DNA of 64,000 nucleotides from Cognatishimia activa (GTDB lineage: Bacteria; Pseudomonadota; Alphaproteobacteria; Rhodobacterales; Rhodobacteraceae), in NCBI RefSeq assembly GCF_017798205.1, contig NZ_CP060010.1, positions 1-64,000 on the forward strand. Direction: 5' to 3'. A model generated the notes under the pieces. The model saw nothing but the letters and a program-made list of their open reading frames with translations. It searched no databases and had not been told where the DNA came from. Within the stretch, counting starts at the first letter, position 1. Each line of letters opens with the position of its first letter. The position numbers and the translations under genes are program-made. Shown here piece by piece: positions 1 to 64,000 of this stretch.

Positions 1-1125
1 ATGACCGACGGTCAGTTTTCTTCCACTCACCCCAAGAACCCACCCACCACGGAAGATGAACGGTTTCTCTGGCTTCGTCTCTTGCGCTCAAGACGGGTTG
101 GACCGGCTACTTTTCACCGGCTGATGGGTGAATATGGGTCGGCACAAGCCGCGCTATCCGTTTTGCCTGAGATCGCGGCCGAAGCCGGGGTGGACGACTA
201 TAGTATCTGTCCCGAGGGCGTCATTGAGGCGGAACTTAAGGCTGCGCGCAAAGCGAAGGCGCAGTTGATATGCTTTGGCGATCCCGACTATCCGAAACCG
301 CTTTATGATCTAGGCGACGCGCCCCCTCTATTGTGGGCACGTGGCGATATTGGGCTTTTACATCGCGAGGCGATTGCTCTGGTCGGTGCGCGCAATGCGT
401 CGTCTTTGGGCTGTCGCATGGCGTGCAGCTTGTCGCTGGAACTTGGCCAAAAGGCGCAGGTGATCGTCAGCGGTTTGGCCCGTGGCATCGATGCCGCGGC
501 TCATGAAGCCGCTTTAAAAACCGGAACAATAGCGGTTTTTGGCGGTGGCGTGGACAGGATCTACCCCGCCGAAAACAAGACTTTGGCCGAGGATATCCTG
601 AAACAAGGACTGATCCTGTCCGAGCAGCCTATGGGCTTGCAGCCACAAGCGCGACATTTTCCGGCGCGCAACCGGATCATCTCGGGGCTAACCCGCGCGG
701 TTGTCGTTGTTGAGGCCGCCGCCAAGTCAGGATCTCTGATCACTGCGCGCAATGCGCTTGATCAGGGGCGTGACGTGCTTGCGGTCCCCGGTCACCCCTT
801 TGATGCACGTGCCGCGGGGTGCAATATTCTAATCCGGGACGGCGCGACTTTGGTGCGCAATGCCGAAGACATTATTGAAGAACTCGCAATTCCCGAGCCT
901 GTGCAACCAGATCTACCACTGGCAGACGAAGGCCAGGACAGCCTGAGCGACTCAGCAAAACTGCACGACAAGATCCTCAATCGATTGGGGCCGATCCCCC
1001 TGGCCGAGGACCAGTTGATCTTTGATCTAAAGTCCAAGGCGAAATCACTAGCCCCTGCCTTGTCCACACTCGAGTTACACGGGAAAATCCTGCGTCGCGC
1101 AGGTGGGCTCTTGTCTCGGCGGTGA
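1..1125 (+). CDS. dprA: DNA-processing protein DprA (Smf)
   Basis: DprA binds incoming single-stranded DNA during natural transformation and loads RecA on it in the cytoplasm. The Rossmann-like core runs from about residue 124 to 295 and contains the VGAR turn (128-131), SGLARGID with AAHEA (157-170), and the FPARNRIISGL stretch typical of the family. A small winged-helix domain follows at the C-terminus (about 320-374). The length, 374 residues, is normal. The first base of the window is the A of an ATG, so this start is plausible, but an upstream in-frame start outside the window cannot be excluded. topA follows on the same strand after 136 bases, a common order in alphaproteobacteria. Confidence 0.93.
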   Translation: MTDGQFSSTHPKNPPTTEDERFLWLRLLRSRRVGPATFHRLMGEYGSAQAALSVLPEIAAEAGVDDYSICPEGVIEAELKAARKAKAQLICFGDPDYPKPLYDLGDAPPLLWARGDIGLLHREAIALVGARNASSLGCRMACSLSLELGQKAQVIVSGLARGIDAAAHEAALKTGTIAVFGGGVDRIYPAENKTLAEDILKQGLILSEQPMGLQPQARHFPARNRIISGLTRAVVVVEAAAKSGSLITARNALDQGRDVLAVPGHPFDARAAGCNILIRDGATLVRNAEDIIEELAIPEPVQPDLPLADEGQDSLSDSAKLHDKILNRLGPIPLAEDQLIFDLKSKAKSLAPALSTLELHGKILRRAGGLLSRR

Positions 1126-1180
1126 TGTCAAACTACATGCCGTCAAAGCCTGCGGCGCGGGTCCGGTTTTCCAGTGGTCA

Positions 1181-1209
1181 TTGACAATGCCCCCTTCCAC
1201 CGCACATCT
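1181..1209 (+). promoter_or_regulatory. Possible topA promoter
   Basis: A perfect TTGACA lies at 1181-1186. The hexamer 17 bases later (1204-1209, ACATCT) is a poor -10 match, so only the -35 half is convincing. It lies about 55 bases before the topA start codon. Confidence 0.3.
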
Positions 1210-1261
1210 TCTGCCGCCATAAGGCCAAGAAAAACGAGTCTTGAGGAGTCGAGAATTAAGC

Positions 1262-3904
1262 ATGCCCGTCGTTGTCGTCGAATCCCCGGCAAAAGCCAAA
1301 ACTATCAATAAATACTTGGGGTCTGACTACACGGTACTCGCCTCTTATGGCCACGTGCGAGACCTGCCTCCGAAGGACGGATCGGTCGACACGGACAATG
1401 ATTTCGCCATGACATGGGAGGTCGGAAACGACAGCCGCAAACATGTCAAAGCCATCGCGGACGCTCTGAAAGACGACAACAACCTGATCCTCGCGACCGA
1501 CCCCGATCGCGAAGGAGAGGCGATTTCTTGGCACCTCGAAGAGGCTCTGCGCAAACGTCGCGCCATTAAGAAAGACACCCCTGTGTCGCGCGTCGTGTTC
1601 AACGCGATCACTAAGTCGGCTGTGACCGAAGCAATGCAGAACCCGCGTCAGGTCGACGAGCCTCTGGTTGAGGCCTATCTGGCGCGTCGTGCTTTGGATT
1701 ATCTGGTAGGTTTCAAGCTTTCGCCGGTTCTGTGGCGCAAGCTGCCGGGTGCGCGCTCTGCTGGGCGTGTTCAGTCGGTATGCCTGCGTCTGATCGTTGA
1801 GCGCGAAGAAGAAATCGAAGCCTTTAACGCGCAGGAATACTGGTCCGTGCGTGCTTTGCTGCAAACCCCACGCGGCAAGGATTTTGAAGCGCGTCTGACA
1901 GTGCTCGGCGGTCAGAAACTTGACCGCATGTCGCTCAAGGACAGCACGGCCGCGGAACTTGCAGTTCAGGCCGTAACCTCCCGCAATCTCTCGGTAAAAT
2001 CGGTCGAAGCGAAGCCCGCGACGCGCAATCCGTCCGCACCGTTCATGACCTCGACCCTGCAGCAGGAGGCCAGCCGCAAATTCGGCATGGGCGCACGGCA
2101 GTGTATGAACACGGCGCAGCGCCTTTATGAGGCAGGTCTGATCACTTACATGCGGACCGACGGCATCGACATGGCTCCTGAGGCCGTTATGGCGACACGC
2201 GACACGATCAAAGATCGCTATGGCGAAGAGTACATCCCGAAATCGCCACGGATGTACAAAAACAAAGCCAAGAACGCGCAGGAAGCCCACGAATGTATCC
2301 GCCCGACGGATATGAATAAAGACGCGAGCCAGATTAAGGTCAGCGAACCGGATCAGCGCAAACTTTACGATCTGATCTGGAAACGCACCATCGCCTGCCA
2401 GATGGAAGCCGCGCGGCTTGAACGTACCACGGTCGATATCGCCTCTGACGACGGGCAAGTCGAGCTGCGCGCCACCGGTCAGGTCGTTATGTTTGACGGC
2501 TTTATGAAGGTCTATGAAGAGGGCCGCGACGACGTTCAAGACGACGACGACAAGCGCCTGCCTCAGATCATGCAGGGCGAAGCGGCGGTGTTCTCACCGA
2601 AAGGCCTCGCGGATCAATTCAACAAAGCTGCCGGTCGCGAAGGCGATGTGATCGAAGCGACCCGCGCGGACAATGCAATCCTGTCTGACAATGCGGGCGT
2701 TCTGGCTCTGCAGCACCACACGCAACCGCCGCCCCGCTACACCGAGGCAACGCTGGTCAAGCGGATGGAAGAGTTGGGCATCGGACGTCCGTCCACCTAC
2801 GCATCGGTCATCACAACGATCCAAGACCGCGAGTATGTACGCAAGGACAAGAACCGCCTCTTCCCCGAGGAAAAAGGGCGGATCGTCACGATCTTCCTCA
2901 TGAACTTCTTCCGCAAGTACGTAGGATATGAGTTCACGGCGAACCTTGAAGAGAGCCTGGATGATGTTTCGGCCGGCGATCAGGACTATAAAGAAGTCCT
3001 CGCGACCTTCTGGCGAGATTTCTCGGCAGCCATTGCGGAAACCAGCGATCTGCGGGTGTCAGAGGTTCTTGATAAACTCGACGCAGCCCTTGCCCCGCAG
3101 CTTTATCCGCCGCGCGAGGACGGGTCAGATCCACGCATTTGCCCGAAATGTGGTACTGGCCAGCTCCATCTCAAAACCTCACGTACTGGCGGTTTTGTCG
3201 GCTGCGGCAACTATCCGGAATGCCGATATACACGCCCGCTGAATGGTGACTCTGATGACACGGGCGATGTGATCCTCGGTCAGGACGAGCACGAGAATGA
3301 TATCCTGCTGCGTAAGGGCCGCTTTGGTCCCTATGTGCAGCGCGGTGAAATCACCGAAGACAACAAGAAACCTGACCGCTCCTCCCTGCCCAAAGGCTGG
3401 GACGCGGCGGCGATGGATCTGGAAAAGGCGCTTACGCTTTTGTCCCTGCCCCGCGCAATTGGTCTGCACCCAGAGGGCGGCGAGATCACCTCGAACTTTG
3501 GGCGTTTCGGCCCCTATGTGATGCACCAACTGCCGGATGAGGCAAAGCCTGTCTACGCTAACCTCAAAGATCCCAATGACGTCTTTGAAATCGGCATGAA
3601 CCGTGCGGTTGAACTTTTGGCTGAGAAACGCGCTAACCCCGGGCGGCGCGGGTCGGCAGCAGCCGCGAAACCGTTGCGTGAGATGGGCGAACACCCAGAT
3701 GGTGGCGCCATGAACATTATGGACGGTCGGTACGGGCCTTATGTGAAATGGGAAAAGGTCAATGCGACCCTGCCCAAGGACGTTGAGCCCAAGGATGTGA
3801 CTGTCGAAATGGCGATTGAGCTGGTCAATGAAAAGGCGGCCAAGAAGGGTACGCGCAAAAAGACCACCAAAAAGACGACCAAGAAAAAAACCACCGCGAA
3901 ATAA
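1262..3904 (+). CDS. topA: DNA topoisomerase I (type IA)
   Basis: This enzyme relaxes negative supercoils. The N-terminal Toprim domain starts VVVESPAKAKTI and holds the metal-binding ATDPDREGEA (residues 78-88). The catalytic tyrosine is Y296 in LITYMRTDG. A four-cysteine zinc ribbon (CPKC and a second Cys pair, about 626-655) follows. Three topoisomerase C-terminal repeats then carry GRFGPYV or GRYGPYV, and a Lys/Thr tail of about 20 residues ends the protein. The ATG at 1262 is chosen over the in-frame TTG at 1241 because the family begins MPVVVVESPAKAK; a GAGGAG lies 13 bases upstream. At 880 residues it has the usual alphaproteobacterial length. A clear terminator follows. Confidence 0.97.
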   Translation: MPVVVVESPAKAKTINKYLGSDYTVLASYGHVRDLPPKDGSVDTDNDFAMTWEVGNDSRKHVKAIADALKDDNNLILATDPDREGEAISWHLEEALRKRRAIKKDTPVSRVVFNAITKSAVTEAMQNPRQVDEPLVEAYLARRALDYLVGFKLSPVLWRKLPGARSAGRVQSVCLRLIVEREEEIEAFNAQEYWSVRALLQTPRGKDFEARLTVLGGQKLDRMSLKDSTAAELAVQAVTSRNLSVKSVEAKPATRNPSAPFMTSTLQQEASRKFGMGARQCMNTAQRLYEAGLITYMRTDGIDMAPEAVMATRDTIKDRYGEEYIPKSPRMYKNKAKNAQEAHECIRPTDMNKDASQIKVSEPDQRKLYDLIWKRTIACQMEAARLERTTVDIASDDGQVELRATGQVVMFDGFMKVYEEGRDDVQDDDDKRLPQIMQGEAAVFSPKGLADQFNKAAGREGDVIEATRADNAILSDNAGVLALQHHTQPPPRYTEATLVKRMEELGIGRPSTYASVITTIQDREYVRKDKNRLFPEEKGRIVTIFLMNFFRKYVGYEFTANLEESLDDVSAGDQDYKEVLATFWRDFSAAIAETSDLRVSEVLDKLDAALAPQLYPPREDGSDPRICPKCGTGQLHLKTSRTGGFVGCGNYPECRYTRPLNGDSDDTGDVILGQDEHENDILLRKGRFGPYVQRGEITEDNKKPDRSSLPKGWDAAAMDLEKALTLLSLPRAIGLHPEGGEITSNFGRFGPYVMHQLPDEAKPVYANLKDPNDVFEIGMNRAVELLAEKRANPGRRGSAAAAKPLREMGEHPDGGAMNIMDGRYGPYVKWEKVNATLPKDVEPKDVTVEMAIELVNEKAAKKGTRKKTTKKTTKKKTTAK

Positions 3905-3908
3905 CATA

Positions 3909-3940
3909 GGCCGGGAGATGTCCCGGCCTTTTCATTTTTC
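3909..3940 (+). terminator. Intrinsic terminator of topA
   Basis: GGCCGGGA and TCCCGGCC form a perfect 8-bp stem with a GATG loop, followed by TTTTCATTTTTC. It starts five bases after the topA stop and reaches the last codon of the convergent gene. Confidence 0.9.
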
Positions 3941-4307
3941 AGTCGTTGCGCGCCATGATAAGTTGCAGCCGCTTCACTTCGCGGATCACTCGGTCGGCCT
4001 GAAGCTGCGGCATCAGGCTCAGCTTAAGCTGCGTTGCCATCAGGATCAGGACGCCGCCACTGACGCCCCATTTCACCGCCAAGATCGCCTCGGTCGCGCC
4101 AAAAAACTGAACCGCGCAATAAAGCCCGACCGCAAAGAGCGCGATCTGCACAATCATCACAACCCAAGTGACCCAGCCCAGCTTGCCGCCAAACTGCGAC
4201 AGCCCCAGCTGGAACCAGCCAAGCTCTTGCGTCTCGCGCAGGATCTCACTGTCTTGCCCTTTCAGAGCATCTTCGATCATACGATCAAGGTCATTTTTGC
4301 TAGACAT
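3939..4307 (-). CDS. Small membrane protein, DUF6768-like, partner of an ECF sigma factor
   Basis: This 122-residue protein has an acidic N-terminus (DRMIEDALKGQDSEIL) and two predicted membrane helices (about residues 45-66 and 77-93), then a charged C-terminal tail. I recognise the layout as resembling DUF6768, a family of unknown function; that match is from memory. Its start overlaps the end of the upstream sigma-factor gene by 8 bases, so the two are translated together. The pairing suggests a membrane-bound modulator, possibly an anti-sigma factor, but no zinc-binding anti-sigma motif (HxxxCxxC) is present, so this role is only an inference. Confidence 0.6.
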   Translation of the reverse strand: MSSKNDLDRMIEDALKGQDSEILRETQELGWFQLGLSQFGGKLGWVTWVVMIVQIALFAVGLYCAVQFFGATEAILAVKWGVSGGVLILMATQLKLSLMPQLQADRVIREVKRLQLIMARND

Positions 4308-4845
4308 CTAAGTCTCCTTTCAATGCGTCTTTCAGCGACATGCGCGCCACAGAAAGGCGCGATTTCACCGTGCCCACCGGCACATCCAGCGAGACGGCCA
4401 CCTCGGCTAGGCTCATGTCTTCTAGGTAGAACAGCGCAATGGCCGCGCGCTGGGGTGTTGGCAAGGCGTCTATGGCTTGGCGAAGGATCTGTGCCTCTTC
4501 GTTCAGATCGACTTCACAGCTGTCCTCAATAAGAGGCGCAATCTCGCGTTTGGCGTCCTGGACCCGAAGGCGTTTTTCTATGATCCTGTAGCAGCATCGA
4601 GATACGATCCGAGTAGCCCAAGCCGGAAAGGCCGCCACGTCTTTCAGCTTATGCAGGTCGCGAAAGATCTGCACCCAAGCGTCTTGCACAGCGTCCTGCG
4701 CCTCGTCTTTGCCGTTCAGCAACCGCGCCGCATGCACCAAGAGGCGAGGTCCGCGAAGGCGCACCAGATCAGCCATTGCCGCGGGTCGCCCAAGGCGCGC
4801 TTCGATCACCAAAAACTCTTCTAAGGCGCGGCGTTTGCCGGTCAT
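4300..4845 (-). CDS. ECF-family RNA polymerase sigma factor
   Basis: The protein directs RNA polymerase to a small regulon. Region 2 is visible as DEAQDAVQDAWVQIFRDL with a following AFPAWATRIVSRCC stretch. Region 4 is LPTPQRAAIALFYLEDMS with the helix-turn-helix VAVSLDVPVGTVKSRLSVAR. I chose the ATG at 4845 (181 residues) over an in-frame TTG at 4866 because AGGAAAGGG lies just upstream of it. The gene overlaps the downstream small membrane gene by 8 bases and is divergent from scoA. The regulon cannot be told from the sequence. Confidence 0.85.
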   Translation of the reverse strand: MTGKRRALEEFLVIEARLGRPAAMADLVRLRGPRLLVHAARLLNGKDEAQDAVQDAWVQIFRDLHKLKDVAAFPAWATRIVSRCCYRIIEKRLRVQDAKREIAPLIEDSCEVDLNEEAQILRQAIDALPTPQRAAIALFYLEDMSLAEVAVSLDVPVGTVKSRLSVARMSLKDALKGDLDV

Positions 4846-4935
4846 GTTTTGCCCTTTCCTGGCCAACTATCCTATAGTGCGCGTGATCGGGCAAAAGGTT
4901 CGGTGCGGTGGTGAAAAAAACGCCTCTAGCGGTAA

Positions 4936-4954
4936 GTCCGTAGTAATACCGGAC
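4936..4954. promoter_or_regulatory. Inverted repeat between sigma factor and scoA
   Basis: GTCCG (4936-4940) and CGGAC (4950-4954) form a 5-bp dyad with a 9-base spacer in the 178-base divergent region. It could be an operator for scoAB or for the sigma gene. No matching regulator is recognised. Confidence 0.3.
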
Positions 4955-5023
4955 GCCCCTGTATGCGTTGACTTAAAGCAAGGCAAAATTCAAAAACACG
5001 CCAAATGGAATTGGGAGACATCC

Positions 5024-5746
5024 ATGAAAAAAATCTATGCAAATGCGGCGGAGGCGTTGGATGGCCTCTTGCATGACGGCATGTTTATTGCCGCCGGAGG
5101 CTTTGGTCTCTGCGGTATTCCGGAACTGCTTTTGGACGCGATCAAAGACGCGGGCACCAAGGATCTGACATTTGCGTCCAACAACGCGGGCGTGGATGAC
5201 TTTGGCATCGGCATTTTGTTACAGACCAAGCAAGTTAAGAAGATGATCAGCTCTTACGTAGGTGAGAACGCGGAGTTCATGCGCCAGTATCTGTCTGGAG
5301 AGCTGGAGCTGGAGTTTAACCCTCAGGGCACTCTGGCCGAGCGTATGCGCGCCGGCGGCGCAGGCATCCCGGGCTTTTTCACCCGCACTGGCGTGGGCAC
5401 CGTGATCGCCGAAGGCAAGATGGAGAAGCAATTCCCAACGGGCCAAGATGGTGCCATGGAAGACTACATCATGGAAGAAGGCATCTTTGCGGATCTGTCG
5501 ATCGTAAAGGCTTGGAAAGCGGATGAAACCGGCAACCTGATCTTCCGCAAAACCGCGCGCAACTTTAACGCGCCAGCGGCAACCTGCGGCAAAATCTGTA
5601 TCGCTGAGGTCGAAGAGATCGTTCCAACCGGTTCGCTTGACCCGGACGCGATCCACCTGCCAGGCATCTACGTGCATCGCATCATACAGGGCGATCACGA
5701 GAAGCGCATCGAACAACGTACAACACGCAAGCGGGAGGACGCATAA
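5024..5746 (+). CDS. scoA: Succinyl-CoA:3-ketoacid CoA-transferase subunit A
   Basis: Subunit A of the enzyme that moves CoA from succinyl-CoA to acetoacetate, used in breakdown of ketone bodies and short 3-keto acids. The N-terminal CoA-transferase I fold shows [12 protein letters not shown] and the family stretch [11 protein letters not shown], and later [15 protein letters not shown]. The ATG at 5024 is chosen because GGGAG lies 6 bases upstream and the family begins about there; the reading frame stays open far upstream, without coding meaning. The length, 240 residues, is normal. The stop codon shares one base with the scoB start (TAATG), so the subunits are translated together. Confidence 0.93.
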
Positions 5747-6375
5747 TGCCTTGGGATCGTAACCAAATGGCGGCCCGCGCCGCGCAAGAACTGCAAGACG
5801 GTTGGTATGTGAACCTGGGCATCGGTATCCCGACGCTCGTGTCCAACTACATCCCAGAGGGCGTCGAAGTGACGCTTCAGTCTGAAAACGGCATGCTGGG
5901 CATGGGCCCTTTCCCTTACGAGGGCGAAGAGGATGCAGACCTGATCAACGCAGGCAAGCAGACCATCACCGAACTGCCTCAGACCGCCTATTTTGACTCT
6001 GCGCAATCCTTTGCGATGATCCGCGGTGGCAAGATCGCTATGGCAATCCTGGGCGCGATGGAAGTGGCGGAGAACGGCGACCTGGCGAACTGGATGATCC
6101 CAGGCAAACTGGTCAAAGGCATGGGCGGCGCTATGGATCTAGTCGCGGGTGTTGGCCGCGTGGTCGTAGTCATGGATCACGCCAACAAGCACGGCCAGTC
6201 CAAAGTTCTGAAAGAATGCACCCTGCCGCTGACTGGCAAAGGCGTTGTGGACCGCATCATCACGAACCTCGGTGTTCTGGATGTTGTCGAAGGCGGTTTG
6301 AAGATTGTCGAGTGCGCCGACGGCGTCACCGAAGAAGAGCTGCGCGCGGCAACTGAGGCGACCCTGGTCGACTAA
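5746..6375 (+). CDS. scoB: Succinyl-CoA:3-ketoacid CoA-transferase subunit B
   Basis: Subunit B carries the catalytic glutamate, here E47 in QSENGMLG, which forms the enzyme-CoA thioester. The protein starts with the usual [21 protein letters not shown] and has [12 protein letters not shown] downstream. It is 209 residues, standard for the family. It begins one base into the scoA stop codon and is followed by a strong terminator, so scoAB is a two-gene operon. Confidence 0.94.
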
Positions 6376-6397
6376 GTCATTTTGACATGAATTTGGA

Positions 6398-6427
6398 AAA
6401 ACCCGGCCTTGCGCCGGGTTTTTTTTG
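6398..6427 (+). terminator. Intrinsic terminator of scoAB
   Basis: AAACCCGGC and GCCGGGTTT pair around a short loop and run into eight T. It begins about 23 bases after the scoB stop. Confidence 0.92.
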
Positions 6428-6571
6428 TTTTGTTGGCCTGGGAGCGAACAGACGATCAGAAATCTGCTTTGTGACGCTTGGTAGTGACGCGGCAATAAAC
6501 AGGTGGCCTCTTCTTATCTACGCGCAAACTGTGTCCTTGGCTTGCGGGGCCAACCAGTGCATTCTGCCGCC

Positions 6572-7114
6572 ATGAATATTTCAGAACTTGCCTACCAGCA
6601 CGCCCCGATCGGGATGTGCATGCTGGACAAACGCCGCATCCATGCCGCCAACAGAGCCTTTGGTGAGATGTTTGGAATCGAGCCCGAAAATTGCTCCGGC
6701 AAATCCATCGCCGAGTTTTATGCCAGCCAGGAAGACTTCGAGAGCTTTGGCGAAAAAGTACGCGCCGCCATGGAGGACACAGGGCGCTACAACGACGAAC
6801 GCATCATGCGCCGCGCCGACGGGAGCCTGTTTTGGTGTCGCGTGCGAGGCAAGTCGCTTTCCCCGGACAACCCGTTTCAAAGCGGGGTTTGGACATTTGC
6901 AGACCTGTCAGATGAACGCCCTGTCGTCGAACTCACCCAACGCGAGCGCGAGGTGGCGATCCTGACATGCCGGGGCCAGACCTCAAAAGAAATCGGGCTA
7001 GAGCTGAACCTAAGCTACCGCACTGTAGAAGAGTACCGCGCGCGGCTTCTGCGCAAGTTCGGGGCCCGCAAATTGGCCGAATTGGTCGCGAAACTTTCTG
7101 GCATGCCGCTGTGA
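6572..7114 (+). CDS. PAS domain and LuxR-type HTH transcriptional regulator
   Basis: A 180-residue cytoplasmic regulator. Residues 1-115 form a PAS domain (IGMCMLDKRRIHAANRAF, later DGSLFWCRVRGKSL). A GerE/LuxR helix-turn-helix follows (ELTQREREVAILTCRGQTSKEIGLEL and TVEEYRARLLRKFGA). There is no receiver domain and no acyl-homoserine-lactone domain, so it probably senses through the PAS fold, for which no ligand residue can be named. The ATG at 6572 is preferred to upstream in-frame starts because the PAS domain begins right after it. The gene stands alone between scoAB and accBC. Confidence 0.82.
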   Translation: MNISELAYQHAPIGMCMLDKRRIHAANRAFGEMFGIEPENCSGKSIAEFYASQEDFESFGEKVRAAMEDTGRYNDERIMRRADGSLFWCRVRGKSLSPDNPFQSGVWTFADLSDERPVVELTQREREVAILTCRGQTSKEIGLELNLSYRTVEEYRARLLRKFGARKLAELVAKLSGMPL

Positions 7115-7280
7115 TTTTCCGCATGATCTTTAGGGGATGGATCGAAAATCGTTAACCTAGGGTAAGAAATGCGGTGTTTTCCCCGTTCCCCGAGCTTTTC
7201 CTTGGCTTTCTGATAGCCTATATACAGCCGTTAGGGAAAACCAAACAGACGCGCAGCTGTCGCGCATCAGAGGATATATT

Positions 7281-7787
7281 ATGAGCAAGAAGACCCACGA
7301 CGCGGACGTCTCCTTTATTCAGGCGCTGGCCGAATTGCTTGAGAAAAACGATCTGACCGAACTCGAAGTGATGCGCGAATACGGCGACAACGACAGCATG
7401 AATGTGCGTGTCAGCCGTCAAAAAGAAGTCGTCGCCATGGCGGCCCCTGCCCCGGTTGCAGCTGCTCCGGTTGCAGCGCCCGCGGCACCGGCAGCTCCTG
7501 CAGCTGCGGCACCCGCAGCACCTGCGGCCAGCAACGAGGATCCGGCAAGCCATCCGGGCGCTGTGACCTCTCCGATGGTCGGCACATGCTATCTGCAGCC
7601 AGAGCCCGGCGCGCCTGCGTTTATCACCGTGGGGGCTCAGGTGGCCGAAGGTCAGACCATCCTGATCATCGAAGCAATGAAAACCATGAACCAGATCCCT
7701 GCGCCAAAAGCAGGCACCATCAAGCGCATTCTTGTTGAGGACGGCGGCACGGTTGAGTTCGGCGCGCCTCTGGTCATCATCGAATAA
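7281..7787 (+). CDS. accB: Acetyl-CoA carboxylase biotin carboxyl carrier protein
   Basis: BCCP carries the biotin that shuttles CO2 from biotin carboxylase to the carboxyltransferase in the first step of fatty acid synthesis. The N-terminal helical part (1-50) is followed by an Ala/Pro linker (about 53-83) and the biotinyl domain. The biotinylated lysine is K134 in IEAMKTMN. The length, 168 residues, is normal. GAGGA lies upstream of the ATG. accC begins 10 bases after the stop, so the two form an operon, with aat probably the third gene. Confidence 0.96.
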
Positions 7788-7797
7788 GGTATTCGCG

Positions 7798-9147
7798 ATG
7801 TTTGATAAAATCCTCATCGCCAACCGCGGAGAAATCGCCCTTCGCGTGATCCGCGCGTGCCGCGAGATGGGCATCAAGTCGGTCGCGGTGCATTCCACCG
7901 CAGATGCCGACGCAATGCACGTGCGTATGGCAGACGAAGCGATCTGTGTCGGCCCAAATGCGGGTGCTGACAGCTATCTTAATATGGCGTCCATCATCGC
8001 AGCCTGCGAAGTCACTGGCGCGCAGGCGATCCACCCAGGCTATGGCTTTCTGTCTGAAAACGCACGGTTCGTGGAAATCGTCGAAGACCACGGTCTGACC
8101 TTCATCGGCCCGAGCGCCGCTGACATCAGCACCATGGGCGACAAGATCACCGCCAAAGACACCGCCAAGAAGCTGGGCATCCCAGTGGTTCCGGGGTCCG
8201 AAGGTGGCGTTCCAGATCTGGCAGCCGCCAAAACGATCGGCGAAGACTTCGGCTATCCTGTTATCGTCAAAGCCACCGCCGGTGGCGGCGGGCGCGGCAT
8301 GAAGGTCGCGTTGACCGCAGATGATATGGAAGAGGCCTTTGGCACCGCGCGTTCCGAGGCGAAAGCGGCATTTGGCAACGACGAAGTCTATATCGAGAAA
8401 TACCTCACCACGCCGCGTCATATCGAGATTCAGGTCTTTGGCGACGGTCAGGGTAACGGCGTCCATTTGGGCGAGCGCGACTGTTCTTTGCAGCGTCGCC
8501 ACCAAAAAGTCTTTGAAGAGGCCCCCGGCCCCTGCATCACCCCAGAAGAACGCGCCTATATCGGCAAGGTCTGTGCTGATGCGGTTGCCGAAATGGGCTA
8601 TCGCGGGGCTGGCACTGTCGAATTCCTCTACGAGAACGGCGAGTTCTATTTCATCGAGATGAACACCCGTTTGCAGGTGGAACACCCTGTTACCGAAAGC
8701 ATTTTCGGTGTGGACCTCGTGCGCGAACAGATACGTGTTGCGGCCGGTATGCCTCTGTCCTTCACGCAGGATGACCTTGAGATCAACGGTCACTCGATTG
8801 AGGTACGGATCAACGCGGAAACCTTCCCAGGTTTCGCGCCTCGTCCGGGCAAGATCAGTCATTACCACGCGCCGGGCGGCCTTGGCGTCCGCATGGACAG
8901 CGCACTTTATGATGGCTATTCCATCCCGCCCTACTACGACAGCCTCATCGGCAAACTGGTCGTACATGGTCGCGACCGTCCAGAGGCCTTGGCACGTCTG
9001 CACCGTGCCCTTGGCGAGCTGATCGTGGATGGGGTTGAGACCACTGTGCCTCTGTTCCACGCCCTTCTGGAAGAAGCTGACATCCATTCTGGTGACTACA
9101 ATATTCACTGGCTGGAGAAGTGGCTGGACGCCAACTACGGCGCCTAA
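7798..9147 (+). CDS. accC: Acetyl-CoA carboxylase, biotin carboxylase subunit
   Basis: This ATP-grasp enzyme carboxylates the biotin on AccB. It begins MFDKILIANRGEIALRVIRACREMG, the canonical start, which fixes the ATG at 7798 although the frame is open upstream. The ATP-binding glycine loop is KATAGGGGRGMK (about 160). The catalytic-site stretches ERDCSLQRRHQKV and EMNTRLQVEHPVTE are present. It is 449 residues, the expected length. It sits between accB (10-base gap) and aat (9-base gap). Confidence 0.97.
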   Translation: MFDKILIANRGEIALRVIRACREMGIKSVAVHSTADADAMHVRMADEAICVGPNAGADSYLNMASIIAACEVTGAQAIHPGYGFLSENARFVEIVEDHGLTFIGPSAADISTMGDKITAKDTAKKLGIPVVPGSEGGVPDLAAAKTIGEDFGYPVIVKATAGGGGRGMKVALTADDMEEAFGTARSEAKAAFGNDEVYIEKYLTTPRHIEIQVFGDGQGNGVHLGERDCSLQRRHQKVFEEAPGPCITPEERAYIGKVCADAVAEMGYRGAGTVEFLYENGEFYFIEMNTRLQVEHPVTESIFGVDLVREQIRVAAGMPLSFTQDDLEINGHSIEVRINAETFPGFAPRPGKISHYHAPGGLGVRMDSALYDGYSIPPYYDSLIGKLVVHGRDRPEALARLHRALGELIVDGVETTVPLFHALLEEADIHSGDYNIHWLEKWLDANYGA

Positions 9148-9156
9148 CGCCGCGCC

Positions 9157-9801
9157 ATGAGCCGCCAAGAGATCACCCCCGATCTATTGATGCAGGCCTA
9201 TGCCATGGGCATCTTTCCCATGTCCGAACATAAAGACGACCCGGAAATTTTCTGGGTCGATCCGAAACAAAGGGGGATCCTGCCACTTGGTCGCTTTCAT
9301 ATCTCGCGCAGCTTGGCCAAAGCGTTGCGGCGTGGGGATTACGAGGTGACGCTTAACCGCGATTTCGAAGGTGTATTGGATGCCTGCGCGGACCGTCCTG
9401 ATACCTGGATAAACGACAGAATTCGCAGCCTTTACATTGACTTACACCAGAAATCTCAGGCCCATTCGCTCGAAGTCTGGCGCGAGGGCCGCTTGATCGG
9501 GGGCGTCTATGGCGTCGCCCTAGGCGCTGCGTTTTTCGGCGAAAGCATGTTTTCGCGCGCAACCAATGGTTCAAAAATCGCGCTCGCCTTTCTGACAACG
9601 CATCTACGAAATTGCGGCTACACACTCTTTGACACGCAATTCATCACAGACCATTTGGCCAGCCTTGGGGCGAAGGAAATCCCCCGCGCCGACTATCAAT
9701 TCCTGTTGAAAGACGCCATTCATCGGCGCGCAGACATCACAGGCGCTCAGTTGCCAGATGTCTCTTCTGTACTGGCGTCCGCGACAGCCGCATCCACCTG
9801 A
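9157..9801 (+). CDS. aat: Leucyl/phenylalanyl-tRNA-protein transferase
   Basis: Aat adds Leu or Phe from a charged tRNA to proteins with N-terminal Arg or Lys, marking them for ClpAP through ClpS (the N-end rule). The family signatures are visible: MGIFPMSEH, FWVDPKQRGILPL, the central GGVYGVALGAAFFGESMFS, and DTQFITDHLASLGA. It is 214 residues, near the usual length. It lies 9 bases after accC and is probably cotranscribed. Its last 55 bases overlap the convergent DUF2155 gene. Confidence 0.95.
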   Translation: MSRQEITPDLLMQAYAMGIFPMSEHKDDPEIFWVDPKQRGILPLGRFHISRSLAKALRRGDYEVTLNRDFEGVLDACADRPDTWINDRIRSLYIDLHQKSQAHSLEVWREGRLIGGVYGVALGAAFFGESMFSRATNGSKIALAFLTTHLRNCGYTLFDTQFITDHLASLGAKEIPRADYQFLLKDAIHRRADITGAQLPDVSSVLASATAAST

Positions 9802-10283
9802 CAGCGCAGCACCCAAACGTCAAACCGCGCGTGATCCATCGCGTTCAACGCAGGAGACGACGCAATCATCCAACCTTGGAACACAGGGGCTGAAGTGTTC
9901 GCCTCTTCAACAATGGTCAGATAGGCATAGGCTTCGCCCGTTGCATTGTCGTCAGGGTGGCGGCATTCCGTCAGACCAATCCGCAAATACCCAAAGGCTT
10001 CGGATTGCCCGTCAGACAGCGTGATATCCCGCACTTCACCGGTGGTTTTGTCCAAAGCCCGCAGATCAACGCCCGAGCCTTTGACCGCGCGAACCTCTTC
10101 GGTGATTTCCTCAAACAGAGACGCGCCACGCAGGAAGACATCGCTGTCAGTTTCCGTGATGAACCCGGTTTCACCGTCCACCGGATCATCCAGAGATTCG
10201 ACAATGATTTCCTGAGCTTGCGCCGACGCCGCCGACAAGATTCCAGCCAAAATGGCCGCTTTTACAGAACGCAAAGCGCTCAT
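9747..10283 (-). CDS. DUF2155 exported protein
   Basis: A 178-residue protein with an N-terminal signal peptide (hydrophobic AAILAGILSAASAQAQ, cleavage likely after AQA). The C-terminal part has the DUF2155 signature: FQGWMIASSPALNAMDHARFDVWVLRC. The two conserved cysteines (LTECRH and VLRC) could form a disulfide in the periplasm. Its function is not known. Its start overlaps the mlaD stop by 4 bases (ATGA), so it is in one operon with mlaD and NDUFA12; that grouping recurs in this family of bacteria. Confidence 0.85.
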   Translation of the reverse strand: MSALRSVKAAILAGILSAASAQAQEIIVESLDDPVDGETGFITETDSDVFLRGASLFEEITEEVRAVKGSGVDLRALDKTTGEVRDITLSDGQSEAFGYLRIGLTECRHPDDNATGEAYAYLTIVEEANTSAPVFQGWMIASSPALNAMDHARFDVWVLRCQVDAAVADASTEETSGN

Positions 10284-10732
10284 TCCTCGCCACCGCTGAC
10301 AAAGCGCATCAGCAAGGACACAAGGCTAACGGCACCCTGAGTATCGATGATCTCGGAGCCCGGTTCCAGGTTAAAGGGTGAGCCACCCGGCAGAACCTCG
10401 ACGAAATTCCCGCCGAGCAAGCCTTCTGACGAAATCACAATCGCAGAGTCATCTGGCAGAAGAATACCCTCTTGCACATTCACAGTCGTATTGGCCCGAA
10501 ACGTCACCGGATCCAATTCGATCCCCGTTACCGTGCCAACCTTAACGCCCGCCAGCCGCACATCGCTGCCAACACTCACGCCCTCAATCGAGCGGAAGGA
10601 CGCGCTGAGCTCATAGCCAGAGCCGCCTGAGCCAAAGCTCGCAACCTGCCCCATATAGGCAGCAAACCCGATCGCAGCGGCCAGAACCAGCCCGCCAACG
10701 GCAATCTCAGTACGTTGCGTAGAGGAGGACAT
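10280..10732 (-). CDS. mlaD: MlaD-family phospholipid transport protein (MCE domain)
   Basis: MlaD is the periplasmic lipid-binding component, anchored in the inner membrane, of the Mla system that keeps outer-membrane lipid asymmetry. The protein has one N-terminal membrane helix (about 10-28) and an MCE domain with FRSIEGVSVGSDVRLAGVKVGTVTGIEL and the later SEGLLGGNFVEVLPGG. It is 150 residues, typical for a proteobacterial MlaD. The other Mla genes are not next to it; the neighbours are DUF2155 (4-base overlap) and the NDUFA12-like gene. Confidence 0.88.
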   Translation of the reverse strand: MSSSTQRTEIAVGGLVLAAAIGFAAYMGQVASFGSGGSGYELSASFRSIEGVSVGSDVRLAGVKVGTVTGIELDPVTFRANTTVNVQEGILLPDDSAIVISSEGLLGGNFVEVLPGGSPFNLEPGSEIIDTQGAVSLVSLLMRFVSGGEE

Positions 10733-10741
10733 GACCCGATC

Positions 10742-11125
10742 CTATTCCGGAGACCACGCGTCGTAGTCGCTGCGCTCTACCGGCGCTTTGGACCGGATCG
10801 ATCCCGCCGGTGCATAGGCCATCATCGTGCCCGTCAGGTTTTCCTGATGCGGCTGCTCCCATGATTTTTTCGGCAGTGGTTTCTCGCTTGGCAGCTCGTC
10901 AAAAGTGCGGTGCAACCAACCGTGCCAGTCAGGCCCAATACGGCTTGCCTCGGCCTCGCCGTTGTAGATCACCCAGCGTTTGCTGTCATTCTTGGTACGG
11001 TAATAGACATTGCCCTGATCGTCTTCGCCAACCTTCTCACCCTTGCGCCAGGTAAAGATCCGCGTGTTCAGCGTCTGGCCGTTCCACCAGGTCACGGCGC
11101 TAAGAAGCGTGTTCACAATGCCCAT
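10742..11125 (-). CDS. NADH:ubiquinone oxidoreductase accessory subunit, NDUFA12 family
   Basis: NDUFA12 (B17.2) is a supernumerary subunit of complex I that alphaproteobacteria share with mitochondria. The family features are [18 protein letters not shown], the [23 protein letters not shown] block, and the C-terminal YDAWSPE. It is 127 residues, as expected. It is the first gene of a minus-strand operon with mlaD (9-base gap) and DUF2155. The main nuo cluster is not in the window, which is usual for this subunit. Confidence 0.92.
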
Positions 11126-11215
11126 ATGTGCCTCCTAAGTTCGTGATCTCTATGCCCCATTCCCCATCAAAGGTCCAGTCTTTGAACACGGACAGGCAAA
11201 GCTACGCCACGCGGG

Positions 11216-11237
11216 TTTCATCTTGCCAAAAATACTC
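11216..11237 (-). repeat. Dispersed intergenic repeat, copy 1
   Basis: Read on the minus strand, this begins GAGTATTTTTGGCAAGATGA and ends AA. A copy with 20 of 22 identical bases lies at 39029-39050 on the plus strand, also between genes. I recall similar strings as common intergenic repeats in Roseobacter genomes. Their function is not known to me. Confidence 0.55.
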
Positions 11238-11341
11238 AAATCGGAACGCTTGTTTCGCAAAAGCGCGGCCTATCGGGAATAACCCCGCGTTTTCCCCGTA
11301 AAACCTTTATTTCACTGGCCTAAATTGTAACAGCACTGTAA

Positions 11342-12418
11342 ATGCCACCCAAGCCACAGCCAACCGGAGCCAAGCCGTTGCTAGATATCACGACGAAACT
11401 GTCAGACCACTATGATCTTGCACCGAATCCAGACCTCGCCGCGTCCATGGCCGACATCTATGACCGGATGGACCGCGTCGTCAGCCCTGCCGACTGGGCG
11501 ATCTATGCGCCCTACGTCAAGGCGATCAACGATCTGAAACGCGAGCGCAATGCGGTTGTTTTGGCCCACAACTATATGACGCCGGAAATCTTCCACGGCA
11601 TTTCCGATGTCTCAGGCGACAGCTTGCAGTTGGCGATTGAGGCCACCAAAGTCGACGCCGACGTGATCGTCCAATGCGGCGTGCATTTCATGGCCGAGAC
11701 TTCAAAGATCCTAAGCCCAGAGAAAACCGTTCTCATGCCGGATATGAGCGCAGGTTGCTCGCTTGCGGAATCCATCACCGCTGAGGGCGTCGAAGAAATG
11801 CGCGCCAAATATCCCGGCGCGCCTGTGGTCAGCTATGTGAACACGACCGCTGAGGTGAAAGCCGCCTCTGACATCTGCTGCACCAGCTCTAATGCGGTGC
11901 AAATCGTGGATGCGATGGAGAGCGACACCGTCATCATGACCCCAGACCAGTATCTGGCGCAGAATGTGGCGAACCAGTCCAAGAAGAAAGTCGTCTTCTG
12001 GGAAGGCTCCTGCATCGTCCACGAGCTCTATACAGCGGACGATTTGAAGGCCTACCGCGAGTATGACCCCGAGGTGAAAATCATTGCGCACCCGGAATGT
12101 ACCCCGGCCGTTGTGGCCGAGTCCGACTTCACCGGATCGACCTCTGGCATCATCAAATGGGTGCATGACAACAAGCCCAAAAAGGCGATGCTGATCACCG
12201 AATGCTCGATGGCCTCCAACATCGCTGACGAGCTGCCAGAGGTTGACTTCGCCAAGCCCTGCAACATGTGCCCCTACATGAAGAAGATCTCTTTGGAAAA
12301 GGTTCTATATGTGCTGCACACGATGGAAAACCAGGTCGAAGTTGACGCGGATGTCGCTGAAAAGGCGCGACTTTCCGTGCAGCGCATGATCGACCTGTCT
12401 CAGAAACTGGGCCTCTAA
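11342..12418 (+). CDS. nadA: Quinolinate synthase
   Basis: NadA condenses iminoaspartate with dihydroxyacetone phosphate to give quinolinate, the second step of de novo NAD synthesis. The [4Fe-4S]-ligand cysteines can be placed at C139 (MSAGCS), in the WEGSCIVH stretch, and in KPCNMCPYM (about 305-308). The AHNYMTPEI and SGDSLQLA motifs are present. It is 358 residues. No Shine-Dalgarno sequence is visible in the 20 bases before the ATG; TAAATT at 11321-11326 could be a -10 element that gives a very short leader. It is the first gene of nadABC. Confidence 0.96.
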   Translation: MPPKPQPTGAKPLLDITTKLSDHYDLAPNPDLAASMADIYDRMDRVVSPADWAIYAPYVKAINDLKRERNAVVLAHNYMTPEIFHGISDVSGDSLQLAIEATKVDADVIVQCGVHFMAETSKILSPEKTVLMPDMSAGCSLAESITAEGVEEMRAKYPGAPVVSYVNTTAEVKAASDICCTSSNAVQIVDAMESDTVIMTPDQYLAQNVANQSKKKVVFWEGSCIVHELYTADDLKAYREYDPEVKIIAHPECTPAVVAESDFTGSTSGIIKWVHDNKPKKAMLITECSMASNIADELPEVDFAKPCNMCPYMKKISLEKVLYVLHTMENQVEVDADVAEKARLSVQRMIDLSQKLGL

Positions 12419-12425
12419 GCACCTT

Positions 12426-13997
12426 ATGCAAGAGATCAAAACAGATCGGGTTGTGATCGTCGGCGCAGGCCTCGGCGCGCTTTATGCGGCGCTGAAACTG
12501 GCCCCGACACCGGTCGTGATGATCTCTCCTGAACCTTTGGGCGAAGGCGCAAGTTCTGCATGGGCGCAGGGCGGCGTGGCGGCGGCAATGGCCGATCAGG
12601 ACAGCCCAGAATCCCACGCAGAAGATACGCTAAGCGCAGGCGCAGGCACAGTTGATGCCGACGTCGCCCGCATGGTTACGCGTGAGGCGCGCGATCATAT
12701 TCTGGATCTGACGACGCTCGGCACCCCCTTTGATCGCACCGAGGACGGCGGCTATGTGCTCTCGCGCGAGGCTGCCCATTCCTACGCCCGCGTGGTGCGT
12801 GTGAAAGGCGATCAGGCAGGCGCTGAAATTATGGCCGCCCTGATCGAAGAAGTCCGCGAAACCCCGTCAATTCAAGTGCTTGAGGGCACTATGGCTGTGT
12901 CACTCGACACCGAGGACGGCGCGGTCACAGGCGTTGCGATCACGCAGAGTGACGCGGATCGCTCGGCTTCGATCATGCTGCGTGGGGCGGCTTACCTTTT
13001 GGCGGGCGGTGGCTCTGGCGGGCTTTATGCACTGACGACCAATCCGCATCGCATTCGCGGTCAGGTCATCGGCATGGCGGCGCGCGCGGGTGCCGTGATC
13101 GCTGATGCCGAATTCGTCCAATTCCACCCAACAGCCATGGATGTTGGAGAAGACCCCGCCCCCTTGGCCACCGAGGCTCTACGCGGCGAAGGTGCGACGC
13201 TGATCAACAAGGACGGCGAGCGCTTCATGCTCGCAGTCCACCCCGATGCAGAACTCGCACCCCGCGATATCGTCGCCCGTGCGGTCTTTGCGCAGCATCA
13301 GGCAGGCAATCGTCCGATGCTTGATACTCGCGAGGCGATTGGGGCTGAAATCATCGACCTCTTCCCATCCGTGGCGGAATACTGCGCGCGCAATGGCATT
13401 GATCCGGTGACGCAGCCGATCCCCGTGGCCCCTGCTGCGCATTATCACATGGGCGGGATTGCGACCGATGCCGAAGGCCGCGCGAGCCTTGGCAACCTGT
13501 GGGTTTGCGGTGAGGCGAGCTCGACGGGCCTGCATGGGTCGAACCGCTTGGCCTCTAACGGATTGCTTGAAGCCTTGGTCTATGCGCGCATCTGCGCTGA
13601 GGGCATCAAGGCGCGGACGGATGAGACGCAAGCCGCTGAAATTAATATGGATTTCAAAGGCACAGCAAATGCGCCGGAAGCCGACGACGTGACACGACTT
13701 CGGTCCACGTTGTCCAACAATGTCGGCGTCATCCGCGACGCAAAAGGCCTCGCCGAGGCGTTGAACACCCTGCAAGACATCGAAGCAAACGCCCAAAGCG
13801 AGAGCCTGTTGAACATGTGCGCAACAGCCACCCTGATCGCCGCCTGCGCCTTTGTGCGCGACGAATCCCGCGGGGCTCACGCGCGATCTGATTTCCCCGA
13901 CCCTATGCCGGGACCCGGAAAGCGTTCTAAAATGACCCTATCTGAGGCGCGCGCCATCCGCGCCCGCGTCACCGCCAAAACCGAGGACCCCTCATGA
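12426..13997 (+). CDS. nadB: L-aspartate oxidase
   Basis: NadB oxidises L-aspartate to iminoaspartate with FAD. The N-terminal dinucleotide fold is VVIVGAGLGALYAAL (about 10-24), followed by SSAWAQGGVAAA. Catalytic-domain motifs include EFVQFHPTA, the ATEALRGEGA stretch with its active-site arginine, and HYHMGGIATD. The FAD-binding end reads GEASSTGLHGSNRLASNGLLEA. The length, 523 residues, is normal. It starts 7 bases after nadA and its stop overlaps nadC. Confidence 0.96.
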   Translation: MQEIKTDRVVIVGAGLGALYAALKLAPTPVVMISPEPLGEGASSAWAQGGVAAAMADQDSPESHAEDTLSAGAGTVDADVARMVTREARDHILDLTTLGTPFDRTEDGGYVLSREAAHSYARVVRVKGDQAGAEIMAALIEEVRETPSIQVLEGTMAVSLDTEDGAVTGVAITQSDADRSASIMLRGAAYLLAGGGSGGLYALTTNPHRIRGQVIGMAARAGAVIADAEFVQFHPTAMDVGEDPAPLATEALRGEGATLINKDGERFMLAVHPDAELAPRDIVARAVFAQHQAGNRPMLDTREAIGAEIIDLFPSVAEYCARNGIDPVTQPIPVAPAAHYHMGGIATDAEGRASLGNLWVCGEASSTGLHGSNRLASNGLLEALVYARICAEGIKARTDETQAAEINMDFKGTANAPEADDVTRLRSTLSNNVGVIRDAKGLAEALNTLQDIEANAQSESLLNMCATATLIAACAFVRDESRGAHARSDFPDPMPGPGKRSKMTLSEARAIRARVTAKTEDPS

Positions 13998-14842
13998 GTT
14001 TCGCCACCGTCCCCGATCTAATCCTGGAACCGATGGTTAAAGCCGCCCTCATGGAAGACCTTGGCAGCTATGGCGATGTCACCACCCGCGCGGTGATACC
14101 TGCGGACACGACCTATGCGGCGCGGTTGAACGCCCGCGAGGACTGTGTGGTCTCGGGCATGCAGATCGCAGCATTGGCGTTTCGTCTGGTCGATCCTTCG
14201 CTCGAAATCAAAACACGCGTCGGGGATGGGGAAAGTGCCGAAAAAGGCACGACGCTGATGGAAATCAAAGGCTCTGCGGCCTCGATCCTCTCGGCTGAAC
14301 GTGTGGCTCTGAACTACACCGGCCGTTTGACCGGCATCGCGACCAAAACCGCGAGCTTTGTTGCCGAGGCCAAGGGCACCAACGCTCGCGTCACCTGCAC
14401 GCGCAAAACCACGCCGAATATGCGCTTGGCGGAAAAGCTCGCTGTGCTGCATGGCGGAGGCCACAACCACCGCTACTCACTGTCGGATGCGATTCTGATC
14501 AAAGACAACCACATCGCCGCCGCCGGTGGGGTAAGACAGGTGCTCGAGGCCACCAAACGTCATGCCAGCCACATGATGGCAGTTGAAATCGAAGTCGACC
14601 GTCTGGATCAGCTGGAAGAGGTTCTGGCGACGGGTGGCGCCTCGGTTGTACTCTTGGATAATATGGACAATGATCAGCTGCGCGAGGCGGTTGGGATGGT
14701 CAATGGCGCGATGAAGACCGAGGCTTCGGGCAATGTGAAACTTGACCGGATCAAGTCGATTGCGGCGACGGGTGTGGATTACATCAGCTCGGGTGCACTG
14801 ACTCATTCAGCGCGCACGATTGATCTGGGATTGGATTTCTAA
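13994..14842 (+). CDS. nadC: Nicotinate-nucleotide pyrophosphorylase (carboxylating)
   Basis: NadC converts quinolinate and PRPP to nicotinate mononucleotide. Visible motifs are LMEDLGSYGDVTTRAV near the N-terminus, the PRPP-site TCTRKTTPNMRLAEK, and GGGHNHRYSLSDAILIKDNHI. The C-terminal barrel has VEIEVDRLDQLEE and VDYISSGALTHS. It is 282 residues. The ATG overlaps the nadB stop by 4 bases (ATGA), so nadABC is one coupled operon. It converges on nusB, with only 37 bases between the two stops. Confidence 0.96.
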   Translation: MSFATVPDLILEPMVKAALMEDLGSYGDVTTRAVIPADTTYAARLNAREDCVVSGMQIAALAFRLVDPSLEIKTRVGDGESAEKGTTLMEIKGSAASILSAERVALNYTGRLTGIATKTASFVAEAKGTNARVTCTRKTTPNMRLAEKLAVLHGGGHNHRYSLSDAILIKDNHIAAAGGVRQVLEATKRHASHMMAVEIEVDRLDQLEEVLATGGASVVLLDNMDNDQLREAVGMVNGAMKTEASGNVKLDRIKSIAATGVDYISSGALTHSARTIDLGLDF

Positions 14843-14879
14843 AGAGGCCCCTCATCGGTCGAGGCCTCGCCCTCTTCGT

Positions 14880-15353
14880 TTAAAACGCGTCGGGTTTCGC
14901 TTCGCGCGCCATGTGGTCGAGCACAGCGTTTACGAAATTGCTTTCTTTGCCTTCCGGGAAGAAAGCCTGCGCGACCTGCACGAATTCCACGATGACCACT
15001 TTCGGAGGCGTCTCTGTCTGGGTCAGCTCTGCCCCCGCTGCGCGGAACAGCGCGCGCAAAGTGCTGTCGATCCGACCCAACGGCCATTTTGCCACCAGCG
15101 CGCGATCCGTCATCTGATCCACCAGCGCCTGATGGTTCACCGCCTGCTCCAGCAGCTCGGAAAACAGCGCCACATCGCCCTCAAGCATCTCATAATCTTC
15201 GAAGACCTCGCCAAAACGGTGGTCCAGAAATTCAACCCGCACCTGATCAAAAGTCTGACCAGATTGCTCCATCTGATAGAGCGCCTGCACCGCGAAAAGA
15301 CGGGCGGCGGACTTCATTTTGCGTTTTTGGTTGCCTGAGAGCTCAGAGGTCAT
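14880..15353 (-). CDS. nusB: Transcription antitermination factor NusB
   Basis: NusB binds boxA RNA together with NusE and supports antitermination on rRNA operons. The all-helical fold is recognised by ARLFAVQALYQMEQSG at the N-terminus and by the C-terminal PPKVVIVEFVQVAQAF and EGKESNFVNAVLDHMARE. It is 157 residues. The ATG overlaps the ribH stop by 4 bases; the ribH-nusB order is conserved in many proteobacteria. It is the last gene of the minus-strand riboflavin run. Confidence 0.95.
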   Translation of the reverse strand: MTSELSGNQKRKMKSAARLFAVQALYQMEQSGQTFDQVRVEFLDHRFGEVFEDYEMLEGDVALFSELLEQAVNHQALVDQMTDRALVAKWPLGRIDSTLRALFRAAGAELTQTETPPKVVIVEFVQVAQAFFPEGKESNFVNAVLDHMAREAKPDAF

Positions 15354-15901
15354 GCGGTCGGGGTATCCTTTGTCGCGCCCGCGATTTTCAACTCGTCAGT
15401 GGCCGGAATAAATCCAACTCCCTTACGCGGGCCGCCCCATTTGCGCGAAAGCGCGATGAGATGCAAGGCCGCAGCGGCTGCTCCGCCGCCTTTATTTTGC
15501 TCTTTCGGATCCGCGCGGACTTCGGCTTGGGGCCGATTTTCCACAGTTAGGATGCCGTTGCCGATAGAAAGCCCTTGCAAACCAAGCAGTTGGATCGCGC
15601 GCGAGCTGTCGTTGCAGACCGTATCATAATGGGTGGTTTCGCCACGGATCACACAGCCCAAGGCCACAAATCCATCGAAATTCGCCATGCGACCTGCCAT
15701 GCCAATGGCGGTTGGGATTTCCAAGGCGCCGGGGACTTCGACGATCTCGTAGGTGCCACCGCAGGCTTCGATTTCGGCCACAGCGCCCGCGACCATATTG
15801 TCGGCGATGTCCTTGTAGTAAGGCGACACGACGATCAGGATCTTCACCGGACGGTCAAACTCGGCGCGTGGCATGATGTAATGTTGTTCAGATCCGGCCA
15901 T
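15350..15901 (-). CDS. ribH: 6,7-dimethyl-8-ribityllumazine synthase
   Basis: RibH joins dihydroxybutanone phosphate to the pyrimidine intermediate in the second-to-last step of riboflavin synthesis. The lumazine synthase fold shows VEVPGALEIPTAIG, ALGCVIRGETTHYDTVCN with the catalytic-site histidine, and GLQGLSIGNGILTVEN. It is 183 residues, slightly long through its N-terminus (MAGSEQHYIMPRAEFDRP). A shorter start at an internal ATG (MPRAEF) is possible. It lies 3 bases after ribBX and overlaps nusB by 4 bases. Confidence 0.95.
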   Translation of the reverse strand: MAGSEQHYIMPRAEFDRPVKILIVVSPYYKDIADNMVAGAVAEIEACGGTYEIVEVPGALEIPTAIGMAGRMANFDGFVALGCVIRGETTHYDTVCNDSSRAIQLLGLQGLSIGNGILTVENRPQAEVRADPKEQNKGGGAAAAALHLIALSRKWGGPRKGVGFIPATDELKIAGATKDTPTA

Positions 15902-15904
15902 GAT

Positions 15905-17023
15905 TTACTCCACTTCGATCGGGCGGGTGTCGGTGATTTCCAGCCCATAGGCCTCAAGGCCCAGATAGACGGCCTGCGGAGAATTTGTCAGCAAGACCAG
16001 CTTGTTCAATCCGAGTTTTGACAGGATCTGCGCGCCGATACCAATTTGTTTGACGGTGCGTGGGCCTTCGTCCTCTTCGACAAACAGACGGTTCTTCGGA
16101 GAGCGGAAGAGGCAGACAACCCCCCGTCCCTCGCGATCCACCGCTTCCATCGCCGAGCGCATTTCATCCGCGCGCTTTGCGCCAAGGCCGAGCATGTCTT
16201 TTTCGACTTTCAAAGCGTGGGTGCGCACCAGCACAGGTTCATCCGTCGTGATATCGCCTTTCACCAAGGCCACATGTTCCACGCCATGGGTTTGGTCGGT
16301 GAAAATATGCATGTCCCATTCGCCGCCGAATTCGGAATCTACGGTGCGGCGGTCGGTCAATTCGACGAGGTTGTCATTGCGGGAGCGATAAGAGATCAGG
16401 TCAGAAATCGTGCCGATCTTAAGCCCATGTTTACCAGCAAATTCAACAAGATCCGGCAGACGCGCCATCGTGCCGTCTTCGCGCATGATCTCGCAAATCA
16501 CCGAGGCCGGATAGTGACCGGCAAGACGGCTGATGTCGCAGCCCGCTTCGGTATGCCCTGCCCGCACCAGAACACCACCTTTACGCGCGCGCAGAGGGAA
16601 CACATGGCCCGGAGTCGCAATATCGGCGGGTCCGCATTGTTCGTTGATCGCGGTTGCGACAGTCAAAGCACGGTCGGCGGCGGAAATGCCTGTCGAGACG
16701 CCCTCGCGGGCCTCAATGGACACGGTAAAGGCCGTTTCATGGCGCGACGAGTTGTGCATCGCCATCATTGGCAGGCCCAGCTGGTCAATACGCTCGCTTG
16801 GAAGGGTCAGACAGATCAACCCGCGCCCGTGAGTGGCCATGAAATTCACTGCGGCGGCGTCTGCAAACCCCGCTGGGATCACCAGATCGCCTTCGTTCTC
16901 GCGGTCCTCATGGTCGACAAGCACGAACATACGCCCCTGACGGGCCTCTTCGATGATCTCTTCGATGGGGCTGATTGCATCGCGCAGAGACTGTTCGATG
17001 GGTCCGGGGCTTTCAAACGCCAT
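15905..17023 (-). CDS. ribB: 3,4-dihydroxy-2-butanone-4-phosphate synthase with a degenerate GTP cyclohydrolase II-like domain (RibBX type)
   Basis: The N-terminal domain (about 15-215) is RibB, which makes dihydroxybutanone phosphate from ribulose 5-phosphate. It has the acidic loop HEDRENEGD (38-46), THGRGLIC, and GHTEAGCD. The C-terminal domain (about 225-372) follows the RibA fold (GIGAQILSKLGL, LLTNSPQA, YGLEI) but lacks the zinc-binding cysteines. Where active RibA proteins have HSECLTGD followed by a CxC pair, this one reads THALKVEKDMLGLG. It therefore should not be a GTP cyclohydrolase, and a separate ribA must lie elsewhere. Fused proteins of this kind (called RibBX) are known in alphaproteobacteria. 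Confidence 0.93.
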   Translation of the reverse strand: MAFESPGPIEQSLRDAISPIEEIIEEARQGRMFVLVDHEDRENEGDLVIPAGFADAAAVNFMATHGRGLICLTLPSERIDQLGLPMMAMHNSSRHETAFTVSIEAREGVSTGISAADRALTVATAINEQCGPADIATPGHVFPLRARKGGVLVRAGHTEAGCDISRLAGHYPASVICEIMREDGTMARLPDLVEFAGKHGLKIGTISDLISYRSRNDNLVELTDRRTVDSEFGGEWDMHIFTDQTHGVEHVALVKGDITTDEPVLVRTHALKVEKDMLGLGAKRADEMRSAMEAVDREGRGVVCLFRSPKNRLFVEEDEGPRTVKQIGIGAQILSKLGLNKLVLLTNSPQAVYLGLEAYGLEITDTRPIEVE

Positions 17024-17102
17024 GGGCTTGCCTTTCCAAAAATCCTGCCTCGGAAATAGCCTGATTAACGCGAAAATACCAGTGTAACAATTTCACCCCG
17101 CC

Positions 17103-17136
17103 CCAAAGCGCAAAAGGGCCGCCCCTTGGCGACCCC
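17103..17136 (-). terminator. Probable terminator of ribE
   Basis: On the minus strand GGGTCGCC and GGCGGCCC pair, with one non-standard position, around an AAGG loop and run into TTTTGCG. It lies about 27 bases after the ribE stop and before ribBX, so transcription into ribBX may be attenuated here. Confidence 0.55.
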
Positions 17137-17163
17137 TCAAATTCCATTAGCAAAGACAGATGT

Positions 17164-17751
17164 TTACGACATGTCCTGCAGCCGCGCTACGTAGCGCGCG
17201 AGCGTATCAATTTCCAAATTGATTCTGTCGCCAACTGCCACATCGCCCCAGGTTGTCACCTCTTTGGTATGCGGGATAAAGTTGATTCCAAAGTCACAGC
17301 CCTCGACTTCGTTCACTGTCAGGGACGTGCCGTTCAAAGCAACAGAGCCCTTGGGCGCGATGTATTTCGCCAGAGCCTCAGGTGCGCGCAAAGTCACGCG
17401 CGTGCTGTCACCTTCGTCCTGCATTGCAATCACTTCGGCGACACCATCCACATGACCCGACACGATATGCCCGCCCAGCTCATCACCGACCTTCAACGCG
17501 CGCTCAAGGTTCACGCGCTTGCCAACAGTCCAGGCATCCAGATTGGTCTTCGACACAGTTTCTGCCGAGATCTCGACGTCATACCAGTCATCCCCCATCG
17601 CGATCACCGTCAAACAACAGCCATCGCTGGCAATCGAAGCGCCCATATCGATGGTCGAAATGTCATAAGACGTGCCAATCCGTGCCCGCAGATCGCCGCG
17701 CTTCTCAAGCTCTCGAATTTCGCCGATATCAGTGATGATGCCTGTGAACAT
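17164..17751 (-). CDS. ribE: Riboflavin synthase, alpha chain
   Basis: Riboflavin synthase dismutates two molecules of ribityllumazine into riboflavin. The start MFTGIITDIGEI is the family start, which fixes the ATG at 17751 although the frame is open upstream. The protein has two similar lumazine-binding barrels; repeat motifs are GASIASDGCCLTV and, in the second barrel, GSVALNGTSLTVNEV. GGHIVSGHVDG marks the domain junction. It is 195 residues, normal. It is divergent from kpsS and precedes ribBX by 140 bases. Confidence 0.96.
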   Translation of the reverse strand: MFTGIITDIGEIRELEKRGDLRARIGTSYDISTIDMGASIASDGCCLTVIAMGDDWYDVEISAETVSKTNLDAWTVGKRVNLERALKVGDELGGHIVSGHVDGVAEVIAMQDEGDSTRVTLRAPEALAKYIAPKGSVALNGTSLTVNEVEGCDFGINFIPHTKEVTTWGDVAVGDRINLEIDTLARYVARLQDMS

Positions 17752-17836
17752 GGTGTCTCTCGTGTTGCATTCCGGACTCAGACCTAAACAAGAGCGCGGC
17801 TCGGCACAAGATGCCATAGTTTGGCCACGAAAAACC

Positions 17837-17867
17837 GTTAACCTCTCTGAAAAACAAGTGCTATAGA
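17837..17867 (+). promoter_or_regulatory. Likely kpsS promoter with a CtrA-like half-site
   Basis: TGCTATAGA (17859-17867) is an extended -10 element. GTTAAC (17837-17842) lies where the -35 box would be, which is how CtrA-type half-sites are often placed at activated promoters. The kpsS start codon is 27 bases downstream. CtrA control is an inference. Confidence 0.4.
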
Positions 17868-17893
17868 CTTAGGTAACCAACACGAGCGCAGAT

Positions 17894-19183
17894 ATGCAGC
17901 CGAGCAGCGAAAACCGCAGTTTTCTTTTCTTACAGGGGCCTCATGGGCCGTTTTTTCGTTTGCTTGCGGATATGGTGGCGAAATCGGGCGCGGATGTTTG
18001 GCGGGTTGGGTTTAATGCAGGCGATCAGGCGTTTTGGTCTGATATGTCGCGCTATATTCCCTATCGTGGCGATCTGCTCGATTGGCCTGCGGAATTCACC
18101 CGGATTGTTGACGAGAAAAACGTCACGGATGTCGCGCTCTATGGCGACACACGCGGCGTCCATGCCGAAGCTATTCGGATCGCCAAAACACGCGGCCTGA
18201 CGGTCCATATTTTCGAAGAGGGCTATTTGCGCCCCTTCTGGGTCACTTATGAGCGCGATGGCTCGAACGGGCATTCCCGACTGATGGACATCACCATCCC
18301 TCAAATGCAAGAGGCCTTGGCCGGTGCGGATATGGAATCCCCCATGCCTCCGGCCCATTGGGGCGACATGCGCGAGCATATCTTTTACGGCGCGCTCTAT
18401 CATTGGTTTGTGATGTTCGCGAATGGCAAATACCCCGCGTTTCAACCGCATCGCGCCTTGAACGTGCGGCAGGAATTTGCGCTGCATTGCCTGCGGCTGT
18501 TGAAAATGCCCCGCCACGCGATTCAACGCCGGATTGCCACCTGGCGGATCCGCCATGGCGGCTTCCCCTATCACCTATGCCTCTTGCAGCTGGAACATGA
18601 CACCAGCTTTCAGGAACATTCACCGTTTTCCACCATGAGTGAATTTATCGAGCTGGTGGTTGAAAACTTTGCGCTTGGCGCGCCAAAGCACCATCATTTG
18701 GTGTTCAAAGCCCATCCGCTTGAGGACGGCCGTGTCAAAGTGCGCAGCCTCGCAATGGAATTTGCCCGCAAATACGGCGTCGCAGATCGGGTGCATTTCG
18801 TACGCGGTGGCAAGCTCGCGCAGTTGCTCAATGAAACCCGCAGCGTGGTCACCGTGAACTCCACCGCCGGGCAACAGGCGCTTTGGCGCGGCATTCCGGT
18901 CAAGATCTTTGGCAAGGCGGTCTATGACCAGCCCGAATTCATCAGCGATCTGAGCCTGCGGAACTTTTTTGCAGGGGCAACGCGCCCGGACATGGCCGCC
19001 TATCGCGACTATCGCCGTTTTTTGCTGGAAACCAGCCAGATCGCCGGCGGATTCTACGCACATCGCGGCCGCCAACAACTCTTGCGGCAGGTCGTGGATA
19101 TGATGCTCGCAGAGGAAGATCCCTACGCCGCGCTCCAGTCCGGACGCGCCGCGCCGAGGCAACAGTTGCGTGCGATCAGCTAA
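17894..19183 (+). CDS. kpsS: Capsule polysaccharide biosynthesis protein, KpsS family
   Basis: KpsS-type proteins are cytoplasmic beta-Kdo transferases that start the Kdo linker on the lipid anchor of ABC-exported capsules. The protein begins with FLFLQGPHGPFFRLLADMV, has YGDTRGVHAEAI and HIFEEGYLRPFWVTYE, and then the Capsule_synth core with VVENFALGAPKHHHLVFKAHPLEDG and VVTVNSTAGQQALWRGIPVKIFG. It is 429 residues, normal. It is divergent from ribE and is followed by the Wza-like exporter. The symbol is given by family; the local capsule type is unknown. Confidence 0.88.
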   Translation: MQPSSENRSFLFLQGPHGPFFRLLADMVAKSGADVWRVGFNAGDQAFWSDMSRYIPYRGDLLDWPAEFTRIVDEKNVTDVALYGDTRGVHAEAIRIAKTRGLTVHIFEEGYLRPFWVTYERDGSNGHSRLMDITIPQMQEALAGADMESPMPPAHWGDMREHIFYGALYHWFVMFANGKYPAFQPHRALNVRQEFALHCLRLLKMPRHAIQRRIATWRIRHGGFPYHLCLLQLEHDTSFQEHSPFSTMSEFIELVVENFALGAPKHHHLVFKAHPLEDGRVKVRSLAMEFARKYGVADRVHFVRGGKLAQLLNETRSVVTVNSTAGQQALWRGIPVKIFGKAVYDQPEFISDLSLRNFFAGATRPDMAAYRDYRRFLLETSQIAGGFYAHRGRQQLLRQVVDMMLAEEDPYAALQSGRAAPRQQLRAIS

Positions 19184-19278
19184 AAGACACAAGGTCTAGC
19201 GCTGGATTTTATCCCAGTAATCTGGTAATTTAGCGTTAATAATTGAGGCAGAAAAACATAGGTCGAGGAGACCGAGCA

Positions 19279-20412
19279 GTGAAAACCCATTCCTCCCGTT
19301 GGGCGAAGTCTATCGCCGTGGTGGCGGCTTTGGCCGTTGTAACGTCATGCGGCTTGCCCCGCTCTGGCCCGAACAAGCGCGAGATTTATTCAGGGTCCGT
19401 TCAACAACAGGGCGACGCTTTTGTGGTGTCCGTCAATGACCGCGTGACCCGAGCCACCGCTGTGGATATGGCGCTGGGGTTCTCGAATAAATTCAAAAAT
19501 GCGGGCATCCTGGGATCTGACATTATCAGCCCCGGCGATACGCTGTCGCTGACCATTTGGGAAAACGTCGACAAGCCTTTGCTTGGCCCAGAGGGTCAGG
19601 TAGCCGCCGTTCTTGAGCAAGTACAGGTCGATGGCTCTGGCCATATCTTTGTGCCATACGCAGGCCGCATCCGTGCCGCAGGCAACACGCCAGAGGCCGT
19701 GCGCCGCATCATCCGCGGTAAGCTCGAAGATCAAACCCCCGATCCACAGGTCGAAGTGCGCCGCGTGGCAGGTGATGGCTCGACCGTATCTATTGTGGGC
19801 GCGATTGCGGGCCAAGGCGTTTATCCAATCCAACGCCCGACACGTACCCTGTCCGCGATGCTCGCGCAGGCTGGCGGTGTCACCGTACGCCCCGAAGTGG
19901 CGCAGGTCACTGTGACTCGCGGCAAGGAAACCGGCAAAATCTGGTTCCAGGATCTTTACGACAATCCGCATCTGGACATCGCGCTACGTGGCGGCGACCG
20001 CATTCTGGTCGAGGCCGACACCCGCGCCTTTACCGCACTTGGCGCGACTGGCACGCAGACGCGTATGACCTTTGACAACCAAGCCATTTCGGCGATTGAG
20101 GCAATTGCCCAAGTCGGAGGCCTGAACACCCGAGCGGCTGACCCAACCGGCGTTTTTGTCTTCCGCAACGAACCTGCAGAGATCGCGAATGTCGTGATGG
20201 GCCGCGACGATCTGATCGGCGCACAGCGTCTGGTCTATGTGCTTGATCTGACGCAGCCCAATGGCATGTTCCACGCGCGCGATTTTGTCATTCGCGACGA
20301 TGACACGCTCTATGTGACCGAAGCGCCGTTCACCCAGTGGGATAAGACGATCTCTGCCCTTACCGGATCTGCAGGCCAGATCAGCGGTCTGACGTCTTTG
20401 ACAGGCGGCTAA
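19279..20412 (+). CDS. Polysaccharide export outer-membrane lipoprotein (Wza/KpsD family)
   Basis: This protein should form or help form the outer-membrane channel for capsule export. The N-terminus is a lipoprotein signal (hydrophobic SIAVVAALAVV with lipobox VTSC). A Poly_export domain follows (ISPGDTLSLTIWENVD and VDGSGHIFVPYAGRIRAAG), then SLBB-type segments. The GTG at 19279 is chosen over an in-frame TTG at 19243 because GAGGAG lies 8 bases upstream and it gives a clean signal peptide. It has 377 residues. kpsC starts 2 bases after its stop, but a terminator hairpin lies just inside kpsC. Confidence 0.9.
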   Translation: MKTHSSRWAKSIAVVAALAVVTSCGLPRSGPNKREIYSGSVQQQGDAFVVSVNDRVTRATAVDMALGFSNKFKNAGILGSDIISPGDTLSLTIWENVDKPLLGPEGQVAAVLEQVQVDGSGHIFVPYAGRIRAAGNTPEAVRRIIRGKLEDQTPDPQVEVRRVAGDGSTVSIVGAIAGQGVYPIQRPTRTLSAMLAQAGGVTVRPEVAQVTVTRGKETGKIWFQDLYDNPHLDIALRGGDRILVEADTRAFTALGATGTQTRMTFDNQAISAIEAIAQVGGLNTRAADPTGVFVFRNEPAEIANVVMGRDDLIGAQRLVYVLDLTQPNGMFHARDFVIRDDDTLYVTEAPFTQWDKTISALTGSAGQISGLTSLTGG

Positions 20413-20414
20413 GG

Positions 20415-22409
20415 GTGATCACGCCCCAGATGAAAGACCCACACGCCGAGGACCAAAATCCTCGGCGTGTTTTTGTCTATAACGGCGGCTTTCTGTGGCA
20501 ACGGCGTCTGCGTCGGATCATGCAACTGGCGGGCTTTCCCATTGCATTAGGGCGCCCCAACGAAGGGGATCTGGTGGGCGTATGGGGGCAAAGCCCCATT
20601 GCGCCACGAGGTGAAGCCATGGCTGCGCGCTATGACGTCCCGCTTTTGCGCGTCGAGGATGCCTTTTTGCGCTCTCTTCACCCGGGCCGCGCCGGAGAGC
20701 CTCCGATGGGGCTCCTTATCGATCAATCGGGCGTTCACTTTGACGGGCGCACGCCCAGCGATCTGGAAACGCTTCTGGCCACGCACCCTCTGGATGACGC
20801 AGCGCTTTTGACCCGTGCCCGCGCCGCGATCGAGCGCATTCAGGACGCGCATCTTAGCAAATACAACGCCTTTCTGCCCGACGCCCCTGCCCCTTCACCG
20901 GGCTATGTCCTTGTCATAGACCAGACTCGCGATGACGCCGCCGTGCGCGCCTCTGGCTCAACGGATGCCGACTTTCAAGAAATGCTGGTGATGGCGCAAG
21001 AAGAACATCCCGGTGTACCTGTGCTGATCAAAACCCATACAGAGACACAGCAAGGGTTTCGCGAGGGGTATTTCGGCCAAAAGGATGTGAACGAACGGGT
21101 CAAACTCTGGGATCAACCGATTTCGCCCTGGGTGCTGTTTGAAGGCGCGGTCGGCGTTTATACGATGTCCTCGCAAATGGGGTTTGAAGCGATCTACGCA
21201 GGCCATAAACCGCGCGTCTTTGGGCAGCCATTTTATGCGGGTTGGGGGCTGACCACGGATCAGAACGCGCCTGCACGACGACAACGGGTTCTGACCAAAG
21301 CCCAACTCTTTGCCGCCGCGATGATGCTTTACCCAACATGGTACGATCCATTGCGAGACCAGCTTTGCGAGATCGAAGACGTGATCGGCGCGCTGGAGGC
21401 GCAAGCTCGGGCGTGGCGCGAAGACCATCAAGGCTGGACAGGCGACAACATAAGACTCTGGAAACGCGCGCATTTTCAGAAGTTTTTCGGTGACACAAAG
21501 CGAATGGGCTTTGGCAAAGCCAAACCAGAGCGCCCCGCGATGGTCTGGGGCGCCAGCGATCAGGACGCCACCCGCGTCGAGGACGGGTTCCTTAGATCGC
21601 GAGGTCTAGGCGCCGAGTTGGTGCCGCCGTTATCCCTGATCCTTGACCGCTCGGGGATTTATTTTGACCCCTCTCGCCCGTCGGATCTGGAAAGGCTGAT
21701 CTCTAAACGCACGCGCCTCTCGCCCGCCCAAACACAGCGCGCCGCGCGTTTGATAGAGACGATCACAGCCCATCACCTGAGCAAATATAATCTGGATGGC
21801 CAACTCCCTCCCCTGCCCGCGGGCCACCGGATTCTCGTGCCCGGTCAGGTCGAGGACGATGCGTCGATCCTCTTAGGTGCAGGCGACATCCGCACCAATC
21901 TTGACCTGCTGACCGCCGTGCGCCAGGCGAACCCAGACGCGGCGATTGTCTATAAAGAACATCCCGACGTGGTCGCAGGTCTACGCACAGGCAAGGTCGA
22001 GAACGCCGGTGACATCGCGGATGTTGTCATCACGGATGCGAATATCTCAGCCCTGCTCGCCGAGGTTCAGGAGGTGCAGACAATGACCTCTCTCACCGGA
22101 TTTGAAGCGCTGATGCGGGGGCTGCCTGTGACGACATATGGCGTGCCGTTCTATGCGGGCTGGGGGCTCACGCGGGATATGTCCGAGGTGCCCGAGCGCC
22201 GTACAGCGAGACCGAGCCTTGAAGGTTTGGTCCATGCCTGCCTCATCGACTACCCGCGCTATTTTGATGCCAAGGCAGTCTTACCCTGTTCCGTTGAACA
22301 CGCTGTGAACCTGCTGAAATCAGGCGAAATCGCACATCCGGGTCGCCTGAACCGTTTGCTGTCCAAGGCACAGGGGGTCTTTGCCAGTTACCAGCACCTC
22401 TGGCGTTAA
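20415..22409 (+). CDS. kpsC: Capsule polysaccharide biosynthesis protein, KpsC family
   Basis: KpsC adds alternating Kdo residues to extend the capsule linker. The protein has two related Capsule_synth halves. Each carries VEDAFLRS or VEDGFLRS, LILDRSGIYFD or LLIDQSGVHFD, HLSKYN, and GLPVTTYGVPFYAGWGLT or a close variant. It is 664 residues, as expected. The start is GTG at 20415; an ATG at 20430 is possible. A perfect terminator-like hairpin covers codons 9-20 of this reading frame, where the conserved RRVFVYNGGFL begins, so the hairpin is both coding and a possible attenuator. Its last 4 bases overlap the convergent ribD. Confidence 0.9.
   Translation: MITPQMKDPHAEDQNPRRVFVYNGGFLWQRRLRRIMQLAGFPIALGRPNEGDLVGVWGQSPIAPRGEAMAARYDVPLLRVEDAFLRSLHPGRAGEPPMGLLIDQSGVHFDGRTPSDLETLLATHPLDDAALLTRARAAIERIQDAHLSKYNAFLPDAPAPSPGYVLVIDQTRDDAAVRASGSTDADFQEMLVMAQEEHPGVPVLIKTHTETQQGFREGYFGQKDVNERVKLWDQPISPWVLFEGAVGVYTMSSQMGFEAIYAGHKPRVFGQPFYAGWGLTTDQNAPARRQRVLTKAQLFAAAMMLYPTWYDPLRDQLCEIEDVIGALEAQARAWREDHQGWTGDNIRLWKRAHFQKFFGDTKRMGFGKAKPERPAMVWGASDQDATRVEDGFLRSRGLGAELVPPLSLILDRSGIYFDPSRPSDLERLISKRTRLSPAQTQRAARLIETITAHHLSKYNLDGQLPPLPAGHRILVPGQVEDDASILLGAGDIRTNLDLLTAVRQANPDAAIVYKEHPDVVAGLRTGKVENAGDIADVVITDANISALLAEVQEVQTMTSLTGFEALMRGLPVTTYGVPFYAGWGLTRDMSEVPERRTARPSLEGLVHACLIDYPRYFDAKAVLPCSVEHAVNLLKSGEIAHPGRLNRLLSKAQGVFASYQHLWR
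20441..20474 (+). terminator. Terminator-like hairpin inside the start of kpsC
   Basis: ACACGCCGAGGA (20441-20452) and TCCTCGGCGTGT (20459-20470) form a perfect 12-bp stem with a CCAAAA loop. Counting the last stem base, five T follow (20470-20474). It lies 29 bases after the stop of the export lipoprotein gene and 26 bases into the kpsC frame. Confidence 0.85.
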
Positions 22410-23500
22410 GGGCGACGCCACATGCTCATGATGTCATCGCCAACACGCTCTTGGGACGCGAGCGTAAGACGTGGGGCCTCGGCCATTTTCTGAACACCCA
22501 AAGCGCCAATGCCCGGATGCCCCTCGGCCCCCAACGCAAGACCGGCCGTAAAGACGATCAGTTGATCCACCAACCCCGCCTGCAGCAAAGACGCCGCAAG
22601 AGACCCGCCCCCTTCACAGAAGACACGCGTAAGCCCCTGCGCCCCAAGCGCCTTGAGCAAAGCGCCCGGATCAAGCTGGGCTCCGTTTAGGTCAGAAGGC
22701 AGCAGGGTCGCGCCGGCCTCAGACCAGCTTGACTTACGCGCCTCCAGAGCATCAGGCCCATGCACCAGCCAAACAGGCACGTCCCGCGCGGTTTTGGCCA
22801 AAACACTGTCCATAGCCAGATCCAGACGACGGCTGGCCACCACACGCACAGGTTGCTGCACGATGCCCATGTCACGCACGGTCAAAGACGGATCATCGGC
22901 GCGCGCTGTGCCTCCGCCCACAAGCACCGCATCGTGATTGGCCCGCTGTGCATGAACGCGACGCCGCGCCTCGGGACCGGTGATCCATTTGCTTGCGCCA
23001 GTCGCTGTGGCGATCCGCCCGTCCAGCGTCATGGCGAGTTTCAAAGTTACAAAGGGCCGCCCCTCGTCGGTTTTCAGGAAAAATCCCCTTAGATCCCAAG
23101 CCGCTTCGTCTGCCAAGACGCCTGTGGTGACGTCTATGCCCGCATCCTCTAGCATCTTGAGGCCACGCCCAGACACCCGCGGGTCATTGTCCTTGAGCCC
23201 CACAACCACGCGCGCAACGCCCGCCTTGATCAACGCCTCCGCGCAAGGCGGCGTTTTTCCATAATGAGAACAAGGCTCTAAGGTTACATAGGCCGTCGCC
23301 CCCAAGGCTGCCGCCCCCGCTTGCGCCAAGGCCTGAGGTTCCGCATGCGGCCGTCCGCCAGGGGCCGTGGAGCCGCGACCGACGATGCGACCGTCTTTGA
23401 CGATGACACATCCCACAGCCGGATTAGGCCAGCAACGCCCCTGCCCGCGTCGCCCCAACGTAAGGGCGAGCGCCATGTACCTTTTGTCGTCTTGGATCAA
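22406..23500 (-). CDS. ribD: Bifunctional diaminohydroxyphosphoribosylaminopyrimidine deaminase / 5-amino-6-(5-phosphoribosylamino)uracil reductase
   Basis: RibD carries out the deaminase and reductase steps of riboflavin synthesis. The zinc deaminase domain has HAEPQAL (H52, E54) and [16 protein letters not shown] (C77, C86). The reductase domain follows from about residue 145 ([26 protein letters not shown], and [11 protein letters not shown]). It has 364 residues. The start is a TTG at 23500 that overlaps the nrdR stop (TTGA). The next ATG, eight codons later, would cut into DKRYMALAL, where family members have conserved sequence, so the TTG is preferred. It converges on kpsC with a shared TTAA. 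Confidence 0.95.
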
Positions 23501-23964
23501 TCTTCGGGCTTTACGTCTGGCCGCAGCTCAGAGACGAATTTGTCGAAATCATCCGCCGCTTGGAAGTTTTTATAGACCGAGGCAAAGCGCACATAGGCAA
23601 CCGTGTCGATGCGCGCGAGGGCCTCCATGACGATCTCGCCGATGGTCTTGGACGGGATGTCCGTTTCCCCCATGCTTTCAAGACGGCGCACGATGCCCGA
23701 AATCATCTGATCAATGCGCTCTGGCTCCAGCGGGCGTTTTTGCAGAGCGATGCGGATCGAGCGTTCCAGCTTGTCACGGTCAAAATCCTCGCGACGACCG
23801 CTGGATTTCACCACCACCAGATCGCGCAGCTGCACGCGTTCATAGGTGGTAAACCGGCCCCCACAGGACGGACAAAACCGACGCCGCCGGATCGAGACAT
23901 GATCCTCTGCAGGGCGTGAATCCTTCACCTGGGTGTCAACATTTCCGCAAAATGGGCAGCGCAT
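23497..23964 (-). CDS. nrdR: Transcriptional repressor NrdR
   Basis: NrdR represses ribonucleotide reductase genes in response to ATP and dATP. The N-terminal zinc ribbon is CPFCGN (3-8) and CPSCGG (31-36). An ATP-cone domain follows, with [16 protein letters not shown] and the [14 protein letters not shown] stretch. It has 155 residues, the standard length. Its stop overlaps the TTG start of ribD; the nrdR-ribD pair is common in proteobacteria. The 124 bases upstream hold a perfect DnaA box string at 24016-24024, which may be chance. Confidence 0.96.
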
Positions 23965-24088
23965 TGTGGTCCCCCAACCTTCAACTCTGTCAATCGTATT
24001 GGGGCGTTCCCCCAGTTATCCACAGGCACTATAGGGGCTATACTTCACTTTGGGTAGAGGGGAAATTCACCCCCCAGATAAAGCGTAA

Positions 24089-24502
24089 CTATGCGTTAAA
24101 GTAAGAGGCAATCCGGCGGGTATGGGGCGCGTTTCTGTGCTCAAACACATAGATCCCTTGCCATGTGCCCAGCATCATCTGACCATTCTGTACAGGGATC
24201 GAAAGGCTGACGGGCATCATCGCGGCCTTGATATGGGCGGGCATATCGTCGGGGCCTTCGTAAGTGTGGGTCAGATAGGACATCGACGGGTCCGTGGTCG
24301 GCGGCACCAAACGGTGAAAATAGTTCTGCAGGTCCGTTTGCACTTCGGGATCTGCGTTTTCCTGGATAAGCAGGCTCGCCGAGGTATGCCGGATCATCAG
24401 GGTTAACAGCCCATCGCCTGCGCCAACGCAGCTGCGCGCCACCTCGCGTGTGATTTCATAAAGGCCAGCGCCGTGCGTCTGGATTGTCAGCTCTTGGATC
24501 AT
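24089..24502 (-). CDS. YjbQ/UPF0047 family protein (secondary thiamine-phosphate synthase)
   Basis: A 137-residue cytoplasmic protein of the UPF0047 family. The family has weak thiamine-phosphate synthase activity; its physiological role is not settled. The signature runs VGAGDGLLTLMIRHTSASLLIQEN, with conserved histidines here and in TYEGPDDMPAHIKAAMM. The C-terminal GTWQGIYVFEHRNAPHTRRI is also typical. It is divergent from the GH16 gene and has no obvious functional link to it. Confidence 0.9.
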   Translation of the reverse strand: MIQELTIQTHGAGLYEITREVARSCVGAGDGLLTLMIRHTSASLLIQENADPEVQTDLQNYFHRLVPPTTDPSMSYLTHTYEGPDDMPAHIKAAMMPVSLSIPVQNGQMMLGTWQGIYVFEHRNAPHTRRIASYFNA

Positions 24503-24540
24503 AGAGAGACCCTGATACGGACCACGGTCAAAGGCAAGGC

Positions 24541-24607
24541 GTTAACCATGATTGCGGAAATTCGTTAACTTTTGTGCGCCAGCCCGAATAGTTAACAAAA
24601 CCTTAAC
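24541..24607 (+). promoter_or_regulatory. Cluster of CtrA-type binding motifs before the GH16 gene
   Basis: TTAA (24592-24595), seven bases, and TTAAC (24603-24607) give the full CtrA consensus TTAA-N7-TTAAC, ending 22 bases before the GH16 start codon. GTTAACCAT at 24541-24549 contains the 8-base CtrA half-site TTAACCAT. A third GTTAAC lies at 24564-24569. Binding by CtrA is inferred from these motifs. Confidence 0.5.
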
Positions 24608-24629
24608 GTCAATTCCCAACGAGGTCGCG

Positions 24630-25343
24630 ATGCTGAAACGCGCTCTGCTGTGCTCTGCCCTGTGCACTGCCACCCCTGTTTTGTCGCAAGATCAGAGCTT
24701 TGACGACACATTCAAACAGCTATCTGATCGTCGCTGGCATGTGGCACATTATGACTTTCGCCACCCCAGCTTTGATACCGATTGGCGGCGCGCCCGTGTG
24801 CGCATTCACCACGGCCTGCGCCTGAGCCTTGCACCGCATACAGAAGGGTTAAACCGCTTTGCAGGCGGTTCGATCCGCACCTTGGAAACGCTGCACTACG
24901 GGCGCTATTCGGTGCAGATCCAACCCGCCAAGGGCGACGGGCTTGTGACTGGGTTTTTCACCTATACCGGCCCCTATTACGGCACGCGTCATGACGAGAT
25001 TGACATCGAGTTTCTGGGCAAGGACACGACGAAACTGCATGTCGCGTGGTTTGTGGACGGGCAGCTGCGTGAGCGCGATATCCCGCTGGGTTTTGACGCC
25101 GCAACCTGCCTGCACACATATGAATTTGACTGGCATCCGAAGGGGATAGACTGGCATGTGAATGGAAGTAAGGTCTTTGGCATCGACGCGCATATCCCGC
25201 GCATCCCGGGGCGGCTCTATGCCAATATCTGGGCTGTGGATCCTTCGATTGCACATTGGGCGGGCCAGGCAGATCCTGCGCTACAGGTCACGTCCGTGAT
25301 CAAATCGATCAGCTTTCGTCCCTATCAAACTCCGGACTCTTAA
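24630..25343 (+). CDS. Secreted glycoside hydrolase family 16 beta-glucanase
   Basis: GH16 enzymes cleave beta-1,3 or beta-1,3-1,4 glucans and related polysaccharides. After a signal peptide (KRALLCSALCTATPVLSQ) comes the jelly-roll domain with the catalytic motif DEIDIEFLG. The nucleophile and acid/base would be E123 and E127, with D125 between them. It has 237 residues. The ATG at 24630 is chosen because it gives the signal peptide; the frame is open further upstream. It may trim the cell's own exopolysaccharide, like ExoK/ExsH, or digest external glucan. The last 4 bases overlap the convergent SRPBCC gene. Its promoter has CtrA-like sites. Confidence 0.87.
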   Translation: MLKRALLCSALCTATPVLSQDQSFDDTFKQLSDRRWHVAHYDFRHPSFDTDWRRARVRIHHGLRLSLAPHTEGLNRFAGGSIRTLETLHYGRYSVQIQPAKGDGLVTGFFTYTGPYYGTRHDEIDIEFLGKDTTKLHVAWFVDGQLRERDIPLGFDAATCLHTYEFDWHPKGIDWHVNGSKVFGIDAHIPRIPGRLYANIWAVDPSIAHWAGQADPALQVTSVIKSISFRPYQTPDS

Positions 25344-25873
25344 GCGCCCTCAACCAGCTTTTTCAGATTGTTAAGGCCCTGCTCATAGTCAGGCCCAACC
25401 CAGCCATCCATCATCAGGCCCATCCAGCGAAACATCGGGTTATTGCCATTGTCCGAGGTAAAACCCCAAGTGACCGCCGTGCCGCCCTCAGAGGCGACCA
25501 GATTAAAATAGGCCGTGGCCGTGCCCATCTCGCCAAAATCCAAGGCCGTGACCAACCGACGGGGATCTTGCGCTTCGATGATGATCATATTGCCAGAGCC
25601 GACCTGCGGATGTTCGGACTGCCAGCTCATCGCCGCGCCGACGCCTTCGGGTACGTCGTTGAACGCAAGCTGGATATCAGTGTCTCGGTCCAGCCACGGC
25701 GACCAGGCCTGATTGGCGCGGAGGTTCGCGATATAGGGAAAGATCACTTCGGGCGCTGCATTCATCGTCACCGTGCGCGCAACAGAGGTTTCCTTTGGCA
25801 ACAGAAACGCCCCACCGACGAAGATCACGGCCAAAACGACGATCAGACGAATGACCCATTTGATGACACCCAT
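25340..25873 (-). CDS. SRPBCC-family membrane-anchored protein
   Basis: The protein has an N-terminal membrane helix or signal anchor (residues 4-25: KWVIRLIVVLAVIFVGGAFL) followed by a START/SRPBCC (polyketide cyclase-like) domain. Typical pieces are VTMNAAPEVIFPYIANLRANQAWSPW and GTATAYFNLVASEGGTAVTWGF. This fold has a hydrophobic pocket, but no ligand or reaction can be read from the sequence. It has 177 residues. It converges on GH16 with a shared TTAA and lies downstream of the small membrane gene on the same strand. Confidence 0.75.
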   Translation of the reverse strand: MGVIKWVIRLIVVLAVIFVGGAFLLPKETSVARTVTMNAAPEVIFPYIANLRANQAWSPWLDRDTDIQLAFNDVPEGVGAAMSWQSEHPQVGSGNMIIIEAQDPRRLVTALDFGEMGTATAYFNLVASEGGTAVTWGFTSDNGNNPMFRWMGLMMDGWVGPDYEQGLNNLKKLVEGA

Positions 25874-25933
25874 AACATGCTCCCCTCTTACTCCTGAGAA
25901 GCTTATATCATGAGGTCGCGAAATCGCGAAAAG

Positions 25934-26220
25934 TCAGGGGGTCGGCTTGCGGATGATCACGCGGGCAAGGATCCAAGACAGGATCAAAACGATCACGAGA
26001 TAGATCAGGATCGGAATGCCACCCATGAAAGAGGCCACAAGAACAAAGGCATAGAGGCTGTTGGCCATTTCCGCGAGCCAGATCCAATCCGGTGAGCAGG
26101 CCGCGACCTGCATGGAGCCTTCGTTCCAGCCGCTACAGCGGGACATGATCCAGATGGGCACAGCAAAGCTGAGAAAAAGAAAGGCGAGGAATACTCCTCG
26201 CCGTTTCCATTTATAACTCA

Positions 26221-26221
<1 letters not shown>
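25934..26221 (-). CDS. Small membrane protein of unknown function downstream of rpoD
   Basis: A 95-residue open frame with two membrane helices (about 9-26 and 56-88) and two cysteines (SRCSGW and VAACSP) in the loop between them. I do not recognise a family. It starts with GTG one base into the rpoD stop codon (TAGTG). Codons 6-13 (RRGVFLAF) fall on a hairpin followed by a T-rich run that looks like the rpoD terminator. The gene may therefore be expressed only by read-through, or may not be real. The hydrophobic layout and length argue for a real gene. Confidence 0.5.
26171..26202 (-). terminator. Probable rpoD terminator inside the next reading frame
   Basis: On the minus strand GGCGAGGA and TCCTCGCC pair perfectly around GTAT and run into TTTCTTTTTCTC. 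It lies about 20 bases after the rpoD stop and within the first codons of the small membrane gene. Confidence 0.75.
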
Positions 26222-28200
<1,979 letters not shown>

Positions 28201-28226
28201 GTTCTGCTCCTACACCTGAGTCTCGG

Positions 28227-28267
28227 GTGATTCGTTGACACGAATCAATAGCGTGATTCTGTGATTC
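28227..28267. promoter_or_regulatory. Inverted and direct repeats upstream of rpoD
   Basis: TGATTCGT (28228-28235) and ACGAATCA (28240-28247) form a perfect 8-bp dyad around TGAC. GTGATTC occurs three times, at 28227-28233, 28253-28259 and 28261-28267. They lie 27-67 bases before the rpoD start codon. No T run follows on either strand, so this is not a terminator; a protein-binding site or leader structure is more likely. Confidence 0.4.
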
Positions 28268-28324
28268 GCACACCCAGATAACCCCGATTTCTTTATCAAT
28301 TCTTCACCATAAGTGATGATGTGA

Positions 28325-30271
28325 TCATGACTTGCGTTTGGTAAAGCTAATCTTCTCCATCAGCGCGTCCAGTGCGGCACGCTCGTCTTTGTCGATGGCG
28401 GCGCCATTGTCGCCCACCAAGTATTCTGCAGAATCTTCCTGAAGGCTGCGCACCGCTTGATCGCGCTCCTTTGCGGCTTGGCTGAGACGCCAAGTGACGG
28501 CCTCATCCGCGATCTCTGTCAGGTTTTCCTCTGCTTCGGCAATTTCAGCGCTTAGACCAGCCTCGGAGCTCAGCTTTCGCAGTTCCTCGGAAATGGTCAG
28601 ACGCGCGCAGTCCACATCCCCTTTGCGGCGCAACGGAGGTGCAAGACGCACATGTGGATTGCCCATCAGGAAATCAAGGGCTTCGGGGCCCATAGAGTCC
28701 TCAACAACGGTTTTTAGATCGGTGACGCCGCGATGCACCTGCCGCAGCAAGAGATCCCGCAGGAAGCTGTGGTCCTGATCATCACAGGTGAGGTTTTCCA
28801 AACCGGCCTCGAATTCATCCAGAACGGCGGGGGTTGCGATGATGGAAGCAAGAATGACCGCCTCACGCATGTGGCGTTGGCGGGCCTCATCGGCCGAGAC
28901 CAAAAGCGAGGCTTTGGTCGACGCCTGCGCGCCGCTGGGCGCTCCCCATTTGCCGCGGGGTTTGAAGCCGCCTTTGGCTGGGCCACGTTGCGGGCGGAAC
29001 AGCTGCCAACGCAGGTCTTTGATCGTCTCGCCATAATGGGCGCGGATGGACGGGTCTTTGATCAGTTTGATCTTGGCGCGCAGGGCCTTATCCAACGCCG
29101 CTTTGCGTTCGGGGCTGTCAAAGACCTTGCCTTCGATTTCACGCTGCCAGAGCAGGTCTACCATGGGCCGCGCCTGATCCAGAATGGTCTGCATGGCCTT
29201 GGTGCCGCCGGATTTGATCACGTCATCAGGATCTTGGCCCTCGGGCATGATCGCAAAGCGCAGGCTTTGGCCTGCCTCTAGCATCGGCAAGGCCAGGTCG
29301 ATCAGGCGCATGGCTGCGCGTATGCCAGCTTTGTCGCCATCCAAAGCGACAATCGGCTCAGGCGACATGCGCCACAGAAGCTGCAACTGGTTTTCAGTGA
29401 TCGCTGTGCCCAAAGGCGCAACAGAGGACGTGAACCCTGCCTCAGCGAGAGCGATGACGTCCATATAGCCCTCGGCCACCACCAAAGGCTGTCCCTTGCC
29501 AGCGGCGGCACGGGCGTCTTTGTGGTTATAAAGGCTGCGCCCCTTGTCAAAGATCGCGGTTTCTGGGCCGTTCAGGTATTTAGCGCGGGCATTAGGATCA
29601 AGCGCCCTGCCCCCAAGGGAAATACACCGCCCACGCGCATCGCGAATTGGAAAGATGATCCGGCTGCGGAACCGGTCATAGGGCGCACGGCCATCATCCG
29701 GCACAGCAGCAAGCCCCGCATCTATCACCAGTTTGGGGTCAATGCCCTTACCTGTGAGATGTTTAAAGACAGCATTGCCTTCGGGCGCATAGCCGATGCC
29801 GAACCTGTCTTGCATGTCCTGAGACATGCCGCGCCTCTCTAGATAGGCACGCGCCTCGGCAGCCGCGCCTGTTTTGAGAGCCATGCGATAGAATTGCACC
29901 GCCTGCTCCATAACCTCGACAAGCTGGCTGTGGCGGTCGGCCTTTTCCTGTGCGCGCGGATCACGGTCTGGCATCTGCATGCCCGCCTCATCCGCAAGGA
30001 TTTTTACGGCCTCCATGAAACCGACATTCTCGGTTTCCTGAACGAACTTGAACATGTCGCCTTTGGCGTGGCAGCCAAAGCAATAGTAAAAGCCCTTTTG
30101 GTCATCCACATGAAAAGACGCGGTTTTTTCGTGGTGGAAAGGGCAAGGTGCCCACATGTCGCCCTTGCCCGGATTGGACTTGCGGCTCTCCCATTGCACT
30201 TTGCGCCCCACCACCTGAACCAGGCTGGTGCGGCTGCGCAATTCATCCATGAATCCGGGAGGCAGGCTCAT
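28325..30271 (-). CDS. dnaG: DNA primase
   Basis: DnaG makes RNA primers for Okazaki fragments. The zinc-binding domain is CPFHHEKTASFHV with YYCFGCHAKGD (about 43-70). The Toprim core has VVAEGYMDVIALAEAGF and PEPIVALDGDKAG. The C-terminal helicase-binding region is helical and poorly conserved. It has 648 residues. It is the gene before rpoD, 124 bases apart. A small exported-protein gene lies upstream on the same strand. Confidence 0.97.
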   Translation of the reverse strand: MSLPPGFMDELRSRTSLVQVVGRKVQWESRKSNPGKGDMWAPCPFHHEKTASFHVDDQKGFYYCFGCHAKGDMFKFVQETENVGFMEAVKILADEAGMQMPDRDPRAQEKADRHSQLVEVMEQAVQFYRMALKTGAAAEARAYLERRGMSQDMQDRFGIGYAPEGNAVFKHLTGKGIDPKLVIDAGLAAVPDDGRAPYDRFRSRIIFPIRDARGRCISLGGRALDPNARAKYLNGPETAIFDKGRSLYNHKDARAAAGKGQPLVVAEGYMDVIALAEAGFTSSVAPLGTAITENQLQLLWRMSPEPIVALDGDKAGIRAAMRLIDLALPMLEAGQSLRFAIMPEGQDPDDVIKSGGTKAMQTILDQARPMVDLLWQREIEGKVFDSPERKAALDKALRAKIKLIKDPSIRAHYGETIKDLRWQLFRPQRGPAKGGFKPRGKWGAPSGAQASTKASLLVSADEARQRHMREAVILASIIATPAVLDEFEAGLENLTCDDQDHSFLRDLLLRQVHRGVTDLKTVVEDSMGPEALDFLMGNPHVRLAPPLRRKGDVDCARLTISEELRKLSSEAGLSAEIAEAEENLTEIADEAVTWRLSQAAKERDQAVRSLQEDSAEYLVGDNGAAIDKDERAALDALMEKISFTKRKS

Positions 30272-30320
30272 GCGCTACTATAGGAATGGGCAGGCTTGAA
30301 TGTCCAGAAGCCTCAGGCGC

Positions 30321-30664
30321 TTATTCGCTTGCCTCGGCGCCGTCCTGCGGCAAACAGCTGGCTTTAAAGGCCTCACCCGCTGCGCCCGGGACCACAGCCT
30401 CTTCGGGCAGCGAATAGAAATAAGTCACCAAAGTCGGCACGCCTGCGTGATAGCGTTCATCCACGGCATTGCGGCCCCGGGTCAACAGGCGCGTTGTGCG
30501 GCGTTCGGATTTACCATCCTGACGGTATTCCGCGATCAGATCAGAGATCTCGGCCATCGCAAGGCAATCTTCTTCGGAAATCTTGGCGGCACTCTCGCTG
30601 ACCACATCTTCCGCCAACAGAGGGCTTGCGGCCATCATCAGAAAAAGCTTAGGGTCTTGCGCAT
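30321..30664 (-). CDS. Small exported protein with an apparent frameshift in its signal peptide
   Basis: The main open frame (from an ATG at 30638) reads MMAASPLLAEDVVSESAAK and continues to a Cys-containing C-terminus (LITY-like VTYFYSLPEEAVVPG, then SCLPQ). That start has no Shine-Dalgarno and only half a signal peptide. In another frame, an ATG at 30664 has GGAG 6 bases upstream and encodes MRKTLSFF before a stop. One extra T in the five-T run (30642-30646) would join them into MRKTLSFFLMMAASPLLA, a textbook signal peptide. So this is either a sequence error, a real frameshift mutation, or slippage. I do not recognise the family. The mature part has two cysteines. Confidence 0.6.
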
Positions 30665-30724
30665 CTCTCGCTCCTATACAGGTGGTGCTTTGTTTGTGCC
30701 CAGCGCGTGCGCGTTTCGCAAGGG

Positions 30725-30756
30725 GGAATAAAAGAGGGGCGCCCTCAGGACGCCCC
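30725..30756 (-). terminator. Intrinsic terminator of glutamate dehydrogenase
   Basis: On the minus strand GGGGCGTCC and GGGCGCCCC pair around a short loop and run into TCTTTTATT. It starts about 23 bases after the gdh stop. Confidence 0.8.
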
Positions 30757-30778
30757 ATCTCGCAAAGCTGATAAAGGC

Positions 30779-32209
30779 TTAGAGGCCCTTCGCGCGATAG
30801 CTCGATGCAACTTTGTCGATGGACACCAGATAAGCCGCCATTCGCAGATCCTGCACATCATCGCGCCCATGCCAGATGTCGCGCATAGACTGGTAGGCAA
30901 TCCGCATTGTGTCATCCAGACCCGAGCGCACCAACTCCAGCTCGCCCGCGCCTTTCAGGTATTTCTCTTTAAAGGTCGCATCCAAGCTCCAGGAGTCGCC
31001 GACGCTGGCCGACAGGTTTTCGAGCTGGTCGACCACCAATTGGTGCCGGCTTTCTTCCTGACGACGCTGCATACGGCCAAAGCGGATGTGGCTGAGGTTC
31101 TTGACCCACTCAAAGTAGGACACGGTCACACCGCCGGCGTTGGCATACATATCCGGAATGATCACACAGCCCTTTTCGCGCAGGATCTTGTCTGCACCCG
31201 CAGTGACCGGACCGTTCGCAGCCTCGATGATCAGCGGCGCTTTGATGCGATCAGCATTGGAGAGGTTGATGACCCCTTCCATCGCCGCAGGGATCAGGAT
31301 GTCGCACTCTTCTTCCATGACCGCCGCACCGTTTTCGGTGTAGCTCGCATCCGGGAAGCCTTTGACGCCGTCATGCTTGACGATCCACGCGCGGACATCC
31401 TCTACGTTCAGCCCGTCTGGGTTGGTCAAAGCCCCGTCGCGCTCGATAATACCGACGATCTTACAGCCATCCTCTTCGCTGAGGAATTTCGCCGCATGAT
31501 AGCCCACGTTGCCAAGACCCTGCACGATGACGCGCTTGCCATCCAGTGTGCCTGACATGTTGGCTTTCTGAACGTCACGGACATCTCGGAAGAATTCCTG
31601 CAGCGCATATTCGACGCCACGACCGGTGGCCTCAACACGGCCAGCGATACCGCCCGCATTAAGCGGCTTGCCTGTCACACAGGCGCGCGCGTTGATGTCA
31701 GTGGTGTTCATCCGCGCATATTGATCGGCCATCCAGGCCATCTCGCGTTCGCCTGTGCCCATGTCCGGCGCTGGGACGTTTTGGGAAGGGTGGATCAAGT
31801 CGCGTTTGGCAAGCTCATAGGCAAAACGGCGGGTGATCTGCTCGAGTTCATATTCATCCCATTCGCGCGGATCGATGCACAGGCCACCTTTGGAACCACC
31901 AAAGGGCGCCTCAACCAGGGCGCATTTATAGGTCATCAGCGCTGCCAGCGCCTCGACCTCGTCCTGGTTAACAGAGGTGGCATAGCGTATGCCGCCTTTC
32001 ACAGGCTCCATGTGTTCAGAATGCACAGAGCGATAACCGGTGAAGGTCTTGATCTCTCCGCGCAGCCGCACGCCGAAACGCACAGTGTAGGTGGCATTAC
32101 ATACTCGGATTTTTTCCTCTAATCCCGGCGGAAGATCCAACAGTCCAACCGCCCGGTTGAACATCAAATCTACGCTTTCTCTGAAACTTGGTTCGTTTGC
32201 TACGCTCAT
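30779..32209 (-). CDS. Glutamate dehydrogenase (Glu/Leu/Phe/Val dehydrogenase family)
   Basis: The enzyme interconverts glutamate with 2-oxoglutarate and ammonium. The substrate domain has GGIRYATSVNQDEV and the catalytic-lysine stretch PFGGSKGGL (K107). NVPAPDMGTGEREMAWM follows. The Rossmann domain has VQGLGNVGYHAAKFL, and ANGPVTAGADKIL lies further on. It has 476 residues, matching the hexameric GDH class. The cofactor cannot be assigned safely. Upstream lies a 344-base region with an AT-rich dyad. Confidence 0.92.
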   Translation of the reverse strand: MSVANEPSFRESVDLMFNRAVGLLDLPPGLEEKIRVCNATYTVRFGVRLRGEIKTFTGYRSVHSEHMEPVKGGIRYATSVNQDEVEALAALMTYKCALVEAPFGGSKGGLCIDPREWDEYELEQITRRFAYELAKRDLIHPSQNVPAPDMGTGEREMAWMADQYARMNTTDINARACVTGKPLNAGGIAGRVEATGRGVEYALQEFFRDVRDVQKANMSGTLDGKRVIVQGLGNVGYHAAKFLSEEDGCKIVGIIERDGALTNPDGLNVEDVRAWIVKHDGVKGFPDASYTENGAAVMEEECDILIPAAMEGVINLSNADRIKAPLIIEAANGPVTAGADKILREKGCVIIPDMYANAGGVTVSYFEWVKNLSHIRFGRMQRRQEESRHQLVVDQLENLSASVGDSWSLDATFKEKYLKGAGELELVRSGLDDTMRIAYQSMRDIWHGRDDVQDLRMAAYLVSIDKVASSYRAKGL

Positions 32210-32553
32210 AATTAACCCCTAACGGCCTGCAACGACTCTCATGCCTAAATGGCTGTGTTAACTATGCCTGAACCACAGAGAGTTGCGAGCGAATTCGTCC
32301 GATCCGGCCCAAATTTTGCACAAATTTTAGTCAAAATGAAAACTTTCTTAAGGGCGGTAAATTTGCTGCCGCGCAGCATGCTGAATGTTTGCGCTAGCGT
32401 GCCCAACTTCACCCCAGAAGCTTAAAAGCAAAGGCCACAGAATTGGGCGAAGACTGCCTTATTTCAGCCCGATTCCAGCATCAATGAGGTTTGTGAGGGA
32501 GTGTATCTGGCGCGATTGCCGGAACAGCGTACCCGTGAAGCAGTGAGGACACG
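32210..32553. other. Divergent intergenic region between gdh and the Tad-like genes
   Basis: No gene is seen in these 344 bases. An AT-rich imperfect palindrome lies at 32311-32328 (AAATTTTG, CA, CAAATTTT; 7 of 8 positions pair), of the type bound by Lrp-like or other global regulators. A TTAACTAT, one base from the CtrA half-site TTAACCAT, lies at about 32255-32262. No convincing -35/-10 pair was found for either gene. Confidence 0.4.
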
Positions 32554-34284
32554 ATGCGTGTTTTTGGAAAAGATAAGGACGTGAACAGACTTCGGCGCTT
32601 TGCCAAGCAGTTTCAGCGTGACGAAAGCGGAAGCATGATCTTTTTCGGGATCATTGTCTTTCTGGTTATGCTTTTGGTGGGCGGCATTGGCGTCGACTTT
32701 ATGCATGCTGAAATGCGCCGCACGAAGCTGCAGGATACTCTGGACCGCGCGGTGCTTGCGGCGGCCTCATTGGATCAGGATCTTCCCGCCCGGGATGTCA
32801 TCCAGGACTATTTTGCCAAAGCCGACATGAGTGATCACCTGGGTGATGTCACCGTGGACGAAGGGCTTGGATATAAATCTGTGACAGCCACCGCCGATAC
32901 AACGATGGACACGCAGTTCATGAATCTGGCTGGCGTCAGCTCGCTTGCCATGTCCGCCGCCAGCGCCGCTGAAGAGCGTATTGGTGGCGTTGAGATTTCC
33001 TTGGTTCTGGACGTCTCAGGCTCTATGGGCTGGAACTCGCGCCTGACCAACCTCAAAGTCGCGGCCAAAGACTTTATCGACACACTCACAACAACAACAG
33101 AGCCCGGCAAGCTGTCGATCTCTATCGTTCCCTATGCCACACAGGTCTCTGCCCCCAGCAATCTTATGGCAGAGCTGAATGTCACAAGTGAGCACAGCTA
33201 CTCGAACTGCGTCAATTTTAGCGCAGACGACTATGAAGAGACGGGATTGGATTTCACCGAGACCCTGCAGCGCACCATGCATTTCAGCCCATGGAGCGAT
33301 TATGACGGACGTCCCTATGATCCAAAGCGCTTGGTTAGTAGCCCGGTCTGCGAACCCGACACCGATGCAAGCCGCCAAATTCAAGTTCTGCAAAACGATG
33401 CAAATGCGCTGAAAACCTTCGTCGACTCGATGTGGGCCGGAGGGAACACCTCCATTGACGTTGGCATGAAATGGGGCACCGTTCTGTTGGATCCATCGAT
33501 GCAGCCCGCGATCGGCAATCTGATCACAGCAGGTGCCGTCCCCGGTGATTTTGTTGAACGCCCCTATTCCTTTGACGCGGGCCAGACGCTAAAGGTCATC
33601 GTTCTGATGACCGACGGTCAGAACACGTCGCAGTACTACATTGAACCGGACTATCGCGAGGGTGAGTCCAACATCTGGTGGAACGACCAAGAAGAGAAAT
33701 ATTCCGTCTATATCGGCCAAGACACCGGCGATGAGGACAACGACGGCAACACCGAAGAACCGATGTATTATTGGCCCCATCTGGATACCTGGCGTGACCA
33801 CGCTTATGGCGAAGGTACCTATGAGGAAACTCAAGTAACGTGGAAATGCCGGTCTTACCGCCGCAACGGATCCTGCCGCCGCTATCGTAAGATTAAGAAG
33901 GTGGTGACCGTGAATGAACCCGGCTCCGCCGAAGTTCTGAGCTATGCTGACCTCTGGGCCTATACCTCGATTGAACACAACGTCGAGCACCACTATGAGC
34001 CGTGGATGGACTATTGGGACGCGCAAGCGGACTGGTATGATGGCGTCTTTGACGCGGTCGGCAGCACCGAGAAGAACAACCGCACCAAGGACATCTGTGA
34101 CGAAGCCAAGGATGAAGGGATCGTGGTCTTTACCATCGGCTTTGAAGCCCCCTCTTCCGGTCAAGCGGTCCTGAAAGACTGCGCTAGCTCGGACAGCCAC
34201 TACTTTGACGTGCAAGGTCTTGAAATCAGTGATGCATTCTCGGCCATTGCCTCATCCATTCGCCAACTAAGGCTGACCCAATGA
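32554..34284 (+). CDS. TadG-like protein with von Willebrand factor A domain
   Basis: The N-terminus has a TadE/TadG-type segment: RDESGSMIFFGIIVFLVMLLVGGIGVDF, with a membrane helix at about 28-48. A VWA domain follows, with the MIDAS metal site DVSGSM (D153, S155, S157), the MWAGGNTSIDVGMKWG threonine loop, and LMTDGQNTS. An Asp/Glu/Tyr/Trp-rich insert sits between VWA strands. It has 576 residues. Such proteins are found with Flp pilus and secretion loci and face the periplasm. It is the first of three coupled genes: its stop overlaps the next ATG by 4 bases. GAGG lies 6 bases before its ATG. Confidence 0.85.
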   Translation: MRVFGKDKDVNRLRRFAKQFQRDESGSMIFFGIIVFLVMLLVGGIGVDFMHAEMRRTKLQDTLDRAVLAAASLDQDLPARDVIQDYFAKADMSDHLGDVTVDEGLGYKSVTATADTTMDTQFMNLAGVSSLAMSAASAAEERIGGVEISLVLDVSGSMGWNSRLTNLKVAAKDFIDTLTTTTEPGKLSISIVPYATQVSAPSNLMAELNVTSEHSYSNCVNFSADDYEETGLDFTETLQRTMHFSPWSDYDGRPYDPKRLVSSPVCEPDTDASRQIQVLQNDANALKTFVDSMWAGGNTSIDVGMKWGTVLLDPSMQPAIGNLITAGAVPGDFVERPYSFDAGQTLKVIVLMTDGQNTSQYYIEPDYREGESNIWWNDQEEKYSVYIGQDTGDEDNDGNTEEPMYYWPHLDTWRDHAYGEGTYEETQVTWKCRSYRRNGSCRRYRKIKKVVTVNEPGSAEVLSYADLWAYTSIEHNVEHHYEPWMDYWDAQADWYDGVFDAVGSTEKNNRTKDICDEAKDEGIVVFTIGFEAPSSGQAVLKDCASSDSHYFDVQGLEISDAFSAIASSIRQLRLTQ

Positions 34285-34814
34285 TCCGCCGTACGACATC
34301 ATTTCTGCGCCGCTTTAAGCGCGATGAGGACGGCAACGCCGTCGTCGAATTCGCCCTATTGGTGCCGATCTTCATCTTCTTCATGATGGCCGCTGTCGAA
34401 GTCGGTATGATGTCGATCCGCAATACAATGCTGGAACGTGGACTGGATCAGACCGTCCGCTGGATCCGCCTGAATACTGGTGCGGCTCCGACTCACAATG
34501 AGCTCAAACAGATGATATGTGCCCAAGAGGTTGTGCCGGATTGCATGGAAAATCTGCAGTTGGAAATGGTGCGTCGCGACATCCGCAACTGGCAAGCTCT
34601 GCCAACCGAAGTCTCCTGCACGGATCGTGCCCTAGAAGTTCAACCTATGGCGAACCTTAGCTTTGGGATGGACAACGAACTCATGATCCTGCGCGCCTGC
34701 GCCAAATACGAACCGATCTTTCCAAGCACATGGTTCACCAATGAACTCACTCTGGATGAGTCAGGGGACGCCCGCCTGATCGCCATGACCGCCTTTGTGC
34801 AGGAGCCACGCTAA
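34281..34814 (+). CDS. TadE-family pseudopilin-like protein
   Basis: A 177-residue protein with the TadE signature RRFKRDEDGNAVVEFALLVPIFIFFMMAAVEVGMMSIRN: a charged start, Gly-Asn-Ala before the helix, and a glutamate inside it. The helix is at about 25-47, and the rest should be periplasmic, with four cysteines available for disulfides. It overlaps the VWA gene by 4 bases and the next gene by one base. TadE proteins are minor pseudopilins of the Flp/Tad system. No tadABC, rcp or flp gene is nearby. Confidence 0.83.
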   Translation: MIRRTTSFLRRFKRDEDGNAVVEFALLVPIFIFFMMAAVEVGMMSIRNTMLERGLDQTVRWIRLNTGAAPTHNELKQMICAQEVVPDCMENLQLEMVRRDIRNWQALPTEVSCTDRALEVQPMANLSFGMDNELMILRACAKYEPIFPSTWFTNELTLDESGDARLIAMTAFVQEPR

Positions 34815-35368
34815 TGTTTGCGCAAAAGATACTGAGATCACTCAAGAATTTCCGCGATGATACAAGAGGTGTTGTCTCGGTCGAGATGGTTCTGATCCTA
34901 CCGCTGCTGTTCTGGTCTTTCGCGGCCGTCGCGACCTTCTTTGACGCCTATCGCACGCGGTCCTTGGCCGAGAAAGCAGCCTTTACCATCAGTGACATGC
35001 TGTCACGCGAAACAAATGCGGTCACGGCGCAATATATCACCAACACACGGGCCCTGTTTGACGAATTGGCAAACTCTCGGTCCGCAAGCTCTCTGCGCGT
35101 GAGTGTGATCAGCTGGAATTCAGCCCTCAATGCCTATGAGGTCGACTGGTCCGAAGCCCGTGGGGACGAATTGGTCGCCCTGCAAAACTCGGACATGACG
35201 GCGCTTGAGCCTCTGCTTCCTGTGATGTCAGAAAGCGATGATCTGATCCTGGTGGAAACTTTGAACGACTACTCTCCGCGACTGAATGTGGGCATTGGGG
35301 ACGTCTCTATCGACACCTTCGTCTTTACCCGCCCCCGTTATGCGCCGCAGTTGGTGTTCCAGAGCTAG
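34814..35368 (+). CDS. Second TadE-like protein
   Basis: A 184-residue protein of the same layout: FRDDTRGVVSVEMVLILPLLFWSFAAVATFFDAYRTRS, with the conserved Glu at the start of the membrane helix (about 24-46), then a periplasmic domain (SDMLSRETNAVTAQYI onward). The ATG lies in the stop of the previous gene (TAATG). Its stop shares CTAG with the convergent gene. The three genes look like a self-contained unit of one VWA TadG and two TadE-type proteins. Confidence 0.78.
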   Translation: MFAQKILRSLKNFRDDTRGVVSVEMVLILPLLFWSFAAVATFFDAYRTRSLAEKAAFTISDMLSRETNAVTAQYITNTRALFDELANSRSASSLRVSVISWNSALNAYEVDWSEARGDELVALQNSDMTALEPLLPVMSESDDLILVETLNDYSPRLNVGIGDVSIDTFVFTRPRYAPQLVFQS

Positions 35369-35850
35369 TCTTCGAGTTGCCCGCGCTCGACCAAAAGCGC
35401 TTCGATGATCTGCGCCATGGCTTTGGTCTGATGACCGGGTGCAACGCCCCCAACCCCGACACGACGCCCCAGACGCCACCAAAGGCCTGGCGCCCAGCGC
35501 GCGGTTTCGGCCGTTGAGTGGGCGATCAGCATGAAGCCATTGGACGGCTTCAGCGCGAATACTCCGCGTTCCACTTTCTTGATTACATCGAGCGGCATGA
35601 TCTCTTCACCGGTGCTGGAGGTCAGCCCCTCGCGGGTCAGAATGATCCGGTCCCGCGTGGCACGAAATGTGCGGAACGCCATGCCAAGCGACCCAAACCC
35701 TAAAACCACGAGGAATATCTGCCAGCCAAAGCTGGGCGGCGTGTTCATCGCTACATAGACCAGAATAAAGCCCAAGAGGCCCTGCATCGCCACAGCCAAC
35801 CAGCGGCGCGGCACAGAGGCCCCGACTTCGGCCAAGATTTCGTCGTTCAT
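35365..35850 (-). CDS. Two-helix membrane protein of unknown function
   Basis: A 161-residue protein with two membrane helices (about 18-36 and 43-60), then a soluble part with a PH-like flavour (TRDRIILTREGLTSSTGEEIMPLDVIKKVERGVFALKPSNGFMLI). The soluble part has a glycine-rich stretch (LGRRVGVGGVAPGHQTKAM). I do not recognise a named family. The same layout occurs in small proteins of Rhodobacteraceae annotated as hypothetical. It converges on the second TadE gene with a 4-base overlap and lies 25 bases before the end of the aldo/keto reductase gene. Confidence 0.65.
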   Translation of the reverse strand: MNDEILAEVGASVPRRWLAVAMQGLLGFILVYVAMNTPPSFGWQIFLVVLGFGSLGMAFRTFRATRDRIILTREGLTSSTGEEIMPLDVIKKVERGVFALKPSNGFMLIAHSTAETARWAPGLWWRLGRRVGVGGVAPGHQTKAMAQIIEALLVERGQLED

Positions 35851-35874
35851 ATATCCCCCCGCTTCGCGCGCGCT

Positions 35875-36918
35875 TTAATAGGGCATTGGGTGCGCGCGAT
35901 GTGCGGCGTCAATATCCTTCATCACCTCAGGGCTCAAGACCAGATCCTTGCCGGCTATGATATGCGCAAGCTGTTCGACACTAGTAGCTCCGAAAATCGC
36001 CGACATCATAAAGGGCCGCTGCATGCACCAGGCAAGCGACATATGCACCAGATCCAGCCCGTGTTTCTGAGCCACCGCCATATAGGCCTCTACAGCCGCC
36101 GGCGCGCGATCTGACACGCGTCCGCCCAGGTTGCCATTGATGTCCATGCGAGAGCCCTTGGGAATCGCGCCGTTGCGGTACTTGCCCGTCAAATAGCCTG
36201 TCGCCAGCGGCGAAAAGGCCATCAATCCCACGTCCTCATTCACAGAAAGCTCTGCAAGATCAGTGTCATACATGCGACACATCAAGGAGTATTCGTTCTG
36301 AACACTGGCCACACGCGGCAGGCCTTTGTCCTCAGAGATCCGCAGCCATTGCGCCGTGCCCCAGGCGCTTTCGTTCGAGAGCCCAAAGGCGCGGATACGC
36401 CCCTTGTCGACCTCTTTCTGCAAGGCTTCGAGCGCGTCTTCCATATGTGCCAGCGTCTCGGCCTTGTTCTGTCCCGAAGGATCATAAGTCCAGTTCTGAC
36501 GGAACATATAGCTGCCGCGGTTGGGCCAGTGGAATTGATAAAGGTCGATGTGGTCTGTCTTTAGCCGCTTCAGTGAGCCGTCGATGGCTTCGGAGATCGT
36601 TTGCGACGAGATCGGCGCGCCGTCGCGCCAGATCTTAAGACCTGCGCCCGAGTGTTTGGTTGCCAGCACCACCTCATTGCGCCGGCCGGTTTTCTCAAAC
36701 CAATCACCAAGAAATTCCTCAGACCGTCCGGTGTGCTCGGCGGCAATCGGATTGACCGGATACATCTCGGCGGTGTCCCAGAAATCGATCCCCGCCTCCA
36801 GCGCCATATCCATCTGCTGGAAGGCGTCATCCTTGGGCGTCTGCGTGCCAAAGGTCATGGTCCCAAGGCTGAGGGCCGAGACCGTGATATCTGTTTGTCC
36901 AAGTGGATTGCGTTTCAT
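35875..36918 (-). CDS. Aldo/keto reductase, Tas-like
   Basis: An NADPH-dependent oxidoreductase of the AKR superfamily. The catalytic tetrad can be placed at D48, Y53 (FWDTAEMYP), K88 (LATKHSG) and H130 (DLYQFHWPNR). The TIM-barrel motifs LGTMTFG at the start, and near the end GATSVEQLAHI, are present. The MYPVNP stretch with an inserted AAEHTGRSEEFL resembles E. coli Tas. The ATG at 36918 (347 residues) matches the family start MKRNPLGQTD and has AGGG upstream; the frame is open to 37026. The substrate is unknown. Confidence 0.88.
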   Translation of the reverse strand: MKRNPLGQTDITVSALSLGTMTFGTQTPKDDAFQQMDMALEAGIDFWDTAEMYPVNPIAAEHTGRSEEFLGDWFEKTGRRNEVVLATKHSGAGLKIWRDGAPISSQTISEAIDGSLKRLKTDHIDLYQFHWPNRGSYMFRQNWTYDPSGQNKAETLAHMEDALEALQKEVDKGRIRAFGLSNESAWGTAQWLRISEDKGLPRVASVQNEYSLMCRMYDTDLAELSVNEDVGLMAFSPLATGYLTGKYRNGAIPKGSRMDINGNLGGRVSDRAPAAVEAYMAVAQKHGLDLVHMSLAWCMQRPFMMSAIFGATSVEQLAHIIAGKDLVLSPEVMKDIDAAHRAHPMPY

Positions 36919-37062
36919 GTCCCTGCCCCTTTCGGTGTTGCTTGTGACATAGCTATGGTTTTGCGGCCTATGCGCAACCGGTTGGCCGCAAGTTTTCGCG
37001 CAAAGCTTGGGGTCGTGCAAAATCACATTGAGAACAAAACAAGAACATTATAGTTTCTAAGC

Positions 37063-37713
37063 ATGTCGACTCATCCCCTCAAACGCGGCCGCGAACGCCC
37101 TGTGCCGGAATTAACCCTTGCGCCGGATATCGCCCTCAGGCTGGGGCGGCTGCATGAGGCCTGTGGGTCAGCGCGCCGGTCTCTGGCGCTTTGGGTGGCC
37201 AGCCGGATGCAGGGGCCAGTGTTCTGGATATCTCCGCCCTGGACGGTGGAGCAGCTTTATCCGCAGGGGATCAAACATCTGCTGCATCCGGGGCGCGTGA
37301 CGTTTCTGTCACCCACACGGGCGGAGGATGTGCTCTGGACGCTTGAAGAGGTTCTGCGCAGTGGCGAGGTGCCGCTTGCGATTGGGGATCTGCCGGGCAT
37401 TCCCGCGCTGACACCCGTGCGGCGCTTGCATCTGGCCGCCGAACAGGGCGGCGCGGCGGCGGGGCGCATGCCTTTGGGGCTGATCCTGACGCCTGGGGAT
37501 GGAGGTGCTGCGGGCGTCGAAAGCCGCTGGCAAATGGAGCCGCGCCACACGCGGGGTTTGAACAACTGGGATCTGAAACGGCTGCGCGCGCGGACCGCGC
37601 CGGTCAAGGACTGGCCTGTGACCATGGGCGCACGTGGCTTTGCGCTGGCGCAGCACAAGAAAATCGCGACGGACACAACAAAGGTGAAAAACGACCTCGA
37701 GAAGGTCGAATAA
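37063..37713 (+). CDS. ImuA-like protein (RecA/SulA-related), orphan
   Basis: A 216-residue protein with the ImuA layout: VFWISPPWTVEQLYPQGIKHLLHPGRVTFLSP, then EDVLWTLEEVLRSGEVPLAIGD and RRLHLAAEQGGAAAGRMPLGLIL, ending in a basic region (KRLRARTAP). There is no Walker A motif, as in other ImuA proteins. ImuA normally works with ImuB and DnaE2 in SOS mutagenesis, and those genes usually follow it. Here an MFS transporter follows after 44 bases, so either the partners lie elsewhere or this paralogue has another job. Confidence 0.65.
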   Translation: MSTHPLKRGRERPVPELTLAPDIALRLGRLHEACGSARRSLALWVASRMQGPVFWISPPWTVEQLYPQGIKHLLHPGRVTFLSPTRAEDVLWTLEEVLRSGEVPLAIGDLPGIPALTPVRRLHLAAEQGGAAAGRMPLGLILTPGDGGAAGVESRWQMEPRHTRGLNNWDLKRLRARTAPVKDWPVTMGARGFALAQHKKIATDTTKVKNDLEKVE

Positions 37714-37757
37714 ACACAAGCGACGGTTGTTTCAAAGGCGTCTATCCTAAAGATGTT

Positions 37758-38990
37758 ATGCGCCTCTTCATTTCCTTCTCTGCTCTCTTCCTGTCTGTCA
37801 TCCTGCTGCAACTCTCAAACGGCGGGGTTGGTCCGCTGGATGCGCTCAGCGGCATCGCACTAGGGTTCACCACCGCAGAAATCGGCCTCTTGGGCTCGGC
37901 GCACTACCTTGGGTTCTTTATTGGTTGCTGGTGGGCCCCCCGCTTGATGGGAGACGTCGGCCACTCGCGCGCCTTCGCGGTCTTTACGGCCATCGGAGCC
38001 ATCGGCCTCTTGATGCACTTCCTGATCATCGATCCCATCGCCTGGGCGATCATGCGGATCGCCGCTGGGTTCTGTATCGCAGGCAGCTATACGGTGATTG
38101 AGGCCTGGCTCCATGCCAAGCTGACCAATGACATCCGTGGCCGCGCCATGGGCACCTATCGTGTTGTCGATATGGGTGCCTCCCTTGCGGCGCAAATGGT
38201 GATTTCTGTTTTAGAACCAGCGTCTTATGTCTCCTACAACATCCTTGCCTTGGTCTGTTGCGCGGCGATCATTCCCCTGACATTGACCAAAGCCAGCCAG
38301 CCCTCCATGCCCGAGACTCCTCGTCTGCGGCCGCAACTGGCCCTGATCAGCTCCCCCCTCGCGGTGGCGGGTGTGATCGTTGCTGGCATCACCTCGGCCA
38401 GTTTTCGTATGGTCGGACCGGTCTATGGCCAAGAAATCGGACTGACGCAGGCCCAAATCGGTTGGTTCCTTGCGTCCTTTGTCGCGGGCGGCGCGCTCGC
38501 GCAATTGCCGATGGGCTGGCTTGCCGACAAATACGACCGGCGTTGGGTTCTGATTTGGATCTCGGCGGGGTCTATCGTGGCCTGCGCTGCGACGGCGACC
38601 CTCGGAGGGCCACCGACTATGACTCTGATCCTCGGAGCCTTTGCTGGGTTTGTCACCTTTCCCGTCTTCTCCATCGCCTCGGCACACGCCAATGACTTTG
38701 CCAGCGACGATCAACGGGTCGAGCTGGCCGCAAGCCTCATGTTTTTCTTTGCCGTCGGTGCGATTGCCGCACCTTATGTGGCGTCGACGTTGATCGCAGG
38801 CTTTGGCCCCTCTGCCCTATTTGTTCTGATCTCGGTCGGTCACGGGTTCCTTGTCGCTTTCGGCCTCTGGCGGATGCGGTCGCGACCCACCGAAGAAGAC
38901 CGCACGCGTTACATCTGGGCACCACGTACGTCCTTCATCATCGGTCGCCTAACAGGACGGACGCAGCGCTCTGAAGACCGTAAGGGATGA
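37758..38990 (+). CDS. MFS transporter
   Basis: A 410-residue protein with about 12 membrane helices. It has two MFS halves; the second-half loop LADKYDRRWVLIW is the cytoplasmic signature between helices 8 and 9. The N-terminal half has AAGFCIAGSYTVIEAWLHAKLTNDIRGRAMGTYRVVDMGASL, which resembles the YcaD/Rv-type UMF-like branch of MFS. The substrate cannot be told. It is probably cotranscribed with the ImuA-like gene (44-base gap). Confidence 0.85.
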   Translation: MRLFISFSALFLSVILLQLSNGGVGPLDALSGIALGFTTAEIGLLGSAHYLGFFIGCWWAPRLMGDVGHSRAFAVFTAIGAIGLLMHFLIIDPIAWAIMRIAAGFCIAGSYTVIEAWLHAKLTNDIRGRAMGTYRVVDMGASLAAQMVISVLEPASYVSYNILALVCCAAIIPLTLTKASQPSMPETPRLRPQLALISSPLAVAGVIVAGITSASFRMVGPVYGQEIGLTQAQIGWFLASFVAGGALAQLPMGWLADKYDRRWVLIWISAGSIVACAATATLGGPPTMTLILGAFAGFVTFPVFSIASAHANDFASDDQRVELAASLMFFFAVGAIAAPYVASTLIAGFGPSALFVLISVGHGFLVAFGLWRMRSRPTEEDRTRYIWAPRTSFIIGRLTGRTQRSEDRKG

Positions 38991-39028
38991 GGGGCGCTGC
39001 CCCCTTGGCCTAGCGGCCAATTCACCCG

Positions 39029-39050
39029 GAGTATTTGTGACAAGATGAAA
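39029..39050 (+). repeat. Dispersed intergenic repeat, copy 2
   Basis: It begins GAGTATTTGTGACAAGATGA and ends AA, matching the copy at 11216-11237 at 20 of 22 bases. A TTGGCC-TAGC-GGCCAA hairpin lies just before it (39005-39020), after the MFS gene. The pair may work as a weak terminator, but no T run follows. Confidence 0.5.
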
Positions 39051-39119
39051 GCCGCGGACACTCTGGAACTGGCTGCGGCTTTGCGTTAGGGAGTTCGCGA
39101 ACGAACGAAGGATAGCTTT

Positions 39120-40832
39120 ATGGCGCGCCACCTTATTACCTCTGCCATTCCTTATATCAACGGCATCAAGCATCTGGGCAATCTGGTGGGCAGCCAGCTG
39201 CCGGCGGATCTGTTTGCGCGATATCAGCGCGCGCGCGGGCATGAGGTTCTGTTTCTTTGCGCGACGGATGAGCATGGCACGCCTGCGGAATTGGCAGCGG
39301 CCAAGGCCGGGAAGCCTGTGGCCGAATATTGTGCCGAGATGCATGAGGTTCAGGCCAAGATCGCCGAAGGCTTCCGTCTGTCTTTTGATCACTTTGGGCG
39401 CTCTTCGTCAGAGCAAAACCAGAAGCTGACCCAACATTTCGCTGGACAACTGGCAGATAACGGTTTGATCCGCGAAGTCTCTGAGACGCAGATCTATTCC
39501 AATGCGGACGGGCGCTTCCTGCCAGATCGGTATATCGAAGGCACCTGCCCGAATTGTGGCTTTGAATCCGCGCGTGGCGACCAATGTGACAATTGCACCA
39601 AGCAGTTGGATCCAACCGATCTGATCAACCCCTATTCCACGATTTCAGGCTCCACTGATCTTGAGGAGCGCGAGACCAAGCATCTCTATCTGCGCCAATC
39701 CGAGATGCGCGAAAAGCTCGGCGAGTGGATCGACAGCAAGCATGACTGGCCGGTTCTGACCACTTCGATTGCGAAGAAATGGCTGAACGACGGCGACGGC
39801 CTGCAAGATCGCGGCATCACTCGGGATCTGGACTGGGGTGTGCCGGTCAAAAAGGGCGACGAAGACTGGCCGGGCATGGAAGGCAAGGTCTTCTACGTTT
39901 GGTTCGATGCGCCGGTGGAATATATCGCCTGTGCCCAAGAATGGGTCGATGCAGGCAAAGGCGAGGACTGGGCGCGCTGGTGGCGCACGGACAAGGGCGC
40001 AGAGGATGTGACCTATACCCAGTTCATGGGCAAGGATAACGTGCCGTTCCACACTCTGTCGTTCCCAGTCACGATCTTTGGCTCGGGAGAGCCTTGGAAG
40101 CTCGTGGATTACATCAAATCCTTCAACTACTTGAACTATGATGGCGGCCAGTTCAGCACCTCGCGTGGGCGCGGTGTGTTCATGGATCAGGCGCTTGAGA
40201 TCCTGCCTGCGGATTATTGGCGCTGGTGGCTCTTGAGCCATGCGCCGGAAAGCAGCGACAGTGAGTTCACCTGGGAGAACTTCCAGAGCTCGGTCAACAA
40301 AGACCTTGCTGACGTGCTTGGCAACTTTGTCAGCCGCGTCACCAAGTTCTGCCGCTCTAAGTTTAGCGAGGCCGTGCCCGAAGGCGGCGATTATGGCCCC
40401 GAGGAACTGGCGCTGATCGAAGACATCTCGGCGCGTGTGACGGCCTATCAAGCGCATATGGATGCGATGGAAGTGCGCAAATCCGCCCAAGAACTGCGCG
40501 CAATTTGGGTCGCGGGTAATGAATACCTGCAGACCGTCGCCCCTTGGTCGACGTTCAAAGAAGATCCTGCGAAAGCCGCTGTACAAATCCGTTTGGCGCT
40601 AAACCTGATCCCGCTTTACGCGGTTCTGTCTGCGCCGTTTATTCCGGACGCCGCAGCCTCTTTGCTAGAGAGCATGAACGCCGAAGCCACCGAATGGCCA
40701 AGCGATGTCGCGGCGGCGCTTTCCGCTCTGAAAGCGGGTCACGCCTTCACCGTTCCCGACGTGACCTTCCGCAAGATCACCGATGATGAACGCGATGAAT
40801 GGCAAGAAAAGTTCGCGGGCACACGGGACTGA
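39120..40832 (+). CDS. metG: Methionyl-tRNA synthetase
   Basis: Charges tRNA-Met. The class I HIGH motif is HLGN in [19 protein letters not shown] zinc knuckle is [17 protein letters not shown] (about 143-160). The KMSKS loop is a variant, [18 protein letters not shown]. The anticodon domain contains [15 protein letters not shown]. It has 570 residues and lacks the C-terminal EMAP-type tRNA-binding domain of E. coli MetG, as many alphaproteobacterial enzymes do. A bidirectional terminator separates it from the convergent tRNA-Leu. Confidence 0.96.
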
Positions 40833-40849
40833 TAAGCCTCTCACAAGAA

Positions 40850-40878
40850 ACAAAAAAGCAGGCCCAGCGGCCTGCTTT
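40850..40878. terminator. Bidirectional intrinsic terminator between metG and tRNA-Leu
   Basis: GCAGGCC and GGCCTGC pair around CAGC. Six A precede the stem and five T follow it, so it can stop metG on the plus strand and the tRNA on the minus strand. Confidence 0.9.
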
Positions 40879-40883
40879 TTCTT

Positions 40884-40970
40884 TGGTACCCTCGGCCGGA
40901 CTCGAACCGGCACGGCCTATACGGCCTAGAGATTTTAAGTCTCCTGTGTCTACCATTCCACCACGAGGGC
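40884..40970 (-). tRNA. tRNA-Leu (anticodon UAA)
   Basis: On the minus strand the 87-base gene starts GCCCTCGTGG. The anticodon loop is CTTAAAA (anticodon TAA), flanked by GAGA and TCTC. A long variable arm typical of leucine tRNAs follows. The T arm is GCCGG-TTCGAGT-CCGGC. The acceptor strand is CGAGGGT with discriminator A and an encoded CCA. G1 pairs with U72 as a wobble. Confidence 0.96.
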
Positions 40971-41030
40971 GCAGATTGGTGAGGCCGGACAATAGCGGCA
41001 AGTGACTGGGTGTAAAGGGGGATTTATGCC

Positions 41031-41579
41031 CTAAAGGTCTTCGCCCGGCTTTGGAGGCGGAGCCCGTAAGAGATGGCGTTCTTGAACCCATGGGTTCAGC
41101 TCGACGGCTGCGGCCAAAGCGTCTTGCGCTTCGGCCTCTTGCCCAAGGGCCAGAAAGGTCAGCCCCTGCCCCGTAAGAACTCCGACATGGCGTGGGTTCA
41201 GGGACCGCGCTTGGGCCAGATCATCACGCGCGGCTGGGAAATCCTGGCGCAGGAAATGCACGAAGGCGCGCTGGTTCCAGCCCTCGGCATAGGTCGGGCA
41301 ATAGTCAATCAATTCGCTCAAGGCCTCAATCGCACCAAGAAAATCAAAGCCCGCGCGTTTCTCCATCCCGCGATCCAGCAAGGCCTGCGCCGTCGCGTCC
41401 GGAGCCTCCGTCCAAAGCTCCCACATCTGTTGAGAGAATTCCTCGGCCACGCGCTCATTGGGCGCCATGCGCGCGCTTTCAAACAAAGCCTCCAGTTGCC
41501 CTGTATGATCCGGCCCATCAGGGCAGGCATTTACAGCAAGCGGGACCGAAAGACATATGGCGGAAAGTACAAAGCGCAT
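41031..41579 (-). CDS. Exported tetratricopeptide-repeat protein
   Basis: A 182-residue protein with a signal peptide (RFVLSAICLSVPLAVNA). Its helical body carries about three TPR-like units: FLGAIEALSELIDYCPTYAEGWNQRA, then FPAARDDLAQARSLNPRHVGVLTGQG, and EAEAQDALAAAVELNPW. Such proteins act as periplasmic scaffolds. A partner cannot be named. It stands between tRNA-Leu and putR on the minus strand. Confidence 0.78.
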   Translation of the reverse strand: MRFVLSAICLSVPLAVNACPDGPDHTGQLEALFESARMAPNERVAEEFSQQMWELWTEAPDATAQALLDRGMEKRAGFDFLGAIEALSELIDYCPTYAEGWNQRAFVHFLRQDFPAARDDLAQARSLNPRHVGVLTGQGLTFLALGQEAEAQDALAAAVELNPWVQERHLLRAPPPKPGEDL

Positions 41580-41609
41580 GACTTAAGGATGGCGCAATCG
41601 GCGCGCCGA

Positions 41610-42086
41610 TCAAGTCACATTCCCGAGACCGATTTCCTTGACTGCCTCCATCGCGACAAAGGTCGAGGTGCTGGCCACATGCGGCAGCGCCGAAATCTTT
41701 TCCCCAAGTACGCGCCGATAGGCCTCCATATCGCTGGTGCGCACTTTCAGCAGATAGTCGAAATTGCTCGCAATCATATGGGCTTGCTCGATTTCCTGAA
41801 CCTTGGAAACCGCCTCATTGAACGCCTGCAGGGCCTTTTCCTTGGTGTCCGAGAGTTTCACCTCGACAAAGGCCACGTGGTTGAACCCCAGTTTGATCGG
41901 ATCCAACATCGCGCGATAGCCAATGATGGCCCCTTCGCCTTCCAGTCGGCGCACCCGCGCCTGTGTCGGGCTTTTGGACAAGCCGATCTCGCGCGCCAGA
42001 TCCGTGATCGAGATCCGCCCGTTGCGCGCCAGCACGCGCAGGATTTTGTGGTCAAAACCGTCAAGGTCCAGTTTTTCACTTTGCAT
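41610..42086 (-). CDS. putR: Lrp/AsnC-family regulator, probable activator of putA (PutR)
   Basis: A 158-residue Lrp-type protein. The N-terminal winged helix has FDHKILRVLARNGRISITDLAREIGLSKSPTQARVRRLEGEGAI. The C-terminal RAM ligand domain has VAFVEVKLSDTKEKAL and SNFDYLLKVRTSDMEAYRRVL. It is divergent from putA, the arrangement described for PutR, which activates putA in response to proline in Rhodobacter and Agrobacterium. A GAAAT-N7-ATTTC dyad lies immediately upstream of its start codon. Confidence 0.88.
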   Translation of the reverse strand: MQSEKLDLDGFDHKILRVLARNGRISITDLAREIGLSKSPTQARVRRLEGEGAIIGYRAMLDPIKLGFNHVAFVEVKLSDTKEKALQAFNEAVSKVQEIEQAHMIASNFDYLLKVRTSDMEAYRRVLGEKISALPHVASTSTFVAMEAVKEIGLGNVT

Positions 42087-42087
42087 A

Positions 42088-42104
42088 GAAATACTCTAAA
42101 TTTC
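42088..42104. promoter_or_regulatory. Candidate PutR operator
   Basis: GAAAT (42088-42092) and ATTTC (42100-42104) form a dyad with a 7-base AT-rich centre, in the 105-base region between the divergent putR and putA. The size and shape fit an Lrp/AsnC dimer site. Autoregulation of putR is likely because the site touches its start codon. Confidence 0.45.
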
Positions 42105-42191
42105 GATCCATTTGCATCGCATATCACACTCAATCAGGAAATTCGACCTTAGAATCGCTGTTAATATAGGCCATTCACCAAGGAGGCCCTC

Positions 42192-45100
42192 ATGACAGAT
42201 TCCCGCCGTTCCATCGATACAGAAACCTACGCCCCAGAGGCTGAGGTTCTTGCCAAGCTTGTCGAGCAAGCCAATCTTAACGATGCCGCGCGCGCTGCAA
42301 TTGGCGAAAAAGCAGAGCATCTGGTGCGTCAGATCCGTGGGAATTCGAAACCGGGCCTTATGGAAGTCTTCCTTGCAGAATATGGCCTGTCGACCGACGA
42401 AGGCGTCGCACTGATGTGTCTGGCCGAAGCGCTGCTGCGTGTTCCGGATGCGGAAACCATCGACGCTTTGATCGAAGACAAGATTGCTCCGTCTGATTGG
42501 GGCAAGCACCTTGGGCAATCCACGTCGTCTCTGGTGAACGCCTCGACCTGGGCTTTGATGCTGACCGGTAAGGTTCTGGACGACGGCGACAGCGGCGTCA
42601 TCAGCGCCTTGCGCGGTGCGATCAAGCGTTTGGGTGAGCCTGTCATCCGGACAGCCGTGGGCCGCGCGATGAAAGAAATGGGCCGTCAGTTCGTTCTGGG
42701 CGAAACCATCGAGGCCGCGATGAAACGTGCTCAGGACATGGAAGCGCAAGGCTACTCCTATTCCTACGACATGCTGGGCGAAGCAGCGAAAACTGACGCC
42801 GATGCGATGCGCTATCACCTCGCCTATTCCCGCGCGATCTCGGCCATTGCGGCAGGCTGCAACAATGAGGACATCCGCGACAATCCGGGCATCTCTGTAA
42901 AACTCTCGGCACTGCACCCCCGCTATGAAGTCGCGCAAAAAGCCCGCGTTATGGACGAGTTGGTGCCACGCCTGCATGGCCTTGCGCTCTTGGCGAAATC
43001 TGCGGGCATGGGTCTCAATATCGACGCAGAAGAGGCCGACCGCCTGTCTCTGTCCATGGATGTGATCGAAGCGGTTCTCGCCGATCCGGCGCTCAAGGAG
43101 TGGGACGGCTTTGGCGTTGTGGTGCAGGCCTATGGCAAGCGCGCGGCCTATACGCTGGATTACCTCTATGAACTCGCGACCCGTTTGGATCGCAAGATCA
43201 TGGTGCGTCTGGTGAAAGGCGCCTATTGGGACACAGAAATCAAAAACGCGCAGGTCATGGGTCTCGATGGCTTCCCAGTGTTTACCGCGAAAGCGGCAAC
43301 CGATGTCAGCTACATCGCCAATGCGCGCAAGCTGCTTGGTATGACCGACCGGATCTATCCGCAGTTCGCGACCCACAACGCCCATACGGTCGCAGCCGTT
43401 CTGGGCATGGCCGAAGACTTCGATACATTCGAATTCCAACGCCTCCACGGCATGGGCGACGCCCTGCATGACGTTGTTTTAAAAGAAAATAAAACACGCT
43501 GCCGGATCTATGCGCCAGTGGGCGCGCACCGTGACCTCTTGGCGTACCTCGTGCGTCGTCTGCTGGAAAACGGTGCGAACAGCTCCTTCGTGAACCAGAT
43601 CGTGGACGAAGAGGTCCCGCCATCTGTCGTTGCCCGCGACCCGTTCGAAGCCATAAAGGACGAGCAGGTCAAACTGCCAACCGGTGACGAACTCTTTGAG
43701 CCCGAACGCCCGAACTCCAAGGGCATGGATCTGCGCGACATCCCGACAATTGAGCGTCTCGAAGAGACCCGCGCGCCATTCCGCGAGACCACATGGGCAG
43801 CAAACCCTCTGATCGCGGGCGAAGCACAGCCGCAAGGCGCGCAGCCCGTGGAAAACCCCTACCTGCCCGCGGATTCAGCAGGCACTGTCGCGCATGCCAG
43901 CGACGCCGATATCCAGACCGCGCTGGCCTCTGCAAAACCATGGGACGCGGACGCCGAAACCCGCGGAGCCGTTCTTGCGAAAGCTGCTGACCTCTATGAG
44001 GCCAATGTCGGCACCTTCTTTGCCCTTCTGGCGCGTGAGGCAGGTAAAACCCCGCTCGACCAAATCGCAGAACTGCGCGAAGCGGTGGACTTCCTGCGCT
44101 ACTACGGAGCCAACGCGCCAAGCACGCCACCGGCCGGCACATTCACTTGCATCAGCCCTTGGAACTTCCCACTCGCGATCTTCACAGGCCAGATCGCTGC
44201 GGCTTTGGCGGCAGGCAACGCGGTGCTCGCTAAACCTGCGGATCAAACGCCTCTGATCGCCTATGAGGCCGTGAAACTGCTGCATGAGGCAGGTGTCCCA
44301 CGCGAGGCTCTGCAACTTCTGCCAGGTTCTGGTGCCCATGTCGGCGCGGCTTTGACCTCGGACCCTCGCGTCGATGGGGTTTGCTTCACAGGCTCCACCG
44401 CCACCGCAAAACGCATCCGGAAAACCATGGCCGACAACCTCGCACCGGGCGCGCCTCTCATCGCCGAAACCGGTGGTCTAAACGCCATGATCGTGGACTC
44501 CACCGCCCTGCCCGAACAGGCCGTCACCGCCATTGTCGAAAGTGCTTTCCAATCTGCGGGCCAACGCTGTTCCGCCCTGCGCTGCCTTTACGTGCAAGAA
44601 GACATCGCAAGCGACCTGCTGCATATGCTGAAAGGCGCGGCCAAAGAGCTGAAGATGGGCGATCCTTGGGAATATTCCACCGATGTCGGCCCGCTAATCG
44701 ATGCGACTGCTCAGGCACGCTTCAGCGACCATATCGCCGCCGCACGCGCCGAAGGCCGTGTGATGTTCGAACTGGACACACCAAACACCGGCAACTTCCT
44801 AGCCCCGACCATGATCGGCGTCAGCGGTATCGAAGATCTCAAAGAAGAGATCTTTGGCCCGGTTCTGCATGTGGCGACCTTCAAAGCCAATGAGCTGGAC
44901 AAGGTCATCGCCGCGATCAACGCCACCGGATATGGCCTGACTTTCGGCCTGCAAACTCGGATCGATGACCGCGTGCAGCATGTCTCGGAAAGCATCCATG
45001 CGGGCAACATCTATGTAAACCGCAACCAGATCGGCGCGATCGTGGGCAGCCAGCCTTTTGGCGGCGAAGGCCTGTCCGGTACGGGCCCCAAAGCAGGCGG

Positions 45101-45611
45101 CCCGCAGTACCTATCGCGCTTTGCAAAACGGGAGACCCCGTCGGTTGACACCACATGGCCCGACGCAGCCGAGGCCACGAAAGTGGCCCAAGCCATCGCC
45201 GACTGCCCTGCTGGTGCTGCGCCTGTGACAACCTCCCTGCCCGGCCCAACCGGTGAATCCAACCGTCTGGCGCATTTCGCACGCGACCCGTTCCTGTGCA
45301 TGGGTCCAGGCCAGTCCACCGCCGAAGCGCAGCGCGACGCCGTCATCGCCGCCGGTGGCCGTGCGGTCCTCGTAGACCGCATGGTAGACCCGCAACAGCT
45401 TGCTCATCTTGAGGGCATCGCAGGTGCAATCTGGTGGGGCGACGCAACTCAGGCCCGCGCCTATGATCAGGCGTTGGCGTCTCGCGATGGCGCGATCCTG
45501 CCCCTGCTGACCGGCCAACCGGATGCAGGCTATGTGCGCGGCGAGCGTCATGTCTGTGTCGACACCACAGCCGCGGGCGGTAACGCGGCACTTTTGGGTG
45601 GGGCCTCCTAA
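42192..45611 (+). CDS. putA: Bifunctional proline dehydrogenase / L-glutamate gamma-semialdehyde dehydrogenase
   Basis: PutA oxidises proline to glutamate in two steps. The FAD-binding proline dehydrogenase barrel (about 100-470) has SVKLSALHPRYE, DAEEADRLSLSM, VRLVKGAYWDTEIK and FATHNAHTV. The aldehyde dehydrogenase domain (about 560-1000) has CISPWNFPLAIFTGQIAAALAAGN, AETGGLNAMIVD with its catalytic Glu, and the nucleophile Cys in QSAGQRCSALRCLYV. A small C-terminal domain ends the protein. It has 1139 residues. There is no ribbon-helix-helix domain at the N-terminus, so it does not repress itself; the divergent PutR fills that role. AGGAGG precedes the ATG. Confidence 0.97.
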   Translation: MTDSRRSIDTETYAPEAEVLAKLVEQANLNDAARAAIGEKAEHLVRQIRGNSKPGLMEVFLAEYGLSTDEGVALMCLAEALLRVPDAETIDALIEDKIAPSDWGKHLGQSTSSLVNASTWALMLTGKVLDDGDSGVISALRGAIKRLGEPVIRTAVGRAMKEMGRQFVLGETIEAAMKRAQDMEAQGYSYSYDMLGEAAKTDADAMRYHLAYSRAISAIAAGCNNEDIRDNPGISVKLSALHPRYEVAQKARVMDELVPRLHGLALLAKSAGMGLNIDAEEADRLSLSMDVIEAVLADPALKEWDGFGVVVQAYGKRAAYTLDYLYELATRLDRKIMVRLVKGAYWDTEIKNAQVMGLDGFPVFTAKAATDVSYIANARKLLGMTDRIYPQFATHNAHTVAAVLGMAEDFDTFEFQRLHGMGDALHDVVLKENKTRCRIYAPVGAHRDLLAYLVRRLLENGANSSFVNQIVDEEVPPSVVARDPFEAIKDEQVKLPTGDELFEPERPNSKGMDLRDIPTIERLEETRAPFRETTWAANPLIAGEAQPQGAQPVENPYLPADSAGTVAHASDADIQTALASAKPWDADAETRGAVLAKAADLYEANVGTFFALLAREAGKTPLDQIAELREAVDFLRYYGANAPSTPPAGTFTCISPWNFPLAIFTGQIAAALAAGNAVLAKPADQTPLIAYEAVKLLHEAGVPREALQLLPGSGAHVGAALTSDPRVDGVCFTGSTATAKRIRKTMADNLAPGAPLIAETGGLNAMIVDSTALPEQAVTAIVESAFQSAGQRCSALRCLYVQEDIASDLLHMLKGAAKELKMGDPWEYSTDVGPLIDATAQARFSDHIAAARAEGRVMFELDTPNTGNFLAPTMIGVSGIEDLKEEIFGPVLHVATFKANELDKVIAAINATGYGLTFGLQTRIDDRVQHVSESIHAGNIYVNRNQIGAIVGSQPFGGEGLSGTGPKAGGPQYLSRFAKRETPSVDTTWPDAAEATKVAQAIADCPAGAAPVTTSLPGPTGESNRLAHFARDPFLCMGPGQSTAEAQRDAVIAAGGRAVLVDRMVDPQQLAHLEGIAGAIWWGDATQARAYDQALASRDGAILPLLTGQPDAGYVRGERHVCVDTTAAGGNAALLGGAS

Positions 45612-45653
45612 GCCCCACTTGACCTGAGGCACCCAAGTGGTCACCTATCAGAC

Positions 45654-46424
45654 ATGTTTCCGATACGTGACCACAACCCCTCGGGGCGCACGCCCTATGT
45701 GACCTACGCCCTGATCGCCATTAATATCGTGGTGTTTCTTTACAGCTTTGGCCTTGATGGGCGCGGGCTGAACCAGTTCTATTCCGACTACGCCATGTTC
45801 CCCGCAAGGATCAGCCAGGGGCAGGATCTGCAGGGGCTGTTCACCTCGATGTTCCTGCACGGCGGCTTTATGCATTTGGCGGGCAACATGCTGTTCCTCT
45901 GGATTTTCGGAGACAATCTCGAGGATGATATGGGCCATGTGCCCTTCACGCTCTTCTATCTTGCAGGCGGCATTGGCGCGGGCCTCGCACAGGTGATTTC
46001 AGAGCCCATGGGCACGATCCCCACGGTCGGAGCCTCTGGCGCGATTGCCGCTGTCATGGGCGGATACCTTTTGCTCTACCCACGCGCCAAAGTCGACATC
46101 CTATTGATTTTGATCATCTTTTTCAGGATTTTTACGATTCCCGCATGGGTCATGCTGGGCCTGTGGTTTGCACTTCAACTGGTGAATGGCGTCAATGTGG
46201 ATCCCGAAACCGGAGGCGTCGCCTATTGGGCCCATGCAGGTGGTTTCGTCATCGGCTTCGCCATGGCGCTGCCGCTCTGGCGGCGCAAGGGCGGCACGGA
46301 ATATTGGAGCAAAACCGAGGGGCACCCGCCCCATCCCGAAGCCAAATACCGCCTGAGCCGCAGCAATGTGCCAACCGTTGGTCGAAACAGGAGCAACGTG
46401 CCAAGGATTGGTCGACGCCGTTAG
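45654..46424 (+). CDS. Rhomboid-family intramembrane serine protease
   Basis: A 256-residue protein with about six membrane helices. The catalytic serine is S128 in VGASGAIAAV and the histidine H193 in YWAHAGGFVIG. HGGFMHLAGNMLFLWIFGDNLED is the conserved loop region. These proteases cut single-pass membrane proteins within the lipid bilayer. The C-terminal tail is unusual: two near-identical basic units, RSNVPTVGR and RSNVPRIGR, end the protein in the cytoplasm. The substrate is unknown. Confidence 0.9.
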   Translation: MFPIRDHNPSGRTPYVTYALIAINIVVFLYSFGLDGRGLNQFYSDYAMFPARISQGQDLQGLFTSMFLHGGFMHLAGNMLFLWIFGDNLEDDMGHVPFTLFYLAGGIGAGLAQVISEPMGTIPTVGASGAIAAVMGGYLLLYPRAKVDILLILIIFFRIFTIPAWVMLGLWFALQLVNGVNVDPETGGVAYWAHAGGFVIGFAMALPLWRRKGGTEYWSKTEGHPPHPEAKYRLSRSNVPTVGRNRSNVPRIGRRR

Positions 46425-46447
46425 GCTACGACCAAGATTTGCAGGAA

Positions 46448-47239
46448 TTAAGTGTTGCGAATGACCTTCGCGAATTGATCAAAGATCGGCTCATTCGCTG
46501 CCAGAACGGTGCCGCTTTCCAGCACAGAATCTTCTTTGTCCATCGCTTCAACGAAACCACCGGCCTCTTTGACGATCAACATGCCAGCCGCCAGATCCCA
46601 TGCGTTCAAGCCACGCTCCCAATATCCCTCATAGCGGCCCGCCGCCACGTAGGCCAAATCCAGTGCAGCAGAACCCCAGCGGCGCACACCGGCACAAGCC
46701 GGCATAATCCGCGCGAGATCCTGCAAAGTGGTTGGCAATTCAGGACGGCCTGCAAAAGGAATTCCGGTGGCAAACACGCTTTCGATCATCCGGTGGCGGC
46801 TGGATACACGCAGACGTTTGCTGTCGTTCAGCCACGCGCCTTCGCCGCGTTCGGCATAGAACATCTCGTCCTTGGCCGGGTCATAGACCACACCCGCGAC
46901 GATCTCGCCCTTATGCTCCAGCGCGATGGAAATCGCCCAATGCGGCATGCCGTGCAAAAAGTTCGTCGTGCCATCCAGAGGATCCACGATCCAGCGACGG
47001 GTCGGATCCTTACCGTCCTGGCCACCGCCCTCTTCGCCCAGCCAACCATAGGTCGGACGCGCGCCCAAGAGTTCCTCTTTCAGAACCGCCTCAGCCTGCA
47101 CATCCGCGCGGCTGACAAAATCGCCTGCCGATTTCGCCGAGACCTGCAGGTTCTCAACCTCGCCAAAGTCCTTAACCAGACCACGGGCCGCCTTACGTGC
47201 GGCTTTCATCATGATGTTGAGATTTGCGCTGCCAGCCAT
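46448..47239 (-). CDS. suhB: Inositol monophosphatase family protein (SuhB)
   Basis: A magnesium-dependent phosphatase of the IMPase fold; in E. coli SuhB also acts in rRNA antitermination. Metal-binding motifs are GWLGEEGGG, IVDPLDGTTNFLHG, and GLNAWDLAAGMLIVKEAGG. It has 263 residues, normal. It converges on the rhomboid gene (23-base gap) and lies downstream of metR on the same strand. The in vivo substrate is not certain from sequence. Confidence 0.92.
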   Translation of the reverse strand: MAGSANLNIMMKAARKAARGLVKDFGEVENLQVSAKSAGDFVSRADVQAEAVLKEELLGARPTYGWLGEEGGGQDGKDPTRRWIVDPLDGTTNFLHGMPHWAISIALEHKGEIVAGVVYDPAKDEMFYAERGEGAWLNDSKRLRVSSRHRMIESVFATGIPFAGRPELPTTLQDLARIMPACAGVRRWGSAALDLAYVAAGRYEGYWERGLNAWDLAAGMLIVKEAGGFVEAMDKEDSVLESGTVLAANEPIFDQFAKVIRNT

Positions 47240-47324
47240 GGCTCGGCTCCTTTGATATCAGAGCGCGCGTATACGCCGCCAAAGCGGCTTTGCCAAGGGT
47301 GAAACCGGGGGTTTTGGGCGTATT

Positions 47325-48236
47325 CTATGCCTCTTGCAGACGCCGCGCCTCTTGGCCAGCGAGGCGGATCAAATCGGTCATGAAGGGTTTCTCAAGATCG
47401 GGCGCGCGCACGGCGGCATAAAGCCCGCGTGTGACGCCCTGTTCGGTCAGCGGGCGCGTGACATAATCCGAGTTATATTTCACCTCGCGCACCACCCAAT
47501 CCGGCAGCACCGCAACGCCACGATTAGACGCCACAAGCAAGAGGATCACGGCAGTCAGCTCAGCTTGACGCACGCGATCCGGCTCGACCTTGGCGGGCAT
47601 CAAGAGCTGGCTGAACACATCCAAACGGCTGCGTTCCACAGGGTATGTGATCAGGGTCTCGCCACGGAAATCCTCGGCGTCCACCCAGTCTTTCTGCGCC
47701 AGTGGATGATTGGCTGAAGCCACAAAAACAGGATTGTAATCAAAGAGATGCTTGAACTCGACGCCCGGCAGGTTTTCCGGATCAGAGGACACCACAAGAT
47801 CCACGTCTTCTTTTTGCAGCGCAGGCATCGCATCAAAAGCCAGCCCTGGGCGGATGTCGACATCCACGTCTGGCCAGCTCTTGCGGAAGGTCTCAAGCAC
47901 CGGAAAGAGCCACTCAAAACAGGCGTGACATTCAATCGCGATATGCAGGCGGCCGGATTTGCCGTCGCGCAGCCCCATGAACTCTTCTTCCAGGGCCTCA
48001 ACCTCGGGCAAAACCTGCTGTGCGAGGCGCAACAGGCGCTGCCCCGCGGCCGAAAGCTTCATAGGTTTTGAGCGGCGCACAAAGAGCTCGATCCCCGCCT
48101 GCTCCTCTAAGCCTTTGATCTGATGCGACAAAGCAGACTGGGTAATATTCAATTGATCCGCAGCACGGGCCAATCCCCCACATTCGTGGATCGCCTTCAC
48201 CGTGCGAAGGTGGCGGAATTCAATGTGCATCTTCAT
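47325..48236 (-). CDS. metR: LysR-family regulator, MetR-like
   Basis: A LysR-type regulator. The N-terminal helix-turn-helix reads EFRHLRTVKAIHECGGLARAADQLNITQSALSHQIKGLE. The effector domain has HIAIECHACFEWLFPVLETF, the MetR-like ECHACFEWL stretch. It is divergent from metF, which supports the MetR call; MetR senses homocysteine. The start is set at the ATG at 48236 (303 residues); an ATG at 48230 is equally possible. The open frame continues far upstream over metF, without coding meaning. A dyad lies between the two start codons. Confidence 0.88.
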   Translation of the reverse strand: MKMHIEFRHLRTVKAIHECGGLARAADQLNITQSALSHQIKGLEEQAGIELFVRRSKPMKLSAAGQRLLRLAQQVLPEVEALEEEFMGLRDGKSGRLHIAIECHACFEWLFPVLETFRKSWPDVDVDIRPGLAFDAMPALQKEDVDLVVSSDPENLPGVEFKHLFDYNPVFVASANHPLAQKDWVDAEDFRGETLITYPVERSRLDVFSQLLMPAKVEPDRVRQAELTAVILLLVASNRGVAVLPDWVVREVKYNSDYVTRPLTEQGVTRGLYAAVRAPDLEKPFMTDLIRLAGQEARRLQEA

Positions 48237-48255
48237 GTTGAACTCATGTTCTTGT

Positions 48256-48277
48256 TGAGAATTATGAAGTTTTCTCA
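48256..48277. promoter_or_regulatory. Candidate MetR operator
   Basis: TGAGAA (48256-48261) and TTCTCA (48272-48277) form a perfect 6-bp dyad with a 10-base spacer, in the 90-base region between metR and metF. A second, smaller dyad GAAC-N4-GTTC lies at about 48240-48251. LysR proteins bind such sites. The assignment to MetR is an inference from position. Confidence 0.45.
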
Positions 48278-48326
48278 CAATGCTGCACATGCAACAAGGG
48301 GTCAACGCAAAAATTGGACTAATACG

Positions 48327-49193
48327 ATGACCACGCCTGATATTTCCTTTGAATTCTTCCCGCCCCGCAATTTGGAGGCCTCTTTTCGGCTGTGGGACAC
48401 GGTTCAGGCACTGGCACCTCTTGCCCCTCGCTTTGTCTCTGTGACTTACGGTGCTGGCGGCACCACCCGTGATCTGACGCGCGAAGCGGTTGAAACCATT
48501 CACAAAAATAGCGGCCTCAAAGTCGCCGCCCATCTGACCTGTGTGGACGCCACCCGAGAAGAGACCATCGGGATCGCGCAGGAGTTCGCAAAAGCAGGTG
48601 TCAGTGACATCGTCGCCCTGCGCGGCGACCCGCCAAAAGGCAGCGCGGGGTTCACGCCGCATCCCGAAGGCTTTGCCAATAGTGTCGAATTGATCAGCGC
48701 TTTGGCCGATACGGGTGATTTCAACATCCGCGTCGGTGCCTACCCCGAGATCCACCCAGAGGCGGCTGATCAGCAAGCCAATATTGACTGGCTCAAGGCC
48801 AAGATCGACGCGGGCGCATCCGAGGCTCTGACACAGTTTTTCTTTGAACCTGAAACTTTCCTGCGGTTCCGAGACGCCTGTGCGAAGGCGGGTATCGATG
48901 CGCCGATCACGCCGGGCATTCTGCCGATTGAGAACTGGAAGGGCGTGCGCAACTTTGCAACGCGCTGTGGCACAACCATCCCAGCGTGGCTGGATGATGC
49001 CTTTGAAAAGGCGATCCGCGACGGGCGCGAGGATCTTTTGGCCACGGCCCTTTGCACTGAAATCTGCTCTGCCCTGATCGACGAAGGCGTCGACAAACTG
49101 CATTTCTACACGCTCAACACACCAGAGCTGACCCGCGATATCTGTCACGCGATCGGCGTCACCCCCGAAGTGAAACTTCAGAACGTAGCGTAA
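48327..49193 (+). CDS. metF: Methylenetetrahydrofolate reductase
   Basis: MetF reduces 5,10-methylene-THF to 5-methyl-THF, the methyl donor for methionine synthesis. The FAD-binding TIM barrel shows DISFEFFPPR at the start, SVTYGAGGTTRD, AHLTCVDATREE, VALRGDPPKG and the QFFFEPETF strand. It has 288 residues. The ATG at 48327 matches the family start; the frame is open further upstream, over the metR start. No SAM or SAH riboswitch is visible upstream, so control is probably by MetR. Confidence 0.95.
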   Translation: MTTPDISFEFFPPRNLEASFRLWDTVQALAPLAPRFVSVTYGAGGTTRDLTREAVETIHKNSGLKVAAHLTCVDATREETIGIAQEFAKAGVSDIVALRGDPPKGSAGFTPHPEGFANSVELISALADTGDFNIRVGAYPEIHPEAADQQANIDWLKAKIDAGASEALTQFFFEPETFLRFRDACAKAGIDAPITPGILPIENWKGVRNFATRCGTTIPAWLDDAFEKAIRDGREDLLATALCTEICSALIDEGVDKLHFYTLNTPELTRDICHAIGVTPEVKLQNVA

Positions 49194-49224
49194 TTCAAAC
49201 TGGGCATTGAATTCGCTGCTGTTT

Positions 49225-49256
49225 GGCCGCCTCCTACTCCCTGTGAGGAGGCGGCC
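49225..49256 (+). promoter_or_regulatory. Hairpin that hides the thioesterase ribosome-binding site
   Basis: GGCCGCCTCC (49225-49234) and GGAGGCGGCC (49247-49256) form a perfect 10-bp GC-rich stem with a 12-base loop. The Shine-Dalgarno GAGGAGG (49245-49251) lies mostly in the 3' arm and the ATG begins right after it. There is no T run, so it is not a terminator of metF. Confidence 0.6.
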
Positions 49257-49757
49257 ATGTCACAACGCAGAATAGCAAATTCCATCGACGAACTCCCAAC
49301 CTTCCAAGACATGCTGTCCATGTCGGGGCTGGAATTCATGCAAGGCGTCCGAGACGGAACCCTTGCGGGGCCGCCGATTGGGCGCACGCTCAATTTCGGA
49401 GTTGCCGAGGTGGAAGAAGGCCGCGTGGTGTTTGAAGGCCGGCCACAATTTGAGGCGACCAACCCCCTGCGCACCGTGCATGGCGGCTGGTATGGCACCG
49501 TGTTGGACAGCTGTATGGCCTGTGCCTTTATGACGACCTTGGACAAGGGCAGCTACTACACCACATTGGAATTCAAGGTGAACATCATCAAACCCATTCC
49601 GCTTGATACGCCAGTACGCGCCATCGGAACGGTTCAACATGCAGGTCGCAGCACGGGTGTTGCCATTGGGGAAATCAGGGGCAAAGAGGACGATCGGCTT
49701 TACGCGACCGGTTCAACCACCTGTATTGTTATGAAAGCCGAACCGCCTCACCAATAG
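49257..49757 (+). CDS. PaaI-family hotdog-fold thioesterase
   Basis: A 166-residue cytoplasmic enzyme that should hydrolyse aryl- or acyl-CoA thioesters. The hotdog domain has NPLRTVHGGWYGTVLDSCMACA, with the HGG motif at 75-77 and an acidic residue D84 placed like the PaaI catalytic Asp. Later strands are YYTTLEFKVNIIKPI and YATGSTTCIV. The ATG directly follows a strong stem-loop that pairs its ribosome-binding site. Its last 45 bases overlap the convergent DUF2235 gene. The substrate is unknown. Confidence 0.87.
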   Translation: MSQRRIANSIDELPTFQDMLSMSGLEFMQGVRDGTLAGPPIGRTLNFGVAEVEEGRVVFEGRPQFEATNPLRTVHGGWYGTVLDSCMACAFMTTLDKGSYYTTLEFKVNIIKPIPLDTPVRAIGTVQHAGRSTGVAIGEIRGKEDDRLYATGSTTCIVMKAEPPHQ

Positions 49758-50804
49758 GCGTGGTACAATCCGCCAGCGCCGCTTCACCTTTTCGGGCACC
49801 GTATCATGAATACGTTCTGACGCGTCCTGTCCTACTTTCCTTCTGTGGCGCGCAAGAAACAATTTCCCCCAGCCCCGCCAAGTGCCAATCGAAGGCGCGG
49901 TTGCATCCATGGGAAACCGCGCTTTCCAACCCTCGGGCATCTCCAGGCCGCAGCGCTCTGCGTTCTCAAGCATCCAAACCAGCGGAATATTGGCCAAAGG
50001 ACGTACGTCGCTCATCCCATCGATTTGCCCACCGACATCTCCGTGGGTCCCTCGGAACCATACCTGCTCTACATTCCCCTGCCAGCCATTCTCAGTGGAC
50101 CACATGACCGGCGCATAGACGGATCTGGTTTCATTGAGCGCCAATGCGTGAAACCCATTGCGCACTGACTGACCGAGCCGGTGGTCGTGAAAGTCGTGCT
50201 GACGGTCTGAAAGTTTCCAGACCAGAGGCAGACGTACGCCCAAAGCCTTCACGGTGTCCCATACACCGATCATCTGAATCTCGACGCTCTCATGGCAGAA
50301 AGCTTTGGCAAATTCACCCACGACCGGAGCATTTGGGTCCGTTTCATAGTGGCGATAGGCCTGACGTATATTGCGTTCGGTCGCATGCTGGGCATGAAGC
50401 AAACCAATCCGGTCTATCACGCCTGCTAAGGAGCGCACTGCAAAAGCCCCGCGCGAATAGCCAAACAGAAAAATCCGGTCTCCGGGTCGATAGCGCGACG
50501 CCAAGACCCCATAAGCACGGCGGATCTGACGGTTGATCCCGCGCCCCATCATAATATCCGGCGCATTCTGCCATTTGGTGAATTGCAATCCAGCCTCATA
50601 AAACAGGCTGATTCCACCCTTTTCAGACAAGAGTTGATAGGTACGACCCGCGTTGGTCTCCATCCCCTCTTCGAGCGAGGACATGGTGCCATCCAGAATA
50701 ATCACATGCGTGCGCACCCCGCGTATGGGGGCTGCGTTTTCCTGAGATCTTAGCCCGCCACGGAGCCAGTCCCGGATTTTGGATGTAAAGCGAAAGACCT
50801 TCAT
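49713..50804 (-). CDS. DUF2235 family alpha/beta hydrolase-like protein
   Basis: DUF2235 proteins have an alpha/beta-hydrolase fold; some members are phospholipase effectors of type VI secretion, others are of unknown role. The nucleophile elbow is FGYSRGAFAVRSL, and the domain opens with HVIILDGTMSS. The later WFRGTHGDVGG gives the conserved HxDVGG stretch with the likely catalytic histidine. No signal peptide, and no T6SS gene, is nearby, so an effector role is not supported. The ATG at 50804 (363 residues) is used; a GTG at 50816 with AGAAGAG close by is possible. It ends inside the thioesterase gene. Confidence 0.8.
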   Translation of the reverse strand: MKVFRFTSKIRDWLRGGLRSQENAAPIRGVRTHVIILDGTMSSLEEGMETNAGRTYQLLSEKGGISLFYEAGLQFTKWQNAPDIMMGRGINRQIRRAYGVLASRYRPGDRIFLFGYSRGAFAVRSLAGVIDRIGLLHAQHATERNIRQAYRHYETDPNAPVVGEFAKAFCHESVEIQMIGVWDTVKALGVRLPLVWKLSDRQHDFHDHRLGQSVRNGFHALALNETRSVYAPVMWSTENGWQGNVEQVWFRGTHGDVGGQIDGMSDVRPLANIPLVWMLENAERCGLEMPEGWKARFPMDATAPSIGTWRGWGKLFLARHRRKVGQDASERIHDTVPEKVKRRWRIVPRLLVRRFGFHNNTGG

Positions 50805-50942
50805 ACCCGCGTGCACTGCTCTTCTTTTGGTCAGATTACACTACCAGAATATGGTTAATTTTTGGCCTGCATAGGGAAATCCCCTCGCGCGGGATCAGCT
50901 TCGCGTGACTGCTTTGAAATCCCCCACCCCTCAGAATCAAAA

Positions 50943-51039
50943 ACGGCGGCACTAGGGAGGAGGAGTGTGCCGCCGTTCTTGGTTACCTAGGCCATAGGGA
51001 GGAGAAGAGGCCTTCGGTATCTCGGTGGGCGCTTGGCCC
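50943..51039 (-). ncRNA. Cuckoo RNA unit 3, ending in the terminator hairpin
   Basis: The mini-stem GGGC-N5-GCCC is at 51027-51039. The weak hairpin (50986-51018) has AGGCC/GGCCT and outer ACC/GGT pairs; its loop has the variant TCTCCTCCC. The strong hairpin (50943-50978) has perfect 11-bp AACGGCGGCAC arms with CCTCCTCCC in the loop. Its 3' arm runs into six T (50944-50939), so it also terminates the transcript. Confidence 0.75.
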
Positions 51040-51048
51040 GGAATTGGT

Positions 51049-51146
51049 CCGGCGGCTCCAGGGAGGAGGAGGGAGCCGCCGGTCTTGTTGCAAGCGCCCC
51101 TAGGGAGGAGGAACGGAGCCCTTGCAATCTCTTGGGCACGAGGCCC
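51049..51146 (-). ncRNA. Cuckoo RNA unit 2
   Basis: The unit starts with a mini-stem GGGC-N5-GCCC (51134-51146). The weak hairpin (51088-51127) has TTGCAAG outer arms, one mismatch and one U-G pair on the minus strand. The strong hairpin (51049-51082) has perfect 11-bp CCGGCGGCTCC arms. Both loops hold CCTCCTCCC. Confidence 0.75.
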
Positions 51147-51155
51147 GGAATTTGG

Positions 51156-51256
51156 GCGGCGACACCAGGGAGGAGGAGGGTGTCGCCGCAATCATCAAAG
51201 AGCTAGGGAGGAGGAGAAGCCCTTCGAATTCAATATCTGTGACCGCGCTTCGCGGT
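51156..51256 (-). ncRNA. Cuckoo RNA unit 1 (promoter-proximal)
   Basis: On the minus strand a small stem ACCGCG-AAG-CGCGGT (51242-51256) is followed by a weak CCTCCTCCC hairpin with AAGGGCT and AGCTCTT arms (51198-51224, one G-U pair). A perfect 11-bp hairpin with GCGGCGACACC arms (51156-51189) comes next, its 12-base loop reading CTCCTCCTCCCT. Confidence 0.75.
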
Positions 51257-51303
51257 GTGAGCGATAACAATCCAGAAGGTTTGTTGTTGCTCTGTTGTGA
51301 TTG

Positions 51304-51331
51304 AATATAGATGAATGCTGCGACTGCACAA
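51304..51331 (-). promoter_or_regulatory. Candidate promoter of the small-RNA locus
   Basis: On the minus strand TTGTGC (51331-51326) and TATATT (51309-51304) are separated by 16 bases. Read as TTG-N18-CTATAT it also fits an RpoH-type heat-shock or oxidative-stress promoter. CcsR RNAs of Rhodobacter are under RpoH control. The start would be near 51297. Confidence 0.4.
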
Positions 51332-51497
51332 TATCTGCCTGCGCAATGCTGCCATGCAGAAAGTGAATAGCTCGTAAATTTTGTGTTTGTGATCAAAGAT
51401 TAAGCAGTAAGACGGCCTGTCGCCGGGATTTTGCTGGCAATTGGCCTTGTTCTCCCTAGGTAAGAAGACTTAGAGCAGGGTGAACAAGGAGATTCAG

Positions 51498-52562
51498 ATG
51501 GCTGTTTCGCAGGACGACGTAAAAACCGCATTGGAACAATTGAGTTTGCCTGATGGCGGCACTCTGGTCAGCCGGGATATGCTGCGGGCGTTGACAATCG
51601 ACGGAGACACCGTCCGGTTCGTGATCGAAGCCCCCTCCCCTGAAGTCGCCAAACATATGGAGCCCCTGCGGCAAGCCGCCGAACGCGTGGTTCAGGCTCT
51701 GCCTGGTGTCAGCAAAGCCTCGGTCGCGCTGACGGCTCCGACAGTGGAAAAACAGCCACCAAGCCTAAAGGTCGGAGGTCACCCGAAGCCACAGCAAGGT
51801 CCGATGACTGTCCCGGGCGTCAAAAGCATCATTGCAATCGGATCTGGCAAAGGCGGCGTCGGAAAATCCACTGTTTCAAGCAATCTGGCGGTGGCCTTGG
51901 CAAAGCAGGGTCGCAAAGTTGGCCTGCTGGATGCAGACATCTATGGCCCCAGCCAACCGCGCATGATGGGCATCAACAAACGCCCCGCGTCGCCAGATGG
52001 AAAAACCATAATTCCTCTGAAATCACATGGGGTTACCCTGATGTCCATCGGCTTCATGCTCGAAGAGGACAAGGCCGTTGTCTGGCGTGGACCAATGCTG
52101 ATGGGCGCGCTGCAGCAGATGCTGGGGCAAGTGGAATGGGGCGAGTTGGATGTACTTTTGGTCGACCTGCCGCCCGGCACGGGCGACGTGCAATTGACGC
52201 TTTGTCAAAAGACGAAAATCAGTGGGGCGATCCTTGTTTCTACGCCTCAGGACGTCGCTCTTTTGGACGCGCGCAAGGCGATTGATATGTTCCAGACGCT
52301 CAAGACACCGGTCTTGGGAATGGTCGAAAACATGTCGACCCACATCTGCAGCAACTGCGGTCACGAGGAACACATCTTTGGGCATGGTGGAGTTGCGGCT
52401 GAGGCGGAAAAACTAGGTGTACCTCTGTTGGGGGCGCTGCCAATTGATCTGGAAACCCGACTTGCCGGAGACAGCGGTACGCCAATTGCCGCCAAAGAAG
52501 GACCGATGGCGGACGCCTATGCGCGCATTGCACAGGGAATGATCAAAGGTGGAATTGCATAG
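51498..52562 (+). CDS. mrp: Mrp/ApbC-type iron-sulfur cluster carrier ATPase
   Basis: A P-loop protein that binds and transfers Fe-S clusters. An N-terminal MIP18/DUF59 domain (about 1-95) precedes the deviant Walker [12 protein letters not shown] (about 114-124). Further motifs are [30 protein letters not shown], and [14 protein letters not shown]. The cluster CxxC is CSNC in [16 protein letters not shown]. It has 354 residues. The ATG at 51498 is chosen because AAGGAG lies 6 bases upstream; an in-frame GTG at 51480 is less likely. It is divergent from the small-RNA locus. Confidence 0.95.
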
Positions 52563-52906
52563 GGCCGCAATGAGCAATCGCCTGAGTGCGAGAAAGAAGC
52601 AGCAAATCTCTAGGTAATATGATTCGCTGCCTCTTTCTGATTTGAAAGTTACTCCACCAATCTTCGCCTCATTATTGGGCGACTGGGTGCAAAACGGTTA
52701 TGCAAACGCGTAAACTGCGGGCAAAATTCACCTAGGCCATTGATGCAAAAGAAATTTCACGCCCGAGTTGAGGCACGACAGGTGTTTACAGCTTGACCAT
52801 AAAGGGTCCTGAAGTTGTACAAACGCGCAAAATAATCAACGAGCCTACATCCCACGTAAGATCCGCGCGAAGGACACTGTCGGCCAGCACAATCGAGTAA
52901 GCAATC
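52563..52906. other. Gap between mrp and the hypothetical exported protein
   Basis: No gene is seen here. A long imperfect inverted repeat lies just after mrp: AGAAAGAAGCAGC (52591-52603) and GCTGCCTCTTTCT (52626-52638) pair at 12 of 13 positions around a 22-base loop. There is no T run, so it may stabilise the mrp transcript end or be a processing site. The rest looks like promoter sequence without a clear match. Confidence 0.4.
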
Positions 52907-53848
52907 TTGGCCAAAACACTGTTCTGCGCCCGCAATATCTTTGCGCCGATTTTCATTGGCGTGTCCCTCTTTGCAAATTCTGCAAGCGCTCAGTCACGCG
53001 CGGCGATGCAATCGATCGATTGCGAAAGAGTGACCGTATATGGATCAGTGTCCGCGCAAAAAGATGACGGAGTTATTGATTGGCTGGCACTTGCCAACCA
53101 AGCAGAACTGGGAACCGGAGAAATCGAGAGCCATGACGGCTGCCTCATCGACACAGGCGGCGTTGGCGCAAATGAGATCGTCACATCTGCGCTTGAAGGG
53201 GCAGCAATCGCTGACGACGTCGAGGGCGAGGTGAAAATCCACTCACTTGGCACCAAATTTCGAGGGGAACGCGATCACGGAAGCACACTTCAGTCAGAGG
53301 AAGCTCACACCGAGAATGTCAGCTTCTTAGAAGCGATTAATAAGCTTCCAACCTTCGTGATCATTCCGTTGACGCTTATTCCTCTGGGCGCAGCCGCAGC
53401 CATTCTGCGCTATATCGCGATAACCGTTAAAAGCGCAACAAACACCAGTGGCCGTCGTTTTACCTGCCGCATTCCCGCAGAAATCACCGTTTCAGGCAGA
53501 ACAATTGACGGGCGTATCATGCGCTTTGGACCAAACACCTGCAATTTCGTCCCAAACTCGGAGTCCGACGCCGACATGATTGCCGGGATTTTGATGAAAT
53601 CCGCGGTGCCCGACTTTGATTTGAACGTTGGGTCTATGTCGTTGCCAATCATTCCCGACACCCCAGGCAGCCGCTTTACTGTTCTATTCTTCGTTAATCC
53701 GCTGCCCCCTGAGCAAATCGAAACCCTGAAAGGGCTCTCTCTGACGGGGGTCAGGATTGAGAAGCAGTCCACGCCGCCTAAACGGTCCGCGCATAGAGAG
53801 TCCTTGCGTGCATCACGGTTGCGGCGCATGCAGAGCTCACCGACTTAA
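52907..53848 (+). CDS. Hypothetical exported membrane protein with a PilZ-like C-terminus
   Basis: A 313-residue protein of no recognised family. It starts with a signal peptide (NIFAPIFIGVSLFANSASAQS), then an Asp/Glu/Gly-rich exported part (about 30-140). One membrane helix follows (about 149-172, FVIIPLTLIPLGAAAAILRY), and then a C-terminal domain. That domain opens with GRRFTCRIPAEITVSGRTIDG, whose RxxxR spacing is like a PilZ domain, but the second PilZ motif (D/NxSxxG) is not clear. The only start that gives the signal peptide is TTG at 52907, with a weak ribosome-binding site. The base composition is lower in GC than that of its neighbours. Confidence 0.55.
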   Translation: MAKTLFCARNIFAPIFIGVSLFANSASAQSRAAMQSIDCERVTVYGSVSAQKDDGVIDWLALANQAELGTGEIESHDGCLIDTGGVGANEIVTSALEGAAIADDVEGEVKIHSLGTKFRGERDHGSTLQSEEAHTENVSFLEAINKLPTFVIIPLTLIPLGAAAAILRYIAITVKSATNTSGRRFTCRIPAEITVSGRTIDGRIMRFGPNTCNFVPNSESDADMIAGILMKSAVPDFDLNVGSMSLPIIPDTPGSRFTVLFFVNPLPPEQIETLKGLSLTGVRIEKQSTPPKRSAHRESLRASRLRRMQSSPT

Positions 53849-53882
53849 GGTATGTGAAATTGACCGAACCGTGCGCAAAAGC

Positions 53883-54374
53883 TTACTTGCGTGAGGCTGC
53901 AGATAAATAAGTCTGTACTTCATTAAACAGATCTTTCCGCTCGTCCTCTGACAGAAATCGCCCAAGTTCTACTTGGCGTCCGTTGCCTGATAATGTCACG
54001 TAGTTTGGGACAGGCCCGCCCTCTTTGTGCAACTCGGCACGCACCCAATAGATATTACATTCCCAGGACAAATCATCGCCGCGCGCTGGCCGATGTGTCA
54101 GTGTCAGAATATCCCCAGCACGCGTTAAGTCCTCAGAGACCTCACCGTCCTTGTAGGACCGCCTCAGAGCCGCCCAGAGCGCCCATACAGCTGCCCCTAG
54201 GAACGGGAGCATCCACCAGAGCACCGCGGTCCCAAGGACGCTGAGCAGAGGCAAGGTCAGAAATGCCACGGTGATCAGTATCACGGCAGCAAAGCCCTTG
54301 GGCGGTAAAGACCGATGGGCGGTCAAAGTCAAAACTTCTGGACCCTCTGGCGTGTCGCTCCAGCGATAGGGCAT
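53883..54374 (-). CDS. DUF2244 membrane protein
   Basis: A 163-residue protein with two membrane helices (about 29-48 and 50-68) and a C-terminal domain with SWECNIYWVRAELHKEGG and LGRFLSEDERKDLFNEVQTYL. This is the DUF2244 layout. The family often sits near cytochrome c oxidase genes, and ctaD lies upstream here; its role is not known. It starts directly at the end of the methyltransferase gene, so the two are cotranscribed. Confidence 0.8.
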   Translation of the reverse strand: MPYRWSDTPEGPEVLTLTAHRSLPPKGFAAVILITVAFLTLPLLSVLGTAVLWWMLPFLGAAVWALWAALRRSYKDGEVSEDLTRAGDILTLTHRPARGDDLSWECNIYWVRAELHKEGGPVPNYVTLSGNGRQVELGRFLSEDERKDLFNEVQTYLSAASRK

Positions 54375-54998
54375 CTAGGCTTTCTCCGAGGCAAACAGAA
54401 CAGAGCGAATTTTGACCCTCGCATCTTCCAAATGCAACTCGACATGACCAAAACCGCTCGCCTTCAACAAGCGCTCGTATTCCGCTGGATCTAGGCTGCC
54501 GTGATAGACGGTCTCTCCGCCGACTGTGCCAAGTGCCGTGCCTTCGGCTGGACCCACTGTCATCATCAGACGCCCATTGGGTTTGACCATGTCAGCCAGC
54601 TTCGGAATAAGATCTCGCTGGTCTTCTGGACTCAGATGAAAAAATGCGTCCCAGCTGACGATGGCGTGAAAAATGCCCTCTTGGTCCAAACTGCGCATAT
54701 CTGCCACTCGGAACCGGGCGGCCGGAACATTCTGCTGTGCCAGCTCGATCATTGGCGCGCTCGCATCAACGCCAGTAACATCAAACCCTATCGCAACGAG
54801 GTGCGCCGCAATCGGACGCCCTGCCCCACATCCCAGATCCAGCACAGCGGCGCCGGCCGATAGCCCGTCGGTCAAACGATCCAGCCAAACACGCTCGTAG
54901 AGGCTCTGGTCGCGCGTCTGGTCCCAATGGGTGGCCTGACGCTCATAGACGCCAATCGTGCCCCTGCGCAGCTTTTCTATGTCGGTGTCGCCTGTCAT
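54375..54998 (-). CDS. Class I SAM-dependent methyltransferase
   Basis: A 207-residue cytoplasmic methyltransferase. Motif I is VLDLGCGAGRPIAAHL (about 51-66), followed by GVDASAPMIELAQQN and the post-motif region VSWDAFFHLSPEDQ. FASEKA ends the protein. The substrate is unknown. The ATG at 54998 is preferred to the TTG just before it. It lies immediately after the ctaD terminator and runs directly into DUF2244 with no gap. Confidence 0.85.
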   Translation of the reverse strand: MTGDTDIEKLRRGTIGVYERQATHWDQTRDQSLYERVWLDRLTDGLSAGAAVLDLGCGAGRPIAAHLVAIGFDVTGVDASAPMIELAQQNVPAARFRVADMRSLDQEGIFHAIVSWDAFFHLSPEDQRDLIPKLADMVKPNGRLMMTVGPAEGTALGTVGGETVYHGSLDPAEYERLLKASGFGHVELHLEDARVKIRSVLFASEKA

Positions 54999-55021
54999 CA
55001 ATCTGAACCTATGGCCCGTCG

Positions 55022-55055
55022 TGCAAAAGAAAAGGCCCCGGAACTCTCCGGGGCC
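55022..55055 (-). terminator. Intrinsic terminator of ctaD
   Basis: On the minus strand GGCCCCGGA and TCCGGGGCC form a perfect 9-bp stem around GAGT and run into TTTTCTTTT. It separates ctaD from the methyltransferase gene 24 bases downstream. Confidence 0.92.
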
Positions 55056-55081
55056 TCGTATTTCGCTTTACCTAAGAGGGA

Positions 55082-56761
55082 TTAGTGCGCGTGGCCTTTG
55101 TCCCAGTCTTCCTGCTTTGGCAGGATTTCGAAGGTATGCTCTGGTGGTGGGCAAGGAAGTGTCCATTCCAGAGTATCCGCGTATTCGTTCCAGTAGTTGT
55201 TCTCGGTCACGCGACGGCCAGCAAAGACGCCGTAGAACATGATGCCGAAGAACAAGAGGAAGGACGCGAAGGAAATGAACGCACCGTAAGAGCTGATCTT
55301 GTTCCAGTACGCGAAGGCTTCTGGGTAGTCGATGTAACGACGTGGCATACCCTGACGACCCAAGAAGTGCTGTGGGAAGAAGGTCAGGTTTGCACCGATG
55401 AAGAAGGTCCAGAAGTGGATCTTCGCCGCGAACTCTGGGTAGTGACGACCGGTCATCTTACCGAAGTAGAAGTAGATACCCGCAAAGATCGCGAAGACCG
55501 CACCCAAGGACATCACGTAGTGGAAGTGCGCAACCACATAGTATGTGTCGTGGTATGCACGGTCTACGCCCGCCTGGGACAGAACGATGCCAGTCACGCC
55601 GCCTGCGGTGAAGAGGAAGAGGAAGCCGAACGCAAAGAGCATAGGCGCTTTGAATTCGATCGACCCGCCCCACATGGTCGCGATCCAAGAGAAGATCTTA
55701 ACACCCGTCGGAACCGCGATAACCATCGTGGCCATCATGAAGTAGGACTGCTGTGTCAGGGACATACCCACGGTGTACATATGGTGCGCCCAAACGACGA
55801 AGCCCAGAGCACCAATCGCGATGATCGCCCAGACCATTGGCAGGTAACCAAAGACCGGCTTACGCGCAAAGGTCGCGATGACGTGAGAGATGATGCCAAA
55901 ACCCGGCAGAATAACGATGTAAACTTCTGGGTGACCAAAGAACCAAAGGATGTGCTGATAGAGAACTGGGTCGCCGCCACCTGCTGGGTCAAAGAAGGTC
56001 GTGCCAAAGTTACGGTCGGTCAGCAGCATGGTGATCGCGCCCGCCAGAACTGGCAGCGCCAGAAGGATGAGCCATGCGGTCACAAAGATCGACCAAGAGA
56101 ACAGCGGTACTTTGAACAGGGTCATGCCTGGGGCACGCATGTTCAGGAAGGTGGTGATCATGTTGATCGCACCCAGGATCGAGGACGCACCAGATACGTG
56201 CACCGCAAAGATCGCGAGGTCCATGGACATGCCCGCCTCTGTGGTGGAGAGCGGCGGGTAGAGAACCCAGCCCACACCAGAGCCGGCCAGACCGTTACCG
56301 CCTGGGGAGAACATGGAGACAACACCCAGAGACGTACCAGCAACATAGAGCCAGAAGCTCAGGTTGTTCATACGTGGGAACGCCATATCCGGCGCACCGA
56401 TCTGCAGAGGCATGAAGTAGTTACCAAAACCGCCAAACAGCGCTGGGATAACCACGAAGAACATCATCAAAACACCGTGGTAGGTGATGAAAACGTTCCA
56501 AAGGTGTCCGTTCGGGGTACAGCCTTCGGTGGTCGCGTTCAGCTGGAAGAAACGGCTGCCCTCAGTACACATGTACTGAACACCCGGTTCCATCAGCTCA
56601 AGGCGCATACCGACGGTCAGGGCAACGGCGATAAAGCCTGCCAGCGCGGATACGATGAGGTAAAGAATACCGATATCTTTGTGGTTGGTGGACATGAACC
56701 ACCGAGTGAAGAAACCTCGGTTGTCTTCGTGTTCGTGGCCGTGAATGGCTGCGTCTGCCAT
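55082..56761 (-). CDS. ctaD: Cytochrome c oxidase subunit I (aa3 type)
   Basis: The catalytic subunit of the aa3 oxidase holds heme a, heme a3 and CuB in the inner membrane. It has 12 membrane helices. The heme-copper site is [17 protein letters not shown], with the His and the cross-linked Tyr, then [10 protein letters not shown]. The K-channel/heme a3 region [18 protein letters not shown] is present. It has 559 residues. The ATG at 56761 is chosen because AGGAGG lies 6 bases upstream; the open frame to 56977 is not coding. It is transcribed alone, ended by a strong terminator. The other cox genes are not in the window, as is common in this group. Confidence 0.97.
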
Positions 56762-57013
56762 GCCTCGCCTCCTGTTGAGTGCACGTAAGAACAGCAGAGT
56801 CGCCTCTACCGTTCGGATTCCAGCTTGTTTTAGTGCGATGGGCAGGGTTCGGCAATGACCGTCTTTGACGCAGCACAAGAAAAAATGTCGCGCCCACGGG
56901 GGCAGCAGGGTGTTTTTCAAGAGCCAGGGGCGGAAATTTGTCCGAACGCTTCGGATTTCGCTTGGTATCGAGGTCAAAGCGCTCCTAGCCTTCTTGTTGT
57001 GGGAGGCTAAAAA

Positions 57014-57739
57014 ATGCAGGGAATTTCAGGAAAATACGCTCTGGTTACCGGTGCAGCGGGGGGAATTGGGCAAGCCATCGTCGCGCGGTTGCGCAAAGAA
57101 GGCGCAATTGTCTGTGGCACCGACCGGGAAACTGCGGAGGCGGATCACTTTATCAGGGGCGACCTGATGGATGCGCGCTTTGCTGATTCACTGCCTCAAG
57201 CAGCGCAGGAAAAGATGGGCGGGCTGGATATCGTTGTGAACAACGCGGGCATCATCACGCGCGGTGACATCACGCATGCCAGCGATGACGACTATCAACG
57301 CACCATGGCAATCAATGTCGAAGCCCCCTTCCGCATTTGCCGCGCAGCTATTCCTTTGATGGAAGACAAGGGCGGCGCGATTGTGAACCTCGCCTCGTGC
57401 TGGGGTGTGCATCCGGGGCCCAACCATCCGCTTTATGTCATGTCCAAAGCAGCAGTCGCCTCTTTGACGCAATGCCTTGGCATGGATCACGCCCATCAAG
57501 GTATTCGCGTGAACGCGGTTTGCCCCAATGAGGTCAACACACCGATGTTACGCACTGGTTTCGCAGCCCGCGGGCTGGATCCGGACGCCGCCATCGAAAC
57601 GCTCAACGCCTCGGTGCCCCTTGGGCGCATCGCTGAGGCCGAAGACATCGCCGACGTCGTGGCCTTTCTGGCCTCAGATGACGCGCGCTATATGTGCGGT
57701 GCGCTCTTGGAAGTGAACGGAGGCAAGCCGGTTCAATGA
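57014..57739 (+). CDS. Short-chain dehydrogenase/reductase (SDR)
   Basis: A 241-residue classical SDR. The NAD(P)-binding motif is [14 protein letters not shown] (about 9-22), NNAG is at about 76-79, and the catalytic Tyr and Lys are in LYVMSKAAV (YxxxK). The Ser partner is in VNLASCWG. The substrate is unknown. Its stop overlaps the start of a second SDR by 4 bases (ATGA), so the two are an operon. It is divergent from ctaD. Confidence 0.88.
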
Positions 57740-58470
57740 CAGATCTCTCAGACAAAGTCGCCCTCGTAACAGGCGGCCGAAGTGGAATTGGTGCTGCGAG
57801 CGCGGAGGCACTCGCCGAGGCTGGCGCGAGGGTTTTCACGGCCCAACGCGGCGCTGATGACAGGTTCGAATATTTCGAAACCGACTTTATGGATAAACAC
57901 GCCCCTGCCCGTCTGATCGATCAAATCATCGAGACGGCCGGTCGATTGGATATTTTGGTGAACAACGCGGGTTTGATGCGCGAAGGCACCGTTCTGGAAA
58001 GCAGCATTGAGGACTGGAACGCAACTCTGCAAGTAAACCTGACGGCCCCTTTCCTTCTGATCAAAGCCGCGATTCCTCATCTCATTGAAACCAAAGGATC
58101 AATCGTCAACATAGGCTCAATCGAGGGCCTTGGATCCAATCCGCGCCACCCAGCCTATTGCGCCTCAAAGGCTGGGCTTCACGGCCTGACCCGCGCCGTC
58201 GCTGTTGATCATGGCCCTGATGGCGTGCGCTGCAACGCGGTGGCTCCGGGCTGGATCGACACCGATCTCAACGTCGCCTTCATCGAAAGCCTCGGAGACC
58301 CCGAAGCCTTTCGCGCAAAAATCGGCGACATCCACCCGCTTAGACGAACTGGCGCCCCAAAAGACGTAGGTGCCTTGGTGGCTTGGCTCGCCTCAGATGC
58401 AGCCGACTTCGTAACCGGACAGGTCTGGACTGTCGACGGCGGACGTATGACACAGCTAAGCCTGCCCTAA
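57736..58470 (+). CDS. Second short-chain dehydrogenase/reductase
   Basis: A 244-residue SDR with ALVTGGRSGIGAAS (about 9-22), NNAG, and YCASKAGLHGL for the catalytic YxxxK. It ends with FVTGQVWTVDGG, the usual SDR terminus. The two SDRs are related but not recent copies: many positions differ. It converges on a class III CoA-transferase gene with a 4-base overlap. The three genes might serve breakdown of a carboxylic acid or sugar acid, an inference from context only. Confidence 0.88.
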   Translation: MTDLSDKVALVTGGRSGIGAASAEALAEAGARVFTAQRGADDRFEYFETDFMDKHAPARLIDQIIETAGRLDILVNNAGLMREGTVLESSIEDWNATLQVNLTAPFLLIKAAIPHLIETKGSIVNIGSIEGLGSNPRHPAYCASKAGLHGLTRAVAVDHGPDGVRCNAVAPGWIDTDLNVAFIESLGDPEAFRAKIGDIHPLRRTGAPKDVGALVAWLASDAADFVTGQVWTVDGGRMTQLSLP

Positions 58471-59810
58471 CACGCCCATTCCGCTGCATGACGCCGCAAT
58501 GCCCCCGCAGCGATAGGCCACTTCGGGGACTCTCCGTCAATGGTATAGGGAGGTGACACACGCTGAATTGGGCCCCATGTGGTTTCTTCCAGAATTGGTG
58601 CGAAATCCTGATCGCTTGGCGCGAGCCCGCCGCCCATTGCACCATGTGAGCCTGTCGACATTAATAGATGGGCCGATCGGGCCAAGGACAGCCGAGCCTG
58701 TGACACCCGCCCGTCCAATTGCTGCAATCGCAATGCGCGCAAGGCCGCTGCCGCCACCAAATACCCTGTGGCAAAATCCAGAGCCTGCACTGGCAAGGGC
58801 ACAGGTTTGTCGGCACCTGCACGAACCATTCCCTCATGTGCGATCCCACAGCTCATTTGCACAAGGGAATCAAAGCCCCGGCGTTCGGCCCAAGGCCCGC
58901 TCCAGCCATAGGCGCATAGGCTGACGTCACATAGAGTCGGATTAAGCTCTGCGATCTCGTCCGGCCCAAAGCCAATGCCCGCCAAAGCGCCCGGTCGATA
59001 GCCATGGATCATCAGATCGGCCTCCGAGATCAATCGTTTCAGCACATCCCGATCTTCGCTCTTATTCAGGTCCAACCCGGCGCAGCGTTTGCCAAGCGTT
59101 ACATCGACCTCGACCGCTGGCTCGTTCCAATGCGGCGGATCGATCCGCAGAACATCCGCGCCAAAGCCTGCCAAGAACCGCGTGGCGACGGGCCCCGCCA
59201 ACACCCGCGTCAAATCCAGAACCTTAAGCCCCTTCAAGCCTTGGCGCTTGGGCTTGTCACCCGGACGAGACGTCCAACCAATCAAGGGCGACTCTTTGAC
59301 GGCTTTTCCCTGCGGGTGTTCCGACCACTCCTCCATCGACATCATCGCGGCCGCGCAGCCATTGTTGTCGACGACCGCCTGCTCGACCTCATGTTTCGAC
59401 TTATTGCCCAAAACAGCAGCCACGCTGTCGCGGTCAGGACGGCAGCCCAATACCTCTAACGCCGCCTTTTGGTGGTGCGGAGCATTCGTGTGCAACCGAA
59501 TCCAACCATCGGCACACTTATAATCCCCTGCGATAGCGTCCCAAACCGAGCCCACTTCCCAGCCTACGGGTCGCGTGGTGAGGTGAAACCACAAAAGCGC
59601 CAAACGCCGGTTGATGTCGACGAACTGCGCATCCACGAGCCCGCCATATTCGCCAAGGGCCGCATTGGTCGTCGCCATCGCGAAATCATTGACGTCAAAA
59701 TGGGACCGATAAGAGTCGTCCCCAGAATGTGGGATTTCAAACTTTGGCTGAAAATCAGGCCCTAACGCCTGATTGATGATCGACTGAAAGAAAGTATATC
59801 GAGAACTCAT
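58467..59810 (-). CDS. Class III CoA-transferase (CaiB/BaiF family)
   Basis: Family III enzymes move CoA between acids. The core has LKVLDLTRVLAGPVATRFLAGFGADVLRIDPP and DLNKSEDRDVLKRLISEADLMIHGYRPG, both typical. The catalytic Asp normally lies near the LDL-type region after the first motif. At 447 residues it is longer than CaiB (about 400); the N-terminal 190 residues precede the usual start of the core, as in members with rearranged or two-domain order. The substrate is unknown. It converges on the SDR pair. Confidence 0.82.
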   Translation of the reverse strand: MSSRYTFFQSIINQALGPDFQPKFEIPHSGDDSYRSHFDVNDFAMATTNAALGEYGGLVDAQFVDINRRLALLWFHLTTRPVGWEVGSVWDAIAGDYKCADGWIRLHTNAPHHQKAALEVLGCRPDRDSVAAVLGNKSKHEVEQAVVDNNGCAAAMMSMEEWSEHPQGKAVKESPLIGWTSRPGDKPKRQGLKGLKVLDLTRVLAGPVATRFLAGFGADVLRIDPPHWNEPAVEVDVTLGKRCAGLDLNKSEDRDVLKRLISEADLMIHGYRPGALAGIGFGPDEIAELNPTLCDVSLCAYGWSGPWAERRGFDSLVQMSCGIAHEGMVRAGADKPVPLPVQALDFATGYLVAAAALRALRLQQLDGRVSQARLSLARSAHLLMSTGSHGAMGGGLAPSDQDFAPILEETTWGPIQRVSPPYTIDGESPKWPIAAGALRRHAAEWAC

Positions 59811-59841
59811 AAGTCAATTTACGAAGCGCTTTGCTGCACTG

Positions 59842-59878
59842 CAACAAAAACAAAAGGCCACGCGATCTGCGTGGCCTT
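59842..59878 (-). terminator. Intrinsic terminator of the cytochrome c gene
   Basis: On the minus strand AAGGCCACGC and GCGTGGCCTT form a perfect 10-bp stem around a 5-base loop and run into TTTTGTTTTTGTTG. Confidence 0.92.
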
Positions 59879-59900
59879 CGCAATCAACAGTTAAGAGCAG

Positions 59901-60371
59901 TTATTCGCTCGCTGCTGCGCCTTCTGTGCTCTCAGTTTCCGCTGGCTCAGCCTCTTCTTCGGCAACCACTGCGCCGAAGGTTGCCAGATAAGCGGCAACA
60001 TCCTCGCCGCCCTTACGCAGCTTGAAGGTCATTTTGGTTTTATTGTCGCCACCGAGATCTTTCAGGAAACCACGTGGATCCAGAACAAAACCTGCAATTT
60101 GAGCTTCATCCCATATCAGACCGTTTTCCCCTGCTCCAACCAGAGCCTTGGAGAACCGGAAATCAGCCGTACCCGCCGTACGACCCACAACGCCATAAAG
60201 ATTAGGACCGGTGCGACCGCCTTTGACAAAAACTTCGCCATCGGGCGCAGCAATCGTATGGCAGGACTTACACTTGCCAAAAACCGACTTACCTTTGTCC
60301 GCGTCTCCTGCAGCCAAAGCCGGGCTGGCCAGAGCAAGACAGGTGAGCGTGGCTGTAACTAGGTGTTTCAT
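59901..60371 (-). CDS. Class I cytochrome c (cytochrome c2/c550-like)
   Basis: A periplasmic electron carrier. After a signal peptide (KHLVTATLTCLALASPALAAG) the heme motif is CKSCH (C34, C37, H38). The axial Met is probably M113 in NKTKMTFKL. The GGRTGPNLYGVVGR stretch is typical of the family. A Glu/Ala-rich tail (EEEAEPAETESTEGA) ends the 156-residue protein. The ATG at 60371 is preferred to the GTG at 60383 because GGAGG lies 5 bases upstream. It is a single gene with its own terminator. Confidence 0.9.
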   Translation of the reverse strand: MKHLVTATLTCLALASPALAAGDADKGKSVFGKCKSCHTIAAPDGEVFVKGGRTGPNLYGVVGRTAGTADFRFSKALVGAGENGLIWDEAQIAGFVLDPRGFLKDLGGDNKTKMTFKLRKGGEDVAAYLATFGAVVAEEEAEPAETESTEGAAASE

Positions 60372-60482
60372 ATGTGCCTCCACAGTCTAAACAGGCTTAT
60401 TACATGCAGGACTTAGGCCTGTTCGCCGCGGGTTTCAAAGGACAAAAGCGCGCAGGCCACATGGCAAATAGGTGACCAAAGG

Positions 60483-61127
60483 TCAGCCGAAATTGCGCTC
60501 AAAGGCGGCTTTTAGCGCGACGTCCAGATCTTCCATCGTGACAGGTAGACCAAGGTCGACCAAGGACGTCACCCCATGTTCAGTGATACCGCAGGGTACG
60601 ATGCCCGTGAAATGCTCGAGGTCGGGTTCCACATTGATAGAAATGCCATGAAAGCTAACCCATTTGCGGAGCCGAATGCCAATGGCGGCGATTTTGTCTT
60701 CAGCTACCTCTCCTGTGATCGACAAAGGCTTTTCAGGCCGCGTGACCCAAACTCCGACACGGCCTTCGCGAATTTCGCCTTTCACATTGAAACTGTCGAG
60801 TGTGTCGATCACCCATGCCTCAAGCTTGTGAACAAACTGTCGCACATCTTTGCCGCGCTTGTTCAGGTCGAGCATCACATAGGCCACACGCTGACCGGGG
60901 CCATGATAGGTGTATTGGCCCCCGCGCTTGGCCTCATAAACCGGGAAACGTTCGGGATCGACAAGATCCTCAAGCTGCGCCGAGGTGCCGGCGGTATAAA
61001 GCGGCGGATGTTCCAGCAGCCAGATGCACTCGTCAGCCTCACCGCGCGAAATCGCGTCCACGCGGGCCTCCATAAAAGCCAGCGCGTCCTCATAGGACGT
61101 CAATCCGTCTGAGATCTTCCATTCCAT
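60483..61127 (-). CDS. lipB: Lipoyl(octanoyl) transferase
   Basis: LipB moves octanoyl from acyl carrier protein onto the E2 and GcvH proteins, ahead of LipA. The motifs are [19 protein letters not shown] and the catalytic pair K145 ([10 protein letters not shown]) and C179 (IVPCGIT). It has 214 residues. It lies 4 bases after the LytTR gene end, so both are probably on one transcript. Confidence 0.96.
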
Positions 61128-61131
61128 CAGG

Positions 61132-61926
61132 TCACCGAGGCAAAAGCCCCGCCTCCCGGATCTTGGGCAGGTTAGCGCGGCTCACGGGAACTTCGCTTCC
61201 GTCTTTCATGGTCAAAATCGCTCTGTCTCCTTCGCGACGCGCCGACGCCACATGGGAATAAGAGACCCAATGACTACGATGAACCTGATCTCCGATCGCG
61301 TCTCCGGTTTCGCGGATCGCATCAGACAGGCGCATCAAAATCATCTCTACTCCGGCCGTCGTCTTGATACGCACATAGTGATCTTCGACCGAAAGTGCCA
61401 CCAGATCACCGCGCTTATCCAGCGGAAGCCGCTCAAGCAGAGGCACAACGGAAGGTTGCGTCGCGGATGGCTCGGGCGAGACGGCCTTTTGCCGACTATA
61501 CACAATCGACGCGATCGTCGCCCCGGCAGCCGTAACAAAAAACCCGATCAGAAAGACGCGCGTGACAAACGTATATGGCCCATTGGGCATAGACGTTGGC
61601 CCAAAGATCAGTTGATTGAGCGACACGATATAAAGAGAGATTGTGGCGCCGTTTATCACGCCGGCCAGAATGCTTTGCAGCAAAACTGGACGCGTGCTGA
61701 GCAGGTTCTGTGTCAGCGTTAAGCCGAACAGACCGATCCCATATGTCGAGTAAACCACCCAAATCCAATACAAAATACGGGGCAGGATCAGCACCGTGTC
61801 CTGAGTCCCGAAGGGACCAGAGATTCCTAAGACTGCGCCCACGCAGGCCTGAACGACCAGACCAATCGGATTGAAGAAATGCTCCCGCCATTCACGAAGC
61901 GTGAGCTGCATAGCACCGTCACCCAC
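61132..61926 (-). CDS. Membrane-bound LytTR-type transcriptional regulator
   Basis: A 264-residue protein with four membrane helices (between about 20 and 150) and a C-terminal LytTR DNA-binding domain (about 172-262). The latter includes [35 protein letters not shown] and [20 protein letters not shown]. It has no receiver domain, so signals are probably sensed in the membrane. The start is a GTG at 61926 with AAAGGG 8 bases upstream; an ATG at 61911 is possible. It is divergent from the DUF2306 gene, with a dyad between. Confidence 0.87.
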
Positions 61927-61956
61927 GAACAGAACCCTTTATTCCACGCATTCAAA

Positions 61957-61976
61957 TTCGCAAATCGATATGCGAA
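61957..61976. promoter_or_regulatory. Palindrome between the LytTR and DUF2306 genes
   Basis: TTCGCA (61957-61962) and TGCGAA (61971-61976) form a perfect 6-bp dyad with an 8-base AT-rich centre containing ATCGAT. It lies in the 90-base divergent promoter region. It is a possible operator, although LytTR proteins usually bind direct repeats. Confidence 0.4.
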
Positions 61977-62016
61977 AGTCTAGACAGGAATTGTGCAATT
62001 TCCCTCTAGGGGTCCA

Positions 62017-62502
62017 ATGTCCATCAATCCCATCCTTGATGCATCCAGCGCAATTAAAGTCCACACTCTTGCGGCGAGTTTCGCGTTGACACTGGGTCCC
62101 TTCATATTCACCCCGAAAGCAAGGGGGAAATTGCACAAATTCCTCGGCTACATCTGGATCCTGGCTATGGCGACGACGGCGATTTCGTCGTTTTTCATTC
62201 ACGGATTCAAACTCATCTGGGTCTTTAGCCCGATTCACTTTTTGTCGATCTTTATTCTCTTCGGCCTGTGCCGCGCCTTTTGGTACATTCGAAATGGCAA
62301 TGTCATTGGTCATGCCCGCACGATGCTTGGCATGTATTGGTACGGCGTACTGGCCGCGGGTATCTTCACCCTCTTGCCCGGACGCATGCTGAACCGCGCC
62401 CTCTTCCCCGAGGCCCCCTGGCTTGGCTACCTGTTCATCGCCTGCGGCGCCCTTCTGATCATTTGCCACATTCGCCGCGAAGCCGCCGGACTTGTCGGAT
62501 AA
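62017..62502 (+). CDS. DUF2306-like membrane protein
   Basis: A 161-residue protein with about four membrane helices (SFALTLGPFIF, FLGYIWILAMATTAISSFF, FSPIHFLSIFILFGLC, and WYGVLAAGIFTLLPG) and conserved histidines (HTLAAS, KLHKFLGY, PIHFLS, GHARTML). This resembles DUF2306, whose members may bind heme. The ATG at 62017 is chosen because AGGGG lies just upstream; an in-frame GTG at 61993 is less likely. It is divergent from the LytTR regulator, which may control it. Confidence 0.75.
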   Translation: MSINPILDASSAIKVHTLAASFALTLGPFIFTPKARGKLHKFLGYIWILAMATTAISSFFIHGFKLIWVFSPIHFLSIFILFGLCRAFWYIRNGNVIGHARTMLGMYWYGVLAAGIFTLLPGRMLNRALFPEAPWLGYLFIACGALLIICHIRREAAGLVG

Positions 62503-62577
62503 ATTCACCCGAGTGCATTTTCCTCTTGAGCCTGCCCGTGGCTTGGTCTAGTGACCCGCTACCAAGTCTATGACAGT

Positions 62578-62664
62578 GCGGTCGTGGCGGAATTGGTAGA
62601 CGCGCAGCGTTGAGGTCGCTGTTCCTTAACCGGAGTGGAAGTTCGAGTCTTCTCGACCGCACCA
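62578..62664 (+). tRNA. tRNA-Leu (anticodon GAG)
   Basis: The 87-base gene starts GCGGTCGTGGCGGAATTGG. The anticodon GAG lies in CAGCGTTGAGGTCGCTG. A long variable arm follows. The T loop is TTCGAGT and the acceptor end CGACCGC with discriminator A and an encoded CCA. Confidence 0.96.
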
Positions 62665-62780
62665 ATAGACTAGGTTCCCAAGACATCTCGTGCAGAAACG
62701 ATAGGCTTTGGCTGAACCCGAACACTCGCGCGTCCGGTGCGTAGCACACGTCTTCGCAAGAGGTAGAAAATCTCGACATT

Positions 62781-64000
62781 CTATGAGTCGAGACGGCAAT
62801 CCAGCACGCTCACATCACGTTCAAGGAAGAGTGGCTTGCGTGCCGAAAAGACCTGAACGCTTTTGCATTCTGTTTCCACTTGCTGAAAGAATGCCTGCAT
62901 AATCGGTGCATTGTCTTTGCCGAGCCATCCCTCCAAATCGCTAATCACAAAAAGATCGACTCCATCCGCGCGCCAGTTTGCGAGGTTCCAGTCATCCGGT
63001 TGGGGTGGCCAAGCGAATGGGGCGACGCTGCCCTCAAGATCAGCATCCGTGGAGCCCTCAAGGCCGAACATGACCTCGGGCATTGGCACGACAAAATAGG
63101 CGTCAGGAAGGCCCTCGGGGATGCGGCGCTCTGCAGCAATTTCTGGCATGGTCAGATCGTATTTTTCGGCCGTGCGCGTCACCCGCGCCCATTCAAAATC
63201 CTGCGCCGCGCGGGTTTGTTGGATTGGCAGATCCAGCGACGTCATCACCTTGCGATCTGGGTGCACCGTCTCGATGTAAGAGGCCACATCCACATTCACC
63301 GGACGCACGATGGCCTGCTTCCAAATCATGATGTCTCCGACCACGCAAAAGCCTAAAGCGGCTGCCGCGGACAGAGTTCCAAGAGCGCGCGAGACGCGGA
63401 ACAGGCAGGCGATGCTGATCGCTCCGAAAAGTTGGACCACCATAAAATGCGCGATCCAAAGTTGTTCGGGTTGGCGCAGGCCAACCAGATAGGCCAGCCC
63501 CAGAGTCGACAAGATCGTCGCGCCCCAAACGCCCAGCAACATGCCGGGCTTTTCCATGCCCAGCGCAAAGATCGGAAACAGCAAAAACGCATAGGGCATC
63601 AAAAGACCGATCCCAAATTCCAAATCCATCGCCGCCCGAAGCATTTTGCCAACAGAGTCAACGAAGCTCACGTTTTCGGCGATCGACATTACGGACTGAA
63701 TTTCCTGAAATTTCAGGAAGTTAACGAAGTCCAGGATGATGCCAATATTCAACGGAGGCCAGAGGATCACTGCCGTTAAAAAGATCCTTAGGATCGACGC
63801 CATGGTGGTTTTGAACCCGATCTGCGCACTCATCACGCCGACATAGGCCAAGGCAAATGGCACCATCAAAAGCACGAAGGAATGCTTAAAGCTCAACCCC
63901 AGAACAACGGCGATCCCCAAGAAGATATCGATGCGTTTGAGGCTAGGGCTTTGCACCTTGCGGATCATCAAAAGCACGATCCATATCGAGGCTGCAGCGA
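62781..64000 (-). CDS. Polytopic membrane protein, glycosyltransferase-like, 5' end beyond the window
   Basis: The frame stays open to the window edge (hydrophobic AASIWIVLLMIRK before the in-frame GTG at 63977), so the start lies outside. At least 406 residues are seen. About seven membrane helices are followed by a periplasmic C-terminal domain of some 170 residues, with MPEVMFGLEGSTDADLEG and FVISDLEGWLG, and three cysteines near the end. This layout fits GT-C/GT39-type glycosyltransferases, but the catalytic N-terminal part is missing, so the class is uncertain. It converges on tRNA-Leu(GAG). Confidence 0.55.
   Translation of the reverse strand, partial: AAASIWIVLLMIRKVQSPSLKRIDIFLGIAVVLGLSFKHSFVLLMVPFALAYVGVMSAQIGFKTTMASILRIFLTAVILWPPLNIGIILDFVNFLKFQEIQSVMSIAENVSFVDSVGKMLRAAMDLEFGIGLLMPYAFLLFPIFALGMEKPGMLLGVWGATILSTLGLAYLVGLRQPEQLWIAHFMVVQLFGAISIACLFRVSRALGTLSAAAALGFCVVGDIMIWKQAIVRPVNVDVASYIETVHPDRKVMTSLDLPIQQTRAAQDFEWARVTRTAEKYDLTMPEIAAERRIPEGLPDAYFVVPMPEVMFGLEGSTDADLEGSVAPFAWPPQPDDWNLANWRADGVDLFVISDLEGWLGKDNAPIMQAFFQQVETECKSVQVFSARKPLFLERDVSVLDCRLDS

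Follow-up and report, generated by a model that had tools for sequence, protein, structure and literature searches.

A CcsR-type small RNA array beside mrp in Cognatishimia activa retains its promoter at a site from which the DUF1127 gene ccaF1 is gone

Introduction

The cuckoo family of small RNAs (sRNAs) is attributed to Reinkensmeier and Giegerich (2015). CcsR RNAs are related to stress, their induction running through RpoHI/RpoHII, and they are co-transcribed with an upstream DUF1127 gene, ccaF1. NfeR1 of Sinorhizobium meliloti is presumably the RNA modelled in Rfam as ar14 (RF02344). For the CcsR1-4 RNAs of Rhodobacter sphaeroides, passages of the literature describe RNase E processing, Hfq, and effects on C1 metabolism and pyruvate dehydrogenase (PMC10253847, PMC8307010, PMC7866481, PMC7074977). 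In the portions of the NfeR1 work drawn on here, this RNA is described to pair with ntrB through its anti-Shine-Dalgarno (anti-SD) seeds, and LsrB activates it in S. meliloti via a site like the one quoted for VtlR of Brucella, namely, CAATGCAGCCATGCA (PMC10746234; site in an excerpt of PMC12595884). LsrB/VtlR is stated to be unique to Rhizobiales in a passage of a 2025 paper (PMC11975290).

In this study, a 64-kb stretch of DNA from the marine bacterium Cognatishimia activa (Rhodobacteraceae; genome G000), here referred to as the window, was analysed. A first-pass annotation had claimed three tandem cuckoo/CcsR-type RNAs in it, next to mrp. The array itself is not new and represents a CcsR/cuckoo locus, an already known type; what is unusual is that ccaF1, the DUF1127 gene, is gone from the site while the promoter and the array remain.

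Results

Architecture and covariation of the array

Three tandem units of ~106 nt with two hairpins each, a weaker and a strong one, are found at 50938-51227 on the minus strand. The features are as follows, with pairing given as the share of cells paired in the covariation alignment described below:

51498..52562, plus strand: mrp (iron-sulfur carrier P-loop NTPase; PF10609, PF01883), divergent neighbour and synteny anchor
51242..51256, minus strand: small leader hairpin ACCGCG-AAG-CGCGGT, where relatives carry the DUF1127 gene
51195..51227, minus strand: unit 1, hairpin 1; loop motif 51206-51214; 98.7% of cells paired, both-side changes in 7 of 10 pairs
51156..51189, minus strand: unit 1, hairpin 2 (strong); loop motif 51168-51176; 100% paired, both-side changes in 5 of 11 pairs
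51134..51146, minus strand: small stem GGGC/GCCC opening unit 2; GC-rich stems in seven relatives too (by eye, unscored)
51088..51127, minus strand: unit 2, hairpin 3; loop motif 51103-51111; 65.8% of cells paired, alignment uncertain
51049..51082, minus strand: unit 2, hairpin 4 (strong); loop motif 51061-51069; 100% paired, both-side changes in 6 of 11 pairs
51027..51039, minus strand: small stem GGGC/GCCC opening unit 3 (second spacer); five predicted pairs, two with both-side changes (alignment columns 218-231)
50989..51013, minus strand: unit 3, hairpin 5 (weak here, 5 bp); loop TCTCCTCCC at 50997-51005; 20.5% of cells paired under the window's structure
50938..50981, minus strand: unit 3, hairpin 6, a likely Rho-independent terminator; loop motif 50955-50963; 100% paired, both-side changes in 4 of 11 pairs

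The anti-SD loop is exactly CCUCCUCCC in five of the six hairpins and UCUCCUCCC in the other, whose loop TCTCCTCCC carries a single change. All five exact copies of CCTCCTCCC in the 64-kb window lie on the minus strand and within the array (expected 0.49; none of 100 shuffles reached five), and of nine exact copies on both strands of the whole genome, five belong to the array. A hairpin scan allowing up to one mismatch in the loop motif returned the six array hairpins and no other in the window, as first annotated, one changed loop included. With 30 permuted loop motifs, a mean of 1.6-1.8 hairpins (maximum 7) was obtained, nearly all on the array itself; outside the array the mean was 0.23 and the maximum 1. 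Compared with shuffled sequence, the folding z was -8.9 for the minus strand and -3.8 for the plus strand. The three strong stems are perfect over 11 bp with the sequences read at first pass, and the period of 106-107 given there agrees with the loop-to-loop spacing of the strong hairpins (107 and 106; 103 and 106 for the weak ones). The T-run behind the last hairpin, annotated as six, counts five (50939-50943).

The mrp open reading frame opens at 51480, with its ATG at 51498. On the other side, the next gene on the strand of the array (49713-50816, minus) encodes a Tle1-like phospholipase domain (PF09994), and its open reading frame begins ~120 bases past the terminator hairpin.

As had been suggested at first pass, compensatory changes were sought among the arrays of relatives. 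Arrays from eight genus genomes were aligned and scored under the window's own structure; the ninth genome, G006, was omitted for its near-identity with the window. Both-side changes were found in 27 of 60 stem pairs (43 cells), a count that none of 500 shuffles equalled, and slid-structure controls gave 1-8 such pairs. A less decisive measure was the number of additional pair types, for which 7 of 500 shuffles reached the value of the alignment. Helices 1, 2, 4, and 6 pair in 98.7-100% of cells, so that four of the six helices are intact throughout the eight genus arrays, while helix 3 aligns poorly (65.8%) and the low share for helix 5 (20.5%) is explained by the window's departure from the GGCC/GGCC stem of most relatives. 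The array thereby displays the cuckoo-family trait of a fixed anti-SD loop on variable, covarying stems, which is not clear for helices 3 and 5.

Relation to the CcsR locus

The Rfam model of CcsR1 (RF02791), a check proposed in the first-pass annotation, was run on the minus strand. In a search on 901 bases, it matched all three units at 43.9, 39.4, and 34.3 bits (E values 2.7e-9 to 1.9e-6), every score being below the curated cut-off of 65.3. Two matches to ar14 (RF02344) scored 49.7 and 43.9 bits (E 6.4e-8 and 1.2e-6; cut-off 58.8), a model that reached E <= 0.001 in 15 of 289 genomes of a class sample and its cut-off in none. At the gathering threshold, Rfam returned two tRNAs only in the whole window; HDV-ribozyme, ar7, Plastid-psbN, and two plus-strand matches lay far below cut-off and were taken as chance.

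Among 394 family (Rhodobacteraceae) genomes, CcsR1 matched at E <= 1e-4 in 312 and reached its cut-off in 17, and the cut-off is therefore considered narrow. Of 30 CcsR1 loci examined, 29 adjoin mrp and 28 a DUF1127 gene, and both genes stand beside all 17 loci above the cut-off (one of the 17 mrp matches is short, at a contig end). The window array adjoins mrp as well and is assigned to the CcsR/cuckoo locus because all 17 loci above the cut-off share this place. Two stem-loops per RNA with CCUCCUCCC, the CcsR trait, are present in each unit, one of the six loops having a single change. By place and structure, the array is taken as orthologous to the CcsR locus. The claim of three tandem cuckoo/CcsR-type RNAs is thus borne out by the three CcsR1 matches, the covarying stems, and the shared mrp neighbour. 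Its description as a solitary array next to mrp was correct in that it adjoins mrp without a DUF1127 gene, but was incomplete, as the mrp side is the usual place in the family.

In Primorskyibacter flagellatus (L156, 2208-3539), 23 such hairpins stand in a row behind the DUF1127 gene, and in L059 (5094-7183) and L170 (2808-3775) the DUF1127 gene and hairpins are repeated in tandem, with three and two array pieces, respectively.

Loss of ccaF1 from the site and conservation of the array

Between mrp and the window array, neither HMM nor tblastn searches gave a DUF1127 match, in agreement with the first-pass annotation. The gene is present between mrp and array in seven of the nine genus genomes and absent in G000 and its sister genome G006. 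Of 75 named mrp loci examined, 68 have an array by the criterion used; the seven others are L148 (truncated), L162, L165, L197, and the Gammaproteobacteria L202-L204. After tblastn, five of the 68 arrays lack DUF1127, namely, L133 (Cognatishimia DT_16), L184 (Roseovarius), L193 (a Paracoccaceae MAG), L195 (Sinirhodobacter), and L196 (Paenirhodobacter). L133 was counted as the same genome as G006 by Mrp identity, which leaves four of the other 67 named arrays. A first count of seven of 68 had included L156 and L171, in both of which tblastn finds the gene. DUF1127 is also absent beside mrp in three further family genomes (L072, L080, and L101). The names suggest that the DUF1127-less arrays go back to separate losses. 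In L169 (3297-3771), the order is reversed, with the hairpins directly behind the promoter and the DUF1127 gene on the far side of the array.

The arrays of G000 and G006 differ at one of 297 bases (99.7% identity, one N set aside), compared with 177 of 1065 bases in mrp (83.4% identity; 155 of 354 third positions and 51% of fourfold sites), 15 of 66 in the leader that stands in place of the open reading frame (77.3% identity), and 7 of 75 in the promoter; the 3' flank of the array is 95.8% identical. In the leader hairpin of G006, five of six pairs remain, one as G-U. Among 236 pairs of similar hairpin number and length and with fourfold divergence of 0.30-0.60, the array diverges least in G000-G006 (0.013 when flanks of 30 bases are included, at fourfold divergence 0.51), and the next-lowest value is 0.034 (fourfold 0.45). 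This near-identity could stem from selection or from a recent exchange of the stretch. An exchange between the two species, and not selection, is a possible but rather doubtful explanation: other genus pairs show 15-39% array divergence, which makes 1.3% (with 30-base flanks) exceptional, and the 3' flank is nearly identical too, but identity drops to 77% in the leader just upstream of the array, and other pairs reach 3-5% array divergence at fourfold divergence of 0.34-0.46.

Elsewhere in the window, the metF/thioesterase boundary (49100-49299) is 97-100% identical between G000 and G006, with 89% and 93% in the adjacent bins of 100 bases and then 78%. This region may hold another conserved element.

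The G000 genome contains six further matches to DUF1127 that exceed the family cut-off, and ccaF1 might have been relocated rather than lost if one of the tandem DUF1127 genes at G000:1917041-1917605 were the moved gene. Such a relocation seems unlikely. The product of G000:1917041 has 71 aa, the length given for CcaF1, and the genus tree, in which the array-linked DUF1127 genes form a single group (support 99/97), places it next to them with weak support (60/86); yet a wider tree groups it with the unlinked DUF1127 class (80/86), and the neighbourhood of the tandem pair holds unlinked DUF1127 genes in all seven relatives that keep the linked gene, G004 having the pair itself. Still less probable is that the array is a decaying remnant whose sRNAs became defunct with the loss of ccaF1; the DUF1127 gene is indeed gone and hairpin 5 is weakened with a changed loop, but the array is far more alike between G000 and G006 than mrp or the leader, four of six helices are intact, and the promoter block is kept.

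Promoter and LysR-type box

Upstream of the arrays, a block is kept that comprises a box, TTGTGC, GCAGCA, and a -10 like CTATAT, an addition to the first-pass annotation. In the window, the block contains:

51344..51358, minus strand: LysR-type regulator box TGCATGGCAGCATTG, 1 mismatch of 15 to the Brucella VtlR site
51326..51331, minus strand: putative -35 element TTGTGC, conserved upstream of arrays
51305..51310, minus strand: putative -10 element CTATAT, in the conserved block, 15 bases past the -35

A transcript start is expected near 51298, which would place the box at about -46 to -60, compared with -72 to -57 for the NfeR1 site. According to an excerpt of one report, CTATAT is the -10 of the S. 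meliloti sigma70 and RpoH1 consensus, whose -35 shares only TTG (PMC8844928).

With up to three mismatches allowed, the VtlR site occurs four times in the window (shuffle mean 3.6), the other three matches each having three mismatches. In the whole genome, 11 sites differ from the VtlR site at no more than two positions, three of these at a single one, so that the box taken by itself is not unique and the argument is carried by its position and conservation. In 61 of 76 array promoters (nine genus and 67 named), a site within three mismatches is found, whereas 200 permuted motifs gave at most 6 (mean 0.52). The same holds for 17 of 17 loci above the CcsR1 cut-off when the whole locus is searched on both strands without a control. 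Four DUF1127-less arrays, L133 (represented by L051), L184, L193, and L196, keep the box with 1-2 mismatches; in L195, the longer promoter block was searched for and not found.

That the box serves mrp and not the array is hardly credible: it does stand between two divergent genes, but the -35/-10 block reads toward the array, and of 15 arrays without an mrp match in the fetched region, ten have a site within three mismatches (control 0/15), seven of them with full flanks, box, and core promoter (L056, L066, L077, L083, L087, L092, and L099), L088 with box and core promoter at a contig end, and L058 and L102 with the box alone.

In S. meliloti, lsrB presumably adjoins trxB, and a LysR gene after trxB in class genomes is a candidate LsrB. 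Among class genomes outside the family (L399-L413), 12 of 15 have such a gene directly after trxB, compared with none of five family genomes (L394-L398), and no LysR gene was found beside trxB in G000. Searches of one literature library found no paper joining CcsR, LysR, and Rhodobacter, nor anything joining Roseobacter, DUF1127, and sRNA; papers on VtlR with Rhodobacter exist, none of them on CcsR by title.

Candidate targets

The pattern GGAGGAG-N3-10-ATG occurs 40 times in the window genome (control 7) and 39 times in G002 (control 10). The target list holds 32 distinct frames of >=50 aa. The ten that were annotated include three TRAP-type binding proteins, one of which is below its cut-off, as well as aceE (present as a truncated piece), pdhA, acetate-CoA ligase, and S-(hydroxymethyl)glutathione dehydrogenase. 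For three of the 32, G002 has a clear homologue that also carries the motif, namely, aceE, a TRAP-type protein (56% identity), and the L265 protein, which gave no NCBIfam match; a fourth homologue at 25% identity was left uncounted. These candidates would fit what is reported of CcsR, namely, an effect on C1 metabolism and pyruvate dehydrogenase (passages in PMC7074977 and PMC8307010). The candidates are defined by a 7-mer, and a strong Shine-Dalgarno by itself is weak evidence. The exact complement GGGAGGAGG occurs at four other genome sites, none of them a convincing ribosome-binding site; one has an ATG 10 bases on, which opens a 132-aa frame that was judged spurious. Before aceE, a VtlR-like box with 2 mismatches begins 73 bases ahead of the Shine-Dalgarno (G000:160661-160675; L356, L249), and the same place in G002 has 5 mismatches to the VtlR site.

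Discussion

The locus is very probably the CcsR (cuckoo, ar14-like) locus of a Cognatishimia/Shimia-clade bacterium, giving a single processed transcript with Shine-Dalgarno-blocking loops, with ccaF1 lost from the site. From array and promoter we infer one minus-strand transcript of ~360 nt, which would start near 51298 and end at the last hairpin, with a promoter governed through a LysR-type activator box. RNase E would probably cut this precursor into three RNAs of ~106 nt with two anti-SD loops each, and the loops may block the translation of metabolic and transport mRNAs by pairing with their G-rich Shine-Dalgarno (GGAGGAG). The ccaF1 gene, normally the leader of the operon, would have been lost from the site in the window lineage, and maturation must consequently proceed without ccaF1 or use another DUF1127 protein in trans. 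By analogy, the function of these RNAs may be that of the published CcsR1-4.

Two parts are worth following: I) the loss of ccaF1 with the array kept, and II) the common LysR-type box. Array-retaining genomes without ccaF1 are natural knockouts and could show whether the RNAs need ccaF1, and from the common box a regulator of the LysR type is predicted for CcsR operons. In a wider reading, to which we give about even chances, the box common to Brucella and Rhodobacteraceae controls a DUF1127-anti-SD sRNA operon across orders and would be read in Rhodobacteraceae by an unrecognised regulator; in several lineages, the protein gene would have dropped out, leaving a pure sRNA operon that can now do without a processing protein of its own.

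Four described systems compare with the window locus as follows. In the VtlR/LsrB regulon of Brucella, Agrobacterium, and Sinorhizobium, the box is nearly identical, and sRNAs and, in Brucella, DUF1127 proteins are described as being under its control (passages in PMC12595884 and PMC7486931); the regulator LsrB is described as unique to Rhizobiales (excerpt of PMC11975290). NfeR1 of S. meliloti likewise has identical anti-SD motifs, three in one RNA, and a promoter site for the LysR-type LsrB (portions of PMC10746234 and PMC8844928), but it is a single RNA of 115 nt, whereas the window has three units in a row that score below the ar14 cut-off. With the cuckoo RNA family, the window shares variable stems around a fixed anti-SD loop, a criterion taken from part of a 2011 paper on Rhizobiales sRNAs (PMC3927594). 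Compared with the CcsR1-4/CIN1 locus of R. sphaeroides (RF02791), there are three units instead of four, no DUF1127 gene where that operon has one, and a score below the Rfam cut-off. Adjacency to mrp is common to the window and the family loci above that cut-off, among which R. sphaeroides was not identified. A 3'-end terminator, reported for CcsR1-4/CIN1 in the published passages, is likely at the 3' end of the window array too, and both arrays consist of tandem units with two CCUCCUCCC hairpins each.
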